64,000 nucleotides of DNA from assembly GCF_010731715.1 (NCBI RefSeq), contig NZ_AP022587.1, forward strand, positions 1,612,001 through 1,676,000. Direction: 5' to 3'. The DNA is from Mycobacterium stomatepiae. Lineage in GTDB: Bacteria; Actinomycetota; Actinomycetes; Mycobacteriales; Mycobacteriaceae. The notes under the pieces were generated by a model. The model saw only the letters and a program-made list of their open reading frames with translations. It did not search any database and had not been told where the DNA came from. Each line of letters starts with the position of its first letter. Position 1 is the first letter of the stretch. The position numbers and the translations under genes are program-made. Shown piece after piece: positions 1 through 64,000 of the stretch.

Positions 1-600
1 GTCGTCGACCAGCGATCGCACCTCGGCCAGGATGTCCGACGGGCTCCGGTCGACCTCCTTGCCCCGCAGCGACGGGACAATGCAGAAGGTACAGCTGTTG
101 TTGCAGCCCACGGAGATGGAAACCCAAGCAGCATAAGCGGATTCGCGAGCGCTGGGCAGCGAGGAGGGAAACTCCTGCAGCGCTTCGACGATTTCGACCT
201 GGGCGACCTTGTTGTGCCGAGCCCGGTCGAGCAGCGTCGGCAGCGAGCCGATGTTGTGCGTGCCGAATACCACGTCGACCCACGGCGCCTTGCGCAGCAA
301 CGCTTCTCGGTCCTTTTGGGCCAGACAGCCGCCGACCGCGATCTGCATGTCGGGGTTGTCGCGCTTGCGCGGGGCCAGGTGGCTGATATTGCCGTACAGC
401 TTGTTGTCGGCGTTCTCGCGCACCGCGCAGGTGTTGAAGACCACCACATCCGCGTCGGTGCCCTCGTCGGCGCGCTGATAGCCGGCCGCCTCGAGCAGAC
501 CCGCCAACCGTTCGGAGTCGTGGACGTTCATCTGGCAGCCGTAGGTGCGCACCTGGTAGGTACGCGCCTCCGAAACGTCTCGGGCCACCGTCGAAGTCAC
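1..600 (-). CDS. miaB: MiaB, tRNA methylthiotransferase (5' part; runs off the left edge)
   Basis: Radical-SAM enzyme that adds the 2-methylthio group to i6A37 of tRNAs. The window holds the first 200 codons. The N-terminal methylthiotransferase domain starts [15 protein letters not shown] near residue 17, with a cluster-binding Cys. The radical-SAM CxxxCxxC signature (CNNSCTFC) lies at about residues 166-173, encoded near 82-105. The GTG at 598-600 is chosen because the upstream ATG (606-608) meets a stop after three codons. It lies 48 bp downstream of recX on the same strand, as in M. tuberculosis except that two small genes found there between them are absent here. Confidence 0.95.
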
Positions 601-648
601 GGGGCCATGGTACGGCGACCAGCGCCCGAGGCATTAACCCGCAGGTTG

Positions 649-1170
649 TTACACCCGGCGGCGTTCCCGCTCGGCGTTCAGCTCGGCGAGGACGACCTCG
701 CAAGCCAGGTTCTGGCTGTAGCCGCGGCGGGCCAGCATTCCCACCAGCCGGCGAGTGATCCGCGTGTCGTCCGCACCGAGCGTGTCGCGCCGCAACTTGG
801 CCCGCACCAGTTCTTCGGCCCGGTCTCGCTCGGCGCCGGCGTCGAGGGCGGCCAGCGCCGTGTTGATGGTCTCTTTGTCGACGCCTTTGGTGTGCAGCTC
901 GGCGGCCAAGGCGCGCTTACTCTTTCCCGCGCGGGCGTGCCGGGACCGCACCCACTGTTCGGCGAAGTCGGCGTCATCCACCAGCCCGGCGGCGGCCAGC
1001 CGGTCGAGCACCCGGGCGCTGACGTCGCCGGGATATCCGCGTTTTGCGAGCTGACCGGACAACTCGGCCCGGGTGTGCGACCTCGCGGTGAGCAGGCGCA
1101 GGCACAACGCCCGCGCCTGCTCTTCGCGGGATGGCTCAGAAATCGACGGGGGCGGGCAAGACGTCGTCAT
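649..1170 (-). CDS. recX: RecX, regulator of RecA
   Basis: Small helical protein (173 aa) of the RecX family, which binds RecA filaments and limits recombinase and co-protease activity. The Arg/Ala-rich three-helix repeats typical of the family are seen ([21 protein letters not shown], then [13 protein letters not shown]). Its first 35 bp overlap the 3' end of recA in another frame, the same arrangement known from M. tuberculosis, so it is co-transcribed and probably translationally coupled to recA. Confidence 0.94.
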
Positions 1171-2176
1171 CGGTTACCACTGCGCCAATGCCCATCTTTT
1201 CCTTGATCTTCTTCTCGATCTCGTTGGCGATGTCGGCGTTCTCCATCAAGAAGTTGCGGACGTTCTCCTTGCCCTGGCCGAGCTGTTCGCCCTCGTAGGT
1301 GAACCAGGACCCGGACTTGCGGATGAAGCCCTGGTCCACGCCCATGTCGATCAGCGAGCCCTCTCTGCTGATACCCCGGCCGTAGAGGATGTCGAACTCA
1401 GCCTGCTTGAACGGCGGGGCCACCTTGTTCTTGACGATCTTGACCCGGGTGCGGTTACCGACCGCGTCGGAGCCGTCCTTGAGCGTCTCGATCCGGCGCA
1501 CGTCCAGGCGCACCGACGCGTAGAACTTCAAAGCCTTTCCACCCGTGGTGGTTTCCGGGCTGCCGAACATCACGCCGATCTTCTCGCGGAGCTGGTTGAT
1601 GAAGATCGCCGTTGTTCCCGAATTGTTCAGCGCACCAGTCATCTTCCGCAGCGCCTGGCTCATCAGCCGGGCCTGCAGGCCGACGTGGCTGTCGCCCATC
1701 TCGCCCTCGAGTTCCGCGCGCGGCACCAGTGCGGCCACCGAGTCGATGACCAGAATGTCCAGGGCACCGGAGCGAATCAGCATGTCGGCGATCTCCAGCG
1801 CCTGCTCACCGGTGTCGGGCTGGCTGACCAGCAGGGAATCGGTGTCGACGCCGAGTTTCTTGGCGTACTCCGGGTCCAGGGCGTGCTCGGCGTCGATGAA
1901 CGCCGCGACGCCGCCGGCCGCCTGGGCATTGGCCACCGCGTGCAGGGCAACGGTGGTCTTACCCGAGGACTCCGGGCCGTAGATCTCCACGACCCGGCCG
2001 CGGGGCAGCCCGCCGATGCCAAGGGCCACGTCCAGCGCGATGGATCCGGTCGGAATGATTGAGATCGGTTGACGTGTCTCGTCGCCGAGACGCATCACCG
2101 AGCCTTTGCCGTAGCTCTTCTCGATCTGGGCCATTGCCAGTTCGAGGGCCTTTTCGCGGTCGGGCGCCTGCGCCAT
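1136..2176 (-). CDS. recA: RecA recombinase, intein-free
   Basis: Central recombinase and SOS co-protease, 346 aa, full length. The Walker A motif GPESSGKT is at residues 67-74. The conserved core through [10 protein letters not shown] and the C-terminal acidic tail ([11 protein letters not shown]) are intact. M. tuberculosis RecA carries an intein after K251; here K251 is followed by V-A-P-P-F with no insertion, and there is no Cys at the splice position. The start is the ATG at 2174-2176. A PafBC-type promoter and a LexA box lie 55-118 bp upstream, so induction by both DNA-damage routes is expected. Forms an operon with recX. Confidence 0.98.
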
Positions 2177-2230
2177 GGTGTCTCTCCTGTGGTCGTTGTT
2201 CTTCTGACCGGTATCGGTCGGTTGGCCGAG

Positions 2231-2252
2231 ACGTTAGACAGCCCCACCGACA
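2231..2252 (-). promoter_or_regulatory. PafBC/RecA-NDp-type DNA-damage promoter of recA
   Basis: Read on the minus strand, TGTCGGTG (2245-2252) is followed after exactly 8 bases by TAACGT (2231-2236). This fits the published mycobacterial RecA-NDp pattern TGTCRGTG-N8-TANNNT, which is activated by PafBC independently of LexA. It lies about 55-76 bp upstream of the recA ATG, nearer the gene than the LexA box. Match is seen directly; function is by analogy. Confidence 0.85.
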
Positions 2253-2280
2253 GATTCGCTCGAACGATCCCCACAGTAGA

Positions 2281-2294
2281 CGAACACCTGTTCG
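2281..2294. promoter_or_regulatory. LexA (SOS) box between recA and the B12 riboswitch
   Basis: Perfect palindromic SOS box CGAACACCTGTTCG, i.e. GAAC (2282-2285), 4-base spacer, GTTC (2290-2293), matching the mycobacterial LexA consensus. It sits about 105 bp upstream of recA. It also lies only 28 bp before the first paired base of the cobalamin aptamer on the other strand, so it could act on both divergent transcripts. Confidence 0.9.
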
Positions 2295-2321
2295 ATTCGA
2301 GTTCGACACGCCGTACGGATT

Positions 2322-2448
2322 CGGTGTGGCAATATCGTCCGAAAAGGCGTCGACGGGCCCGCGTACTACTGAGGAAACCGGTGCGAATCCGGTGCGGTCC
2401 CGCCACTGTGATCGGGCACATCACGACCCGAGAGCCAGATACTCACCG
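2322..2448 (+). ncRNA. Cobalamin (B12) riboswitch aptamer
   Basis: Contains the conserved cobalamin aptamer elements in order: gaaaCCGGTGCGAATCCGG (from about 2378), GTCCCGCCACTGTGA (about 2397-2411) and GAGCCAGATAC (about 2432-2442). A closing P1 helix can be drawn between CGGTG (2322-2326) and CACCG (2444-2448). Such elements bind adenosyl- or methylcobalamin and usually shut off the gene behind them. The gene behind it is the FhuF-like Fe-S protein, 50-60 bases further on. It is read divergently from recA. The exact 5' boundary is uncertain by about 15 bases. Confidence 0.9.
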
Positions 2449-2469
2449 TCGGCGCTTCCTCACTAGACG

Positions 2470-2488
2470 CTGGGGCGGATCTCCCCAG
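2470..2488 (+). promoter_or_regulatory. Hairpin in the expression platform of the B12 riboswitch
   Basis: CTGGGG (2470-2475), a 7-base loop, then CCCCAG (2483-2488) form a perfect 6-bp stem. It ends right at the purine-rich AGAGAGG (about 2487-2493) that serves as ribosome-binding site for the following gene. No U-run follows, so control of translation initiation is likelier than termination. Stem seen directly; role inferred. Confidence 0.55.
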
Positions 2489-2497
2489 AGAGGCTGG

Positions 2498-3181
2498 ATG
2501 CGCACGCATGGATATCTCCGGCATGCTCGACGCAATATCGTCCTACAAGGGGTTTTCGCGCTGACCGTGGGCGGCGCCGCGACAGGATGGCACCCGGTCC
2601 GCCGGGACTACGCCGACGGCTTTGCCGGTTTGATCGACACCACCGCACAGCGCTACAACACCGCGGACCTACGGATCGGCGCCTCGCTGGTCCACCTCGG
2701 CCACGCCACCCGGCTGTGGTCACCGGTGCTGGCCTGCGCGTTGGCCCGCGGCGTCGTCCCGGACCTGACAGACCTGCAGCGTGCCGACGACGGGGCGCAG
2801 CTACGCCTGCCCAAACCCGTCGGAGAGCCGGTCACCGACGTCGCGGCACAGTTGTATCACGTTGTGGTGCAACACCATATGCAGCCGTTTGCGGCCGGCC
2901 TGCAGGTCAAACTGGCGCCTGCCCTGCTGGCGGGCAACATCGCGTCCGCGCTCGTCGGCGCGTCACGGGCGCTGCTCGCCGCCCGGCCCGACCTGCGCGC
3001 GCGGATCGTCGAGAGCACCGAAGCGCTGCTGAACACGGGCGTGCTGTCCGGGTCCGGCGCCATCACCGGCTCCCATCTGGGGTTCAAGCGCGACAGCTGC
3101 TGCCTGTTCTATCGTCTCCCCGGACGATCCGTGTGCGGCGACTGCGTGTTTCGCTCAGCGCCGCGAGCCGGCCGGCGCTGA
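2498..3181 (+). CDS. FhuF-like (2Fe-2S) protein under B12 riboswitch; 5' end probably frameshifted
   Basis: The body reads as a FhuF-like ferric/siderophore reductase family protein. It ends with the family's Cys motif (CCLFYRL then CGDC: CC-x10-C-x2-C), which binds a 2Fe-2S cluster. The open frame can start at ATG 2498, which has AGAGAGG just upstream, but codons before about 2552 have poor GC at third positions. An overlapping ATG at 2508 gives MDISGMLDAISSYKG with good third-position GC and then hits TGA at 2562. One extra base in the G4 run at 2549-2552 would join the two as SSYKG-VFALTVGG. So the gene is either frameshifted, misassembled, or starts at 2498. From memory, M. tuberculosis retains only a short Cys-rich fragment here (Rv2737A). 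Confidence 0.72.
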   Translation: MRTHGYLRHARRNIVLQGVFALTVGGAATGWHPVRRDYADGFAGLIDTTAQRYNTADLRIGASLVHLGHATRLWSPVLACALARGVVPDLTDLQRADDGAQLRLPKPVGEPVTDVAAQLYHVVVQHHMQPFAAGLQVKLAPALLAGNIASALVGASRALLAARPDLRARIVESTEALLNTGVLSGSGAITGSHLGFKRDSCCLFYRLPGRSVCGDCVFRSAPRAGRR

Positions 3182-3195
3182 GCGTGCCTGGCGGC

Positions 3196-3417
3196 TCACC
3201 ACTGCTCGCGCGGCACGTCGAAGTCGACGCACAACGCCCGCCACACGTCGCGGGGCTCGACGCCATCCTCGATCGCTTGGGCGGCGGTCCGCCCTCCGAA
3301 ACCCGGGAGCACGTGGTCTACCAGCACCGATGCGCCGTACGCCGCGCCGAATCGCAGCACCACCCGCTCGTTGAACTCCGTCAGCCGCACGCCAGCCAAC
3401 ATACCGAGCCGGGTCAT
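3196..3417 (-). CDS. DUF3046 family small protein (Rv2738c-like)
   Basis: A 73-aa acidic protein of unknown function, conserved in actinobacteria next to recA (RLTEFNERVVLRFG, then DFDVPREQW at the C-terminus). It is usually 60-70 aa, so the true start may be the internal GTG or ATG a few codons in. The chosen ATG at 3415-3417 overlaps the stop of the upstream glycosyltransferase as ATGA, which implies coupled translation. It lies 14 bp from the convergent FhuF-like gene. Confidence 0.85.
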   Translation of the reverse strand: MTRLGMLAGVRLTEFNERVVLRFGAAYGASVLVDHVLPGFGGRTAAQAIEDGVEPRDVWRALCVDFDVPREQW

Positions 3418-4580
3418 TTCGTGAGCCCCAGCGCTTGGTGGCATACCCGCACCGGGTCGGCGACGCGGTGGATGCCAGACGCGGCGGTGCGCGCGGCTTC
3501 GCGGTAGCGGGGCGCCGCCAGCACATCGTTGACCGCCTCCACCAACGCGTCGGCGGTCAGCGGCCGGATCAGCCGCGCGCTCCCCTGCCGCGTCACCCGA
3601 TTCGCGAGTTCCCACTGGTCGCCGCCGCCGGGCACCACCACCAGCGGCACACCGGCCAGCAGCGTCTTGGCCAGCATTCCGTGGCCACCGCCGCAGATCA
3701 CCAGATCGGCGTGCGCCAGCAGCTCGTCCTGGCGTCCCAGCCCGACGGCCGCCCACGGCGGCACCGTCAGGTCCGGTCCGTCCAGCCGCGACACCAGCAG
3801 GCGCGACCCCGCCGGCAGCGTCTCCCCCGGCGTCAGACAGCCCAGCGCGACTTCGGCCAGCCCTTCGGTGCCGATCAGGGCGGTCGACGGCGCGATCACG
3901 ACCACCGGCCCGGAACCGTCGGGCACCTCGAGGATGCGATCGGTCGGCTCGAAGTGCAGCGGTCCGACCACGACGGCCTCGTCGGGCCAGTCCGGGCGGG
4001 ACACTTCCAGCGCGGGCAGCGTGGCGATCAGCCGTCGCAGCGGCCCGGGATCGCGCGCCGGCAGGCCGATCTCGGCCCGGGAGGCCTGACGCTGCCGCAG
4101 GCCCGCGCGCACCGATCGAGCCGTCAGCGCCCGCATCGTGGCATCGCGCAGCCGCCCGCGAATGCCGGTACCGGGCTCCAGCCCGCTGCCGATCGGCGGC
4201 AGCCCTTTCGACGGCAGGTACAGCGGATGCGGGTTGAGCTCGATCCACGGGATCCCGAGCAGCTCGGCGGCCATGCCGCCGCCGGCGGTGATGACGTCGG
4301 ACACCACCAGGTCGGGTGCCAGGTCGCGCAGCGCCGGCACATTGAGCACCGCCATCCGGGCCGCACGCCGGTGGATTCGGGCCCCGGCGTCGACGTCCTC
4401 GTCGGTGGCGGCCAGACCGTCCAGCGCGACGGCGCAGACACCGGCGTCGCGGGCGGCCTGGATCCATTCCTCGCCGGTGAACAGCGTGGGCTCGTCGCCC
4501 GCGTCCCGGAAGCGCTGACACAGCGCGATCGCGGGAAACGAGTGCCCGGGATCCGGCCCGGCGACGACGGCGACTCGCAC
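3414..4580 (-). CDS. GT1-family glycosyltransferase (Rv2739c-like)
   Basis: A 388-aa UGT-type (GT-B fold) glycosyltransferase. The N-terminal nucleotide-fold start is VAVVAGPDPGHSFPAIAL, with the family's glycine/histidine entry loop. The C-terminal donor-binding region reads CGGGHGMLAKTLLAGVPLVV followed by PGGGDQWELANRV, the usual sugar-nucleotide signature. No signal peptide, so cytosolic. The sugar and acceptor cannot be told from sequence. Operon with the DUF3046 gene through an ATGA overlap, and divergent from ephG (49 bp between starts). Confidence 0.88.
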   Translation of the reverse strand: MRVAVVAGPDPGHSFPAIALCQRFRDAGDEPTLFTGEEWIQAARDAGVCAVALDGLAATDEDVDAGARIHRRAARMAVLNVPALRDLAPDLVVSDVITAGGGMAAELLGIPWIELNPHPLYLPSKGLPPIGSGLEPGTGIRGRLRDATMRALTARSVRAGLRQRQASRAEIGLPARDPGPLRRLIATLPALEVSRPDWPDEAVVVGPLHFEPTDRILEVPDGSGPVVVIAPSTALIGTEGLAEVALGCLTPGETLPAGSRLLVSRLDGPDLTVPPWAAVGLGRQDELLAHADLVICGGGHGMLAKTLLAGVPLVVVPGGGDQWELANRVTRQGSARLIRPLTADALVEAVNDVLAAPRYREAARTAASGIHRVADPVRVCHQALGLTK

Positions 4581-4629
4581 CGCCTTACCCTGCCACAGCG
4601 TCCGAGGAGCACGCGCCTACGCTGGCACC

Positions 4630-5061
4630 ATGGCCGAGCTGACTGGGACAGCCGTCGCGAACACGCGCACGGTCGAGACTTTTCTGAACGCCCTGATGGA
4701 CGCGGACTACGAAACCGCGGACGCCTCGCTGGACGACAACCTCGTCTACGAAAACGTCGGATTGCCGACGATCCATGGCCGCACCGCGGCGATGAAGCTG
4801 TTCCGCCGAATGGACGGCCGGGCGGGGTTCGAGGTCAAGATCCACCGCATCGCCGCCGACGGCGCTGCGGTGCTCACCGAGCGCAGCGATGCGTTGATCC
4901 TGGGCCCGCTGCGCCTGCAGTTCTGGGTGTGCGGGGTGTTCGAGGTCCACAATGGACGAATCACGTTGTGGCGGGACTACTTTGACTTCTTCGACATGAC
5001 CAAGGCGTTGCTGCGCGGAGTGGCGGCGCTGGTATTGCCGTCGCTCAAAGCCTCGTTCTAG
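4630..5061 (+). CDS. ephG: EphG, limonene-1,2-epoxide hydrolase-type epoxide hydrolase
   Basis: A 143-aa single-domain enzyme of the limonene-epoxide hydrolase fold (SnoaL-like cone), which opens epoxides with an Asp-Arg-Asp triad. The candidate residues are in LTERSD and WRDYFD. The size and neighbourhood match Rv2740 of M. tuberculosis, for which cholesterol- and fatty-acid-type epoxides have been proposed as substrates. Convergent with pspM, 27 bp apart, with a repeated GCGGCTTCTA in the gap. Confidence 0.92.
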   Translation: MAELTGTAVANTRTVETFLNALMDADYETADASLDDNLVYENVGLPTIHGRTAAMKLFRRMDGRAGFEVKIHRIAADGAAVLTERSDALILGPLRLQFWVCGVFEVHNGRITLWRDYFDFFDMTKALLRGVAALVLPSLKASF

Positions 5062-5088
5062 CCGATTCCCGGCGGCTTCTAGCGGCTT

Positions 5089-5898
5089 CTAGCGGGGCGG
5101 CAGACCGCCGAGTTCGTCGAATGCCCGCGCCCAACCGGTGAGGCGATCGGTGGTCTCGACCAATTCGGCCCGGTAGCGCTGGTGCGCGTCCGCTAATCCA
5201 TCACCGTTCGCCGACGAAACCAACTGCGCTGCGGCGGTGACCATTTCGTTGTACTGCCGGACGCCGGCGCTGAGCTGAGCGGTGAACGCGTTGATGGTCG
5301 GCACCAGGTACGCCCGCGACGATTCCGAGTTGTGCGCTGCGCGCTCCATCGACACCACTTCCGCGGCGGTGGAGGCCATCGCCGCGGAGGTCTTGTTCGC
5401 CGCCGCGGTCAGGTCGCCGATCTCGTCGGAGGGCAGCATCGCGCCGCGCTCGATGACGCCCAGCAACGAGAAGAACCCGCGCTCGGAGGCGCCGAGCGCA
5501 TACATCGCCGGGCGCGCCGCGGAGCCCGGGGGCGGCAGTCGTCGGGCGTTGAGCGGCCGGCTGGCCGGCAGCGGCTCGGCCTTGAGCCAGTGGTAGCGGA
5601 AGAACAGCAGCGTCGCGGGAATCACCTCGATCACCGCGATCGCGCCGGTGATCTGCAGCAGCAGCACGAACCAGCCCCACCACGCCAGCACGGCCGTGAC
5701 CACACCCCAGAACACGCTGCCGACGGTGAAGATCCAGGCCCAGCGCAATGCTCGACGGCGACGGCGCAGCAGCCGGGCCCGCGGATCGGCGGCCGCACTG
5801 ATCTTCTGGGCGACGAAGCCGGACAGATCGGCGGCGGTGTCCAGCCCGTGCTGCAGCAGTGCCCGCCAAGGACGGCGCTGCGCTGTCTTCACCGCCAT
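5089..5898 (-). CDS. pspM: PspM, membrane partner of the phage-shock protein system
   Basis: A 269-aa protein. A basic N-terminal stretch (RARLLRRRRRALRW) precedes two adjacent hydrophobic segments at about residues 51-73 and 75-100. A long, mostly helical soluble part rich in Ala and Ser follows. Matches Rv2743c, called PspM, which anchors PspA at the membrane in mycobacteria. Third gene of the clgR-pspA-pspM operon, 18 bp after pspA. The fourth M. tuberculosis gene, pspN (Rv2742c), is absent here; the convergent ephG follows at once. Confidence 0.88.
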   Translation of the reverse strand: MAVKTAQRRPWRALLQHGLDTAADLSGFVAQKISAAADPRARLLRRRRRALRWAWIFTVGSVFWGVVTAVLAWWGWFVLLLQITGAIAVIEVIPATLLFFRYHWLKAEPLPASRPLNARRLPPPGSAARPAMYALGASERGFFSLLGVIERGAMLPSDEIGDLTAAANKTSAAMASTAAEVVSMERAAHNSESSRAYLVPTINAFTAQLSAGVRQYNEMVTAAAQLVSSANGDGLADAHQRYRAELVETTDRLTGWARAFDELGGLPPR

Positions 5899-5916
5899 GT
5901 CATGCCGACCGTCAGG

Positions 5917-6732
5917 CTACTGACCGAAGGGTTTCTCGGCGATTTGTCCCTCGGCGGGGGTGGCCGGCGTGGGTCCGGGGGCCGCGGGTGTTACGCCCGT
6001 CGGCAGGGCCTCGCCCCGCATCGACGCGCGGATTTGCTCGAGCCGGGAATGACCCGCCATCTCGACGCTGGCCTGCTGCACCTCGAGCATCCGGCCCTGC
6101 ACCGAATTCTGGGCGAGCTCGGCGGAGCCGACCGCATTGGCGTAGCGGCGCTCGATCTTGTCGCGCACCTCGTCGAGGCTCGGGGTGTTGCCCGGCGGGG
6201 CGATCTCGCTCATCGACCGCAGCGATGCGCTGACCTGCTCCTGCATCTTCGCCTGCTCGAGCTGGCTGAGCAGCTTGGTGCGCTCGGCGATCTTCTGCTG
6301 CAACACCATCGCGTTGCGTTCGACGGCCTTCTTGGCCTGCGCCGCCGCGCCCAGGGCTTGGTCGTGCAATGTCTTGAGGTCTTCGACGCTCTGCTCGGCG
6401 GTGACCAGCTGAGCCGCGAACGCCTCGGCGGCGTTGGTGTACTCCGCGGCCTTGGCGGCATCGCCGGCGGCGGTGGCCTGGTCGGCCAGCGTCAGCGCCT
6501 GACGCACGTTGACCTGAAGCTTCTCGATGTCGGCCAGCTGCCGGTTGAGCCGCATCTCCAGCTGACGCTGGTTGCCGATCACCTGCGCGGCCTGTTGGGT
6601 CAGCGCCTGATGTGTTCGCTGGGCTTCCTCGATGGCTTGCTGAATCTGGATCTTGGGGTCGGCGTGCTCGTCAATTTTCGCGTTGAACAGCGCCATGACG
6701 TATTTCCACGCTTTGACGAGCGGATTGGCCAT
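5917..6732 (-). CDS. pspA: PspA, phage-shock/IM30 family membrane-stress protein (35 kDa antigen)
   Basis: A 271-aa PspA/IM30 protein. The start [20 protein letters not shown] is the family's membrane-binding helix, followed by a long coiled coil (about residues 25-215). A flexible Pro/Ala tail ([15 protein letters not shown]) is typical of the mycobacterial form. It polymerises on damaged membranes and binds the ClgR activator. Middle gene of the operon clgR-pspA-pspM, 87 bp after clgR. Confidence 0.95.
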
Positions 6733-6819
6733 GAGTTAGGTCCGCCTTCGCTTCTTGTGCCGGTTGGGCCTGTCGCTCAATTTATCGGGTCGGCGCCGAT
6801 CCCCCCACCCCTGGCGCGC

Positions 6820-7149
6820 TCAGACCGCCGCGAGCGTCGCCACCGGCGGGATGACGACCTTGGTGCTGGCATCGATGGAGGTCGTGCTCGCCTCGGCATT
6901 GGGCTGAGCGCGCTCCTCGCTCGCCATCCGCTCACCAGCATCGGTGAGCACCGTCGACACCGGGACGTCCAGCGCGTCGCAGATCGCGTTCAACAGCTCG
7001 CTGGAGGCCTCTTTGCGGCCACGCTCGACCTCCGAGAGATACCCGAGGCTCACCCGGGCCGTGTCCGATACCTCGCGCAGCGTTCGGCCCTGTGTCGTTC
7101 GGGCCAGGCGCAACACCTCGCCGATGACCTCGCGCACCGATGGCGACAT
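6820..7149 (-). CDS. clgR: ClgR, XRE-type activator of Clp protease and psp genes
   Basis: A 109-aa transcription factor with one helix-turn-helix ([20 protein letters not shown] at about residues 20-39), followed by ERGRKEAS, the classic ClgR signature. It activates clpP, clpC, its own operon and pspA. The C-terminus ends in TLAAV; in relatives a nonpolar -AVxA-like tail makes ClgR a ClpCP substrate. The start ATG has a good site (AAGGAGAGC) 5 bases upstream. First gene of the operon, 59 bp after pgsA3. Confidence 0.95.
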
Positions 7150-7208
7150 CCTGCTCTCCTTCGTCTAGAGCAAAGCTGCTTCATCAGGTCAACGCCAGCA
7201 GCGGCCGT

Positions 7209-7826
7209 CTAGGTTCCCGTGCGCCGCACTTCCCTGACGGTCGAGACCACGTAGTCGATTCCGGTGACCACGGTCAGCAGGATCGCGGCCGCCATCACCA
7301 CCGACGCCGCCACCAGGAACGGCCCCGACAGCGGCAGCACGAACAACCCGATGGCCACCGCCTGGACAAACGTCTTGAGTTTGCCGCCCCAGCTGGCCGG
7401 GATGACACCGCGCCGAATCACGGCCAGCCGCAACAGCGTCACCCCGATCTCGCGGCTCAGGATCAGCACGGTCACCCACCAGGGCAGGTCGCCGAGCATC
7501 GACAGTCCCACCAGCGCCGACCCGATCAGCATCTTGTCGGCGATCGGATCGACGAATGCGCCGAACTCGGTCGCCATGCCGTAATTGCGGGCCAGCAGGC
7601 CGTCCAGCCGGTCGGTGATACATGCCACCGCGAACACCACGAACGCCGCGATCCGCGCCACGGTTTCGTGACCGCCCCCGGCGAACAATGCGAGCAGGAA
7701 GATCGGAACCAGCACCAGCCGCGACAACGTCAGGACATTGGCGAGGTTGGCGATGCTGACACGCCCTGCCACGGGTCCTGTCTGCGGCTGCCCCGACACC
7801 GCAACAGAATAACCGGTGACCAGCAC
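7209..7826 (-). CDS. pgsA3: PgsA3, CDP-alcohol phosphatidyltransferase (phosphatidylglycerophosphate synthase type)
   Basis: Integral membrane enzyme joining CDP-diacylglycerol to an alcohol, probably glycerol 3-phosphate. The catalytic pattern DG-x2-AR-x8-G-x3-D-x3-D is complete: DRLDGLLAR, then FGAFVDPIAD. Several hydrophobic segments follow. The GTG at 7826 is chosen since it gives 205 aa, near the M. tuberculosis length (209), and leaves room for the divergent argA; longer in-frame starts up to 7910 would run into argA. Start is uncertain. Confidence 0.9.
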   Translation of the reverse strand: MLVTGYSVAVSGQPQTGPVAGRVSIANLANVLTLSRLVLVPIFLLALFAGGGHETVARIAAFVVFAVACITDRLDGLLARNYGMATEFGAFVDPIADKMLIGSALVGLSMLGDLPWWVTVLILSREIGVTLLRLAVIRRGVIPASWGGKLKTFVQAVAIGLFVLPLSGPFLVAASVVMAAAILLTVVTGIDYVVSTVREVRRTGT

Positions 7827-7855
7827 AGCCGCCCCGGATGTCAATACTGTTACCC

Positions 7856-8374
7856 GTGACCGAACGTTCTCTGGATAGCCAGAAGCTGGTAGTCCGGCGC
7901 GCGCGCACATCCGACGTCCCCGCGATCAAGCACCTCGTCGACACCTATGCGGGCAAGATCCTGCTGGAAAAGGCCCTGGTGACGCTGTATGAGGCCGTCC
8001 AGGAGTTCTGGGTGGCCGAACTGGACGCCCACGTGGTCGGCTGCGGCGCGTTACACGTGTTCTGGTCGGATCTCGGCGAGATCCGCACCATCGCGGTCGA
8101 TCCCGCGGCGACCGGACACGGTGTCGGCCACGCGATCGTCACGCGGCTCATCGACGTCGCGCGAGAGCTGCAGCTGAAACGGATCTTTGTGCTGACCTTC
8201 GAAACCGAGTTCTTCGGCCGGCATGGGTTCACCGAGATCGAGGGCACGCCCGTCACCGCCGAGGTGTTCGAGGAGATGTGCCGCTCCTACGACATCGGTG
8301 TGGCCGAATTCCTGGACCTGAGCTACGTCAAGCCGAACATCCTGGGCAACACCCGGATGCTGCTGCACCTCTGA
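7856..8374 (+). CDS. argA: ArgA-type N-acetylglutamate synthase (GNAT)
   Basis: A 172-aa GNAT-fold acetyltransferase. Acetyl-CoA loop VDPAATGHGVGHAIV and C-terminal SYDIGVAEFLDLSYVKPNI are as in Rv2747, the short stand-alone N-acetylglutamate synthase of mycobacteria. It catalyses the first step of arginine synthesis from acetyl-CoA and glutamate (or glutamine). The GTG at 7856 (VTERSLDSQ) is preferred over an upstream ATG at 7838 by similarity in length. Divergent from pgsA3 with about 30 bp between starts. Confidence 0.92.
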   Translation: MTERSLDSQKLVVRRARTSDVPAIKHLVDTYAGKILLEKALVTLYEAVQEFWVAELDAHVVGCGALHVFWSDLGEIRTIAVDPAATGHGVGHAIVTRLIDVARELQLKRIFVLTFETEFFGRHGFTEIEGTPVTAEVFEEMCRSYDIGVAEFLDLSYVKPNILGNTRMLLHL

Positions 8375-8407
8375 CGCGCTGCCCATCCGCCTAACGTGCT
8401 CTGGTGG

Positions 8408-10900
8408 CTACTCGCCGTCGTCGTCGGATCCGTCGGCGTTGGCCCCGCCGCGGATCAAAGCCAGCGTCCCGGCCAGTTCGTCGGGCTTGACCAGCACCTC
8501 GCGCGCCTTGGATCCTTCGCTGGGCCCGACGATGCCGCGGGTCTCCATCAGGTCCATCAAACGGCCGGCCTTGGCGAAGCCGACGCGCAGTTTGCGCTGC
8601 AGCATCGACGTGGAGCCGAACTGGCTGGACACCACCAGCTCGACGGCCTGCAGGAAGACGTCCATGTCGTCACCGATATCGGGGTCGACGTCCGTGCGCT
8701 CGGCCGTGGGCTTGGCGGTGGTGACGCCGTCGGTGTATTCGGGTTCGGCCTGGTCCTTGCAGGCGGCGACGACGGCGTGGATCTCCTCGTCGGTGATGTA
8801 GGCGCCCTGCAACCGCAGCGGCTTGTTGGCGCCCATCGGCAGGAACAGGCCGTCGCCCATGCCGATCAGCTTCTCCGCACCCTGCTGGTCGAGGATGACC
8901 CGGCTGTCGGTCAGCGACGACGTAGCGAAGGCCAGCCGCGACGGCACGTTGGTCTTGATCAGGCCGGTGACCACGTCGACGGACGGTCGCTGGGTGGCCA
9001 GCACCAGGTGGATGCCTGCGGCGCGGGCCTTCTGGGTGATGCGCACGATCGCGTCCTCGACGTCACGCGGTGCGGTCATCATCAGGTCGGCCAGCTCGTC
9101 GACGATCGCCACCACGTACGGGTAGGGCCGGTACTCACGCTGGCTGCCCAGCGGCGCGGTGATCTCGCCACTGCGCACTTTCGCGTTGAAGTCGTCGATG
9201 TGACGCACCCGCGACGCCTGCATGTCCTGGTAGCGCTGCTCCATCTCCTCGACCAGCCAGGCCAGCGCGGCCGCGGCCTTCTTCGGCTGCGTGATGATCG
9301 GGGTGATCAGGTGCGGAATGCCTTCGTAGGGCGTCAGTTCCACCATCTTCGGGTCGATCAGGATCATCCTGACCTCTTCCGGGGTGGCCCGGGTCAGCAG
9401 CGACACCAGCATGGAGTTGACGAAGCTGGACTTGCCGGAACCGGTGGAGCCGGCCACCAGCAGGTGCGGCATCTTGGCGAGGTTGGCCGAGATCATCTCG
9501 CCCTCGATGTCCTTGCCCAGCCCGATGATCAGCGGGTGGTGGTCGCGGCGGGTCGACGGGTCGGTGAGCACGTCGGCCAGGCGCACCATTTCGCGGTCGG
9601 TGTTGGGTACCTCGATGCCGACCGCGGACTTGCCGGGGATCGGGGCGAGCATCCGGACGCTCTCGGTGGCCACCGCGTAGGCGATGTTCTTCTGCAGCGC
9701 AGTGATTTTCTCGACCTTGACGCCCGGCCCGAGCTCCACCTCGTAGCGAGTCACCGTGGGACCGCGGGTGCAGCCGGTGACCGCGGCGTCGACCTTGAAC
9801 TGGGTCAGCACCTCGCCGATGGCCTCGCCCATCTGGGTGTTGGCGGCGCTGCGCTTCTTGGGCGGGTCGCCGGCCACCAGCAGGTCCATCGACGGCAGCG
9901 TGTACGGACCCTCGACGACCCGGTCCAGCACCTGGGTGTCCTGCTTCTTGGCGGCCCGACGGCGGCTTTTGGGGACGGCCGGAACGGTCGGCGTCTCGTC
10001 GGCCGGCGGCTCGTCGAGCGAGACGGGAGCCTTGGCGGCGGACGGCCACGCCGGCGGCTCCTCGTCGGGTGTGCCGTCGTCGTAGTAACCATCGGAAAAG
10101 TCTTCGCGCGCTTCGTCATCGGCGTAGCCGTCGTCGTCCTCGTCGGCGTAGTAGTCGTCCACGAACGGCATGCCGAACAGGGCCCGCGTCATCTCGGGCA
10201 GCTCGCGGATGGTAGTGCCGGTCAGCAGCAGCAGGCCGAACAGCGCGCCGATGAACAACAGCGGTGCGGCGATCCAGGGCGTCAGCCCGTCGGCCAGCGG
10301 GCCGCCGATCGCGAAGCCGATGAATCCCGCTGCGCAACGGCGCATTTCGGGGTCTCCCGGCGAACCCGACCACAGGTGACGCAGCCCGAGCAGCGAAAAG
10401 CTGATCATGCTCGCACCCAGAATCAGCCGCGGCCGTGCCTCGGGGTTGGGCGCGGTGCGCATCAGCACCACCGCGACCGCCCCGAGGACGGCCGGCAACG
10501 CCAGGACACCGGCACCGATGAACGTGCGCAGCACCGTGTCGACCCACGCGCCGACTGGCCGCGCCGCATCGAACCACGAGCTCGCGGCGACCACGACGGC
10601 AAGGGCCAACAGCACCAGTGCGACCCCGTCGCGGCGGTGCCCGGGATCGATGTCACGGGCCCGCCCGATCGAGCGCGCCGCGCCGCCGGTGCCCCGTGCC
10701 GCCATCAGCCAGGTGGCCCGGATGGCCCGCGCGCCGGTGATCCCGGCGGCAACAAGCAGGGACCGGTGGTGCCGTTTGCGGGGCCTATTGGCCTTCTTGC
10801 GGGGAGGTGCGGGTCGCGCACTTCGCGACCCGCTAGACCGCGAAGTGGCCTTTGACCTGCTCGTTCTGGTTCCGGAGCGAGCAGCGGTCTTACTAGCCAT
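8408..10900 (-). CDS. ftsK: FtsK, DNA translocase of cell division
   Basis: An 830-aa FtsK/SpoIIIE protein. A basic N-terminus ([13 protein letters not shown]) is followed by about four membrane segments (residues ~70-240), then a very acidic linker ([20 protein letters not shown]). The RecA-like motor has Walker [10 protein letters not shown] and Walker B region [13 protein letters not shown]-terminal winged-helix gamma domain ([20 protein letters not shown]) reads KOPS sites. It acts at the septum to clear chromosome ends. ATG 10898-10900 is used; the longer open frame to 10954 lacks a ribosome-binding site. Confidence 0.96.
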
Positions 10901-11096
10901 GGGCTCCAGCCTAGTCGCATGAACCCCATATTCACCATCTGCCACACGGGTCACAAACGGGTGTCAATTCGGTCGCCCAAACGCCTCGGCGGGGACGAAA
11001 CGACCCCCCTCAGCCGCGACGGGCATGCCGGCAGCCGCTATTCGCGCGTGAGTCAGGGTGACAATCATCCCGCCGCTACCCCTCAAGGAGCTCCGC

Positions 11097-11408
11097 ATGC
11101 CCGTCGTCGTCGCCACCCTGACCGTCAAACCCGAGTCGGTCGACACCGTCCGCGACATCCTCACCGCGGCGGTCGAGGAGGTTCACGAAGAGCCGGGTTG
11201 CCAGCTCTACTCGGTGCAACAGAGCGGCGAAACGTTCGTCTTCATCGAGCAGTGGGCCGACGAGGAGGCACTCAAGGTGCACAGCACGGCGCCCGCCATC
11301 GGCAAGCTGTTCGCGGCGGCCGATGAGCACCTGGCCGGAGCGCCGGACATCAAGACACTGCAGCCCATTCCCGCGGGCGACCCGGACAAGGGACAACTGC
11401 GCAAGTGA
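11097..11408 (+). CDS. Antibiotic-biosynthesis-monooxygenase (ABM) domain protein (Rv2749-like)
   Basis: A 103-aa ferredoxin-like fold protein of the ABM/YgiN class ([20 protein letters not shown], then [16 protein letters not shown]). Members act as quinol monooxygenases or heme-degrading enzymes; the substrate here is unknown. ATG 11097 has AAGGAGCTCC just upstream. Its stop overlaps the GTG start of the next SDR gene (GTGA), so the two are one operon. Confidence 0.87.
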
Positions 11409-12238
11409 CAGCGGATGGCCCGGGCGGGCCGCTGAAGGGAAAGGTCGCGCTGATCACCGGTGCGGCCCGCGGTCAGGGCCGTGCCCACGCGGTGCGACTG
11501 GCCAGCGACGGCGCCGACGTGATCGCGATCGACATCTGCGCGCCGATCGCCAGCGTTCCCTACGCCCTGGCCACGCCCGAGGACCTGGGGGCCACCGTCA
11601 AACTCGTCGAGGACACCGGCGCCCGCATCGTGGCCAAACAGGCCGACGTGCGGGATCGCGAGTCGCTGTCGGCCGCGGTGCGGGCCGGTATCGACGAGCT
11701 CGGTCGGCTCGACATCGTGGTGGCCAACGCCGGCATCGCCCCGATGCAATCCGGTGACGACGGCTGGCACGATGTCATCGACGTCAACCTCACCGGTGTC
11801 TACAACACCATCAAGGCCTCGATACCCACGATGGTCAAGCAGGGCGACGGCGGGTCGATCGTGCTGATCAGTTCGGCCGCGGGCCTGGCCGGCGTCGGCA
11901 GCCCGGACGCCGGCTCGGTCGGCTATGCCGCCGCCAAACACGGGGTGGTCGGGCTGATGCGGGTGTACGCGAATCTGCTTGCCCAGCAAATGATCCGGAT
12001 CAACTCGATTCATCCCTCCGGCGTGGAGACGCCGATGATCAACAACGAGTTCACCCGCGAATGGCTGGCCAAGATGGCCGCCGCGACCGACACGCCCGGA
12101 GCCATGGGCAACGCGATGCCGGTGGAGACGCTGGACGCCGAGGACATCGCCAACGCGGTGGCATGGCTGATGTCCGACCAGGCGCGCTACATCACCGGGG
12201 TGACCTTGCCGGTCGACGCGGGCTTTTTGAACAAGTAG
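11405..12238 (+). CDS. Mycofactocin-coupled short-chain dehydrogenase (Rv2750-like)
   Basis: A 277-aa SDR. The nucleotide loop reads [13 protein letters not shown], the variant typical of mycofactocin-coupled SDRs, which keep their NAD(H) bound and pass electrons to mycofactocin. NNAG-equivalent (VANAGI), Ser in LISSAA, and the catalytic YAAAKHG are present. Substrate unknown, probably an alcohol or hydroxy lipid. Start is GTG 11405, overlapping the stop of the upstream gene. Confidence 0.9.
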
Positions 12239-12282
12239 CTGCCATAGCGCGAAACCCCGCTGCACAGACCGCTTTTGGCCCG

Positions 12283-13116
12283 ATGGTGTTGGCCGCCGTC
12301 GAACAGAACGAACCGGCCGGGCGCCGCCTGGTGGACGACGACCTCGCGGACCTGTTCTTGCCGGCCCCACTGCGCTGGCTAGTCGCCACCACCCGGTCGG
12401 CGCCGATCCGCCGCCTGATGATCCGTTCATCGGAATGGGCCGGCCCCGGACTGTGGGCAAACCTGGCCTGCCGCAAGCGTTTCATCGCCGATAAGATCAC
12501 CGAATCGCTCGACGACATCAATGCGGTCGTGGTCCTCGGCGCCGGGTTGGACACCCGGGCCTACCTGCTCAACCGGCGGGTCCGCATCCCGGTCTTCGAA
12601 GTGGACCTGCCGGTCAACATCGCCCGCAAGGCCAAGACGGTGCAGCGGGTGCTGGGCGGCCCACCGCTCTCGGTTCGCTTGGTGGCCCTGGATTTCGAGC
12701 GCGACGACCTGCTCACCGCGCTCGCCGAACACGGCTATCACACCGATTACCGGGCGTTCTTCATCTGCGAAGGCGTCACGCAGTACCTCACCGAGGCCGG
12801 AGTGCGGCGCACCCTGGACGGACTGCGTGCGGCCGCGTCGGGCAGCCGGCTGGTGTTCACCTACGTTCGCCGCGACTTCATCGACGGGACCAATCGCTAC
12901 GGCACCCGCACGCTGTATCGCAAAGTACGCCAGCGCCAACAACTTTGGCATTTCGGCATCGAACCCGACCAAGTCGCCGACTTCATCGCCGAATACGGAT
13001 GGCGACTGGTCGAGCAGGCCGGACCGGACGAACTGGTCGGGCGTTACGTCGAGCCCACCGGCCGCAAACTCAAAGCGTCGCAGCTGGAATGGTCGGCCTA
13101 CGCGGTCAAGACGTAA
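12283..13116 (+). CDS. SAM-dependent methyltransferase, TIGR00027/LCMT-like (Rv2751-like); start codon apparently lost
   Basis: Class I methyltransferase of the mycobacterial leucine-carboxyl-methyltransferase-like family. Family hallmarks are visible: TAFGPMVLAAVEQNEPAGRR at the N-terminus, the SAM loop VVVLGAGLDTRAYL, then FEVDLP and FICEGVTQYL. The conserved N-terminus begins before the first in-frame ATG (12283): codons 12235-12282 read [16 protein letters not shown] but carry GTA and ATA where a start would be expected. Translation from 12283 would lose about 12-16 conserved residues. Convergent with the EspC-like gene, 4 bp apart. Confidence 0.8.
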   Translation: MVLAAVEQNEPAGRRLVDDDLADLFLPAPLRWLVATTRSAPIRRLMIRSSEWAGPGLWANLACRKRFIADKITESLDDINAVVVLGAGLDTRAYLLNRRVRIPVFEVDLPVNIARKAKTVQRVLGGPPLSVRLVALDFERDDLLTALAEHGYHTDYRAFFICEGVTQYLTEAGVRRTLDGLRAAASGSRLVFTYVRRDFIDGTNRYGTRTLYRKVRQRQQLWHFGIEPDQVADFIAEYGWRLVEQAGPDELVGRYVEPTGRKLKASQLEWSAYAVKT

Positions 13117-13120
13117 GGCG

Positions 13121-13435
13121 TCAGCGATCGAGGAGCTGTCGGTCGATATTCTTGCCCGCTTCGTCGTCGGCGCTTCCGTAGACGGCTTTCGCGGTGCGCA
13201 GCTTGCCGGCGAGCTCGGTTGACGCCTTGCTCATCGCGTCGGCCGTCTTCTTCCGCGCGGCGGCGGCTTTGGTGAAGGCCACATTGGACGCACCGCTGAT
13301 GATGCCGTGGGTGACCCAAGTGGCGACTTCCACATTGGAGCCCGCCGATGAGGCAGTGGTGGCCTGGCTGGCCGCTTGGGTTTGCGATGTCGCCAACTTG
13401 TCGAGGTGTTCCGGTGTGACGGTTAGGTCAGCCAT
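13121..13435 (-). CDS. EspC/EspF-like ESX secretion-associated protein (DUF2580)
   Basis: A 104-aa protein of the EspC family: MADLTVTPEHLDKLATSQ, central VTHGIISGASNVAF, and C-terminal ELAGKLRTAKAVYGSADDEA. It carries the type VII secretion motif YxxxD (Y86-G-S-A-D90) downstream of the helical hairpin. In known systems such proteins leave the cell as partners of an EspA or EspE protein. It lies 32 bp downstream of just such a gene, same strand. Confidence 0.85.
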   Translation of the reverse strand: MADLTVTPEHLDKLATSQTQAASQATTASSAGSNVEVATWVTHGIISGASNVAFTKAAAARKKTADAMSKASTELAGKLRTAKAVYGSADDEAGKNIDRQLLDR

Positions 13436-13467
13436 GGTTACTTCTCCTTAAACCCTGATTTGGTGAA

Positions 13468-14841
13468 TCACGCTGTAGTCGGCGACTGCGCCGGTTCGTC
13501 GCGGACCGGTGTTACCGCGATTGGCGCGACCCCGGCCGTACCCGCACCAGCGCCCGCGGCGCCGTAGCCCGCGGGTGCTTCGTTGAGTAGCTCGGGCAGC
13601 ACCGGCTCGTGCTCCTGGGCGGTAACGATGTCCTGCAGTTGCGTCTTGGCCTGGCTGACCAGGTTTTCGGGCCGGGACACCCGGCTGGACAGGTTGGTGG
13701 CCTGTCCTGACATGGCGGCCGCCTGAACCAGCGTGGGCATGGTGCCCGTCGGCGTGGACGAGGACGCGTAATCCGGCGCCGCAGGTGCCGCCGCGGGGGC
13801 TGCCGGCGCCGCAGGTGCCGCCGCGGGCGCTGCCGGTGCCGCGGGTGCCGCGCCGCCCGGGCCGGCCGCGCTCTGCTTCGGGCGCTCGTCGGCCGGCGGT
13901 GACGCGACCGTCGGGGCGCCGGCGACGGCGGAGAACGTCGACAGGCCAGCCGAGATGGTCTCGAAGCTCGATACGGTCGAGCCGCCCGAGGCGGCCACCT
14001 TCGACTGCGCAACCGAATCGTTCTGAACGGTCCCCGCGGCCAGCGCGGCGTAGCTCGACGCCAACGCATCTGCCTTCTTCCCGTTCTCGATCGAATAGCC
14101 CAGCAAAGTACCCAGGAAGGCAACAGCAGCCGAAATCCCCAAACTGGCAACGGAGATCGCGAAGACCTTCGCCGCGATGGGGCCGGCGGGGGCCGGCACC
14201 GCGAACGTCATGACCATCTCGATGATCAGAGCTGTCGCAAGCAGAGCGTTCAAGATGCCGAAAGCCAATTGCATGTGGGTGACCCAGTCGGCCTGGTTTT
14301 TCACCAGGGCCGCCAGCTGGTTGTCCAGGTCGGCCATCGTCTGCGCGATATTCTGCAGCGACTTATCTTGGCCGGCATAGGCTTCCGAAGCGTCGCCCAC
14401 CCAATCGGTGTCGGGAAGCGCGGACTTCAGGTGGGCGGCGAGGGTGGTGAATTGCTGTGATCCGGTTTTGAGGGAAGCTCCGTCGTACGGTGTCCCGAAT
14501 CCGGTTGTCAGCTGCAGAAGCTGGACGGTGGTCATGGTCCAGGAGATGATGCTGACCCCTTTGGCGAAGTCGTCGATCCCCTTTTCTCCGCCCATCTTCT
14601 GGCCCAAGGCGAATTTCTCGAGCGTCGAGAGGGACTGCACGTGGCGATCCATCGCCCTGCCCGCAATAAACCCCCCAAAAGACCCAAGGGCGGCGGCGGT
14701 ATTGGTCGCCGACGTCGCCCAGCCTTCGGCGCCCGGTTCGGAGCCGCTCCAGCCACCGAAATCGAGGCCCAGGCCGGCACCCTGTTGACCCAGGTTGGCC
14801 AGGCTGGCGAGACACCTTGCGGCAGAGGTAAATACAGACAT
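13468..14841 (-). CDS. EspA/EspE-like type VII secretion effector
   Basis: A 457-aa protein of the EspA/EspE class. The first 100 residues are Gly/Ala-rich and helical. The secretion bipartite signal WxG (W147-V-G149) and YxxxD (Y155-A-G-Q-D159) sits in a helix-turn-helix. Two hydrophobic stretches follow at about residues 192-215 and 220-250. A low-complexity Ala-Pro linker (about 335-360) encoded by a 30-bp tandem repeat precedes a C-terminal helical part. EspA and EspE are ESX-1 substrates exported with an EspC or EspF partner. It forms a two-gene unit with the EspC-like gene; which ESX system exports it cannot be told. Confidence 0.82.
   Translation of the reverse strand: MSVFTSAARCLASLANLGQQGAGLGLDFGGWSGSEPGAEGWATSATNTAAALGSFGGFIAGRAMDRHVQSLSTLEKFALGQKMGGEKGIDDFAKGVSIISWTMTTVQLLQLTTGFGTPYDGASLKTGSQQFTTLAAHLKSALPDTDWVGDASEAYAGQDKSLQNIAQTMADLDNQLAALVKNQADWVTHMQLAFGILNALLATALIIEMVMTFAVPAPAGPIAAKVFAISVASLGISAAVAFLGTLLGYSIENGKKADALASSYAALAAGTVQNDSVAQSKVAASGGSTVSSFETISAGLSTFSAVAGAPTVASPPADERPKQSAAGPGGAAPAAPAAPAAAPAAPAAPAAAPAAPDYASSSTPTGTMPTLVQAAAMSGQATNLSSRVSRPENLVSQAKTQLQDIVTAQEHEPVLPELLNEAPAGYGAAGAGAGTAGVAPIAVTPVRDEPAQSPTTA
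13775..13834. repeat. 30-bp tandem repeat, two copies, inside the EspA/E-like gene
   Basis: Two adjacent 30-bp units (13775-13804 and 13805-13834) differ at one base; a third diverged copy begins at 13835. The unit encodes ten residues of the Ala-Pro linker. In-frame unit length means copy-number change would alter linker length without a frameshift, so it could be a variable locus between strains. Confidence 0.85.
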
Positions 14842-15113
14842 CGGAGGTTCCCTTCATGCTTTCAGATTTCGTGCACGACGGGCCCGGGCATCGCGTCGTC
14901 AACTGAGCGTAACCCCGGTCGCGGCGTGGTTGCTGCACCAATTTTTTCGCGCATCAACTGCAACTGACAATCAGATTCAATCAAGAAAACAGCCGATAAA
15001 TGCGTGCGGTCGGGACGGAAAAGTAGCCCTAAACTTGAGGAAATACTGGACCGAAAACGTGACCAGTTCAGACCCGCATCAACGCTGCTGCCGGCAAGGA
15101 AAGGACGCCAACG
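14842..15113. promoter_or_regulatory. Divergent, relatively AT-rich intergenic region of the Esp-like cassette
   Basis: The 272 bp between the starts of the EspA/E-like and EspL-like genes hold no ORF. About 14935-15060 is clearly richer in A and T than the surroundings (runs such as AATTTTTT and CAATCAAGAAAAC). It must contain both promoters and is a plausible binding region for a nucleoid protein such as Lsr2 or EspR; no defined operator was recognised. A good site AAGGAAAGGA precedes the EspL-like ATG. Confidence 0.6.
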
Positions 15114-15461
15114 ATGACCGACCAAATGCACCCGCAGGTGGCCGAGGCGCTTCGGCAAGCGCAACAGTTTCAGTCGGTCCTCGACGACCACATGCATCGA
15201 ACGGACACCGGCACCTTCGCGGCCACGGACGAAACCGAAACCGTCACAGTGACCCTGAACGCGCAACTGGTTTTGACCGACGTCGATATCGAACCGGGCC
15301 TGCTCAGGCTGGGCGCCGCGACGGTGGAGGAGCGCATCAACGACGCGCTGCAGAAAGCGGCTGCCGTAGCGACCGCTACCAACGAGGCCGAGGAAGAGCG
15401 CCTGGTCACGTCCCTCGCCGAAATCACCGGCTCGCTGAGCAGCATCCTGGGCGTGACCTAA
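15114..15461 (+). CDS. EspL-like YbaB/EbfC-family protein
   Basis: A 115-aa YbaB/EbfC-fold protein resembling EspL (Rv3880c, same length) of the ESX-1 locus. The shared core reads FAATDETETVTVTLNAQLVL, then LLRLGAATVEERINDALQKA. EspL is a cytosolic protein needed for stability and secretion of ESX-1 effectors. Placed head to head with the EspA/E-like gene, so it probably serves that effector pair. Its 3' end faces the rnj gene. Confidence 0.8.
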   Translation: MTDQMHPQVAEALRQAQQFQSVLDDHMHRTDTGTFAATDETETVTVTLNAQLVLTDVDIEPGLLRLGAATVEERINDALQKAAAVATATNEAEEERLVTSLAEITGSLSSILGVT

Positions 15462-15508
15462 ACGAACACCGAAAAGTACCGCGGCAGTTTACGTTTCGCG
15501 GAACAGCG

Positions 15509-17185
15509 TCACACCTCGATGACGGTGGGCACGATCATAGGGTGCCGGCGATAGGTTTCGCCGACCCATTTGCCGACGGTGCGCCGCACACCCTGAGCGA
15601 TCCGGACCGGGTCGGTCACGTTGTTGGCGACCAGCGCTTCGAGCTCTTCTTCCACCTTGCGCACGACGGGCTCGAGCGCCTTGGGATCCTCGGAGAATCC
15701 GCGCGAATGCAGATGCGGCGTCGCGGCCGGTCGCCCGGTGCCGCGGGTGACCACCACCGTCACCGCGACAAACCCCTCGGACAGAATCAGCCGCTCCCCC
15801 AGCGTGATATCGCCGACATCGCCGGTGACCAGCCCGTCGACGAACATCATGCCGACCGGCACCGCCCCGGCGATCGTCGCCCTGCCCCCGACCAGATCGA
15901 CGCTGACGCCGTTCTCGGCCAACAAGATTGACTCCTCCGGCACTCCGGTGGTGGCGGCCAGCTTGGCGTTGGCGCGCAGCATGCGCCACGTGCCGTGCAC
16001 CGGCATCACATTGCGGGGTCGCACCCCGTTGTACAGGAAGAGCAGCTCACCGGCGTAGGCGTGGCCCGAAACATGCACCCGGGCTTGGGCATTGGTAACC
16101 ACCCGGGCGCCGATCTTGGACAGCGCATCGATGACGCCGTAGACGGCCTCCTCGTTGCCAGGGATCAGCGAGGAGGACAGCACGACCAGGTCTCCCGCGG
16201 TGAGCGTGATACTGCGATGCTCGCCGCGCGACATCCGCGACAACGCCGCCATCGGCTCACCCTGGGTGCCGGTGGTGATCAGCACCACCCGCTCGGGCGC
16301 CATCATCTCCGCCGCCCCGATGTCGATCAGGTCGGAATCGTCGACCCGCAGGAATCCCAAATCGCGGGCGATGCTCATGTTGCGCACCATGGACCGCCCG
16401 ACGAACGACACTCGTCGGCCCAGAGCCACTGCGGCATCGATGATTTGCTGCACCCGGTCGACGTTGGAGGCGAAGTACGCCACGATCACGCGACCTTCCG
16501 CACCGCGGATCAGCCGGTGCAGGGTCGGGCCGACTTCGCTTTCGGAGGGCCCGACACCGGGATGCTCGGAGTTGGTCGAGTCACACAGGAACAGGTCCAC
16601 CCCGGCGTCGCCCAGCCGCGACATGCCGGGCAGATCGGTGGGCCGGCCGTCCAGCGGGGTTTGGTCGAGCTTGATGTCGCCGGTGTGCAAGACCGTTCCC
16701 GCGCCGGTGTACACCGCGATGGCCAGTGCATCGGGAATGGAGTGGTTCACCGCGAAATATTCGCAGTCGAACACGCCGTGACGGCTGCTTTGCCCCTCTT
16801 TGACCTCGACGAACACCGGCTTGATGCGGTGCTCGCGGCACTTGGCCGCGACCATCGCCAAGGTGAACTTCGAACCGACCACAGGGATGTCGGGCCGCAG
16901 CTTGAGCAGGAACGGGATCGCCCCGATGTGGTCCTCGTGCGCATGCGTCAGGACCAGCGCCTCGATGTCGTCGAGCCGGTCTTCGATGTGGCGTAGGTCG
17001 GGCAGGATCAGGTCGACGCCGGGCTCGTCGTGGGTGGGGAACATCACCCCGCAGTCGATGATCAGCAGCCGGCCCAGGTGCTCGAACACCGTCATGTTGC
17101 GGCCGATTTCGCTGATGCCGCCCAGCGCAGTCACCCGCAACCCACCTGCGGTCAACGGACCTGGCGGGCTGAGGTCTGCTTCCAC
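15509..17185 (-). CDS. rnj: RNase J, metallo-beta-lactamase ribonuclease
   Basis: A 558-aa ribonuclease with 5'-3' exo- and endonuclease activity in mRNA decay and rRNA processing. Zinc motif HAHEDH at residues 81-86, the beta-CASP region (STNSEHPGVGPSE, TTGTQGEPMAAL) and HVSGHA are present. The GTG at 17185 gives exactly the 558 aa of Rv2752c and has AAAGGGTGG upstream; a longer frame to 17227 would overlap dapA. It follows dapA by 19 bp, as one operon. Confidence 0.95.
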   Translation of the reverse strand: MEADLSPPGPLTAGGLRVTALGGISEIGRNMTVFEHLGRLLIIDCGVMFPTHDEPGVDLILPDLRHIEDRLDDIEALVLTHAHEDHIGAIPFLLKLRPDIPVVGSKFTLAMVAAKCREHRIKPVFVEVKEGQSSRHGVFDCEYFAVNHSIPDALAIAVYTGAGTVLHTGDIKLDQTPLDGRPTDLPGMSRLGDAGVDLFLCDSTNSEHPGVGPSESEVGPTLHRLIRGAEGRVIVAYFASNVDRVQQIIDAAVALGRRVSFVGRSMVRNMSIARDLGFLRVDDSDLIDIGAAEMMAPERVVLITTGTQGEPMAALSRMSRGEHRSITLTAGDLVVLSSSLIPGNEEAVYGVIDALSKIGARVVTNAQARVHVSGHAYAGELLFLYNGVRPRNVMPVHGTWRMLRANAKLAATTGVPEESILLAENGVSVDLVGGRATIAGAVPVGMMFVDGLVTGDVGDITLGERLILSEGFVAVTVVVTRGTGRPAATPHLHSRGFSEDPKALEPVVRKVEEELEALVANNVTDPVRIAQGVRRTVGKWVGETYRRHPMIVPTVIEV

Positions 17186-17204
17186 TGTCAGGCCACCCTT
17201 TGGG

Positions 17205-19026
<1,822 letters not shown>

Positions 19027-19073
19027 GGCGCCTACCTTAGCCCGGCGACGATGCGCGCCGCGGAGTGGCGGGA

Positions 19074-19090
19074 GGTGGGGGACCCCCACC
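19074..19090. terminator. Strong GC hairpin between hsdS and thyX
   Basis: GGTGGGGG (19074-19081), a single central base, CCCCCACC (19083-19090): a perfect 8-bp inverted repeat, followed by CTCTTGCGGGGGGCGAG. It sits 26 bp after the hsdS stop and 48 bp before thyX. No U-run. It may terminate the modification operon, or be a copy of a dispersed intergenic repeat; the G-runs could also form a quadruplex. Confidence 0.5.
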
Positions 19091-19116
19091 CTCTTGCGGG
19101 GGGCGAGCCGGGCAAT

Positions 19117-20190
19117 CTAACTGGGGCGGGGGTCCTGCTCGATCCGGACCTGGCCCGACATCAGCAACGGCAGCAAGGCATCGCGGAAACCCGACAGCCG
19201 CAAGGATTCGCTGCGCCGCGCGTGACACAGCGCGCCCAAACCGGTGATCGTCTGCGCCGCATGGGCGGTCAGGCTACGGACGTCGCGCACCGCGACATCC
19301 ATCAGGTCTTGCGGTGCAATCCGTTGCCGGCTGGTCGAGGTTCCGGCGACCTGTTGGCGCAGTCGCTGCGAGACGTCGGGTTGCCGCATCGCGGCCCACA
19401 GCGCCGAGGTGTCGACACCGTTGGGTTTGAGCACCACGAATTCCGTACTCGCCACTGCCATTTCGGAGGGCAGTTGCACCACATTCCAGATGCGCGGGAT
19501 CCGGGGATTCAGCTTGGCGACCAGCACGCACGGTTGCGACAGCACGAATTTGCCGCTTTTCACCGCCGCCCGCTCGACGCGTTGGGGTGTGGCGCCGTCG
19601 TCGAACGCCGGAAGACTGAAATGTGCGACGAAGTCGTCGAATTGGCGCGGATCGCGAACTGCCGTGGACCGTTGCGCCAGGGTCGACAGCGCCACGTGGT
19701 CGGTGAGCGGTTCGACGAGTGCGAGCATCAGCTGCTCGGCGGCCTCGATCACGCGTTCATTCGCGGCGACCTTGTCGTCGAAAGCGCCGAGCAGCGCGGC
19801 AATCCGCCGCCGCTGGTATCCCGGGACGGCCGGCACCGAAACGTCGCGCAGAATTGCCTGATTGAGCAGGGGCTGCCCCGATCCGGCCCGGTGATCGCCC
19901 AGCCGGCAAGTTTGCAACGCGTAGTACCAATAGCGGGTCTCGGCGGGCTCCTTGGCCCGGCACACCAGCGCGTTGTCGGTGACCCACACGTCGGAATCGC
20001 AGTAACGCAAGCTGCCGCAATAGGATCCGACCCGACCGAGCACGATCAAGGAGCCGCTCGCGTTTGACTGCGCCGCAAAACCGATCGCGCCGTTGGCGCC
20101 GTAGACGGGAAACGGCCCCTCGGGCACCCGGGCCGGCAGGCCGGTGCCGGTGCGGAGGTCGAGATACTCGCCGAGCGTCGCCCTCAGCAC
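19117..20190 (-). CDS. hsdS: HsdS, type I restriction-modification specificity subunit
   Basis: A 357-aa specificity protein with two target-recognition domains. The first starts at LGEYLDLRTGTGLP and reads FPVYGANGAIGF; the second contains KSGKFVLSQPCVLVAKLNPR. Each is followed by a helical spacer (VPGYQRRRIAALLGAFDDKV; LSGFRDALLPLLMSGQV). It directs HsdM to a bipartite sequence. GTG 20190 lies inside hsdM (7-bp overlap). In M. tuberculosis the equivalent at this place (Rv2755c) is only a partial hsdS. Confidence 0.9.
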   Translation of the reverse strand: MLRATLGEYLDLRTGTGLPARVPEGPFPVYGANGAIGFAAQSNASGSLIVLGRVGSYCGSLRYCDSDVWVTDNALVCRAKEPAETRYWYYALQTCRLGDHRAGSGQPLLNQAILRDVSVPAVPGYQRRRIAALLGAFDDKVAANERVIEAAEQLMLALVEPLTDHVALSTLAQRSTAVRDPRQFDDFVAHFSLPAFDDGATPQRVERAAVKSGKFVLSQPCVLVAKLNPRIPRIWNVVQLPSEMAVASTEFVVLKPNGVDTSALWAAMRQPDVSQRLRQQVAGTSTSRQRIAPQDLMDVAVRDVRSLTAHAAQTITGLGALCHARRSESLRLSGFRDALLPLLMSGQVRIEQDPRPS

Positions 20191-21563
20191 AATCGACGCA
20201 CCTGCTGTCGCAACGCCGTCTCCCAGCGCGCGGATTCGTCCAGCGCCGCCAAAAGATCCTGGGTCAGCCGCGCGATCTTCTCGGCGGCCGGCTCCGCGTC
20301 CTGGCCGGCTGCCGGAGCACCGACATAGCGCCCCGGTGTGAGCAGGTAACCCGCAGCGGCGATGTCGTCCAGCGACACGGATTTGCAGAATCCCGGAATA
20401 TCCTGGTAAATCGAGCCTTTGGCGGATTTCGAGCCGTACCAGGCGTGATAGGTGTCACCGATCCGGGCGATATCCTCGTCGCTCAGGACGCGTTCGGCGC
20501 GATCGACGAGATGGCCGAGGCCGCGGGCGTCGACGAACAGCACCTGCCCGGACCTGTTCCCCTTGTCAGTCGCGAAGAACCATAGGCACACCGGGATTCC
20601 GGTGCTGCGAAATAGCTGCTCGGGCAGCGCGATCATGCACGACACCAGATCCGCGTCGACGATCCGCGCGCGAATGTCGCCCTCGCCGAGCGTGTTCGAC
20701 GACATCGAGCCGTTGGCCATCACCACGCCGGCCTTGCCGCCCGGCGCCAGCTTGGCCAGGATGTGCTGAATCCAGGCGTAGTTGGCGTTGCCGGCGGCGG
20801 GAACACCGAAACGCCACCGCGGGTCGTATTCGTCGCGGGCCCAATCCTTGATGTTGAACGGCGGATTGGCCATCACGTAGTCCATCGCAACGCCGGCGTG
20901 CAGGTCGTCGACGAACGTGTCGCCCCGGGCTAGGCCCGCATTGTCGATGCCGTGGATGGCGAGGTTCAGCTTCGCCATTCGCCAGGTCTGTTCGACGCCC
21001 TCCTGACCGTAGATGCGGACTTGCGTCGGGTCACCGTCGCGAGCGGCGATGAAATTCTCGGTCTGCACGAACATCCCGCCCGAGCCGCAGCACGGGTCAT
21101 AGACTCGCCCGCCGTCCGGTTCCAGAACCTCCACGATCAGCCGCGCGATGCTGGGCGGCGTGAAGAACTCCCCACCCCGTTTCCCTTCCGCGCGAGCGAA
21201 ATTACCGAGGAAGTACTCGCACACCTCCCCCATCAGGTCCCTGGGGCCGCTGCCGAATTGCGCGTGTGCCAACAGCTCGATCAACTCGCCGAGCCGGCGC
21301 CGGTCGAGATCTTCGTAGATCAGCGGCAGCATTCCGGCCAGGGCCGGGTTCGCCGCCATCACGGCGCCCATCGCATCGTCGGCCAACCGGCCCACGTTGT
21401 CCGCTTTTGCGTTGTCCGCCAATATGTTCCAGCGCGACCCGGAGACGTACTTGAGGAACACCAACCCGAGGATGACGTCCTTGTACTGACTCGCCGACAG
21501 AGAACCGCGCAGTTTCTTGGCCGCCTTCCACAGCGTGGCCTTGAGTTCCTTGTCGGTCGCCAT
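20184..21563 (-). CDS. hsdM: HsdM, type I N6-adenine DNA methyltransferase
   Basis: A 459-aa methyltransferase. The N-terminal helical HsdM domain begins MATDKELKATLWKAAKKLRG. SAM motif I YDPCCGSGGM is at 155-164 and catalytic NPPF at 233-236, an m6A-type set. ATG 21561-21563 shares one base with the stop of the upstream glycosylase gene. No hsdR helicase-nuclease is found in the window, so the module may only mark DNA and influence transcription, as the M. tuberculosis homologue does. Confidence 0.94.
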   Translation of the reverse strand: MATDKELKATLWKAAKKLRGSLSASQYKDVILGLVFLKYVSGSRWNILADNAKADNVGRLADDAMGAVMAANPALAGMLPLIYEDLDRRRLGELIELLAHAQFGSGPRDLMGEVCEYFLGNFARAEGKRGGEFFTPPSIARLIVEVLEPDGGRVYDPCCGSGGMFVQTENFIAARDGDPTQVRIYGQEGVEQTWRMAKLNLAIHGIDNAGLARGDTFVDDLHAGVAMDYVMANPPFNIKDWARDEYDPRWRFGVPAAGNANYAWIQHILAKLAPGGKAGVVMANGSMSSNTLGEGDIRARIVDADLVSCMIALPEQLFRSTGIPVCLWFFATDKGNRSGQVLFVDARGLGHLVDRAERVLSDEDIARIGDTYHAWYGSKSAKGSIYQDIPGFCKSVSLDDIAAAGYLLTPGRYVGAPAAGQDAEPAAEKIARLTQDLLAALDESARWETALRQQVRRLC

Positions 21564-22798
21564 CAGCCGACCCGCTTGGCGGCGGTGCGCAACTGGCCGG
21601 CCAGATCGCCGCGGCCCGAGACGGTGACCCCGCCCAGCCCAAGCCAGGACGCCATCGAAGCCAGCTCGCCGGCCAGCGCGGCGGCCACCCGGGAGCGCGA
21701 CGCCCGGTCGGCGCCGCCGGCCTCGGCGAACGCGCCGACCACCCGCAGCGTGCCGGCGGCGCGATCGGCCTTGAGGTCGACCCGCGCCATCAGCTCGCCG
21801 TCCACCAGCAGCGGCCACACGTAATAGCCGTACTGGCGCTTGGCCGCCGGAGTGTAGATCTCGATGCGGTAGTGGAAATTGAACAGCCGCTCCACCCGGG
21901 GCCGGAAGAAGATCAACGGGTCGAACGGACATAGCAGTGCGGTGCCGCGATCCACCCGGGGCACCGTCCGGCGCGCGTGCAGATACGCGGGCGCGGACCA
22001 GCCGTCGACCTGGACCCGCTCGATCTCGCCGGCGGCGATCAGCCCGGCGATGGCCGGCTTGACCTGTTGGGCGGAGAGCCGGAAGTAGTCGCGGATGTCG
22101 GCCTCGGTGCCCACGCCCAGCGCGGTGGCCGCGCGCAAGCAGAGCTCGCGGATGGCGTCGGCGTCGTCGATCTCGCGGGCCAGCACGGCGGCCGGTAGCA
22201 CCCGTTCCACCAGGTCGTAGTGGCGGGCGAACCCGACCCGGGTGGCCGTGGTCAGCACCCCGGCCGCGAACAGCGCCTCGGCCACCCACTTGGTGTCGCT
22301 GCGACTGCCCCACCAGCTGCCCCGGGGTCCGGCCGTTTTGGCCTCGAGGTAAGCCTCGATCTGTCCGGCGGTGCTGGGTCCGAGTTCGCCAACCGCGTCG
22401 ATGATCTTGTCGGCAAGCTTGGGATTGGCCTTGACGATGTGAGTGCCCCATCGACCGTGCCGGTACTGGCGCATCCGCCACCGCAACAGCGGCCAGTCGT
22501 CGACGGCCATCAGCGCGGCCTCGTGCGCCCAGTACTCGGCCAGCAGCCGCGACGAGCGCGGGCCCCAGGCGGCGCGGTCCAGCACGTCGCGGTCGTAGGG
22601 CCCGAGCCGGCTGAACACCGGCGCGTAATGGGCACGCACCGCCACGGAGACTGAATCCAGTTGCAACACTTGAATTCTCGAGATCAACCGGCGCAGGTGC
22701 GCGCGAGTGATCTCGCCGCCGGGTCGCGGCTCGGTAAACCCTTGGGCCGCAACGGCTATCCGCCGGGCCTGTGCGGCGGTCAGCCTCCTGATCGACAC
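21563..22798 (-). CDS. AlkX/YcaQ-type winged-helix DNA glycosylase (HTH_42 family)
   Basis: A 411-aa protein of the HTH_42 (formerly DUF1006) family, whose members excise alkylated bases or unhook interstrand crosslinks. The catalytic Q-hydrophobic-D motif is present as Q46-L-D48 in RIQVLQLDSVSV, placing it with the YcaQ/AlkX branch rather than AlkZ (QxQ). Conserved HYAPVFSRLGPYD and EYWAHEAAL follow. Stop and the hsdM start overlap (TGATG), so it is first gene of an operon with hsdM-hsdS. Confidence 0.82.
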   Translation of the reverse strand: MSIRRLTAAQARRIAVAAQGFTEPRPGGEITRAHLRRLISRIQVLQLDSVSVAVRAHYAPVFSRLGPYDRDVLDRAAWGPRSSRLLAEYWAHEAALMAVDDWPLLRWRMRQYRHGRWGTHIVKANPKLADKIIDAVGELGPSTAGQIEAYLEAKTAGPRGSWWGSRSDTKWVAEALFAAGVLTTATRVGFARHYDLVERVLPAAVLAREIDDADAIRELCLRAATALGVGTEADIRDYFRLSAQQVKPAIAGLIAAGEIERVQVDGWSAPAYLHARRTVPRVDRGTALLCPFDPLIFFRPRVERLFNFHYRIEIYTPAAKRQYGYYVWPLLVDGELMARVDLKADRAAGTLRVVGAFAEAGGADRASRSRVAAALAGELASMASWLGLGGVTVSGRGDLAGQLRTAAKRVG

Positions 22799-22839
22799 GC
22801 GCCGAGAATACCGGTCAAGGCGCCGCCTTCAGCGCAGGC

Positions 22840-23538
22840 TCACCCCGCGCTGACCTTATCCTGTGCCGGCACCTCACTCGGTGCCGGCAGATTCTGTTGT
22901 TCCCGGTACGCCGACTCGAGCGCGGCCGGAACATTCTCCAGATCGCGGTAGACGCTCAGGAGTTGCTCCAGGATCCTGATCCGACGCTCGGCGGCGGCGT
23001 CCACCACTCGCCGGGCCTCCTCCCGATCCCGGTCGATGCGCTCCTTGGCGTCGGCGAGCAGCTGCTCACGCACCCGCTGGGCATCGTCGCGCATGCTGGC
23101 CAGTTCGGCCTCGAGAGCTTCCTTGGTTTCGCGATACCCGGCCTCCATGGCCTTGTGCTGCGCGGCCATATCCGCCAACACCTCACGGTGCTTGCGTTGT
23201 TCGGCCTCGATCTCCGCTTCGGCCGCGCTGATCAGCGCCTCCGCCTCGGTCCGCGCCTCGGCCTGCATCTCGGAAATCTCGTCGACCGTGCGGGCCAGCA
23301 TCTTTGCCGTCCGTTGTTGCATCGCATGCGGCGCGGGTGAGGTGTCGGTGAGCAGCGCGACCTCCTTGCGCAGCGATGCCGTCTCCTCAGCGGAGTCCTT
23401 CAGCCGGGCCCGCAGGCTTTCGACGTCGTTGAGCAGCAGATTCTGCTTGGTGGTCAACATCTCGATGTGCGCGTCGACCGCGGCCGAGTCGTAGCCCATG
23501 AACTTGCGGGTGAATGCCATTGCCGGTTCGGTGATCAC
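22840..23538 (-). CDS. DivIVA-like coiled-coil protein
   Basis: A 232-aa, almost wholly coiled-coil protein. N-terminal FTRKFMGYDSAAVDAHIEML is the DivIVA-type membrane-binding start, followed by heptad-rich acidic helices (residues ~30-205). Resembles the Wag31/DivIVA group that marks curved membrane and the growing pole. GTG 23538 is chosen for its spacing from GGGAGGGG; TTG 23544 and ATG 23520 are alternatives. Lies between dfrA and the glycosylase gene, all on the same strand. Confidence 0.75.
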   Translation of the reverse strand: MITEPAMAFTRKFMGYDSAAVDAHIEMLTTKQNLLLNDVESLRARLKDSAEETASLRKEVALLTDTSPAPHAMQQRTAKMLARTVDEISEMQAEARTEAEALISAAEAEIEAEQRKHREVLADMAAQHKAMEAGYRETKEALEAELASMRDDAQRVREQLLADAKERIDRDREEARRVVDAAAERRIRILEQLLSVYRDLENVPAALESAYREQQNLPAPSEVPAQDKVSAG

Positions 23539-23651
23539 TGCCAATTTCCCCTCCCTGGAAATGCCGTAAACCGCGTTGCGCCGACCCCACCGACCCCGTC
23601 GAGTATGTCAGGGCCGGGCCATCGGCGCAGAGAAGCCGCCGAGGCGAGCGC

Positions 23652-24149
23652 TCAGGCTCGACGATAGCTGTGGAAGCGATATCGCAGGCCAGAGCGGCTG
23701 ACCTGCCATTCCCCCGTCTCGCCGAGCCATGTCTCGTCGAGGATCGGGGCCAGCGCGTCCTCGTCGTCGCGCACCAGGTCGACCTCGATCTCGGTGACCT
23801 CACAGCGGCTGGCGCGCGGCAGCGCGAGCGCATAGATCTGGGCACCGCCGATCACCCACGCCTCGGGGTCGGTCAGGGCCTCATTAAGGGCTGAGTCGAT
23901 GGAGCCGACCACTTCGGCTCCATCGGCGACGAAGTCGGCCCGGCGCGACAGCACGATGTTTCGGCGCCCGGGCAGCGGCCGCACCTTGGCCGGCAACGAG
24001 TCCCAGGTGCGCCGGCCCATAACGACGGTGTGACCCACCGTCACCTGCTTGAAGCGGGCCAGGTCTTCGGGCACGTGCCAGGGGATGTCGCCATTGCGTC
24101 CGATGACACCGGATGTGGACTGAGCCCACACCAAGCCGAGACAGGTCAT
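23652..24149 (-). CDS. dfrA: DfrA, dihydrofolate reductase
   Basis: A 165-aa DHFR that regenerates tetrahydrofolate with NADPH. Conserved [31 protein letters not shown] and [12 protein letters not shown] are present, including the active-site acid after the Trp-His loop. Its ATG overlaps the thyA stop by ATGA, so synthesis is coupled to thyA, whose reaction makes dihydrofolate. Confidence 0.97.
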
Positions 24150-24946
24150 ACAGCGACGGGAGCTTTGATCGCCGGGTGCGGATCGTAATTCTTGACGACG
24201 ACGTCTTCGTAGGTGTAGTCGAAGATCGAATCACGGTGTGCCAAAAGAAGTTCCGGGTACGGCCGCGGATCGCGATCGAGCTGGGTCCGCACCTGCTCGA
24301 CGTGATTGTCGTAGATGTGGCAGTCGCCGCCGGTCCAGACGAACTCGCCGACGCCCAGGCCCGCCTGGGCCGCCATCATGTGGGTGAGCAGCGCGTAGCT
24401 GGCGATGTTGAACGGCACCCCCAGGAACAGATCGGCGCTGCGCTGGTAGAGCTGGCAGCTCAGCCGCCCGTCGGCCACGTAGAACTGGAAGAACGCGTGG
24501 CACGGCGGCAGCGCCATCTGCGGGATTTCGCCGACGTTCCACGCCGAGACGATATTGCGCCGGGAGTCCGGATCGCTACGCAGCAATTCCAGCGCGGCGC
24601 TGATCTGATCGATGTGCTCTCCCGACGGAGTCGGCCAGGATCGCCACTGCACGCCATAGATGGGTCCGAGATCGCCCGTGTCGCTGGCCCATTCATCCCA
24701 GATCGTGACGCCGCGCTCCTGTAACCAGCCGACGTTGGAGTCGCCACGCAGGAACCACAGCAACTCGTAGACCACCGATTTGAGGTGGACCTTCTTGGTG
24801 GTCAGCAGCGGGAAGCCGGCGGACAGGTCGTAGCGCAACTGCCGGCCGAACAGGCTGCGGGTTCCGGTGCCGGTGCGGTCCGATTTGGCCGAACCCGTCT
24901 CGAGGACCAGGCGCAGCAGGTCCTCGTAGGGCGTGGGGATCGGCAC
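24146..24946 (-). CDS. thyA: ThyA, thymidylate synthase
   Basis: A 266-aa thymidylate synthase using dUMP and methylene-THF, which yields dTMP and dihydrofolate. Catalytic Cys149 lies in [14 protein letters not shown], and the dUMP-binding [18 protein letters not shown] is intact. First gene of the thyA-dfrA pair. Confidence 0.97.
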
Positions 24947-25043
24947 GCGAAAAGCTTAGCGGCGATCGCAGGCGCGGCGAAGCCGGGCGCGGCGGGTCGG
25001 CGCCAATTATTTTCCGTCCACATCTCAGGAGTAGAACGGTGCC

Positions 25044-25793
25044 ATGCCGAACATCACCGACACGATCGCCACCGCCGACGGCACCTGCACCGTCCATCTG
25101 TTCACCCCCGAAGGCCCGGACACCGGAGCCCCCCACCCCGCCGTCATCATGTACCCCGACGCGGGCGGCGTGCGCGACACCTTCCAGCAAATGGCGGCCA
25201 AATTGGCCGGATTCGGTTACACGGTGCTGCTGCCGGACGTGTACTACCGCAACGCCGGGTGGGCCCCGTTCGACATGGCCAGCGTGTTCGGCGACGAACA
25301 GGAGCGCAAGCGCCTGTTTTCGATGATCGGCAGCCTGACCCCAGACAAGATCACCGGTGACGCCCGCGCGTTCTTCAACTACCTGGCGGCGCGCCCCGAA
25401 GTCTCGGGTGAACGTTTCGGCGTCTGCGGCTATTGCATGGGTGGGCGCATCTCGGTGCTGCTGGCCGGCCGGGTTCCCGACCGGGTCGCGGCCGCGGCGT
25501 CCTTCCACGGCGGCGGCCTGGTGTCCGACACCGCGGACAGCCCGCACCTGCTCGCCGACCGGATGACGGCCACGGTCTACGTCGGCGGCGCCGAGAACGA
25601 CGCGTCGTTCACCACCGACCACGCCGAACAGCTCGACAAGGCGCTGACGGCGGCCGGCGTGCGGCACACCATCGAGTGGTACGCCGCGGCCCACGGCTTC
25701 GCGGTCCCCGACAACGCGCCCTATGACGCGGCCGCCGCACAACGCCATTGGGAGGCGATGACGGAGCTCTTCGGTTCGGCGCTGGCGCGCTAG
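25044..25793 (+). CDS. Dienelactone hydrolase family protein (Rv2765-like)
   Basis: A 249-aa alpha/beta hydrolase with a Cys nucleophile (GYCMGG, C131) and a His in AAHGFAVP, as in carboxymethylenebutenolidase. The natural substrate in mycobacteria is unknown. Its TAG stop forms a CTAG palindrome with the stop of the convergent glycosyltransferase (25790-25793). Confidence 0.88.
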   Translation: MPNITDTIATADGTCTVHLFTPEGPDTGAPHPAVIMYPDAGGVRDTFQQMAAKLAGFGYTVLLPDVYYRNAGWAPFDMASVFGDEQERKRLFSMIGSLTPDKITGDARAFFNYLAARPEVSGERFGVCGYCMGGRISVLLAGRVPDRVAAAASFHGGGLVSDTADSPHLLADRMTATVYVGGAENDASFTTDHAEQLDKALTAAGVRHTIEWYAAAHGFAVPDNAPYDAAAAQRHWEAMTELFGSALAR

Positions 25794-27019
25794 GGCTTTC
25801 CGCCGCTCACCGCATCGAGCAACAGCCTTGCGGCCACCGCCGCGCCGTCGGCGCGGGTCGTCGCGGCCACCGCCGTAGCTCGGGCGCGGGTCTCGTCGGC
25901 CAGGGTCACCTCGAGTGCGGCCGCTAGCGAGCCCGGGGGCGGGGTCCGGCCGTCGCATGCGGTGCCGATGCCCAGCTCGGCCACCCGGCAGGCCCAGTAC
26001 ACCTGGTCAGCGCCCTGCGGCACGACGAGCTGGGGCACGCCGGCCTGGGCTGCCGTCGTCGTCGTGCCCGCGCCGCCGTGGTGCACGACGGCGGCCACCC
26101 GACCGAACAGCGCCTGTTGGTTGACCTCACCGACACCCAGGCAGTCGTCGCGGTCATCGGTCGGGACCAGCTCGGCCCAGCCGCGAGACAGCAGCACGCG
26201 CCGGCCCTGGGCGCGGATCGCCTCGATCGCCATCGGGACGACCTCCTTGGAACCCCACAGCGGCATGCTGCCGAAGCCGACATACACCGGAGGCGTGCCG
26301 GCGTCCAGAAACTCCTCCAGCTCGGCCGGGAGCGGGCGTTCGTCGTGCAGCACCCACGCGCCGGTTTGTACGACGTGCAGGTCCGTCAGCCGCTGCCACG
26401 GGCCCAGCGTCGGGTCGGCCGCCAGCCAGGGGTGGTTGGTGTAGGCGTAGGAACGCACGTCGTCCACCGGGCCCAGGCCGATCGCCGCCCGGTGGCTGTT
26501 GAGCGTCGGGCCGAACAGCGCATTGGCGTTGCGGGCGTTGTAGTTCCACATCATCCGGTTGTCGATCTCGCTGGTCCCCATCGCCCGCCCGACGTACTCG
26601 GGCGGCGGGTGGTAGGGCGACGGCAGGTGGGTCGGGTGGTAGCTCGCGTAGATGTAATGGATGCCAAGTTTGTCGGCCACCGACCGTGCGCCGGCCGCCG
26701 TCCACACCAGGGCGGTCGACACGATCGCGTCACATCCCTGCGCCGCGGCGGCGACGGTGTCGAACTGTGCGGCGAGTAGCCCGAGCACGTGCCCGCGCAG
26801 GTCCTCCTCCGACGACTGCGCCGCCCCGATCGTCACCTCGCGCACCGAGGGACCGAATCCCACCAGTGGGATGCCGAAACCTGCTGCCCGATCGGCGAAT
26901 TCGTCGTCGGGCGGCGCGCACACCACTGCCTGGGCCCCGAGCGCCTGCAGCTGCACCGCGACTCCAAGCAGTGGTTCGACGCCGCCGCGCGTGTCGTAGG
27001 TCGACAGCAACACCCGCAT
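25790..27019 (-). CDS. GT1-family glycosyltransferase, glycopeptidolipid/phenolic glycolipid type
   Basis: A 409-aa UGT/Gtf-type glycosyltransferase. N-terminal MRVLLSTYDTRGGVEPLLGV and C-terminal HHGGAGTTTTAAQAGVPQLV match the family that decorates mycobacterial glycopeptidolipids (Rv1524/Rv1526c group). Sugar and acceptor unknown. Starts 5 bp after the damaged fadE stop, same strand, so it ends that operon. The longer open frame upstream of 27019 overlaps fadE and is not used. Confidence 0.88.
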   Translation of the reverse strand: MRVLLSTYDTRGGVEPLLGVAVQLQALGAQAVVCAPPDDEFADRAAGFGIPLVGFGPSVREVTIGAAQSSEEDLRGHVLGLLAAQFDTVAAAAQGCDAIVSTALVWTAAGARSVADKLGIHYIYASYHPTHLPSPYHPPPEYVGRAMGTSEIDNRMMWNYNARNANALFGPTLNSHRAAIGLGPVDDVRSYAYTNHPWLAADPTLGPWQRLTDLHVVQTGAWVLHDERPLPAELEEFLDAGTPPVYVGFGSMPLWGSKEVVPMAIEAIRAQGRRVLLSRGWAELVPTDDRDDCLGVGEVNQQALFGRVAAVVHHGGAGTTTTAAQAGVPQLVVPQGADQVYWACRVAELGIGTACDGRTPPPGSLAAALEVTLADETRARATAVAATTRADGAAVAARLLLDAVSGGKP

Positions 27020-27024
27020 GGCGC

Positions 27025-28124
27025 TCAGCCGGCCGGCAGGTCTACCAGGCCGGCCAGCCGGGTCCGATGGCGGTAGGCGGTGCCGAACGCCAGCTGATCG
27101 CTCTTGGCCCGCTTGAGGTACAGATGGGCCGGATACTCCCAGGCATGCCGATGCCGCCGTGCAGCTGCACGCACTCCTCCGCGGCGTGCACCGCGATACC
27201 GCTGCAGTAGGCCTGCGCGACGGCCGCGGCGATGCTCGCGTCCGGATCTTCCCGGGCGCTGGTGTCCGCCGCGTAGCGGGCCGCCGCCGTCGCCGATCCG
27301 ACTTCGAACCACAGATCCGCCAGCCGATGTTTGATCGCCTGATAGGACCCGATCGCGCGGCCGAACTGCTTGCGCTGCTTGGCATACGCCAGCGTGGTCT
27401 CGAGACACCACTGCGCCAGGCCCAGCTGTTCGGACGCCAGCAGCGCCGCACCGGTCTCTAGCGCGGCGGCCACGGCCGCATCCGCACCGGGGCCGATCAC
27501 GGTGGACGATGCCGCCGAAAACTGAATATTGGCAAGCGATCTGGTCATGTCCAGGGCCAGCAGCGGTGACACCTCGACCCCGGCCGCATCGGTGGAGATG
27601 GTGTGCAATTCCAGTCCGTCGGCACCCGCGACCGGCACCACCAACACGTCGGCCTCGGCCGCACCGGCGACGCTGCTGACCGCTCCGGTCAGGCCGTCGG
27701 CGTCGCTGCTCACCCCCGCGATCGGGTCGCCGGGAGCGGTGGACAGCGGCACCACCAGCGCCGCGGTCAGCTCGCCTTCGGCCAGCGCGGAAAGGGTTTC
27801 GGTCGCGCCCGCCCTAAGCAGCGCGACGGTGGCGAGCACCGCACTGGACAGGAACGGCACCGGCGCCACCGCACGGCCGATCTCCTCCATCACGACCGCG
27901 GCCTCGCGGGCACTCGCGCCGGCACCGCCCAGCGATTCCGGCACCAGCAGACCCGCCACTCCGAGCTCACCCGCCAGCCGCCGCCAGACCCCGGAAAAGT
28001 CTTGCGGCGCCGGGTCATAAGCCCGGGCCACCACCTCGGGTGGGCACTGCTCGGCGAACAGCTGGCGGACGCTGTCACGCAACGCGTCTTCGGTGTCGGA
28101 GTAGAGCAGGTCCCCGGTGCTCAT
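27025..28124 (-). pseudogene. Acyl-CoA dehydrogenase (FadE) with a C-terminal frameshift
   Basis: Acyl-CoA dehydrogenase of about 366 codons. The frame from ATG 28124 is normal through AEECVQLHGGIGM and then reads PGSIRPICTS, which is out of frame. In the neighbouring frame the family ending continues as WEYPAHLYLKRAKSDQLAFG to the stop at 27025. One base is missing between 27144 and 27143 (ATG-CC-TGG, expected ATG-NCC-TGG). As read, the product stops at 27042 with about 35 wrong residues, losing the final helix that helps hold FAD and the tetramer. Partner of the fadE that overlaps its start (ATGA). Confidence 0.87.
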
Positions 28125-29320
28125 CGGGCCCCTTTTTCCAGGTCCGACCAAGGCCTGTCCTTGTCGACGCGGTGCTCGCCGGGCAGGCCGAGAATCCGCT
28201 CAGAAATCGTGTTGCGCAAGATTTCCGACGTGCCGCCCTCGATCGAGTTGCCGCGCGCCCGCAGGTATCGATAGCCGGGATTGCGACCGATCAGGTCGAC
28301 GACTTCGGTTCTGCGCATCGTCCAGTCGTCGTACTGCAGGCCGGATTCCGCGTGCAGCTCGATATCGAAGCCCGAAAGGGCTTGCGCCAGTTTGGCGAAC
28401 GCGATCTTCATACCGGCGCCCTCCGGTCCGGGCTGGCCCGCCTGGGCCTGCTGTCCGAGCCGGTCGGCGGCCAGCCGAAGGACCTCCGCCTCGACCCAGA
28501 GGCGCATCAGCTCGTCGTGCATCGCACAGTTGCGCAGCCCCGGCTCGTCCCGCCACGCCTGGGTGATCTTCCCGACCATTCCGCCCTCTCGCGGGACGCC
28601 GGAACTGGCGCCGATCGCGACGCGTTCGTTGTTGAGTGTGGTGGTCGCGACTCGCCAGCCACCGCCCACGGCCCCGAGGCGATTCGCGTCGGGCACCCGG
28701 ACGTCGGTGAGGAACACCTCGTTGAACTCCGCCTCGCCGGTGATCTGACGCAGCGGCCGGACGTCCACGCCCGGTTGCGTCATGTCGCAGAGAAAGTAGG
28801 TCAAACCCGCGTGCTTGGGCACTGTCGGATCGGTGCGGGCAACCAGGATGGCCATCTGCGCGTGCTGCGCCATCGACGTCCACACCTTCTGCCCGTTGAC
28901 AATCCAATCCTCAGGGTTATGCGCGTCGCGCACCGCGCGGGTGGCCACACCGGCCAGGTCCGAGCCTGCGCCCGGTTCGCTGAACAACTGGCAGTAGACT
29001 TGTTCGCCGGTGAACAACGGGCGCAAGAACTTTCGCTTCTGCTCGTCGGTGCCGAAAGCCGCGATGGTCGGGGCCGCCATGCCCATCCCGATGAAGTTCT
29101 GGGGAGTGCCGCCCACCGGTGCGCCCGCGGCGAACAGCCGCGCGTTCACCGTTTCCTGCGCCTTGCGCGGTAGATCCAGCCCTCCGAAGCCCTGCGGAAG
29201 GTGCACCCACGCCAGCCCGGCATCGAATTGCGCGCCAAGGAATTCGCGGGGCTCGGTGGTCGCCGGGTCGTGTTCGTCCAGGAGCGCCTGAATCCGTTTG
29301 TCGAGAAAGTCGGTGCTCAT
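28121..29320 (-). CDS. Acyl-CoA dehydrogenase (FadE)
   Basis: A 399-aa FAD-dependent acyl-CoA dehydrogenase. CQLFSEPGAGSDLAG (FAD and acyl binding), VNGQKVWTSMAQHAQ, and the C-terminal RGNSIEGGTSEILRNTISER are intact. It lies upstream of, and overlaps, a second shorter fadE; such pairs in mycobacteria often form alpha2beta2 enzymes acting on steroid or branched side chains. Operon with the SDR upstream (ATGA overlap). Confidence 0.9.
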   Translation of the reverse strand: MSTDFLDKRIQALLDEHDPATTEPREFLGAQFDAGLAWVHLPQGFGGLDLPRKAQETVNARLFAAGAPVGGTPQNFIGMGMAAPTIAAFGTDEQKRKFLRPLFTGEQVYCQLFSEPGAGSDLAGVATRAVRDAHNPEDWIVNGQKVWTSMAQHAQMAILVARTDPTVPKHAGLTYFLCDMTQPGVDVRPLRQITGEAEFNEVFLTDVRVPDANRLGAVGGGWRVATTTLNNERVAIGASSGVPREGGMVGKITQAWRDEPGLRNCAMHDELMRLWVEAEVLRLAADRLGQQAQAGQPGPEGAGMKIAFAKLAQALSGFDIELHAESGLQYDDWTMRRTEVVDLIGRNPGYRYLRARGNSIEGGTSEILRNTISERILGLPGEHRVDKDRPWSDLEKGAR

Positions 29321-30099
29321 GATTTGACTTCGGGCCTCATCTGGAAGCCTTGCGCGCCGCCCAGCAGGAGACCGCCGTCCATCACCAACGTCTCACCGGT
29401 GATCCAGCTCGCCGCGTCGGAAACCAGGAAGGCCACCGCGTTCGCCACATCGGCGGGCTCTCCGATGCGGCCGAGCGCAATCTGCGACGCCAGCGGATCC
29501 TCGTGGTCCTTCCACAGCGCCTCGGCCAATCGGGTACGAACCACTCCCGGGGCGATCGCATTGACCCGCACCCGCGGCGACAGTTCCAGGGCCAGTTGTT
29601 TGGTGACGTGGATCAGCGCCGCCTTGGTGGCGTTGTACAGCCCCATTGCCGGCGACTGGTGCAGCCCACCGATGGAGGCGGTGTTGACGATCGAGCCACC
29701 GTGCTCGCCCATCCATGCCTTGACAACAAGCGATGTCCAGAGCAGCGGAGCCCACAGATTGACGTCGAAGATCTTGGTGAACCTCGCGTGATCCTGGTCG
29801 ATCAGCGGGCCGTACGCCGGATTGGTGCCGGCATTATTGATCAAAATGTCGACGCTGCCGAACTTTTCCAAAGCCAGGTCCACGCAGTTGCGCGCGGCGT
29901 CCTCGTCGACCGCGTGCGCGCCGACGCCCAAGGCCCGTTCCCCGACTTGCGCCGCGGCCGCATCGGCCGCTTCCTGTTTGCGGGCGGTCAGCACCACATT
30001 GGCGCCCGCGGCCGCCAGCTGCTGCGAAATGGCTAACCCGATTCCGCGCGACGCCCCCGTGATAATCGCAGTACGGCCGGTCAGATCCAGTGTAATCAT
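29317..30099 (-). CDS. fabG5: SDR-family oxidoreductase (FabG5-like)
   Basis: A 260-aa SDR. TGASRGIGLAIS cofactor loop, NNAGTNP, and catalytic YNATKAA are present. Matches Rv2766c (FabG5) in place and type, annotated as 3-oxoacyl-reductase-like. Leads the operon SDR-fadE-fadE-glycosyltransferase, with ATGA overlaps at each of the first two joints. The gene symbol rests on position and similarity. Confidence 0.85.
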   Translation of the reverse strand: MITLDLTGRTAIITGASRGIGLAISQQLAAAGANVVLTARKQEAADAAAAQVGERALGVGAHAVDEDAARNCVDLALEKFGSVDILINNAGTNPAYGPLIDQDHARFTKIFDVNLWAPLLWTSLVVKAWMGEHGGSIVNTASIGGLHQSPAMGLYNATKAALIHVTKQLALELSPRVRVNAIAPGVVRTRLAEALWKDHEDPLASQIALGRIGEPADVANAVAFLVSDAASWITGETLVMDGGLLLGGAQGFQMRPEVKS

Positions 30100-30213
30100 C
30101 TTGGTACACCTTTTGTTTTGTGGGGGGCCGGAGCTCGCAGCTGACGAACGCCGATTGCAATCAATCTTGCGCAGAGAGGTTTTGTCCGCGCGCGTGCGTG
30201 GTATGCGAGTCGC

Positions 30214-30492
30214 ATGTTAGCGAAATTGACCTTCCTGAAACCACTGGTGGTCGGCGGCGCAGTTGCTGCTGCGATCGCCGCCACACCGATCGCCGCTGCA
30301 GAAAGTTTTGCGACCGGCCCGGCCATGTCCGGCCCGGCGCCCACCCACATCGTCTTCAAGGACGGCCCGGGTGGCGGCGGCTGCGACGCCAACGGCAACT
30401 GCGGCTCCGGCGGCCAGAACAGCGGCCCGGGCGGCGTTCCCGGCGGTACTGGATGTTTGCCGGGCGTTGGCTGCGGATCCGGCCACGCCTGA
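30214..30492 (+). CDS. Small secreted Gly/Cys-rich protein of unknown function
   Basis: A 92-aa protein with a clear Sec signal peptide (KLTFLKPLVVGGAVAAAIAA, cleavage likely after AAA near residue 29). The mature part is Gly-rich with four Cys (CDANGNC; CLPGVGC), suggesting two disulfides or metal binding. Family not recognised. It stands alone, divergent from the SDR and convergent with the carboxylase gene; a strong hairpin follows its stop. Confidence 0.75.
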   Translation: MLAKLTFLKPLVVGGAVAAAIAATPIAAAESFATGPAMSGPAPTHIVFKDGPGGGGCDANGNCGSGGQNSGPGGVPGGTGCLPGVGCGSGHA

Positions 30493-30508
30493 TTCCCCTT
30501 CCGACACG

Positions 30509-30560
30509 ACCCTTCAGGCTCCCGTCAGCCTGGTGATCCAGGCGCGGGAGTCTGAAGGGT
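30509..30560. terminator. Long inverted repeat between convergent genes (bidirectional terminator)
   Basis: Arms 30509-30524 (ACCCTTCAGGCTCCCG) and 30545-30560 match as an inverted repeat in 15 of 16 positions. A nested CCTGG/CCAGG stem lies in the 20-base spacer. It starts 16 bp after the secreted-protein stop and includes the last codons and stop of the carboxylase gene. Symmetry would serve both transcripts. Confidence 0.7.
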
Positions 30561-33500
30561 CGATTACGTCGTCCAGCTCGAACGTCGTGGCGGCCCGAAG
30601 CGCCTTACCTTGTTGGTAGGCCGCCGCCACCAGCTTCTCGAATAGCTGCTGACGTTCGCCGGCATCCGACGCGGCGGCCAGCTCCTTGCTGAAGCCCAGG
30701 CGTACCGCGCCTTCTAGGCCCATGCCCCCGATCTCCCCCGCCGGCCAGGCGACGGTGAACTGCGGAGCATGAAAAGAGCCGCCCGCCATGGCCATTGCGC
30801 CCAATCCGTAACCCTTGCGCAAGATGATCATTCCGAGCGGTACGCTCAGCCGCGCACCGAGCACGAACATCCGGCCGAACCGGCGCACCGCGGCTTGCTT
30901 CTCCGCGTCCGGCCCGACCATGAATCCCGGTGTGTCGCACAACGACACCACCGGCAGCCGAAACGACTCACACAACGTGAGAAAGTCGCCGGCCTTGTCC
31001 GCGGCCTCGGCATCGATCGCGCCCCCCAGATGGTGACTGCTGTTGGCCAGCAATCCGTATGCCACACCTTCCACCCGCACGAGCGCTGTGACGATGCCGA
31101 CGCCATAGTCGGGGCGCAGCTCGAGAATCGAGCCGACGTCCACGATCGACTCGATCGCCCGGCGCACGTCGTAGGCGCGTAACCGGTTCTCCGGCACCAC
31201 CTGTCGGGCCAGGCGCGGTTCGGGTGCCTGCCAGTCGGGGATGCTGCCCCGAAAGTACGACAGGTACTGTTTGGCCAGCGAAACCGCGTGCGCCTCGTCA
31301 TGCGCGACCAGGCTCACCACCCCGTTGTGCCGCTGCACGTCAATCGGACCGATCGCCTCGGGCGGGTACACCCCGAGCCCACCGCCCTCGATCATCGCCG
31401 GCCCGCCCATTCCGATGTTGGCGTCCGGGGTCGCGATAATCACGTCGCACACCCCGGCCAGTGCGGCATTGCCGGCGAAGCAACGCCCGGAGACGATGGA
31501 CACCAACGGCACCTGGCCGCGCAACCCGGCGAGCACCCGGAACGTCGGCACGTCCAGCCCGGCCGCGCCACCGACATCGGTGTCGCCGGGCCGCCCGCCA
31601 CCACCTTCGGCAAACAGCACTACCGGCAAGCCTTTTCGGGCGGCCATGTCGAAAATCCGGTCCGTCTTGGCATGGTTGCGCATGCCCTGCGTCCCGGCGA
31701 GCACGGTGTAGTCGTAGGACACCACCACCGCCTCGGCGGCCGCCCGGCCGAATCGATCGGCACCGATCGTCGCCAACCCGGCGACCAGGCCGTCGGCGGG
31801 GGTGTTAGCGATCAGGTCCTCGTCGGGGCGCCGGCTGCGCTGGGCGGCGATGGCCAGCGCGCCGTACTCGATGAAGCTGCCGTCATCGATCAGGTCGGCG
31901 ATGTTCTCGCGGGCGGTGCGACGCCCCTGCTGGTGCCGCTTGGCCACTGCCGCTTCGCGACCTTCGTCTAGGGTGAGTAGATGGCGCCTGCGGACTTCGT
32001 CGAGGTCGGCGCGGGGCGCGTCGAGATCGACTGCGGCGGAAGCAGACTCGCTGCTGACGCCGGCCCCGGTGCGGGCGAAGACCACCAGCGGGTCTCCGGT
32101 GCCGACGACCTGGCCTGGTGTCACGAGATTGCGGACCGTCCGCAGCGCATCCGGCGCAACGAGCACGTGCTGCATTTTCATCGCTTCGAGCACGACCAGC
32201 TGGTCGCCGGGCGAAAGCTCTGCGCCCTCGGCTGCGACTTCGACGACGGTTCCGGCCAGCTGGGCGCGCAGCGCTTCCTCGCCGGGATACAGCTCGACGG
32301 ACACCACCCGGGCGTCGTGCTCGTGCGTCAGCGCCGCGGCCGCCAGTTCGGGCAGCTTCGCGTCGAGGAAACCCGTCGTCACCGTGCCGGACTCAATATC
32401 GCTGTCGGACAACAGCCCTTGTAGGAATCTGATGTTGGTTTGGACACCCTCGACCCCGAATTCGGCCAGCGCGGTGCGCGACTTGCGCAGCGCAGCCGTA
32501 AACGACGATCCGTGGACATGGGTGATGACCTTGGCCAGCAGCGAGTCGTAGCGCGCGCTCAATGCCAAGCCCGTCCGCCCGTACGTGTCGACGCGCACTC
32601 CCGGACCGCTCGGCGGCGAGAACACCGTCAAGGTGCCCGCCGCCGGTAGCACGGTCCCGTCCGCGGTGAGGGTTTCCATGTTGACCCGGGCCTGGATCGC
32701 GATGCCGCGCCGGGTGGCGGGCTCTCCGATGACTTCGTCACCGTCAGAGGCGATTCCGGACGGCAACCCCAACTGATAGTAGGAGGCGCCGCCGGCGATG
32801 GCGAGCGCGGCGGCGACCAGGTCTACCCCGGTGGTCTCCTCGGTGATCGTGTGCTCGACCTGAATGCGGGGGTTGACTTCCAGGAAGACGTACGTCTCAC
32901 CGGACACCAGGAATTCGACGGTGGCCAGCCCCCGCAGGCCGACTCTGCCGCAGAGCCGGACCGCGGCCAGGTGCAGATCACGACGCAGCGCATCCGAAAG
33001 CCCTTGCGCGGGTGCTACTTCCACGATCTTCTGGTAGCGCCGCTGGATGCTGCAGTCACGGTCGCCGAGGCCCAGCGCATGCGTGCGGGGGCCGGCCGGC
33101 GCGGCGACGACCTGCACCTCGATATGCCTGGCGTCGTCGAGTAGCGCCTCGGCGAATACCGCGGGATTGCCGAACCCCAACTGCGCCTCCGCGGCACACT
33201 GCCGGTAGGCGTTGTCGATCTGGTCGGCATTGTCCACCCTGCGCATACCGCGCCCACCCCCGCCGGCCAGCGCCTTGAGCATGATCGCCCCGTCCTGAGC
33301 AGCGAAGAATGCCCGGACCTCCTCGACACTGCTCGGCCCTACGGTGGCCGGCAGCACCGGCAACCCGGCGGCGGCCGCGGCGGCGCGCGCCGCGGATTTG
33401 TTGCCGACCGTCTCGAGCACGTCGGCGTCCGGTCCGACGAACGTGTAACCGGCGGCCGCACAGGCACGAGCGAAATCGGCGTTCTCGGACAAAAAGCCGT

Positions 33501-33741
33501 AACCCGGGTGGATCAGACCCGCGCCGGAATTCTTCGCCGCAGCGAGTATGGAGGACTGGTCCAGGTAAGCGTCCGGACCGCTGCCCGGCAAACCGATCGC
33601 TTCGTCCGCCGCATGCACGTGCGGGCTTTCGGCGTCATCCTCGGCGTAGGCCGCGACCGTCTGCATGCCTAATTCGGTTGCGGTGCGGATGATCCGGAGC
33701 GCAATCTCGCCGCGATTGGCGATCAGCAACGGCGCTGTCAT
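30514..33741 (-). CDS. Single-chain biotin-dependent long-chain acyl-CoA carboxylase (LCC-type)
   Basis: A 1075-aa fusion carrying a whole acyl-CoA carboxylase. Biotin carboxylase spans residues 1 to about 455 (ATP-grasp GGGGRGMRRV; FLEVNPRIQVEHTITE). The biotin carrier is at about 485-556, with LEAMKMQHV and biotinyl-Lys522. Carboxyltransferase is about 580-1075 (acyl-CoA N-half AGTQGMRNHAKTDR; C-half SLCDTPGFMVGPDAEKQAA). Separate subunits are the rule in mycobacteria; a one-chain enzyme of this layout is known from M. avium subsp. paratuberculosis (a homohexamer accepting long acyl-CoAs). Overlaps the acyl-CoA ligase gene by 4 bp. Confidence 0.92.
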   Translation of the reverse strand: MTAPLLIANRGEIALRIIRTATELGMQTVAAYAEDDAESPHVHAADEAIGLPGSGPDAYLDQSSILAAAKNSGAGLIHPGYGFLSENADFARACAAAGYTFVGPDADVLETVGNKSAARAAAAAAGLPVLPATVGPSSVEEVRAFFAAQDGAIMLKALAGGGGRGMRRVDNADQIDNAYRQCAAEAQLGFGNPAVFAEALLDDARHIEVQVVAAPAGPRTHALGLGDRDCSIQRRYQKIVEVAPAQGLSDALRRDLHLAAVRLCGRVGLRGLATVEFLVSGETYVFLEVNPRIQVEHTITEETTGVDLVAAALAIAGGASYYQLGLPSGIASDGDEVIGEPATRRGIAIQARVNMETLTADGTVLPAAGTLTVFSPPSGPGVRVDTYGRTGLALSARYDSLLAKVITHVHGSSFTAALRKSRTALAEFGVEGVQTNIRFLQGLLSDSDIESGTVTTGFLDAKLPELAAAALTHEHDARVVSVELYPGEEALRAQLAGTVVEVAAEGAELSPGDQLVVLEAMKMQHVLVAPDALRTVRNLVTPGQVVGTGDPLVVFARTGAGVSSESASAAVDLDAPRADLDEVRRRHLLTLDEGREAAVAKRHQQGRRTARENIADLIDDGSFIEYGALAIAAQRSRRPDEDLIANTPADGLVAGLATIGADRFGRAAAEAVVVSYDYTVLAGTQGMRNHAKTDRIFDMAARKGLPVVLFAEGGGGRPGDTDVGGAAGLDVPTFRVLAGLRGQVPLVSIVSGRCFAGNAALAGVCDVIIATPDANIGMGGPAMIEGGGLGVYPPEAIGPIDVQRHNGVVSLVAHDEAHAVSLAKQYLSYFRGSIPDWQAPEPRLARQVVPENRLRAYDVRRAIESIVDVGSILELRPDYGVGIVTALVRVEGVAYGLLANSSHHLGGAIDAEAADKAGDFLTLCESFRLPVVSLCDTPGFMVGPDAEKQAAVRRFGRMFVLGARLSVPLGMIILRKGYGLGAMAMAGGSFHAPQFTVAWPAGEIGGMGLEGAVRLGFSKELAAASDAGERQQLFEKLVAAAYQQGKALRAATTFELDDVIDPSDSRAWITRLTGA

Positions 33742-35270
33742 CGGAGCGGCTCACCCCATCGCACTTCGCCGCGAAGCCTGGCCTTGAGTAGTTTGCCACC
33801 GGCGTTGCGCGGCAGCGGTTCGGAGGCCACCGTTACGTATTGCGGGATCTTGTAGTCGGCGAGCTGCCCGCGGCAGTGGTCGAGCACGGCGGACACATCG
33901 ATCTGCGTTTCACCGGAGAACAGCACGGCTCCGACCTTTTCTCCCATCACGTCGTCGGGCACCGCCAACACGCAGGCGTCCGCGACATCCGGCGCGGCCA
34001 GCAGCACCGCCTCGACCTCGACGCTGGAGACGTTCTCGCCGCCGCGATTGATGATGTCCTTGAGCCGGTCGACGATGTGCACCCGGCCCGCGGTGTCGAC
34101 CCGCACCACGTCGCCGGTGTGCAACCAGCCGTCCACGATGGTGGCCTCGGTGGCTTCCGGTCGATTCCAGTATCCGGCAGTCAGATTGGCGCCGCGCGCC
34201 ACCAACTCACCGACGGCCGGGTCGTCTCGGCTGGGGATCACGCCGAGGTCCACCGAGGGGACCGCGTACCCCACGGTGTCGGCGTGGTCGAACGCCTCGG
34301 AGTCGGGCAATACGGTCATCAGCGAGGCGGACTCGGTCATGCCGTAGCCGTTGAACACCGTAGCTTGTGCAAACGCCTCCTTCACCGACCGCACCAACGA
34401 GGGAGCGATCGGCGCACCGCCATAACCCACCCAACTAACCGCGGAAACGTCGGCGTCGGCGAAAGCCTTGTGCCGCAGCAGCAACGAATAGATCGCCGGC
34501 ACCGTCACCATGGACGAAATCCGTTCGCCGGCCAAGGTGGCGATCAGCTGGTCCAGGTTCAGCGCGGGCATGATCACCGCCGCTCCCCCGACCCGGGCCG
34601 CCGCTAAAAGCTGTGTGTTGCAACCCGTTACGTGAAACAGCGGCACCGAGATGAGTGTGCGCAGGCCCGCACCGATATCGCCGGGCAATCCCGAACAACG
34701 GGCATGGTTTTCGGTGTTGGTGACGAATGCCTCGTGGGTGGTCGGCACGCCCTTGGGGTGGCCGGTCGTGCCCGAGGTGTAGAACAGTGCGGCCGTGTCG
34801 GCCTTTTCGAGCCGCTCGGTCACATACGGTTGCCCGTCGGGCAGCGGCGCATCCGCGGCCAGGTCCACCCGCACGCCCGCGTCGGACAGCACGAACTCGA
34901 CCTCGGGCTGCGCCGAGCGGGTATTGACCGCCACCGCAATGCCGCCGGCCATCACCGTGCCCCAAAACGCGAGCACCCAGTTGATTCCCGCGGGGTGGCG
35001 CACCGCCACGCGGTCACCGGGTTGCACCCCGGCCGCCCGCAGTCCGCCCGCGACCCGCGCGGCGCGGTCCCACAGCTGCCGGTAGGTCAATCGGTCGCCG
35101 CCGACCTAGACGACCGCCTCGTCATGCGGGCTGCCGTCGACCTGCCCAGCCAGCATGTCGAGCAGCGTGGCCGGCAGCTCGTCGTAACGCGGAATACCGT
35201 CACGGTCGCGCGACACACCCGTCAGCGGAAACGGGTTGTGGTCGCGTGAAATGTCGATCACTGGAGGCAT
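33738..35270 (-). pseudogene. AMP-forming acyl-CoA synthetase with in-frame amber codon 55
   Basis: The ligase frame opens at ATG 35270 (MPPVIDISRDHNPFPLTG) and runs 511 codons, but codon 55 is TAG (35106-35108), between HDEAVV and VGGDRLTYRQLWDR. The rest is a normal ANL enzyme: YTSGTTGHPKGVP (P-loop), FNGYGMTES, WLHTGDV, and PRNAGGKLLKAR with the A10 lysine. A GAG-to-TAG change would explain it. Restart at TTG 35090 would give 450 aa without part of the N-terminal domain. It likely supplied acyl-CoA to the carboxylase next to it. Confidence 0.85.
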
Positions 35271-35332
35271 GGCCGGTCGTTACTATCCGGTGTCCTATCG
35301 TGATAGCGGTGACGATCGAGGATTCCGCCATC

Positions 35333-36142
35333 ATGCCCGAGGCATTCTTCACTGTCGACGGCGACTCCTACGTTCCGGGCCCGCTGACGCAGGGGCCATG
35401 GGGCGCGGCGATGGGCGGCCAGATCGTCGGCGGCCTGTTGGGTTGGGGTATGGAACAATCAGGCATCGATCCCGACTTCCAGCCCGCCCGCCTGAACGTC
35501 GACCTGTTGCGACCCGTGCTGATGCTACCGGTGCAGATTCAAACCTCGATTCAACGCGAAGGCCGCCGCATCAGGCTGGTCGACGCCGCCCTGGTTCAGC
35601 GCGGCACAACGGTCGCGCGGGCCAGTGCGTTATTCCTGCGCCGCGGCGAGCATCCCGACGGCCAGGTGTGGTCCCTTCCGGTGCAGATGCCGAAGCTGCC
35701 GACCTGCTACGACGAGTTCCCGGCCGACACGCCTTTTCTCATCTGGGGATACGGGGCCACGTCGGAGGGCAGTCCCGGGATCGCCGCCGGCGAGTGGGAG
35801 CAGTCCCACGCTCAGAAGTTCGCCTGGGCGCGGCTGTTTCGGCCGATGGTGCACGGCCACCCGCTGACACCGTTCACCCGCCTGGCCTTTGCCGGCGACA
35901 TTACCAGCTCGCTTACGCATTGGGGCACAGGCGGATTGCGCTACATCAACGCCGACTACACCGTGACCGCAAGCCGATTGCCCGACGGCGAATTCATCGG
36001 GCTGGCCTCCCAAAGCCACTACGGCACGGCCGGTGTGGCCACCGGCGCGGCCACCCTGTTCGACTGCCACGGCCCGATCGGCACCAGCTCGGCACTGGCC
36101 GTGGCCCAACCCGCCGACGCGTTCAAACCGCCCTACACCTAG
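35333..36142 (+). CDS. Acyl-CoA thioesterase-like (double hotdog) protein
   Basis: A 269-aa thioesterase of the TesB-like, Acyl-CoA_thio family: GPWGAAMGGQIVGGLLGWGME in the first hotdog and LTHWGTGGLRYINADYTVTA in the second. ATG 35333 is chosen because GAGGA lies 10 bases before it; GTG 35309 is a longer option. Divergent from the acyl-CoA ligase with 62 bp between starts, so possibly co-regulated and hydrolysing the same CoA esters. Confidence 0.83.
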   Translation: MPEAFFTVDGDSYVPGPLTQGPWGAAMGGQIVGGLLGWGMEQSGIDPDFQPARLNVDLLRPVLMLPVQIQTSIQREGRRIRLVDAALVQRGTTVARASALFLRRGEHPDGQVWSLPVQMPKLPTCYDEFPADTPFLIWGYGATSEGSPGIAAGEWEQSHAQKFAWARLFRPMVHGHPLTPFTRLAFAGDITSSLTHWGTGGLRYINADYTVTASRLPDGEFIGLASQSHYGTAGVATGAATLFDCHGPIGTSSALAVAQPADAFKPPYT

Positions 36143-36199
36143 GCCATCCTCGTCGAACTCGTAGGCCGTTCTGGTGCGGCATTCTCAGCCCGACGCGAT

Positions 36200-36651
36200 T
36201 TATCCCATCAACGTCGCCGCGACCGTCGCGCCGAGTTCCCAGCACGCCTCAACGTCGGCCTTGGTCGGCTTACCCGACACCACCGCGTACTCCGCCGCCT
36301 TCACCCAACCCAGGCCTGTGGTGATCCCGTCGACCGCGCGCTGCGCGCCTTCGGCGCCCTCGTTGCCGTGCAGGTACAAGCCGAACGGTCGCCCCTGCGT
36401 CGAATCGAGCAATTGGTAATAGGCACAGTCGAATGCGTGCTTGAGTGCGCCCGAAATATAGCCAAGGTTGGCCGGCGTGCCGAGCAGATAGCCGTCCGCC
36501 TCCAGCATTTCGACCGGCGACACGGTGAGCGCCGGCCGTCGAATGACCTCCACCCCCTCGATCTCGGGGTCCGTCGCCCCGGCCACCACCGCCTCGAACA
36601 TCTCCTGGCAGTGCGGCGACGGCGTGTGGTGCACGATCAGCAGCGTCTTGC

Positions 36652-36655
<4 letters not shown>
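36200..36655 (-). CDS. Flavodoxin/NADPH-FMN-reductase-like protein (Rv2771c-like)
   Basis: A 151-aa flavodoxin-fold protein: TLLIVHHTPSPHCQEMFEAV at the phosphate loop, then DGYLLGTPANLGYISGALKH, where FMN's ring would lie. Likely an FMN-dependent oxidoreductase; substrate unknown. GTG 36653-36655 overlaps the stop of the membrane-protein gene as GTGA. Last gene of dapB-membrane protein-flavodoxin, all overlapping. Confidence 0.83.
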
Positions 36656-39312
<2,657 letters not shown>

Positions 39313-39316
<4 letters not shown>

Positions 39317-40401
39317 AGCTTGAAGCGCCCGGCGAACCCGCGCAGCGGCAGGTCCGCACTGGTGATCAGTCCGGGGGGCGCCGCCACTACCGCCCTGATC
39401 GAGGCGAGGGCGGGCATGCCGGTCACGGTCATGCCGATGGAGGCGAAGTTGTCCGGGTTGGACAGGTCGACGCCGGGTTTGGGGAAGATCATGTGCTTGT
39501 TGTAGACGCACGGATCGCCCTTGATCGCAGTGATGTAGCAGCCCTTGATATCCCAGTGCGGATCGGTGTGCGGGGTCATCTGCCATTCCAGATGCGTCTC
39601 GACCCGGGGCACCCCGTCGACCATGCCCTGGTACTTGATGTAGTTGCCGCCCAGCGAACCCTTGGGCAGGATGTGCCAACCCAGGTCGACGTCCTTGGTG
39701 CAGGCACCCAACTCGTAGCTGAACTTGACCTCGTCGAGTTCGACGTCGAAGCAGTCGGCCATCAACAGCACGCTGTCGGCGAACACGCGGGTGTACTTCT
39801 CCAGCTTGGCCGGGATCGACGGGTCATCCACGGGCAGGCCGTAACCCACCTCGATCCAGGTGTCCTTGGAGTGGTGACACGAAACGTCGACGGACTCGAT
39901 CGTGGTGACATTTTCGATGTCGGCGACATCGGCCGAGCACACCACGCCGAGAATCTGGTTGAGCCCCGGGTTCATCCCGGTGCCATAGAACGTTGCGCCG
40001 CCCTTTTCACATGCCTCGGCCAGCAGCTGGGTCACCGGTTTGCCGGACGGGTGCGGGTGGTTCGTGTCGCGGTGCCACCCGGTGATCCAGTCGGCGGTGG
40101 TGACGATATCGATGCCCGCCTCAAGCACTTGTACATAGAGGTCCTCGTCGGGAAACACGCCATGAAAGGTGACGACGTCGGCTCCGCTCCCGATGATCTC
40201 CTCGACGGACCCGGTGAACTTCACCCCGTTGGACCCCACGCCGGCGAACTCGCCCGTGTCCTTGCCGACCTTCTCCGGCGAATAGGCATGCACCCCAACG
40301 AGTTCCAGATCCGGCTGGGTCGCGATCCGCCTGATCATCTCCGAACCGACGTTTCCACTTCCGGCCTGGAAGACGCGGATCGGTCCAGCGGGTGCGTTCA
40401 T
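39313..40401 (-). CDS. NAD(P)-dependent dihydrodipicolinate-reductase-like oxidoreductase
   Basis: A 362-aa protein with an N-terminal Rossmann domain (IRVFQAGSGNVGSEMIRRI) like DapB and amine dehydrogenases, then a long alpha+beta domain (GTGMNPGLNQILGVVC). Mycobacterial members are annotated as dihydrodipicolinate-reductase-like; the true dapB is 2 kb away, so another substrate is likely. Lies 5 bp after the Rieske oxygenase gene, in one operon. Confidence 0.8.
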
Positions 40402-40406
40402 TGCAT

Positions 40407-41411
40407 TCAGCCTTTCTGGGATGCTGCGTACACTTCGGCGGCACTGCTACCGATGCCGTCGGGATAGAACTGCTTGGCCCACTTGCGAATTGCCGTGAAC
40501 CCTTCGTACTCGTCGGTGGCCAGCGCGGGCGGATCCGAATACCGCTGGTGTTGCCAGATTTCGACGTCCTGCTCGAACTGCCGGATGACTTCTCGGCCGA
40601 ACTCCTGGGCCTTCGTCTCGGCGCGGACCGGATCCTTGTGCGGCGTGCGGCCGATGTACACCATGAACCGGATATCTGAAGTGAACTCGTCGACCGGGGT
40701 GATCGCCGAGATTGTGCGGTTGTCGACCATGCCCCAACTCTTGGTCACCGCGATTCCCAGTCCGCCGTTGATCGCCTCGACGCCGCTGTTGACGTCCTCG
40801 ATCCGCTGCCCGTCGTCACCCTCGAACGTGATGGTGAAATCCACGAAAGACACCGGTTCGCCGAAGTCGTGGCGGGTGAAGACCGGCACGATGGGCGTGT
40901 TGTGCACGTACTTGAAGTGCGCGAAGTCCACCCCGTTTTCCAGCACATACTGCGGATGCAGCTCCAGGCCAGCGCGGTACAACCGCTGCTGCGGGTAGTA
41001 GCGTTCGGCACTGCTGCCATCGCCGAACGCGGCGAACACATCCGGGGCCTCGAAGAACGGCTCACGACGCTGCTCGTCGTGCCAGATGTAGACCGACTCG
41101 TTGCGCTCCACCACGGGATAGGTGCGCACCCGACGCCCCCGGTTGGGGCGGTCCTGATACGGAATGCACACGTTGCGCCCCTCATTGCTCCACTGCCAGC
41201 CGTGGAACGGGCACTGCAATACCTCGCCGACGACCTTGCCGCCATAGCCGAGATGCGCGCCCAGGTGTTCGCAATAGGCGTTCATGACGGTGAGCTGGCC
41301 GGACTCGGCCCGCCAGGCCACCAACTCCTGATCGAAGTACTTCATCTTGTGGACGTCCCCGACGCTGATCTCCTCGGACCAGGCGACCTGGAACCATCCG
41401 GTCGGTTTCAT
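40407..41411 (-). CDS. Rieske non-heme iron oxygenase, KshA-like; 5' end probably frameshifted
   Basis: A Rieske oxygenase alpha subunit. Rieske ligands C-x-H (CEH) and C-x2-H (CPFHGW) lie near residues 47-70, and the mononuclear iron region reads VDFAHFKYVHNT. It would need a reductase partner; the PDR-type reductase at 42.8 kb is a candidate. ATG 41411 has no good ribosome site. The strong site GAGGAGGG (41453-41460) serves ATG 41445, which reads MAEFDS and then stops; dropping the single A at 41430 would join it as MAEFD-AKPPLSMKPTGW. So the true start is probably 41445 with a frameshift. Confidence 0.82.
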   Translation of the reverse strand: MKPTGWFQVAWSEEISVGDVHKMKYFDQELVAWRAESGQLTVMNAYCEHLGAHLGYGGKVVGEVLQCPFHGWQWSNEGRNVCIPYQDRPNRGRRVRTYPVVERNESVYIWHDEQRREPFFEAPDVFAAFGDGSSAERYYPQQRLYRAGLELHPQYVLENGVDFAHFKYVHNTPIVPVFTRHDFGEPVSFVDFTITFEGDDGQRIEDVNSGVEAINGGLGIAVTKSWGMVDNRTISAITPVDEFTSDIRFMVYIGRTPHKDPVRAETKAQEFGREVIRQFEQDVEIWQHQRYSDPPALATDEYEGFTAIRKWAKQFYPDGIGSSAAEVYAASQKG

Positions 41412-41561
41412 CGACAACGGCGGCTTAGCTATCGAACTCAGCCATCAGAGCTGCCCTCCTCGCAACGAATGATAGCGGCGCCGGTCAATAATCACAGTAC
41501 CCTCTATGAACAAATTAGCCTGCTCGGCCGTCGCATGCAAGCAATCGATTAGGATCGGCCG

Positions 41562-42227
41562 ATGGCGCAGCGGGCTACCAGGCACGTTTCGGAGGCTGGA
41601 GTCGTTGGCCGGCGGCCGAACCGCCGCGGCAGCGCGACGCGCGAGAACATGCTCGAGGCCGCGCTGCGGTCGCTGGGCTCGGGCGAGCCGGGTTCGGTGT
41701 CGGCCAATCGCATCGCCAAAGACATCGGCGCCACCTGGGGCGCGGTCCAGTATCAGTTCGGCGACACCGACGGTTTCTGGGCGGCGGTGCTGCACCGCAC
41801 CGCCGAGCGACGCGCGGCAACGTTTTCGTCACTGGCGACGCCGATCGATCCGAACGCGCCCCTGCGTGAGCGCGTCAGCGCCATCATCGAAACCTTGTAC
41901 CGCGGTCTGGCGTCGCCGGATTCGCGCGCGATCGAGAATCTGCGCGCGGCTCTCCCCCGCGACCCCGATGAGCTGGAACGCCTCTACCCGCGCACCGCCG
42001 CGGAGTTGTTCTCCTGGGGCAAGAGCTGGCTGGAAACGTGCCAGCACGCCTTCGCCGGGCTCGACGTCGATCCCGACCGGGTCCGCGAGGTGGCCGCGCT
42101 GATCCCCGGTGCGATGCGTGGGCTGGTGTCGGAGCGTCAACTTGGGTCGTACGCCGACCTGGACCTGGCCCGGCGAGGTCTGACCAATGCCCTGGTCGCC
42201 TATCTCGAGCATTCGCGGCCCGACTGA
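41562..42227 (+). CDS. TetR-family regulator divergent from the Rieske operon
   Basis: A 221-aa TetR protein. DNA-binding helix-turn-helix at about residues 24-68 (TRENMLEAALRSLG, then SANRIAKDIGATWGAVQYQF). The C-terminal ligand domain is of unknown specificity. Divergent from the Rieske gene with a 117-144 bp gap, so that operon is the likely target; ATCGGCCGAT (41554-41563), a perfect 10-bp palindrome, covers its own start. A GNAT gene follows 15 bp on. Confidence 0.85.
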   Translation: MAQRATRHVSEAGVVGRRPNRRGSATRENMLEAALRSLGSGEPGSVSANRIAKDIGATWGAVQYQFGDTDGFWAAVLHRTAERRAATFSSLATPIDPNAPLRERVSAIIETLYRGLASPDSRAIENLRAALPRDPDELERLYPRTAAELFSWGKSWLETCQHAFAGLDVDPDRVREVAALIPGAMRGLVSERQLGSYADLDLARRGLTNALVAYLEHSRPD

Positions 42228-42242
42228 CCCTAAGGTGGCCCT

Positions 42243-42767
42243 GTGCAATCGAAGGACGTCAAGATCCGTAGGGCCGGACCACGCGATTTCGAGAGGGTTG
42301 CGGCGATGCACTATCCGGTGTGGCGGCGGTCCTTCGCCGGAATTCTGGAAGATCACCTGCTCGACCTGATCGCGACGCCGAAACTGTGGGCCACGGTGAA
42401 GTACCCGGAAGCGCTGCATCAGCCGGGGTGGGGCATGTGGGTTGCCGAGGCTCGCCACAAGCTGCTGGGGATGACGGTCTTCGGACCCGACGCCTCCAAC
42501 ACCGACGACGTGCAAATAGACGCCCTCTACACCGCAGACGAAGCCAAGGGGCTCGGCGTCGGCGTGCGCCTGCTCAACAAAGCGGTGCGCGCCAGTCCGT
42601 CGGGTGAGGCGGTCTTGTGGTGCGCGGAAAAGAACGCCGGAGCGCGAAAATTTTACGAAGACAATGCTTTTCAATTTGACGACCGCACCCTCATCTGGGA
42701 GCCGCTGCCCGGCGTAACGGTGCGCCACGTGGGTTACCGGCGTCATCGATCAGCACCGGAAGGCTGA
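42243..42767 (+). CDS. GNAT-family N-acetyltransferase (Rv2775-like)
   Basis: A 174-aa acetyltransferase fold: IRRAGPRDFERVAAMHYPVW at the start, acetyl-CoA loop ADEAKGLGVGVRLLNKAV, and the C-terminal NAGARKFYEDNAF. Acceptor unknown. GTG 42243 is the start; it follows the TetR gene closely and ends 6 bp from the convergent reductase. Confidence 0.85.
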   Translation: MQSKDVKIRRAGPRDFERVAAMHYPVWRRSFAGILEDHLLDLIATPKLWATVKYPEALHQPGWGMWVAEARHKLLGMTVFGPDASNTDDVQIDALYTADEAKGLGVGVRLLNKAVRASPSGEAVLWCAEKNAGARKFYEDNAFQFDDRTLIWEPLPGVTVRHVGYRRHRSAPEG

Positions 42768-42773
42768 GCGTAC

Positions 42774-43850
42774 TCAGGCGTCGATGACCAGCCGGTCTGC
42801 CTTGGCCCGCGACACGCAGACGAGCATCTCGCCGTCGCCGACGACCGTGCGGCCGCGGTGATCGACTCGTCCGGCAAGCACTTTGACCTTGCACGTCCCG
42901 CAGAAACCCTGCTGACACGAGTATGGGGTGGTCGGATCGAGATCGCGCATCACGTCCAGCGCCGACCGGTTGGCCGGAACACGCAGCAGCCGCTGCGAGC
43001 GAGCCAGCTCGAGCTCGAATGCAACGCCGTCGACCACCGGCGGCGGGCTGAAGCGCTCGTAATGCAATGGTGCGTCGGCGTGTTCGTTGCGGGCAATCCG
43101 GACCGCCTCGAGCATCCCGCCCGGTCCGCAGACGTAAACGGCCGTCGTCGGCCCGGCGCCGGCAAGCAGGTCGTCGACCGCAGCACACCGGCCGTGTTCG
43201 TCGTCGGCCCACACGGTCACCCGCTCTGGCGCCACCGCCACCACTTCGTACAGCAACGGCATGTACTCCCGGCTGCGCCCGGCATAGAGTGCGCGCCAAT
43301 TGGTTCCGCGCTGCTGGGCCACCTGGATCATCGGCAGGATCGGCGTCACGCCGATGCCCCCGATCACGAACAACACGTCACGTTCGGCCGTGCCGAGATA
43401 AAAGGCATTGCGCGGGCCCTCGAAAACCAGCGTGTCGCCTACGGAAAACGCGTCGTGCATTTCGATCGAACCGCCCCCGCCGTCGGCGATCCGGCGCACG
43501 GCGATGCGGTAGTCGGTGCGCCGCCCGGGCGGACCGCAGAGCGAGTACTGACGTCGCCGTCCCGAGGGCAGCACCACGTCGATATGCCCACCGGGCGTCC
43601 AGGCAGGGAGCAACCCGCCATCCGGGTCGGCCAGCGTCAATGCGACGACATCGGGCGCGACGAGTTCGCGCTTCGTCACGACGGCGGATTGGGTGCGCCA
43701 CACCGGCTTGATACGCGAGGGCTCCCACCGCGAGACCGAGCTGAATCCGTCGAACAACACCCGGATCCCCCACAACACCGTGCCGAGGCGGTCGCGGTCG
43801 CGCCGGCCATAGAGGTCGGCGGGCCTACTGGTCCAGATGCTTTCCCGCAC
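42774..43850 (-). CDS. PDR/VanB-type oxidoreductase with FMN, NAD and 2Fe-2S domains (Rv2776c-like)
   Basis: A 358-aa phthalate-dioxygenase-reductase-type protein. Domain order: flavin barrel (RRQYSLCGPP), NAD domain (IGGIGVTPILPMI; VYVCGPGGML), C-terminal plant-type ferredoxin (CQQGFCGTCKVKVLAG, with a last Cys in MLVCVSRA). It would pass electrons from NAD(P)H to an oxygenase, perhaps the Rieske protein 1.4 kb upstream or the di-iron protein downstream. About 50 N-terminal residues precede the usual start. Confidence 0.88.
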   Translation of the reverse strand: MRESIWTSRPADLYGRRDRDRLGTVLWGIRVLFDGFSSVSRWEPSRIKPVWRTQSAVVTKRELVAPDVVALTLADPDGGLLPAWTPGGHIDVVLPSGRRRQYSLCGPPGRRTDYRIAVRRIADGGGGSIEMHDAFSVGDTLVFEGPRNAFYLGTAERDVLFVIGGIGVTPILPMIQVAQQRGTNWRALYAGRSREYMPLLYEVVAVAPERVTVWADDEHGRCAAVDDLLAGAGPTTAVYVCGPGGMLEAVRIARNEHADAPLHYERFSPPPVVDGVAFELELARSQRLLRVPANRSALDVMRDLDPTTPYSCQQGFCGTCKVKVLAGRVDHRGRTVVGDGEMLVCVSRAKADRLVIDA

Positions 43851-43872
43851 AGGCGAATCTCCCCCACTCTAC

Positions 43873-45633
43873 TTAGGTTGGCCGAATGTCCAACCGCGCG
43901 AGCAGCCGAATCGCCCCCGGGCTGATCCGCCGCATCGCGTAGCCGATCCGCGACTCGGCGGCGATCGGTAACACCGCGGGGCCGGTCTTGACGGCCTTGA
44001 CGATCGCCTCGGCAACGGCCTCCGGGGTGTAGTTGCGGCGACGGTAGGCCACGCCGGCCTTGTCCCGGGCGCGCTCCTGCTCGTCGTCCGACATCCCGGC
44101 ATAGATCGTGCTTTTGGCGATATCGGTGTTGACGAACCCGGGGCACACCGCGGTCACGGTGATGCCCTCGTCGGCGAAATCGGCTCGCAGCGATTCGCTG
44201 AACCCCAGCACCGCCGCCTTCGTGGTGCTGTAGGCGACCATTGATTTCGAGGGAAGGTACGCCGACGCCGACGCCACGTTGATGATCGTCCCGCCCTCGC
44301 CGCGCTCGACCATCTGCGCGCCGAAAGCCCGGCTACCGGAGATGACTCCGCGCAGATTGATCCCGATGATGTCCTCCCAGTTGCCCGAGCTGGTCTCCAG
44401 AAACCGGCCCGCCATCCCGATGCCGGCATTGTTCACCAGGATGTCGACCACGCCGTGGTCGTTGAGGACCTGCGCGGCAAGGTCGTTCACCGCCTCTTCC
44501 TCGCTGACGTCGGCTTGGTACACCGCGGCCTCGGCGCACGCGGCGCGAACGGCGTCCGCGGTTTCGTTGGCCGCGGCGAGGTCTCGATCGACGATGACCA
44601 CCTTGCGGGCACCGTGACGGGCCAGCTCCACGGCCGTGGCCCGGCCGATGCCGGCGCCCGCGCCCGTGATCAACGCGAGCTTGCCGGGGATCTCGCGCGG
44701 ACCGGCGTGTGTCTCGGTTGCGGCGACCGTGCCACCGACGCTGCGATCGACCCACTCGCTGGTCAGCCGCGCCACGACATCGGGGCGCGAGGTCACCACC
44801 CAGTGGCCGCCCTCGATCGAAACCACCCTGCCCCCAGCGGGAATCGCGCCGGTAAAACGCTGCAGGGCGGGAGTCACGAACAGGTCCATGCGCGGCACCA
44901 GCACCTGGACCGCGACGTTGGTTTTCGGCAGCTCGCGTCCCGGCGACAGCATCGGCGAGGGCATGTTGGCCCGGTACAGGTTCAACCCGTTGACATAGTC
45001 GGCGATCGACCGCTGCGTCGCGCGGCGTTGGCTACGCGTGCTCGACCGGCCGATGCGTTCAACGGCCTCAACGACTTTCACGCCGATTCCGGAATAAAAC
45101 GCCGCTTCGGGCACGCCCGGGCACAGAAAGAACCCGATGTAGGTCGACGCCAACAGCTGCCCTGCCACCTGAGCCAGCGACCGCGGGTTGCGCGCCGAGC
45201 GCAGGAACCTGCCGGCGTACTCCAGGTGCGGGCCCGAGATCGAGGTGAACGAGGCGATCTTGTCCATCACCGATACGTCGGTGATGGCCGCCCACGCCTG
45301 AATCGAGCCCCAGTCGTGGGCGAGCAGGTGGACCTGCTCGACCTCCAGGCTGTCGATCACCGCACCGAGATCGGACACCAGGTGCTCGAAGGCATATCCG
45401 GATTGCTTTGCCGGGCGCGATGATTCGCCGGCGCCGCGAACGTCGTAGGCGACGAAGTTGTATCGGCCGGCGTAGTTCCGCGCGAATTCCTCGGCGACCG
45501 GATCCCAGACGTGGTGATTATCGGGCCAGCCGTGAATGGCCAGGATGGTCGGGCGCGCAGCATCGATTTCGGTGTAACGATGAACGGCCAGGGCCACACC
45601 GTTGGACGCCGTGAATCCGAAGTTGATGGTCAT
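43873..45633 (-). CDS. EphD-like fusion of an alpha/beta hydrolase and a short-chain dehydrogenase
   Basis: A 586-aa two-domain protein. Residues 1 to about 300 are an epoxide-hydrolase-type alpha/beta hydrolase (HGWPDNHHVWD; nucleophile Asp107 in AHDWGS; His in EGGHWVV). About 315-586 is an SDR (TGAGAGIGRATAV, NNAGIGM, YSTTKAAVLGF). The same layout is found in M. tuberculosis EphD (Rv2214c), linked to mycolic-acid oxygenated forms; this gene may be a paralogue or its relocated counterpart. Between the di-iron-like gene (3 bp) and the PDR reductase (22 bp), same strand. Confidence 0.9.
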   Translation of the reverse strand: MTINFGFTASNGVALAVHRYTEIDAARPTILAIHGWPDNHHVWDPVAEEFARNYAGRYNFVAYDVRGAGESSRPAKQSGYAFEHLVSDLGAVIDSLEVEQVHLLAHDWGSIQAWAAITDVSVMDKIASFTSISGPHLEYAGRFLRSARNPRSLAQVAGQLLASTYIGFFLCPGVPEAAFYSGIGVKVVEAVERIGRSSTRSQRRATQRSIADYVNGLNLYRANMPSPMLSPGRELPKTNVAVQVLVPRMDLFVTPALQRFTGAIPAGGRVVSIEGGHWVVTSRPDVVARLTSEWVDRSVGGTVAATETHAGPREIPGKLALITGAGAGIGRATAVELARHGARKVVIVDRDLAAANETADAVRAACAEAAVYQADVSEEEAVNDLAAQVLNDHGVVDILVNNAGIGMAGRFLETSSGNWEDIIGINLRGVISGSRAFGAQMVERGEGGTIINVASASAYLPSKSMVAYSTTKAAVLGFSESLRADFADEGITVTAVCPGFVNTDIAKSTIYAGMSDDEQERARDKAGVAYRRRNYTPEAVAEAIVKAVKTGPAVLPIAAESRIGYAMRRISPGAIRLLARLDIRPT

Positions 45634-45636
45634 GGA

Positions 45637-46557
45637 TCAGTGCGAGGCCCTGGCCGCGGGAGAGACGGCCAGATAGTCGACCGCCTGTCCAAGCCCGCCC
45701 AACTGCGAGGGATGGAAGCCCGGCCGGTAGTAATCGGCGATACCACGCAAAAATCGTAGCGGGCCGGGCAGCAAACCTCGCCGGGCCGCTTTGACGTAGT
45801 CGCGCCAGCGCGGCTTGGTGCCCGGCGCCAGCAGTGGGTCCACCGAATACAGGTAGCGCACACCGCGAATCCACAACAGCAACATCGCCGGCGAGACCAC
45901 CAGCTGCGCGCGCACCTGCCGCCAATACCCCGCCCGCAGATGCTTCATGGTGTCGAAGGCCACCGCCTTGTGCTCGACTTCTTCGGCGCCATGCCAGCGA
46001 AGCATGTCCAGCATCACCGGGTCGGTTCCGATCGCATCGTGTGCCGGAGTGCTCAGAATCCACTCGCCCAAGATCGCGGTGTAATGCTCGATCGCGGAGA
46101 CGAACGAGACCTGCTCGAGCAACCAAGCGTCCTGGCGCCGCTTGCTCCAACCCGGCCGGGACCCCAGCACCTTTTCGATCATCCACCTGACCTGGCCGGT
46201 GTAGGGCGTCACGTCGATGCCCCGCGCGTCGAACCGGGCCAGCACGCCCGAGTGCGCCTGAGAATGCACCGCCTCCTGGCCGATGAAGCCCTGCACGTCG
46301 AGGCGCAGCTGGTCGTCGCGGATCAGTGGCAGCGCCCGCTTGAACACCTCGACGAAGAACTCCTCGCCCGCCGGCAGCAGCAGGTGCAAGACGTTGAGCA
46401 TGTGCGTGGTGAACGGCTCGCCGGGCACGTAATGCACCGGCAGCGTCGCCCAGTCGAATGCCACATCACGCGCCTCGAGCACGAGACGCTCATGGTCCAA
46501 CGACGCCCCCGACCTTCCTGAGTGCGGACCCGCGGCCTGGTCGTCGACGGTGAACAT
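45637..46557 (-). CDS. Predicted metal-dependent hydrolase (PF10118), di-iron-like (Rv2777c-like)
   Basis: A 306-aa helical protein of the Metal_hydrol family (PF10118). Ferritin-like metal ligands recur: GEEFFVEVF, GQEAVHSQAH, SAIEHYTA and GAEEVEHKAVAFD. In some actinobacteria these sit by oxidoreductases; the reaction is unknown. ATG 46557 (MFTVDDQ) is chosen; non-ATG starts up to 46590 exist. Likely operon with the EphD-like and PDR-type genes: one electron carrier, one di-iron protein and one epoxide/alcohol enzyme. Confidence 0.83.
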   Translation of the reverse strand: MFTVDDQAAGPHSGRSGASLDHERLVLEARDVAFDWATLPVHYVPGEPFTTHMLNVLHLLLPAGEEFFVEVFKRALPLIRDDQLRLDVQGFIGQEAVHSQAHSGVLARFDARGIDVTPYTGQVRWMIEKVLGSRPGWSKRRQDAWLLEQVSFVSAIEHYTAILGEWILSTPAHDAIGTDPVMLDMLRWHGAEEVEHKAVAFDTMKHLRAGYWRQVRAQLVVSPAMLLLWIRGVRYLYSVDPLLAPGTKPRWRDYVKAARRGLLPGPLRFLRGIADYYRPGFHPSQLGGLGQAVDYLAVSPAARASH

Positions 46558-46692
46558 AAGGCCCCCTACCTGGGCATTTACCCCGGCCAACAGTCGTCTT
46601 GGTGAACTTCGGGCATCGCAAGTATAAGTTCGCGACGCGGATATGCGAAACCGCCGGTACCGGATTTTCGGGTTTTCAGGTTTTCCCGGGGC

Positions 46693-47208
46693 CTAGATCG
46701 GGGCCGCTCCACGGAGATGTTCGAAGATCAATGAGGTCTGCGTCCCAGCGACGTCGGCGTCGGCGTTGAGGTTCTCCACCACGAAGGAACGCAGGTCCTC
46801 GGTGTCGCGGGCCGCGACATGCAGGATGAAATCGTCTGCACCGGCGAGGAAGTAAACATCCATCACCTGTCGCCGGCCGCGAATCTGGTGGATGAAGCTG
46901 CGAATGTTGCCGCGCGCGTTGGACTGTAGGGTCACCGAGATCATCGCCTGCAGCGGCATCCCCGCCGCGACCGGATTGATGTCGGTGTAGAAGCCGCGGA
47001 TCACGCCGAGGTCCACCAGCCGCCGCACCCGCCCATGACACGTCGACGCCGCGATCCCGACCGCCTCGGCAAGCGCATTGTTGGTCATCCGCGCGTCGGC
47101 GTGCAGCAGGCTCAGGATTCTGCGGTCGACGGCGTCGAGGTCCGCGGGCCGAACATTCTTCGGCGCATTCGCCAGTTTGCCCGCGGTATCCGTTGACTTA
47201 TCGGTCAT
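46693..47208 (-). CDS. aldR: AldR, Lrp/AsnC-family regulator of alanine dehydrogenase
   Basis: A 171-aa Lrp/AsnC protein. Helix-turn-helix at about residues 26-65 (VDRRILSLLHADARMTNNAL, GIAASTCHGRVRRL) and a RAM ligand domain (GADDFILHVAARD). Matches AldR (Rv2779c), which senses amino acids and controls ald. It is divergent from ald with 67 bp between, and a palindrome covers its own start codon. Confidence 0.92.
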   Translation of the reverse strand: MTDKSTDTAGKLANAPKNVRPADLDAVDRRILSLLHADARMTNNALAEAVGIAASTCHGRVRRLVDLGVIRGFYTDINPVAAGMPLQAMISVTLQSNARGNIRSFIHQIRGRRQVMDVYFLAGADDFILHVAARDTEDLRSFVVENLNADADVAGTQTSLIFEHLRGAAPI

Positions 47209-47223
47209 AAGCAGATCTTATGA
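47205..47223. promoter_or_regulatory. Palindromic operator candidate in the aldR-ald intergenic region
   Basis: TCATAAG, 5-base spacer (CAGAT), CTTATGA: perfect 7-bp arms, A/T-rich, overlapping the aldR start codon (47206-47208) and 53 bp before ald. Lrp-family sites are of this kind (about 15 bp, A/T-rich, dyad). Probable AldR site acting on both genes; seen directly, function inferred. Confidence 0.7.
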
Positions 47224-47275
47224 AATTAACATCAGCCTGCTTGCCGCTTCGTCGAAATTTCTTCACAATCAAGGC

Positions 47276-48391
47276 ATGCGAGTCGGCATTCCCACCGAGA
47301 CCAAAAACAACGAATTCAGGGTGGCCATCACCCCGGCAGGCGTCGCCGAGCTGACGCGCCGCGGCCACGAGGTGCTCGTCCAGGCGGGCGCCGGAGAAGG
47401 GTCGGCAATCACCGACATGGAGTTCAAGGCAGCGGGCGCGCAGCTGCTCAGCTCCGCCGACCAGGTCTGGGCCGATGCCGACCTGCTGCTCAAGGTCAAG
47501 GAACCGATGCCCGCCGAGTACGCCCTGCTGCACTCCGGGCAGGTTCTGTTCACCTATCTGCACCTAGCCGCGTCGCGTGCCTGCACCGGTGCGCTGTTGA
47601 CGTCCGGCACGACGTCGATCGCCTACGAGACGGTGCAGACCGCCGACGGCGCGCTGCCGCTGCTGGCCCCGATGAGCGAGGTCGCCGGGCGGCTGTCCGC
47701 TCAGGTCGGTGCGTATCACCTGATGCGGACCCAGGGTGGCCGGGGCGTGCTGATGGGCGGGGTGCCGGGCGTCAAGCCGGCCGACGTCGTGGTGATCGGC
47801 GCCGGAACGGCCGGCTACAACGCGGCCCGGATGGCCAGCGGCATGGGGGCCAGCGTGATGGTGCTGGACCTCAACGTCGACAAGCTGCGGCTGCTCGACG
47901 CCGAGTTCACCGGCCGCATCCAGACTCGCCACTCGTCGGTCTACGAACTGGAAGGCGCTGTCAAACGCGCCGACCTGGTGATCGGGGCAGTCTTGGTGCC
48001 CGGCGCCAAGGCGCCGAAGCTGATCACAAATTCGCTTGTCGCACAGATGAAACCTGGGGCGGTATTGGTGGATATCTCGATCGACCAAGGCGGCTGCTTC
48101 GAAGATTCGCAGCCCACCACGCACGACGACCCGACGTTCGCGGTGCACGACGCGCTGTTCTACTGCGTGGCCAACATGCCCAGCGCGGTCCCGAAGACTT
48201 CGACCTACGCGCTGACGAACGCGACCATGCCGTACGTGCTGCGGTTGGCCGACCAAGGCTGGCAAGACGCCTGCCGGTCGGATCCTGCTCTGGCAAAAGG
48301 ACTCTCGACACACCAGGGCGCGCTGCTGTCCGAACGCGTGGCCGCCGACTTGGACTTGCCGTTCGCCGAGCCGGCCGGCGTGCTGGCCTGA
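47276..48391 (+). CDS. ald: Ald, L-alanine dehydrogenase (40 kDa antigen)
   Basis: A 371-aa enzyme, the M. tuberculosis length, interconverting L-alanine and pyruvate/ammonia with NAD. N-terminal MRVGIPTETKNNEFRVA; NAD loop VVIGAGTAGYNAARMA; the catalytic Lys lies in LLLKVKEP and the His in YLHLAASR. Divergent from aldR. Convergent with the beta-lactamase gene, 3 bp apart. Confidence 0.97.
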   Translation: MRVGIPTETKNNEFRVAITPAGVAELTRRGHEVLVQAGAGEGSAITDMEFKAAGAQLLSSADQVWADADLLLKVKEPMPAEYALLHSGQVLFTYLHLAASRACTGALLTSGTTSIAYETVQTADGALPLLAPMSEVAGRLSAQVGAYHLMRTQGGRGVLMGGVPGVKPADVVVIGAGTAGYNAARMASGMGASVMVLDLNVDKLRLLDAEFTGRIQTRHSSVYELEGAVKRADLVIGAVLVPGAKAPKLITNSLVAQMKPGAVLVDISIDQGGCFEDSQPTTHDDPTFAVHDALFYCVANMPSAVPKTSTYALTNATMPYVLRLADQGWQDACRSDPALAKGLSTHQGALLSERVAADLDLPFAEPAGVLA

Positions 48392-48394
48392 CGC

Positions 48395-49279
48395 TCAGCC
48401 CGGACCGGTCAGCCAGCCCAGCACCGATTTCGTCACCTCGGCGATCAGCGGCCGCAGCGCATCGGCGTCACGATCAGCCGACTGCGAGCGCGTCATCACC
48501 GACAGCGACACGCGTTGCCCGCTCGGCCCGTAGACCATGCCGATGTCGTTGGTGCTGCCGTAATCCCCGTTGCCGGTCTTGTCGGCGGTGGTCCACCCCG
48601 GCGGCAGGCCCGCCCGCATGCTCGAGGTCACATTGTCGCGCATCCACCGTTCCAGCTGGCTTCGCTGTGCCTCGCCGAGAACCGTTCCGGTGAGCAGATT
48701 TTGGATTCCGGCGCCCAGGGCCCGCGGGGTGCTGGTATCGCGCGGGTCGCCGGGGATCGCGGCGTTCAATTCGACCTCCCACCGGTCGAGCCGGGTGCGC
48801 TCGTCGCCGATGGAGCGGGCGAAGTCGGTGATGGCCGGCGGTCCGCCGACCTCCGCCAGCAGCAGGTTGGCTGCCGCATTGTCGCTGTGCTGCAATGCGG
48901 CCGCGCACAGCTGCGCGAGCGGCATGGTGTTACCGGCTTGCGGAGCGGTCACCGGGGAGTTGGGCAGCAGCGCGGCCGGATCGATGAAAACCCGTTGCTG
49001 CAAATCCAATTCACCCCGTTGCGTCTTCTGCAGCACCCGCGCCGCGGCGTAGGCCTTGAACGTCGAGCACATCGCGAACGGATCGTCGTCGCGATGGGCC
49101 AAGGTGCGTCCCGAGCCCAGATGTGTCGCGAAAAGCCCGATGTAGGCGTTGTATTGGCGTTCCAGCTCGGCCAGGCGGTCGTAGAACTGCGGCGGGTCGG
49201 CGTGCGCGGTGGCGCAGCCGCTCAGCGTCGGAACCGTCATGGCGGCCAGCAATAACCGCCGGCGGGTGAGTCCTGGCAC
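48395..49279 (-). CDS. Class A beta-lactamase, exported lipoprotein
   Basis: A 294-aa serine beta-lactamase with every class A motif: S72-T-F-K75, SDN 132-134, E168-V-E-L-N172, and K234-T-G236. The N-terminus has three Arg then hydrophobics ([10 protein letters not shown]), as for Tat export, and a lipobox ending at Cys22 (LSGC). It is not in the place of M. tuberculosis blaC (Rv2068c) by recollection; here it lies between ald and the Rv2781c homologue. GTG start shares one base with the stop of the upstream gene, so it is probably co-transcribed. Confidence 0.92.
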
Positions 49280-50307
49280 TAGTCGTCGGGTGTGAGGCTA
49301 GCGACGATATCGGCCACCGGACCCGGCTGCGCCTTGCGGAACGACGTTCCCGCCCACAGGCTCATGCCCTGCGGATCTTCCCGCTCGGCCGCGGCCTCCC
49401 GGATCGGCAGCGTCATCTGGTTGACCTCGGGATAACCCAGCGGCGCCACGTTGTCGAACAGGCGAATGAATTCGTTCTCCAGACTCCGCGCATACCGGCC
49501 GGAAAACGCCCGGGTGACGATGGTCTTGGAGAAGAGTTGATTCTTCATCGCGACACGTTGCCCGGTGTTGGTGCCCGCTTCATCGCTGAGCAGCAACGCG
49601 GTTCCGACCTGTGCGGCCACCGCTCCCCTGCGTAACACGCCCGCCACATCCTCGGCGGTGCCGAGCCCACCCGCCGCGATGATCGGGATGTCGCGGTGCG
49701 CCCGGTGAATGCGGTCGATCAGCTGATGCAGCGTTTCGCTGCCGGGATCCATGTCGGGCGCGAAGGTGGCGCGGTTTCCGCCGGCGTTGGGGCCCTGGAC
49801 CACCAGGCTGTCGGCACCGGCGGCGACGGCCACTCCGGCCTCGTACAGCGATGTCACCGTGACCATCACCAACAGCCCCAGCGCGCCCAGCCGCCGGATC
49901 ACATCCGGCGACGGAACTCCGTAGGTAAATGACACCAGCTCCGGGCGCAGGTCGGCGACGACTTCGAGCTTGCCCGCCCAATCGTCGTCGTGGCCGAATT
50001 CGGGCCGGCCCACATAAACCTGGTAGTGCTCGGCGATCGATTCGAGCGCTTCCGCGTAGAAGTCCAGAGCGACCCAGTCGGCGACACTGGGTTGCGGCAC
50101 AAGCAGGTTCACGCCGAGCGGGCCGGTGGTCGCGGCGCGCGCCGCGGCGACGTCTTGCGCAAACTGATCCGCGCTCACGTATCCCGCCGGGACGAAGCCG
50201 AGTCCGCCCGCGTTGGAGACCGCCGCCGCCAATGCCGGGCTGCCGGGTCCGCCCGACATCGGGGCGCCCACGATCGGCAGGGCGATATCCCAAAAGCCCA
50301 GTACCAT
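49279..50307 (-). CDS. Nitronate monooxygenase (Rv2781c-like)
   Basis: A 342-aa FMN-dependent TIM-barrel enzyme oxidising alkyl nitronates such as propionate-3-nitronate. Conserved [32 protein letters not shown] and [20 protein letters not shown] (FMN phosphate site). Followed with a 1-nt overlap by the beta-lactamase gene. Upstream is pepR, in the same direction, 59 bp away. Confidence 0.9.
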
Positions 50308-50366
50308 CCGGCTAGTCCGGCGACGGCGAGCGCCGGCACGGCGCGAGTAATAAGACGGACATTGAG

Positions 50367-51764
50367 CTACCGTACCATCGCTCGAAGTTGTTGCGGCAGT
50401 GATCGTTTGGAAGCATACGGTCCGAGGACCGCGGCGCCGAAGCGCTTGGTCAACAATTGGGCGGCCACCGCGTTGACCTGATCGACGGTGACGTCGTCGA
50501 TCTTGCGCAGGACGTGCTCGATGCTGCGGTGCTTGCCATAGTTCAATTCGCTACGACCGATGCGGCTCATACGAGAACTGGAGTCTTCCAGGCCAAGCAC
50601 CATCCCGCCACGCATGGAACCCTTTGCGATTCGGCACTCCGCCTCGGTGATGCCGTCGCGGGCCACCGATTCGAGCACCTCGCTGGTCACCCGCATCACA
50701 TCGGCGAAGCGGTCGGGCAAGCAGGCGGCGTACACCGACAGCGCACCGCTGTCGGAGAACATGTCGACCGAGGAGTAGACCGAGTAGGCCAAGCCGCGCA
50801 GCTCGCGAACCTCTTGGAACAGCCGCGAACTCAGCCCGCCGCCCAGTGCGGTGTGCAGCACCGACAACGCCCAGCGATGTTCCCAGCCGCGTCCCGGGGT
50901 GCGCACACCCAGCAACACGTGGGTCTGCTCGGCGTCCCGCTTGGCCACCGACAATCCCGGTTGCCCGGTGACTCGTCCGGCACCCTTGCGCGGCGAAATG
51001 GGCTGGCGCCCACGCACCAGACGCGATCCGAAGTACTCGCGCACCAAACCGACCACCTCGTCGTGGTCGACGTTGCCGGCCACCGCGACGACCATCCGTT
51101 CCGGCGTGTAGCGCCGCATGTGGAAGGAGTGCAACTGCGCCCGGGTCATCGCCGACACCGATTGCGCGGTACCGATCACCGGGCGCCCGACCGGATGATC
51201 GCCGAAGAGCGCCGAGAGGAACATGTCCCCCAGCGCGTCCTCGGGGTCGTCGTCGCGCATCGCGATTTCCTCGAGGACGACATCGCGTTCGAGTTCGACG
51301 TCTTCGGCGGCGCAGCGGCCGTTGAGGACCACGTCGGCGACTAGGTCGACGGCCAGCTCGAGATCGCTGTCCAGCACGTGCGCGTAGTAGCAGGTGTGCT
51401 CCTTGGCGGTGAACGCGTTCAGCTCGCCGCCAACAGCGTCCATCGCCTGGGCGATGTCGACCGCGGTACGGGTCGGCGTCGACTTGAACAGCAGATGCTC
51501 GAGGAAGTGCGCCGCACCGGCGACGGTCGCGCCTTCGTCGCGCGATCCGACACCGACCCACACCCCGACCGACGCGGACCGCACCGCCGGCAGGTACTCG
51601 GTGACCACCCGCAGGCCGCCCGGCAACGTGGTGCGGCGCAAGGTGGCCTGCGGCGCGGCTTGCGCCTCGGCGGCTTGCTTGCCCCGCCGCAGGGCACCCA
51701 CTCGGCCGGAGCGCGCCCCGGCCGTCTCGTCAGCTGCTGGCCTTCTAGACGGAGCTGGCGGCAT
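50367..51764 (-). CDS. pepR: PepR, M16-family zinc protease
   Basis: A 465-aa pitrilysin-type peptidase. Inverted zinc motif HFLEH at residues 86-90, the second Glu in the following helix ([10 protein letters not shown]) and a typical C-terminal half ([20 protein letters not shown]). Start ATG 51764 lies inside pnp (20-bp overlap); the longer frame to 51989 is a shadow of pnp. Paired with pnp as in Rv2782c-Rv2783c. Confidence 0.92.
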
Positions 51765-54027
51765 CGGCCGGCGCGGTCTCCTGAAGGGCTCCCGCATCGG
51801 CGGGCGCTGCGCCGTCTTCGTCGACCAGGACCAGCGAGATCTTGCCCCGCTTGTCGATGTCGGCGATCTCCACGCGCAGCTTGTCGCCGACGTTGACCAC
51901 GTCCTCGACCTTGGCGATGCGCTTGCCCTTTCCGAGCTTGGAGATGTGCACCAGACCGTCGCGGCCGGGCAGCAGCGACACGAAAGCACCGAAATCCGTT
52001 GTCTTCACCACGGTTCCGAGGAATCGCTCGCCCACCGTCGGCAGCTGAGGGTTGGCGATGGCGTTGATCCGGTCGATCGCGGCCTGCGCCGAAGGACCGT
52101 CGGTGGCGCCGACGAACACGGTGCCGTCGTCCTCGATGGAGATCTGGGCGCCGGTCTCCTCGGTGATCGCGTTGATGACCTTCCCCTTGGGCCCGATGAC
52201 CTCACCGATCTTGTCGACCGGCACCTTGATGGTGGTCACCCGCGGCGCGTACGGGCTCATCTCGTCGGGGGCGTCGATGGCCTCGGCCATCACCTCGAGG
52301 ATGGTCAGCCGCGCGTCCTTGGCCTGCGCCAGCGCACCCGCGAGCACCTGCGACGGGATGCCGTCGAGCTTGGTGTCCAACTGCAGCGCGGTGACATAGT
52401 CCTTGGTGCCGGCGCACTTGAAGTCCATGTCGCCGAACGCGTCCTCGGCGCCCAGGATGTCGGTCAGCGTGACGAAGCGACGCTCGGTCTTGCCATCCAC
52501 CTCGACGTCGTCGGAGACCAGGCCCATCGCGATACCGGCCACCGGCGCCTTCAGCGGAACACCGGCGTTCAGCAGCGCCAGCGTGGACGCGCAGACCGAT
52601 CCCATCGACGTCGAACCGTTGGAGCCCAACGCTTCCGACACCTGACGGATCGCGTAGGGAAATTCCTCGACGCTGGGCAGCACCGGAATCAGGGCCCGCT
52701 CGGCGAGCGCGCCGTGCCCGATCTCACGCCGCTTCGGCGAACCGACCCGGCCCGTCTCGCCGGTGGAGAACGGCGGGAAGTTGTAGTGGTGCATGTACCG
52801 CTTGGAGGTCTCCGGTCCCAGCGAGTCGATCTGCTGGGCCATCTTGACCATGTCCAGCGTGGTGACACCGAGGATCTGGGTCTCGCCGCGCTCGAACAGC
52901 GCGCTGCCGTGCGCCCGCGGAACGACGGCGACCTCGGCCGACAACGCGCGGATGTCGGTGATGCCACGGCCGTCGATGCGGAAGTGGTCGGTCAGGATGC
53001 GCTGGCGGACCAGCTTCTTGGTCAGCGAGCGGAACGCGGCGCTGACCTCTTTCTCGCGGCCCTCGTAGGTCCCAGAGGCCCCGGTGAGCCGCTCGAGCAC
53101 CTCGCCCTTGAGCTCGTCGGTGCGCGCATCACGCTCGGCCTTGCCGCCGATGGTCAGCGCCTTGGCCAGCTCGTCGGTGGCCACCGAAGCGACCGCGTAG
53201 TAGACGTCTTCCTGGTAGTCCGGGAACGTCGGGTAGTCACCGACGGGCTTGGCGGCCGCGTCGGCCAGCTCCTGCTGAGCCGTGCACAGCCCGGCGATGA
53301 ACGGCTTGGCGGCCTCCAGGCCTTCTGCCACAACGGTTTCCGTCGGCGCCTGGGCGCCGCCCTCGACGAGCTCGATGACCTTTTCGGTGGCCTCGGCCTC
53401 GACCATCATGATGGCGACGTCTTTTTGGTCGCCTTCACCGACTTTGCGGCCGGCGACGACCATGTCGAACACGGCCCGCTCGAGCTGCTCGACGGTCGGG
53501 AACGCGACCCACTGGCCGTCGATCAGCGCGACCCGCACGCCCCCGATGGGGCCGGAGAACGGCAGCCCGCTGATCTGGGTGGAGGCCGACGCGGCGTTGA
53601 TCGCCAGCACGTCGTACAGGTCGTTGGGGTCCAGGCTCAGGATCGTCACGACGACCTGAATCTCGTTGCGCAGCCCCGAGATGAACGACGGCCGCAGCGG
53701 GCGGTCGATCAGCCGGCAGGTCAGGATCGCATCGGTGGACGGCCGGCCTTCGCGACGGAAGAACGAGCCGGGGATGCGCCCGGCGGCGTACATCCGCTCC
53801 TCGACGTCGACCGTCAGCGGGAAGAAGTCGAAGTGTTCCTTGGGCGCCTTGCTGGCGGTCGTCGCCGACAGCAGCATGTTCTCGTCGTCGAGGTAGGCGA
53901 CGACGGCGCCGGCGGCCTGCTGGGCCAGCCGGCCGGTTTCGAATCGGATGGTGCGGGTACCAAAGGTCCCATTGTCGATCGTGGCGGTCGACTCGAACAC
54001 GCCTTCATCAATTTGAGCTACAGACAT
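51745..54027 (-). CDS. pnp: Polynucleotide phosphorylase / guanosine pentaphosphate synthetase
   Basis: A 760-aa 3'-5' phosphorolytic RNase (gpsI in M. tuberculosis). Two RNase PH domains (second one: RADGRGIT-type [23 protein letters not shown]), then a KH domain ([20 protein letters not shown]) and an S1 domain ([20 protein letters not shown]). An acidic/Ala tail follows. Start ATG 54025-54027. Its 363-nt leader is discussed separately; it overlaps pepR at the 3' end. Confidence 0.97.
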
Positions 54028-54390
54028 AGGTGTCCGTACAGCCTCTCTGAGTTATTCAGCTGTTTCGCGTCGTCACCCGCGACCCGGAGGCCCGGACCAG
54101 CTCACCGGCCCGGAAGGACCCGCGAGCCACCCCTGCGAACAACCCTCAAAGAGTCTGAATACGGCTACGGCCGTCGATCGAAGCGGCCGACCTACCCCAG
54201 ATCCGGGGAGCCCGGCTGCCACTACCGAAGACCGCCCGATACAGACTGGGCTGTTCCCGTCGTGACACGCTGGAACGGAGCACGCGGATCTGCGTGGACC
54301 GCACCGTTTGCCCGGGCCAGACAGGCCCAGAACGCTCCCACTCTACATGGGCGAACTCGCCCACCAGAATGGTGTGGGATGGGCGCTGCG
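54028..54390. other. Non-coding region between rpsO and pnp
   Basis: 363 bp with no credible ORF. M. tuberculosis has the lipoprotein gene lppU in this place; nothing of it is visible. The stretch would form the pnp leader plus the rpsO 3' end. PNPase leaders are often structured and self-regulated in bacteria, so a structured 5' UTR is possible. GGTCCTTCC/GGGCC and CGGGCCTCCGGG segments near 54080-54120 look foldable. A hairpin follows rpsO (see next entry). Confidence 0.6.
54349..54362 (-). terminator. Hairpin 28 bp after rpsO
   Basis: GGGCGA, two bases, TCGCCC (perfect 6-bp arms), preceded on the minus strand by a second stem CCCACACC/GGTGGG. No U-run. A plausible intrinsic-type terminator or 3'-end stabiliser between rpsO and pnp. 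Confidence 0.45.
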
Positions 54391-54660
54391 TCAGCGACGC
54401 AGGCCCAGCCGGTCGATCAGCGAGCGGTAGCGCTCGACGTCGATTTGCGAGATGTACTTGATCAGCCGGCGCCGCCGACCGACCAGCAGCAGCAGGCCGC
54501 GCCGCGAGTGGTGGTCGTGCTTGTGCACCTTGAGGTGCTCGGTCAGGTCGGCGATGCGCTTGGTCAGCAGCGCGATCTGCGCCTCCGGCGATCCGGTGTC
54601 GGTGTCATGCAGGCCGTATTGGCCCAGAATTTCTTTTTTCTGCTCGGCAGTAAGCGCCAC
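54391..54660 (-). CDS. rpsO: Ribosomal protein S15
   Basis: An 89-aa 30S protein (uS15). [40 protein letters not shown], and the final [13 protein letters not shown] are textbook. Located between ribF and pnp, the conserved bacterial rpsO-pnp order. Confidence 0.98.
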
Positions 54661-54811
54661 GAAATAACCCCATCAATAGGTCCGCGAATGTTCTGTGTCC
54701 AGGCACGGCCGCCGCGAACCGCAGCACGCGCCGATGTCGGAGGGAAGTTTAGCAGCCAGGAAGGTCCGGCCTCGAATCGTCGGACGCTGGTGGGAACCGC
54801 CCGACATGCGG

Positions 54812-55783
54812 TCAGTCGGAGAGCAGCGAACGCGTCCGATCGGTGTCCACACCGATCGCGTCCACCAACTCCTTCACCGAACCGAACTTCTCCTGTCCGC
54901 GGATGCGGGCGACGAAGTCCAGGGCGACGTGCTGTCCGTAGAGGTCAGCGGTGGTATCGAGGACGAACGCTTCGACGGTGCGGGTGCGTCCGGAGAATGT
55001 CGGGTTGGTGCCGACGGAGACGGCGGCCCGGTAGCGCTCGCCCGGGATGACGGTGCCGGTTACCGGCCCATGCCCGAGCACGGTGAACCAGGCGGCATAC
55101 ACGCCGTCGGCCGGGATGGCCGAATACATCGGCGGCGCGACGTTCGCGGTGGGAAAACCCAGCTCGGCACCGCGCCCGTGACCGCGGACGACGACACCTT
55201 CGACGCGATGCGGGCGACCCAGCGCCTCGGTGGCCGCCACCATGTCGCCGGCGTCCACGCAGGAGCGGATGTAGGTGGACGAGAACGTCACGTTCTCGTT
55301 GCTGTGGTGCTCGGACAGCAGCGACATCGACTCCACCGCGAACCCGAACCGTTCACCGGCCTTACGCAGCGTGTCGACCGTCCCGATTGCCTTCTTGCCG
55401 AAGGTGAAGTTCTCCCCCACCACGACCTCGATCACGTGCAGGTTCTCCACCAGCAGCTCGTGCACGTAGCGCTCCGGCGTGAGCTTCATGAAGTCCGTGG
55501 TGAACGGCATCACCAGGAAGACGTCGACACCCAACTCCTCGACAAGCTCGGCGCGTCGGGTCAGGGTGGTCAGCTGCGCGGGATGACTGCCCGGATAGAC
55601 CACTTCCATCGGATGCGGATCGAACGTCATCAGGACGGCCGGCACGTTGCGTGCCCGACCGGCTTTCACCGCGTGCGAAATCAATTCGGCATGACCTCGG
55701 TGCACGCCGTCGAACACCCCGATCGTGAGCACGCATCGGCCCCAGTCAGTGGGGATCTCATCTTGGCCGCGCCACCGCTGCAC
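54812..55783 (-). CDS. ribF: RibF, bifunctional riboflavin kinase / FAD synthetase
   Basis: A 323-aa enzyme making FMN and FAD. The nucleotidyltransferase domain has TIGVFDGVHRGHAELI and FSSTYIRSCVDAGD. The kinase domain has RGAELGFPTANVAP and VGTNPTFSGRTRTVEAF. GTG 55783 (VQRWRGQDEIP) is preferred since the M. tuberculosis protein begins there. Followed on the same strand by rpsO. Confidence 0.96.
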   Translation of the reverse strand: MQRWRGQDEIPTDWGRCVLTIGVFDGVHRGHAELISHAVKAGRARNVPAVLMTFDPHPMEVVYPGSHPAQLTTLTRRAELVEELGVDVFLVMPFTTDFMKLTPERYVHELLVENLHVIEVVVGENFTFGKKAIGTVDTLRKAGERFGFAVESMSLLSEHHSNENVTFSSTYIRSCVDAGDMVAATEALGRPHRVEGVVVRGHGRGAELGFPTANVAPPMYSAIPADGVYAAWFTVLGHGPVTGTVIPGERYRAAVSVGTNPTFSGRTRTVEAFVLDTTADLYGQHVALDFVARIRGQEKFGSVKELVDAIGVDTDRTRSLLSD

Positions 55784-55898
55784 GACCGCAAGCCTACGGT
55801 GCACTCCGGCCCGACGCGCCGTAGGATCCCGATTCCGCTGTGGCGGGCCCGGCGTTTCGACTCGACCACCGGGCCGGTCAGCACGCCAGACCAGACGT

Positions 55899-55912
55899 AG
55901 TTTGCCTAAACT
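55899..55912. promoter_or_regulatory. Dyad upstream of the MntR/SirR gene (candidate auto-operator)
   Basis: AGTTT-GCCT-AAACT: perfect 5-bp arms, 8 bp before the GTG start. DtxR-family metal regulators bind such dyads; similar TTxGCCTAA-like boxes have been described for mycobacterial MntR. Site seen directly; assignment to MntR is inference. Confidence 0.55.
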
Positions 55913-55920
55913 TTGCGGTT

Positions 55921-56610
55921 GTGAGGGCTGACGACGAGGCTGGCGGTCTCACCGCGGTTGGCCAGGACTATCTCAAGGTCATCTGGAATGCCCAGGAGTG
56001 GTCGGTGGAAAAGGTCAGCACCAAGATGCTGGCCGACCGAATCGGGGTGTCGGCCAGCACCGCCTCGGAGTCGATCCGCAAACTCGCCGAGCAGGGGCTG
56101 GTCCACCACGCGAAGTACGGCGCGGTGACCCTGACCGACGCCGGCCGGCGCGCGGCGCTCGAAGTGGTGCGCCGGCACCGGCTACTGGAGACGTTCCTGG
56201 TCAACGAGCTCGGCTACGGCTGGGACGAGGTGCACGACGAGGCCGAGGTGCTAGAGCACGCCGTCTCCGATCGCCTGGTGAGCCGCATCGACGCCAAACT
56301 CGGCTTCCCGCAGCGCGACCCGCACGGTGACCCGATCCCGGCGTCCGACGGCCAGGTCCCCACCCCGCCGGCGCGCCAGCTGTGGGCGTGCGGCGAGGGC
56401 GAAACCGCGACGGTGGCCCGCATCTCCGACAAGGACCCGGAGATGCTGCGGTACTTCGACAGCGTCGCGATCAACCTCGACTCGCGGCTGCGGGTCGTCA
56501 CGCGCCGCGAATTCGCCGGCATGATCTCGGTCGCCATCGAGGCCGACGGCGCCGAGACCACCGTCGACCTGGGCAGCCCGGCCGCCCGGGCAATCTGGGT
56601 CGTCCCCTAG
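55921..56610 (+). CDS. sirR: MntR/SirR, DtxR-family manganese-responsive repressor
   Basis: A 229-aa DtxR-type regulator: winged helix at about residues 10-70 (QDYLKVIWNAQEWSVEKVST, SASTASESIRKLAEQGLV), metal-binding/dimerisation region with HRLLETFLVNELGYGWDEVH, DEAEVLEHAVSD, and a C-terminal FeoA-like domain. Corresponds to Rv2788 (sirR, shown to act as MntR in mycobacteria). GTG 55921 (VRADDEAG) matches that start. A dyad lies just upstream. Convergent with a TetR gene, sharing CTAG as the stops. Confidence 0.92.
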   Translation: MRADDEAGGLTAVGQDYLKVIWNAQEWSVEKVSTKMLADRIGVSASTASESIRKLAEQGLVHHAKYGAVTLTDAGRRAALEVVRRHRLLETFLVNELGYGWDEVHDEAEVLEHAVSDRLVSRIDAKLGFPQRDPHGDPIPASDGQVPTPPARQLWACGEGETATVARISDKDPEMLRYFDSVAINLDSRLRVVTRREFAGMISVAIEADGAETTVDLGSPAARAIWVVP

Positions 56611-57275
56611 CCCGCAACCGCGGGCCGGGCGGCCTGTTGCAGCGCGGACAGTGCCTCGCGGGCCTGGTCAAGCGCGAAATCCAGGCTTTCGACGCGCGAG
56701 CGGATGCTGCCGGATAGCTGGTCGGTTCGATGAGCGCTGAGTGCCGGCGTCAGGTAGGTGCGGACGCGCCTGATCGCGGCGGCGGGACTTCGGTCGTTCT
56801 GCACGACGGCGAGGTAGAGCTGCTCGACCGTCCAGTGCACGATTTGCTCGATGGGCACGTCGTCGCGCACTTCCCCGGCGGCGCGGCCGGCCTCGATCGC
56901 GGGCCCCAGCGTGGCGTTCGCGATCGCCTCGGCTTCGGCGCCGAAGTCGCCCCCGGGCCTGAGCGCGAAAAACTCGCGGACAATCGGGTCGTTGGGCAAT
57001 TCGCCGACCAGATAGACGAATGCCGCCTCGAGCTTGGCGAATGTGCCGACCTGGCGGTCCATTTCCGTCACGCATTCGCGCGTGAAGCGATCTGCCCGCG
57101 CCAGCGCGACCGCGACGACGAGCTGATCGCGCCCGCCGAGCTTGCGGAACGCCGTGGCCCGCGACACGTGGGCCGCCGCGGCAATCGCCTCGATGGACAG
57201 TTCCTCGACTCCGTGACGGTCCAGCCACGCGTCGGCGGCCCGAATCAACCGGTCCCGCACGCTATCCGGGAGCAC
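56607..57275 (-). CDS. TetR-family regulator, divergent from a cytochrome P450
   Basis: A 222-aa TetR protein. Helix-turn-helix in RLIRAADAWLDRHGVEELSI and AAAAHVSRATAFRKLGGRDQ. GTG 57275 (VLPDSVRDR) is used; the larger frame to 57737 is a shadow of the P450. 146 bp separate the starts, and two palindromes are in the gap, so the P450 gene is the probable target. Accessory insertion relative to M. tuberculosis, where sirR is followed by fadE21. Confidence 0.86.
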   Translation of the reverse strand: MLPDSVRDRLIRAADAWLDRHGVEELSIEAIAAAAHVSRATAFRKLGGRDQLVVAVALARADRFTRECVTEMDRQVGTFAKLEAAFVYLVGELPNDPIVREFFALRPGGDFGAEAEAIANATLGPAIEAGRAAGEVRDDVPIEQIVHWTVEQLYLAVVQNDRSPAAAIRRVRTYLTPALSAHRTDQLSGSIRSRVESLDFALDQAREALSALQQAARPAVAG

Positions 57276-57321
57276 GAAGACGACCCCGCGACGGCCGAAA
57301 GCCGGCCAACAAAGTGATGTG

Positions 57322-57337
57322 CACCACAGCAGTGGTG
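57322..57337. promoter_or_regulatory. Palindrome in the TetR-P450 intergenic region
   Basis: CACCAC-AGCA-GTGGTG, perfect 6-bp arms, 47 bp upstream of the tetR start and 85 bp upstream of the P450 ATG. Good candidate for the TetR operator; placement suits control of both promoters. Confidence 0.6.
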
Positions 57338-57368
57338 GTACTGTAAGGAGGTCGAATCTCAGGGAGGA

Positions 57369-57387
57369 GACTTTCGATCTGAAAGTC
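57369..57387. promoter_or_regulatory. Second palindrome / leader stem-loop before the P450 gene
   Basis: GACTTTC-GATCT-GAAAGTC, perfect 7-bp arms, 34 bp upstream of the P450 ATG and just after a GGGAGGAG purine tract. It could be a second operator of different sequence, or fold in the mRNA leader. Confidence 0.55.
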
Positions 57388-57421
57388 GAAGGGGCCGCGC
57401 CGCTCGACTCGAGGAGAGACC

Positions 57422-58591
57422 ATGGAGACCGCCGCCTGCCCAGCCCTGCCCAAACTGGAATCGCTGCCGTTCGCGAACGACCGGAATCAGGCGTGGCAAA
57501 CGCTTCTCGCCGCGGGAAAGGTCGCGGTATCCGACGCCGGCGTCTATTTCCTGAGCTCCGCCGACGTCGTGGAGCAGGCGGCGACGTCGCCCGGCCTGTT
57601 CTCCTCGCAAGGAGCCTTCGATTTCTCCGGAAGCCCCTTTCCACTGGTGCCGATCGCGTCCGATCCGCCCGAACACACCCGCTATCGCAAGACGCTGGAC
57701 AAATTCTTCGGCCCCCGCCGGATGGCCGAGCGAGCACCGGAGCTGCGTAAGCAGCTGGGCGAGCTCATCGACGGAATCAAGGCGTCCGGCGATACCTGCG
57801 ACGCCATGAGCGCGCTGGCCATTCCGTTCCCCTCGCAGGTGTTCTTGACGCTGTTCGGCCTGCCGCTCGCCGAGCGGGACCGGTTGCTGCTCTGGAAGGA
57901 CGCGCTGCTGAACTTCTCCGCGGCCGAGGGCACCACGGCATCCCCCGAGGCGCTGGCCCAAAGCGGCGAAATAATCACCTACCTGGCCGAACACATCGCC
58001 GCCCGGCGCAGCAACAGCGACGGCGACGATCTGCTGACGCAGTTGCTGACCGACACCAGCGAGGGTGCGCTCACCGATCAGGAGGTCATCGGGCTCTGCG
58101 TCCTGTTCATCATCGCGGGCCTGGACACCGTGACCGCGGCCAGCGGGTTCGCGCTTTACGAACTGGCCCGCAACCCGGCGCTGCGGGCCAGGCTGATCGC
58201 CGACGAGGGTGCGATCCCCGACTTCATCGAGGAACTGCTTCGCGTCGACTCGCTGGTGCCCTATGTCCCGCGGATGACCACCGAAGACGTCGACGTCGCC
58301 GGCGTGACGATTCCCGCGGGCTCACAATGCTGGCTCGGCCTCGGGACGGCCAACCACGATCCCGAGCGCTACCCCGACACCGACGCGTTCCACGACACCC
58401 GCAGCAGCCACTTCGCGTTCGGTCGCGGTCCGCACCGCTGCCTGGGTTCACACCTGGCCCGCCTCGAGCTGCGCCTGATCATCGAGGAATGGAACCGGCG
58501 GATTCCCGAGTACTCGCTGCTGACCGAGCCTACAGTCGGATGGCCTTGCGGCACACTGCATTTCGGCCAACTTCAGCTCAAGATCGGCTAG
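57422..58591 (+). CDS. Cytochrome P450
   Basis: A 389-aa P450 with no membrane anchor, the normal bacterial kind. I-helix AGLDT 232-236 (oxygen activation), E271-x-x-R274 in ELLR, and the heme loop FAFGRGPHRCLG with Cys340. It needs a ferredoxin that is not encoded next to it. Substrate unknown. Divergent tetR suggests induction by its substrate. Its TAG stop shares CTAG with fadE21. Confidence 0.93.
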   Translation: METAACPALPKLESLPFANDRNQAWQTLLAAGKVAVSDAGVYFLSSADVVEQAATSPGLFSSQGAFDFSGSPFPLVPIASDPPEHTRYRKTLDKFFGPRRMAERAPELRKQLGELIDGIKASGDTCDAMSALAIPFPSQVFLTLFGLPLAERDRLLLWKDALLNFSAAEGTTASPEALAQSGEIITYLAEHIAARRSNSDGDDLLTQLLTDTSEGALTDQEVIGLCVLFIIAGLDTVTAASGFALYELARNPALRARLIADEGAIPDFIEELLRVDSLVPYVPRMTTEDVDVAGVTIPAGSQCWLGLGTANHDPERYPDTDAFHDTRSSHFAFGRGPHRCLGSHLARLELRLIIEEWNRRIPEYSLLTEPTVGWPCGTLHFGQLQLKIG

Positions 58592-59835
58592 CTCAGCAGA
58601 CCCTTCGCGATGTGGGTTACCTGGACCTCGTTGCTGCCGGCGTAAATCATCAGCGACTTGGCATCGCGGGCCAGCTGCTCGACGCGGTATTCGGCCATAT
58701 AGCCGTTGCCGCCGAACAACTGCACGGCCTCCATCGCCACCTCGGTGGCCGTCTCCGAGGAGTACAGCTTGACCGCCGACGCCTCGGCCAGCGTCAGCGG
58801 CTTGCCGGCCTGCTGACGCTCGATCGTCATGAACACCATGTTCTGCACGTTCATCCGGGCGATCTCCATCTTCGCCAGCTTCAGCTGGATCAGCTGGAAC
58901 TGCCCGATGTTCTTGCCCCACAGCGTGCGGGTCTTCGCGTATTCCACACAGAGCCGGTGACATTCGTCGATGATGCCCAGCGCCATCATCGCGATCCCGA
59001 TCCGCTCGGCGGCGAAGTTGTCGCGGGCTGATTCGCGGCCGTCGCCGCTGGCGTGCTGTTCGCTCTCGCCGAGCAGCCGGTCCGGGGTCAGCCGCACGTT
59101 GTCGAAGAACAACTCGCCGGTCGGCGAGGACATCATGCCCATCTTCTTGAACGGCTTGCCCTGCGTCAGGCCTTCCATCCCCGCGTCGAGCACGAAAACC
59201 AGCACCGGACGGTTCCGCTTGTCCTGCTTGTCCGGGCCCGCGTTGCCTTCGTCGAGTTTCGCGTAGACGACCAGGACGTCGGCGTAGGGCCCGTTGGTGA
59301 TGAACGTCTTCTGCCCGTTGAGGATGTAGTCCTCGCCATCGCGCTTCACGTAAGTCTTCATGCCACCGAACGCGTCCGAGCCGCAGTCCGGTTCGGTAAT
59401 CGCCCACGCCGCAATCTTTTCCAGCGTCATCAGCTCGGGCAGCCAGCGCTCCTTCTGGGCCAGCGTGCCGCGGCTCATGATGGTCGCCGCGCCCAGGCCG
59501 AGGCTCACCGACGCGGTACTCAGCAGTCCGATGCTGACCCGCGCGATCTCGGAAACCAGCACTGCGACCATCGACTGCTGGCCGCTCATGCCGCCGGAAT
59601 CGTCTGCGCTGCTCTGCTTTTCACCGCCGGCCTCGGCGCGCTCGCGGTCCAGCATCTTCTTGACCGACTCGGCGGCCATGGCGTCGAGGCCGAACTGGCT
59701 GAAAAACTTCCGGGCGATCGGATACGGCGACAGCGCACCGGTTTCCAGTTCGTCCAGATGCGGGCGAATCTCCTTGTCCACGAACTGACGAACGGCATCC
59801 CGCATCATCAGATCGGTCTCGGACCACTCGATCAT
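58588..59835 (-). CDS. fadE21: FadE21, acyl-CoA dehydrogenase
   Basis: A 415-aa acyl-CoA dehydrogenase. WAITEPDCGSDAFGGMKT (substrate/FAD), LNGQKTFITNGPYAD, and LFGGNGYMAEYRVEQLARD are intact. An unusual charged insertion (DRERAEAGGEKQSSADDSGG) lies at about residues 62-82. Located as Rv2789c; 25 bp after ltp1 on the same strand, so probably co-transcribed. Confidence 0.93.
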   Translation of the reverse strand: MIEWSETDLMMRDAVRQFVDKEIRPHLDELETGALSPYPIARKFFSQFGLDAMAAESVKKMLDRERAEAGGEKQSSADDSGGMSGQQSMVAVLVSEIARVSIGLLSTASVSLGLGAATIMSRGTLAQKERWLPELMTLEKIAAWAITEPDCGSDAFGGMKTYVKRDGEDYILNGQKTFITNGPYADVLVVYAKLDEGNAGPDKQDKRNRPVLVFVLDAGMEGLTQGKPFKKMGMMSSPTGELFFDNVRLTPDRLLGESEQHASGDGRESARDNFAAERIGIAMMALGIIDECHRLCVEYAKTRTLWGKNIGQFQLIQLKLAKMEIARMNVQNMVFMTIERQQAGKPLTLAEASAVKLYSSETATEVAMEAVQLFGGNGYMAEYRVEQLARDAKSLMIYAGSNEVQVTHIAKGLLS

Positions 59836-59860
59836 GGTGTTTCCCCCGGCCGCGCGCCGC

Positions 59861-61051
59861 TCAGCGCTCGGCCCGCTGGTACGCGGTGACGACGGCGGCC
59901 CCGCCCAGCCCGATGTTGTGTTGCAGTGCGGCGCTGACGTTGTCGACCTGACGCTTGTCGGCCTGGCCGCGCAGCTGCCAGTTCAGCTCGGCGCACTGCG
60001 CCAACCCGGTCGCACCCAGTGGGTGGCCCTTGGAGATCAGGCCGCCGGACGGGTTGACCACCCAGCGTCCGCCGTAGGTGGTGTCGCCGTTGTCGATCAG
60101 CTTGGGCGCCTCACCCTCGCCGCACAGGCCAAGGGCTTCGTAGAGCAGCAGCTCGTTGGCCGAAAAGCAGTCGTGCAGCTCGATCACCTGGAAGTCCTCC
60201 GGCCCCAGGCCGGACTGGTGGTAAACCCGTTCCGCCGCTTGCACATTCATGTCGTAGCCGATCAGACCCTTGGCGCTGCCGTCGAAGGTGGACTTGAAGT
60301 CGGTCGTCATCGCCTGCCCGACGATCTCCACCGCCTGACCGGCCAGCGAGTGCCGGTCGACGAAAGCCTCCGAGGCCAGGATCGCCGCGCCCGAACCGTC
60401 CGAGGTCGGCGAGCACTGCAGCTTGGTCAGCGGGTCGTAGATCATCTTCGCGGCCAGGATGTCGTCGAGGGTGTACTCGTCTTGGAACTGGGCGAACGGA
60501 TTGTTCACCGAATGCTTGTGGTTCTTGTAGCCGATCTTGGCGAAGTGCTCGGCGGTGCTGCCGTACTGCTTCATGTGTTCGCGCCCGGCCGCGCCGAACA
60601 TCCAGGGCGCCACCGGGAAGGCGAACTCGCTGATCTCGGCCATGGCCTTGACGTGCTTGTCCATCGGATTGGTGCGGTCTTCATAGGTCGACGACAGCGA
60701 TCCGGGCTTCATCTTCTCGAACCCCAGCGCGATCGTGCAGTCGGCCAACCCGCCGCGAATCGCCTGCGCCGCCAGGAACAGCGCGGTGGAGCCGGTCGAA
60801 CAGTTGTTGTTGACGTTGACGATCGGGATGCCGGTCAGGCCCAGCTCGTAGAGCGCGCGCTGCCCCGCGGTCGACTCGCCGTAGACGTAGCCGACGTAAC
60901 CCTGCTCGATCTCGCTGTAGTCGATGCCCGCGTCGGTCAACGCGTTAGTCCCCGACTCCCGCGCCATGTCCGGGTAGTCCCAGCCCTCGCGGCGGCCCGG
61001 CTTCTCGAACTTCGTCATGCCGACGCCGATGACATAAACCTTGTTGGACAT
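59861..61051 (-). CDS. ltp1: Ltp1, lipid-transfer-protein/thiolase-like enzyme
   Basis: A 396-aa thiolase-superfamily SCP-x-type protein. Nucleophile Cys in [12 protein letters not shown], His in [10 protein letters not shown], and [11 protein letters not shown] are present. Such proteins catalyse retro-thiolase or retro-aldol steps on lipid or sterol side chains. ATG 61051 ([11 protein letters not shown]) is chosen over a longer frame to 61117. Operon with fadE21 (Rv2790c-Rv2789c order). Confidence 0.92.
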
Positions 61052-61159
61052 AGCGCGCGCCTTCCGGAGATGTGGGCAAGTTGACACCCGTCTAGTCCGG
61101 AGCTTAGCGGGGCACACTTGGTCGCTGGAACCCCCGCCGCGGCTCGCGCGCCCGACGCG

Positions 61160-61963
61160 TCAGGCAGGGTCGACGAAGACCGGGTCCTCCCCCGACATGC
61201 CGGCCACCACGGCGGCAAGCTGATTCGGCTTGCCGATCAGCCCGACTTGCAGCTCGGATTCGCGTTTGAGGGCGGCCGCGGCGTCGTTGCTGAGCCAAGT
61301 TTCGTCGTAGAGGCGCTTGGCGGCGCGGACGGCATCGGGTGATTTCCGCGCGATCTCGTCGGCGAGTTCCAGCGCCGAGGCCAGCGGGTCGTCACTGATC
61401 CGGGTCACCAGTCCGAGCGCCAAAGCCTCGCTGCCAGGCACAATGCGGCCGCTGAAGGTCAACTCCTTGGCAACGTCGATCGGCACGAGTCGTGGGAGTG
61501 TCTGCGTGATGGCCATGTCGGGAACCAGCCCCCACTTGACCTCCATGATGGACAGCTTCGCATCGGGTGCGGCGATCCGGATGTCGGCGCCCAGCGCGAT
61601 CTGCAGACCGCCGCCGAAGCAATTGCCGTGAATCGCGGCGATGACCGGCGCCGGCACCAGCGACCAGTCATAGGCCACCCGCTGTGCGAAGTTGGCCACC
61701 CGGTCGCTGTCGCGCTCCAGCAGAACGCCGGTGCCACCGCTTCCGGACATGAAGCTCGCGACGTCCAGGCCCGAGCAGAAGCTCTTCCCCTCGCCGTGCA
61801 ACACGACCACGCGAACCGAATTATCTTGCGCCAGTTGCGCTGCCGCATTCATCAAGCCCTCGAACATGGCTTGGTCCAGCGCATTGTGCTTGTCGGTGCG
61901 CACCATCGTCACCGTGGCCACGCCACCGTCCCCGATACGCACCCGGACCCTGTCTTCGCTCAC
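61160..61963 (-). CDS. Enoyl-CoA hydratase/isomerase family protein
   Basis: A 267-aa crotonase-fold protein: VRTDKHNALDQAMFEGL, CSGLDVASF and the oxyanion loop HGNCFGGGLQIALGADIRIA. Glu near IMEVKWGLVPD fits isomerases/hydratases. GTG start. It precedes ltp1-fadE21 on the strand with a 108-bp gap, giving a small beta-oxidation group. The M. tuberculosis site holds insertion-sequence genes by recollection; none are here. Confidence 0.88.
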   Translation of the reverse strand: MSEDRVRVRIGDGGVATVTMVRTDKHNALDQAMFEGLMNAAAQLAQDNSVRVVVLHGEGKSFCSGLDVASFMSGSGGTGVLLERDSDRVANFAQRVAYDWSLVPAPVIAAIHGNCFGGGLQIALGADIRIAAPDAKLSIMEVKWGLVPDMAITQTLPRLVPIDVAKELTFSGRIVPGSEALALGLVTRISDDPLASALELADEIARKSPDAVRAAKRLYDETWLSNDAAAALKRESELQVGLIGKPNQLAAVVAGMSGEDPVFVDPA

Positions 61964-62060
61964 TCGTGGAACTTACCGCGACGTTTAACCCGAGCCACTG
62001 CAGGGCAGGCTGGATATCGGTGCGACGCGCCCAATCCCCGCCCGATATGCGTACGCTCGA

Positions 62061-62937
62061 ATGAACACCAACGACGAAAGAATCACGACCATGAAGGCAA
62101 CGGTCACGCCCGAAGCCGCCCCCGTGATCGCCGAGATCGCCCAGCGCCACGGACTATCCCAAGAAGCGGTGTTGTCCATGCTGTTCGCGCTGCGCGCCGG
62201 CGGCGGCACCATGGCCCAGTTCTCGATTCCCGAGCTCGGCGGCAGCGGGCAATGGATGCGCGGCGGGATGACGATGGTCGGCGACATGTTCGACAACGCG
62301 CTGAAGGCGCGCGTCGACGCGCTGTGCAACGAGCTGGTTGCGCTGCTGGCCACGACCACGGTATTTCCGCCCTCGGCGGCGCACTCCGAGGCGGGGATGC
62401 TTGCGTCGAACAACTGGTGGCCCGCCGACCTCGGGGTGCCCAGCGCGGCGGGCGCCCAAAACGACGTGCGCTATGCGTTCTTCCCCGGCACTCGGCGGCT
62501 GGCGATCCAGATCGGCGGTGTTACATGGGTTTTCGACACCGGGGAGCACCAGATCGGCGGCGTGCAACAGCAGCAGGGCGGCGGCTACGGCTCGGTGGTT
62601 TTCACCAGCCAGTTGGGCACCTTCGGCGTATCGAGTTTGCGTGACCTCGGGGCGCCGCCGACGACGCAAGCCCAGTCCGCCGCACCCCCGCCGGCTCCCG
62701 CTCCACCCGCTCCGCAGTATCAGTCGCAGCAGTCCGGCCTGCCGCTGCAGTTCACACCCGAGCCGCCGCGGGCCGCGGCCGGCCGCACCCGAGCCGTCCA
62801 AGCCCACTTCCGGTCAGTCCGAGGATGCCGCGGCCATCGTCGCGGCCATCGAGTCGCTCGCCGGATTGCATCAGCGCGGCATCCTCTCCGACGAGGAGTT
62901 CGCCACGAAAAAGGCGGAACTGCTCAGCCGGCTCTGA
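62061..62937 (+). pseudogene. SHOCT-domain protein with apparent frameshift before the SHOCT tail
   Basis: The frame from ATG 62061 gives about 240 residues: an N-terminal helical region, a globular part (NDVRYAFFPGTRRLAIQIGG, QIGGVQQQQGGGYGSVVFT) and a Pro/Ala linker ending LPLQFTPEPP. It then runs into Arg-rich nonsense to 62945. A different frame carries PAAPEPSKPTSGQSEDAA and the SHOCT domain LAGLHQRGILSDEEFATKKAEL, ending at 62937. One surplus base in the GC-rich stretch near 62765-62790 (CCGCGGGCCGCGG) explains it. ATG 62091 is an alternative start. Function unknown. Confidence 0.75.
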
Positions 62938-62941
62938 CGGC

Positions 62942-63835
62942 CTAGAGGGTCGCGGGGCGAATCACCACGACGGACTTGGTCCGCGAACCCTCGTCGCGCA
63001 GCAGCGCGATCACCCGGCCGGCGTCGTCGCTGGCGGCATACACACCGTCGATTCCGGCCGGTGACAACGGCCGGCCGTGGCCGGTCGCCTGCGCCTCGTC
63101 GGGGGTCAGCACCCGGCGCGGGAACACCAGCAGGCAAGCGTCGTCCAGGGTCCAGCTCAGCCGCGGCTGCGCGACGAGTTCCTCGAGTGTGCGCGCCTGG
63201 TCGAGCCCGAAGCGCCCGACGCGGGTGCGCCGCAACGACGTCAGATGCCCGCCCACCCCGAGCGCGTTGCCCAGGTCGCGGGCCAGTGCACGGATGTAGG
63301 TGCCCGACGAGCAGTCGACGTCGACGTCGAGGTCGATCAGCGAGCCGGGCCGCCGCGTAGCCGACACCTCGAACCGGTCGATGCGCACCGGGCGGGCCTT
63401 GAGGTCGACGGCCTCCCCCTCGCGGACTAATTGATAGGCGCGACGGCCGCCGACCTTGATCGCACTGACCGCCGACGGCACCTGCTCGATGTCGCCGCGC
63501 AGCGCGGCAACGGCCGTCGCGATCACCTCGTCGGTCAAATGCGAGGCCGAAATACTGTGCAGCAGTTCACCTTCGGCATCTTCGGTGGAGGTGGTCTGGC
63601 CCAGGCGGATTGTGGCGGCGTACGACTTGCCCGACGCCGTCAACAGGCCGAGGATCTTGGTGGCCCGGTCGATTCCGAGCACCAGCACGCCGGTGGCCAT
63701 CGGGTCCAGGGTGCCGGCGTGGCCCACCCGCCGGGTGGAAAAGATTCGCCGGCAGCGCCCCACCACGTCGTGGCTGGTCATACCGGCCGGCTTGTCGACG
63801 ACGAGAATGCCTGGGCCGGTGGGGCTTTCGGTCAT
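62942..63835 (-). CDS. truB: TruB, tRNA pseudouridine-55 synthase
   Basis: A 297-aa pseudouridine synthase making psi55 in tRNA T-loops. Catalytic Asp44 is in [36 protein letters not shown] and [15 protein letters not shown] are conserved. A C-terminal PUA-like part follows. Its ATG overlaps the pptT stop (ATGA). Same order as Rv2794c-Rv2793c. Confidence 0.96.
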
Positions 63836-64000
63836 AGCACGATCGCGGTGAGCACGATCCCGCGGTCGACCGACCAGCGACCGCGCAGCGCGGTCAGCGG
63901 CGGACCCGACAGCGCCTCCGGATCGATCAGAATCTGCGAGACAAACGTGCCGCCCGCCGGTCCGTCGGCCTCGAAACTGATGCGGGCGTCTTCGAAGCCC
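63832..64000 (-). CDS. pptT: PptT, 4'-phosphopantetheinyl transferase (3' end only)
   Basis: The last 56 codons are present, ending [21 protein letters not shown] and TGA at 63832-63834. That tail and the overlap with truB match PptT, which activates the acyl carrier proteins for mycolic acid and polyketide synthesis. The catalytic part lies beyond the right edge. Confidence 0.85.

What the first reader, a model, noticed from the sequence alone, without database searches (positions are those of the whole stretch)
2281..3181. Cobalamin riboswitch in front of a FhuF-like Fe-S protein, divergent from recA
Sequence shows a complete B12 aptamer (P1 CGGTG/CACCG, core GTCCCGCCACTGTGA, GAGCCAGATAC), a hairpin abutting the ribosome-binding site, and a gene with the FhuF Cys motif. 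Mycobacterial B12 riboswitches I know of precede metE and PPE2-cob genes. A third target, a reductase-type Fe-S protein, hints at a reductase for cobalamin uptake or Co(III)/Co(II) reduction. Function is inference.
Basis: partly seen in the sequence, partly recalled or inferred. Interest (0 to 1): 0.8.

Follow-up and report, generated by a model that had tools for sequence, protein, structure and literature searches.

The report
B12 switch on a reductase gene
A mycobacterium controls a small iron-sulphur protein with a vitamin-B12-sensing RNA switch, and the neighbours of its relatives suggest that this protein is a missing enzyme that reduces vitamin B12 itself rather than iron carriers.

Summary
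RF00174 matches window 2337-2464 over its full length (55.8 bits, gathering 31.5). It precedes a gene with the FhuF [2Fe-2S] motif (C-C-x10-C-x2-C), divergent from recA. A hairpin, a possible kissing loop and a possible anti-SD site suggest a translational OFF switch.

By-product: a PPE encoded beside the importer-FhuF genes best matches a PPE2-like, riboswitch-led gene of a tuberculosis-like genome.

The parts
2337..2464 (+). Cobalamin riboswitch aptamer (RF00174, compact form)
   Evidence: cmscan 55.8 bits, full model 1-189
2347..2455 (+). P1 stem 2347-2356 pairing with 2446-2455, closing the aptamer
   Evidence: 97.9% of cells paired in 24 leaders, two pairs with changes on both sides
2397..2411 (+). 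Conserved core GTCCCGCCACTGTGA; its UCC 2398-2400 is the L5 side of a possible kissing loop
   Evidence: sequence; UCC:GGA complementarity in 24 of 24 leaders but invariant
2432..2442 (+). B12-box-like GAGCCAGATAC
   Evidence: sequence, inside the RF00174 match
2458..2461 (+). CCUC, possible anti-SD facing GAGG 2490-2493
   Evidence: CCTC in 23 of 24 aligned leaders, L006 lacks one base; pairing is inferred
2470..2488 (+). Regulatory hairpin P13 (stem 2470-2475/2483-2488, loop CGGAUCU with GGA 2477-2479)
   Evidence: 92.4% of cells paired, one pair with changes on both sides
2489..2493 (+). Shine-Dalgarno AGAGG, abutting P13
   Evidence: sequence, aligned leaders
2508..2564 (+). Start used by relatives (ATG 2508); in this genome the frame ends after 18 codons
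   Evidence: relatives
2498..3181 (+). FhuF-like [2Fe-2S] protein, 227 aa as read from ATG 2498 (first ~18 residues unlike relatives)
   Evidence: rest of the gene under purifying selection
3089..3148 (+). FhuF_C [2Fe-2S] motif, C-C-x10-C-x2-C
   Evidence: PF11575 residues 198-217
2280..2295 (.). LexA/SOS-box-like palindrome ACGAACACCTGTTCGA between recA and the fhuF leader (box consensus recalled)
   Evidence: 1 mismatch to TCGAACN4GTTCGA; CGAACN4GTTCG in 69 of 69 recA-adjacent loci, species overlapping
1136..2176 (-). recA, divergent neighbour
   Evidence: matches recA genes of the related recA-adjacent loci

Best explanation
The leader is a B12 riboswitch that turns translation of a FhuF-type [2Fe-2S] protein off when B12 is plentiful. 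Ligand closes the aptamer, the L5-P13 kissing loop forms, and P13 with the CCUC anti-SD hides the Shine-Dalgarno site. The protein is a cobalamin reductase: it donates one electron to Co(III) cobalamins (hydroxo-, cyano- or inactivated forms) and gives cob(II)alamin for the PduO-type adenosyltransferase, so it is made when active B12 is short. Shown: aptamer, fold of the orthologue, Fe-S motif, genomic associations. Inferred: ligand response, switching mechanism, substrate. In the window's own genome the gene may be compromised by the frame break.
Against: No biochemistry. The FhuF described in PMC8068687 (passages) acts on ferric hydroxamates. Kansasii/gordonae-like species keep recA-adjacent fhuF without an aptamer. 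97 of 296 genomes have no match to the orthologue at E 1e-3, although 267 of 297 have RF00174. 22 of 41 hits in other genera have no riboswitch upstream in the printed rows, and one sits beside a siderophore-interacting protein (L223). 3 of 13 fusion loci have no riboswitch upstream. The binding protein of L122 scores best, below cut-off, with a putative F420-0 transporter model (203 of 392 bits). The own genome has no riboswitch-linked importer. Leader MFE is not lower than shuffles. Kissing-loop bases never vary, and the number of pairs with both-side changes does not beat shuffles.
Confidence: 0.62

Rival explanations
1. The protein is an ordinary ferric-siderophore reductase, and the B12 riboswitch reflects some indirect link between iron and B12 supply.
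For: FhuF fold and Fe-S motif; a homologue in another genus lies beside a siderophore-interacting protein (L223) and another near a katG-like gene (L219, by eye); E. coli FhuF acts on hydroxamates (PMC8068687, passages).
Against: TIGR03951 siderophore-reductase equivalog not reached (21.6 of 63.85 bits); riboswitch, BtuD fusion and dehydratase contexts.
Confidence: 0.13
2. The protein reduces a Co(III)-metallophore to feed cobalt into B12 synthesis rather than acting on B12 itself.
For: B12 riboswitches also control cobalt uptake (PMC3766115, passages); one homologue lies beside CbtA (L228); own genome has a sub-threshold RF00174 hit before cbtA.
Against: Does not explain the dehydratase neighbourhood; the fusion to a BtuF/BtuC-type importer fits B12 better, though such an importer could carry a cobalt chelate.
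Confidence: 0.13
3. In this particular genome the locus is a recent relic: riboswitch intact, gene broken by the frame break, no functional product. (A claim about this genome only; it does not compete with the family-level reading.)
For: ATG 2508 frame ends at 2562; window branch is longer than its sister's, 0.16 against 0.045; fragments or broken copies in other genomes (L026, L180, L167).
Against: The 206 codons behind the break have no stop, and dN/dS against seven relatives is 0.22-0.32, inside the 0.18-0.41 seen among those relatives; ATG 2498 lies 4 nt behind the SD and is in frame with the rest; a sequencing error is not excluded.
Confidence: 0.3

Closest known systems
M. tuberculosis metE and ppe2 B12 riboswitches (PMC11260477, passages; PMC12713380, section 14 and passages)
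   Same: RF00174-type aptamer, B12 box, kissing loop between L5 and L13 (proposed here, tested there), control at the translation start
   Different: Other target gene; no uORF relay looked for or seen; compact aptamer, as described for ppe2, rather than the large metE form; no binding data
E. coli FhuF, ferric-siderophore reductase (PDB 7qp5; PMC8068687, passages)
   Same: Fold over 210 residues and C-C-x10-C-x2-C motif
   Different: 13% identity in the structural alignment; below the siderophore-reductase equivalog cut-offs; B12 contexts instead of iron
Putative mycobacterial BtuFCD, MSMEG_4560-4558 (PMC8088520, passages)
   Same: Same kind of importer gene set as those found here next to FhuF
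   Different: The passages seen name no FhuF component and call the function unknown; the window's gene is an orphan without importer genes
PduS / CobR cobalamin reductases (recalled, no call)
   Same: Proposed role: supply of reduced cobalamin for adenosylation
   Different: Unrelated folds and flavin cofactors, by recall

Membership tests
Cobalamin riboswitch RF00174 | Covariance-model score above the gathering score, full-length model | tested here: met
   55.8 against 31.5 bits, positions 1-189
Cobalamin riboswitch RF00174 | Helices supported by compensatory changes | tested here: met
   P1 and P13: 3 pairs with both-side changes, 15 cells (0/500 shuffles reach 15); no slid control exceeds 1 pair; the number of pairs alone is reached by 143/500 shuffles
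Cobalamin riboswitch RF00174 | L5 kissing loop | tested here: inconclusive
   UCC:GGA complementarity in 24 of 24 leaders, invariant
Cobalamin riboswitch RF00174 | Binds and responds to cobalamin | not testable with these tools
   needs in-line probing or a reporter
FhuF-type [2Fe-2S] proteins | C-C-x10-C-x2-C cluster motif, PF11575 | tested here: met
   29.8 bits against cut-off 20.5; the four cysteines invariant in alignments A1 and A3
FhuF-type [2Fe-2S] proteins | FhuF fold | tested here: met
FhuF siderophore-iron reductase (TIGR03951 equivalog) | Equivalog score cut-off | tested here: not met
   21.6 against 63.85 bits
BtuFCD-type B12 import operon | Binding protein, FecCD permease and ATPase linked to the gene | tested here: not met
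   window neighbours are recX, recA, a glycosyltransferase and an LEH gene plus a small ORF; the single FecCD gene of the genome lies elsewhere, without RF00174 near it
Cobalamin reductase (functional class) | Reduces Co(III) cobalamin | not testable with these tools
   genomic association only

The most novel reading that the evidence does not exclude
FhuF-type [2Fe-2S] proteins of Mycobacteriales include an unrecognised family of dedicated cobalamin reductases, used as orphans under B12 riboswitches, as a domain of the B12 importer's ATPase, and beside AdoCbl dehydratases. PPE2-type proteins are the envelope partner of the same B12 import system, which explains why PPE2 carries a B12 riboswitch.
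Probability: 0.4. Interest if true: 0.85.

Novelty: new variant of a known kind. Interest (0 to 1): 0.72.

Why it matters
A 2025 review of cobamides in M. tuberculosis marks both the decyanation step and the passage of cobamides across the outer membrane as not determined, and names a PduO-type adenosyltransferase but, in the passages seen, no cobalamin reductase (PMC12713380). This locus and its relatives name a candidate for the reductive step in mycobacteria and make it testable with one purified protein. If right, a fold filed under iron uptake also serves B12 handling, and genes annotated 'iron reductase' or '(2Fe-2S)-binding protein' are misnamed. The same gene sets place a PPE2-like protein beside a B12 importer.

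Tried and rejected
Leader folding: MFE z +0.87, so stability is no evidence. PDB sequence search: 7qp5 at E 1.6 by single sequence (three other, unrelated chains at similar E) and 6e-4 by profile. Foldseek: no match at E 0.001; the FhuF match came from the VIA-align second look. Rv2737A, recalled as lying at this place in M. tuberculosis, was searched in the papers without result and not identified. Literature searches for FhuF with cobalamin riboswitch, cobalamin with reductase, B12 riboswitch, and 'cobalamin reductase': no listed title or abstract links FhuF to cobalamin; the one paper opened for it, PMC7689651, mentions FhuF once, as an Fe-S enzyme tested with cobalt; the others were not opened. 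Further searches. Other papers were seen as passages only, except section 14 of PMC12713380. Supplementary files of regulon papers could not be read, so a listing of this gene there is not excluded. Considered and dropped: an importer linked to the orphan in the own genome (one FecCD gene, unlinked).

Limits of counts: of the recA-adjacent loci, 46 were fetched and scanned, not all, and they overlap in species with the 23 named ones. Contexts other than those Pfam-checked were read by eye from an ORF caller. The match tables are cut or thresholded. In one search only FhuF hits down to E 1.2e-9 were counted, and the RF00174 rows typed in were mainly those on contigs that bear FhuF hits; other rows, on other contigs or far away, were left out, and I checked by eye against that none of the left-out rows lies within 5 kb of a counted hit; the printed table ends near 34 bits, so 19 is a lower bound.

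Full report
Observation. The window holds a full-length RF00174 match at 2337-2464 (+), 55.8 bits against a gathering score of 31.5, between recA (1136-2176, -) and an ORF ending at 3181. That ORF, read from ATG 2498, matches PF11575 FhuF_C and has the motif C-C-x10-C-x2-C. It does not reach the siderophore-reductase equivalog TIGR03951 (21.6 of 63.85 bits). The window lies in a 6.21-Mb single-contig genome with three RF00174 hits: one before a metE-type gene (79.8 bits; the locus ends inside that gene, so its model scores stay below the full-length cut-offs), this one, and a sub-threshold one (30.5 bits) before cbtA.

Anatomy. In 24 leaders from related loci the P1 stem 2347-2356/2446-2455 is paired in 97.9% of cells with two pairs changed on both sides. 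The P13 hairpin 2470-2475/2483-2488 is paired in 92.4%, one pair changed on both sides. The possible kissing loop U2398-C2400 with G2477-A2479 is present in all 24 but never varies. The number of pairs with both-side changes does not beat column shuffles (143/500), whereas the number of cells with such changes does (0/500), and slid controls give 0 or 1 such pair. Conserved CCUC (2458-2461) can pair with GAGG (2490-2493) of the SD; this is inference. The leader's MFE is no lower than that of shuffles. A translational OFF switch fits; ligand and mechanism are untested.

Frame break. In most of the 23 named relatives the protein begins like MDISGELAEISSYKGFFALTVGG. In the window the corresponding ATG 2508 frame stops at 2562-2564. 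The rest is open from ATG 2498, which gives a 227-residue protein with a foreign N-terminus. Behind the break (206 codons) there is no stop, and dN/dS against seven relatives is 0.22-0.32, within the 0.18-0.41 found among them. So the break is recent, harmless to most of the protein, or a sequencing error. Intact copies exist in relatives.

Relatives at the recA locus. Among named genomes 23 loci were found, 23 of 23 beside recA. The core motif is present in 18 and absent in 5 (M. alsense, ostraviense, gordonae, persicum, tilburgii), and those 5 also have no RF00174 match over the cut-off. Of 46 recA-adjacent loci from the genome search (one of them the window's own; species overlap with the named ones), 27 have RF00174 over the cut-off: 26 of 30 and 1 of 16. 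Five loci without the aptamer core still match the P13 pattern (L019, L026, L052, L054, L078) and two carry part of it by eye (L053, L080); this looks like repeated loss of the aptamer with the gene kept. In the protein tree the rows labelled as riboswitch-bearing (by RF00174 or core motif) fall in one 41-row set (SH-aLRT 99) that also holds 8 rows without it; kansasii/gordonae-like rows lie outside.

Importer operons. The nearest sister group (50-65% identity; no recA within the fetched flank in 24 of 24 loci checked) has RF00174 over the cut-off on the same strand upstream in 27 of 33 genomes, at 2.8-2.9 kb in 26 and 0.14 kb in one. The operon is binding protein, FecCD permease, ABC ATPase, FhuF (domains verified on L122; others read by eye). 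Neighbours include a BluB equivalog (L119, 237 bits, cut-off 150), LamB/YcsF and CobW. In L125 the same flanks hold riboswitch plus fhuF but no importer genes. A further group (31-39% identity) has the ATPase and FhuF in one protein (L059: ABC_tran 33-176, FhuF_C 552-572); P-loop and FhuF motif share one open frame in 14 of 14 loci. 10 of 13 scanned loci have RF00174 upstream on the same strand (L066, L073, L074 not; L070 not scanned). The fusion occurs in named Mycolicibacter, M. xenopi, M. shimoidei, M. branderi and Rhodococcus proteins. A more distant lineage has RF00174 upstream in 5 of 7 genomes tested, in three directly before FhuF (G279, G041, G012), and not in G013 and G261. A caution: the L122 binding protein scores best with a putative F420-0 transporter model, below its cut-off, and BtuF only weakly.

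Dehydratase loci. Another lineage lies divergent from AdoCbl-dependent diol/glycerol dehydratase small and large subunits in 28 of 30 loci, the best 30 matches in 296 genomes to one of them, that one included. Diol-dehydratase reactivase and PduO-type adenosyltransferase are near by in inspected loci. Reactivation of damaged coenzyme needs renewed reduction and adenosylation (recalled), so a reductase here is expected.

Other genera. 67 of 161 family genomes, own genus included, have a match. Of 41 matches outside the genus down to E 1.2e-9, 19 have RF00174 within 5 kb upstream on the same strand and 22 do not in the printed rows. One of the latter lies beside a siderophore-interacting protein (L223). 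So the family is not exclusively linked to B12.

Interpretation. Three kinds of association (riboswitch, fusion to the importer ATPase, dehydratase neighbourhood) point to cobalamin as substrate. The orphan in the window is best read as a B12-repressed cobalamin reductase serving B12 that is made or imported by other routes, since the own genome has a single FecCD gene, unlinked to any RF00174 hit. Whether the own genome makes B12 was not tested. The step it would fill is described as not determined for M. tuberculosis (PMC12713380, passages).

PPE2. Next to the fusion genes lie DUF7676 and PPE genes. A PPE is seen in 9 of 12 such loci read by eye (L057-L066, L068, L073), on the same strand behind FhuF in L061-L064 and opposite or apart in the others. 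The PPE of L061 has its best match in a tuberculosis-like genome (G104; my guess from its 4.5-Mb size and oversized recA frame) at a PPE with RF00174 directly upstream (563 bits against 271 for the next PPE there, 59% identity over 544 of 546 residues), the arrangement described for ppe2 (PMC4428469 and PMC12713380, passages). PPE2 was earlier suggested as a cobalt transporter (PMC4428469, passage citing Rodionov 2003).

Verdict. Observation confirmed with corrections; interpretation supported by context, chemistry untested.

Noticed in passing
L061:5235-6872; G104:C1:1409171-1410865: The PPE gene behind a riboswitch-BtuF-BtuC-BtuD/FhuF-DUF7676 gene set is the best counterpart of a riboswitch-led, PPE2-like gene of a tuberculosis-like genome (563 bits against 271 for the next PPE), which suggests PPE2 belonged to a B12 import system.
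   Followed up: partly
window 2280-2295: A LexA/SOS-box-like palindrome lies between recA and the fhuF leader, and its CGAACN4GTTCG core is kept in 69 of 69 recA-adjacent loci; fhuF could share damage control with recA.
   Followed up: partly
L167:2311-2508: A 4.5-Mb genome with an oversized, possibly intein-bearing recA frame keeps only an N-terminal fhuF fragment (residues 1-66) and none of the aptamer motifs searched for.
   Followed up: partly
L019, L026, L052, L053, L054, L078, L080: The regulatory-hairpin sequence survives, whole or in part, upstream of fhuF although the aptamer core is gone: traces of repeated riboswitch loss.
   Followed up: partly
L171:8723-9127: A 135-residue cysteine-rich protein (CRGCCCGT) without Pfam match lies between a riboswitch-led gene set and FhuF; a related frame follows metE in L075. 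Possible redox partner.
   Followed up: no
window 54166-54236 (-): Actino-pnp RNA (RF01688), 52.3 bits.
   Followed up: no
G000:C1:4487502-4487597 (L003): Sub-threshold RF00174 hit (30.5 bits) before cobalt transporter genes (CbtA by Pfam, CbtB by eye) in the own genome.
   Followed up: partly
L119-L131: Some importer-FhuF operons sit near ZnuA, CobW-like and ribosomal protein S18 genes, as in a zinc-response island.
   Followed up: no
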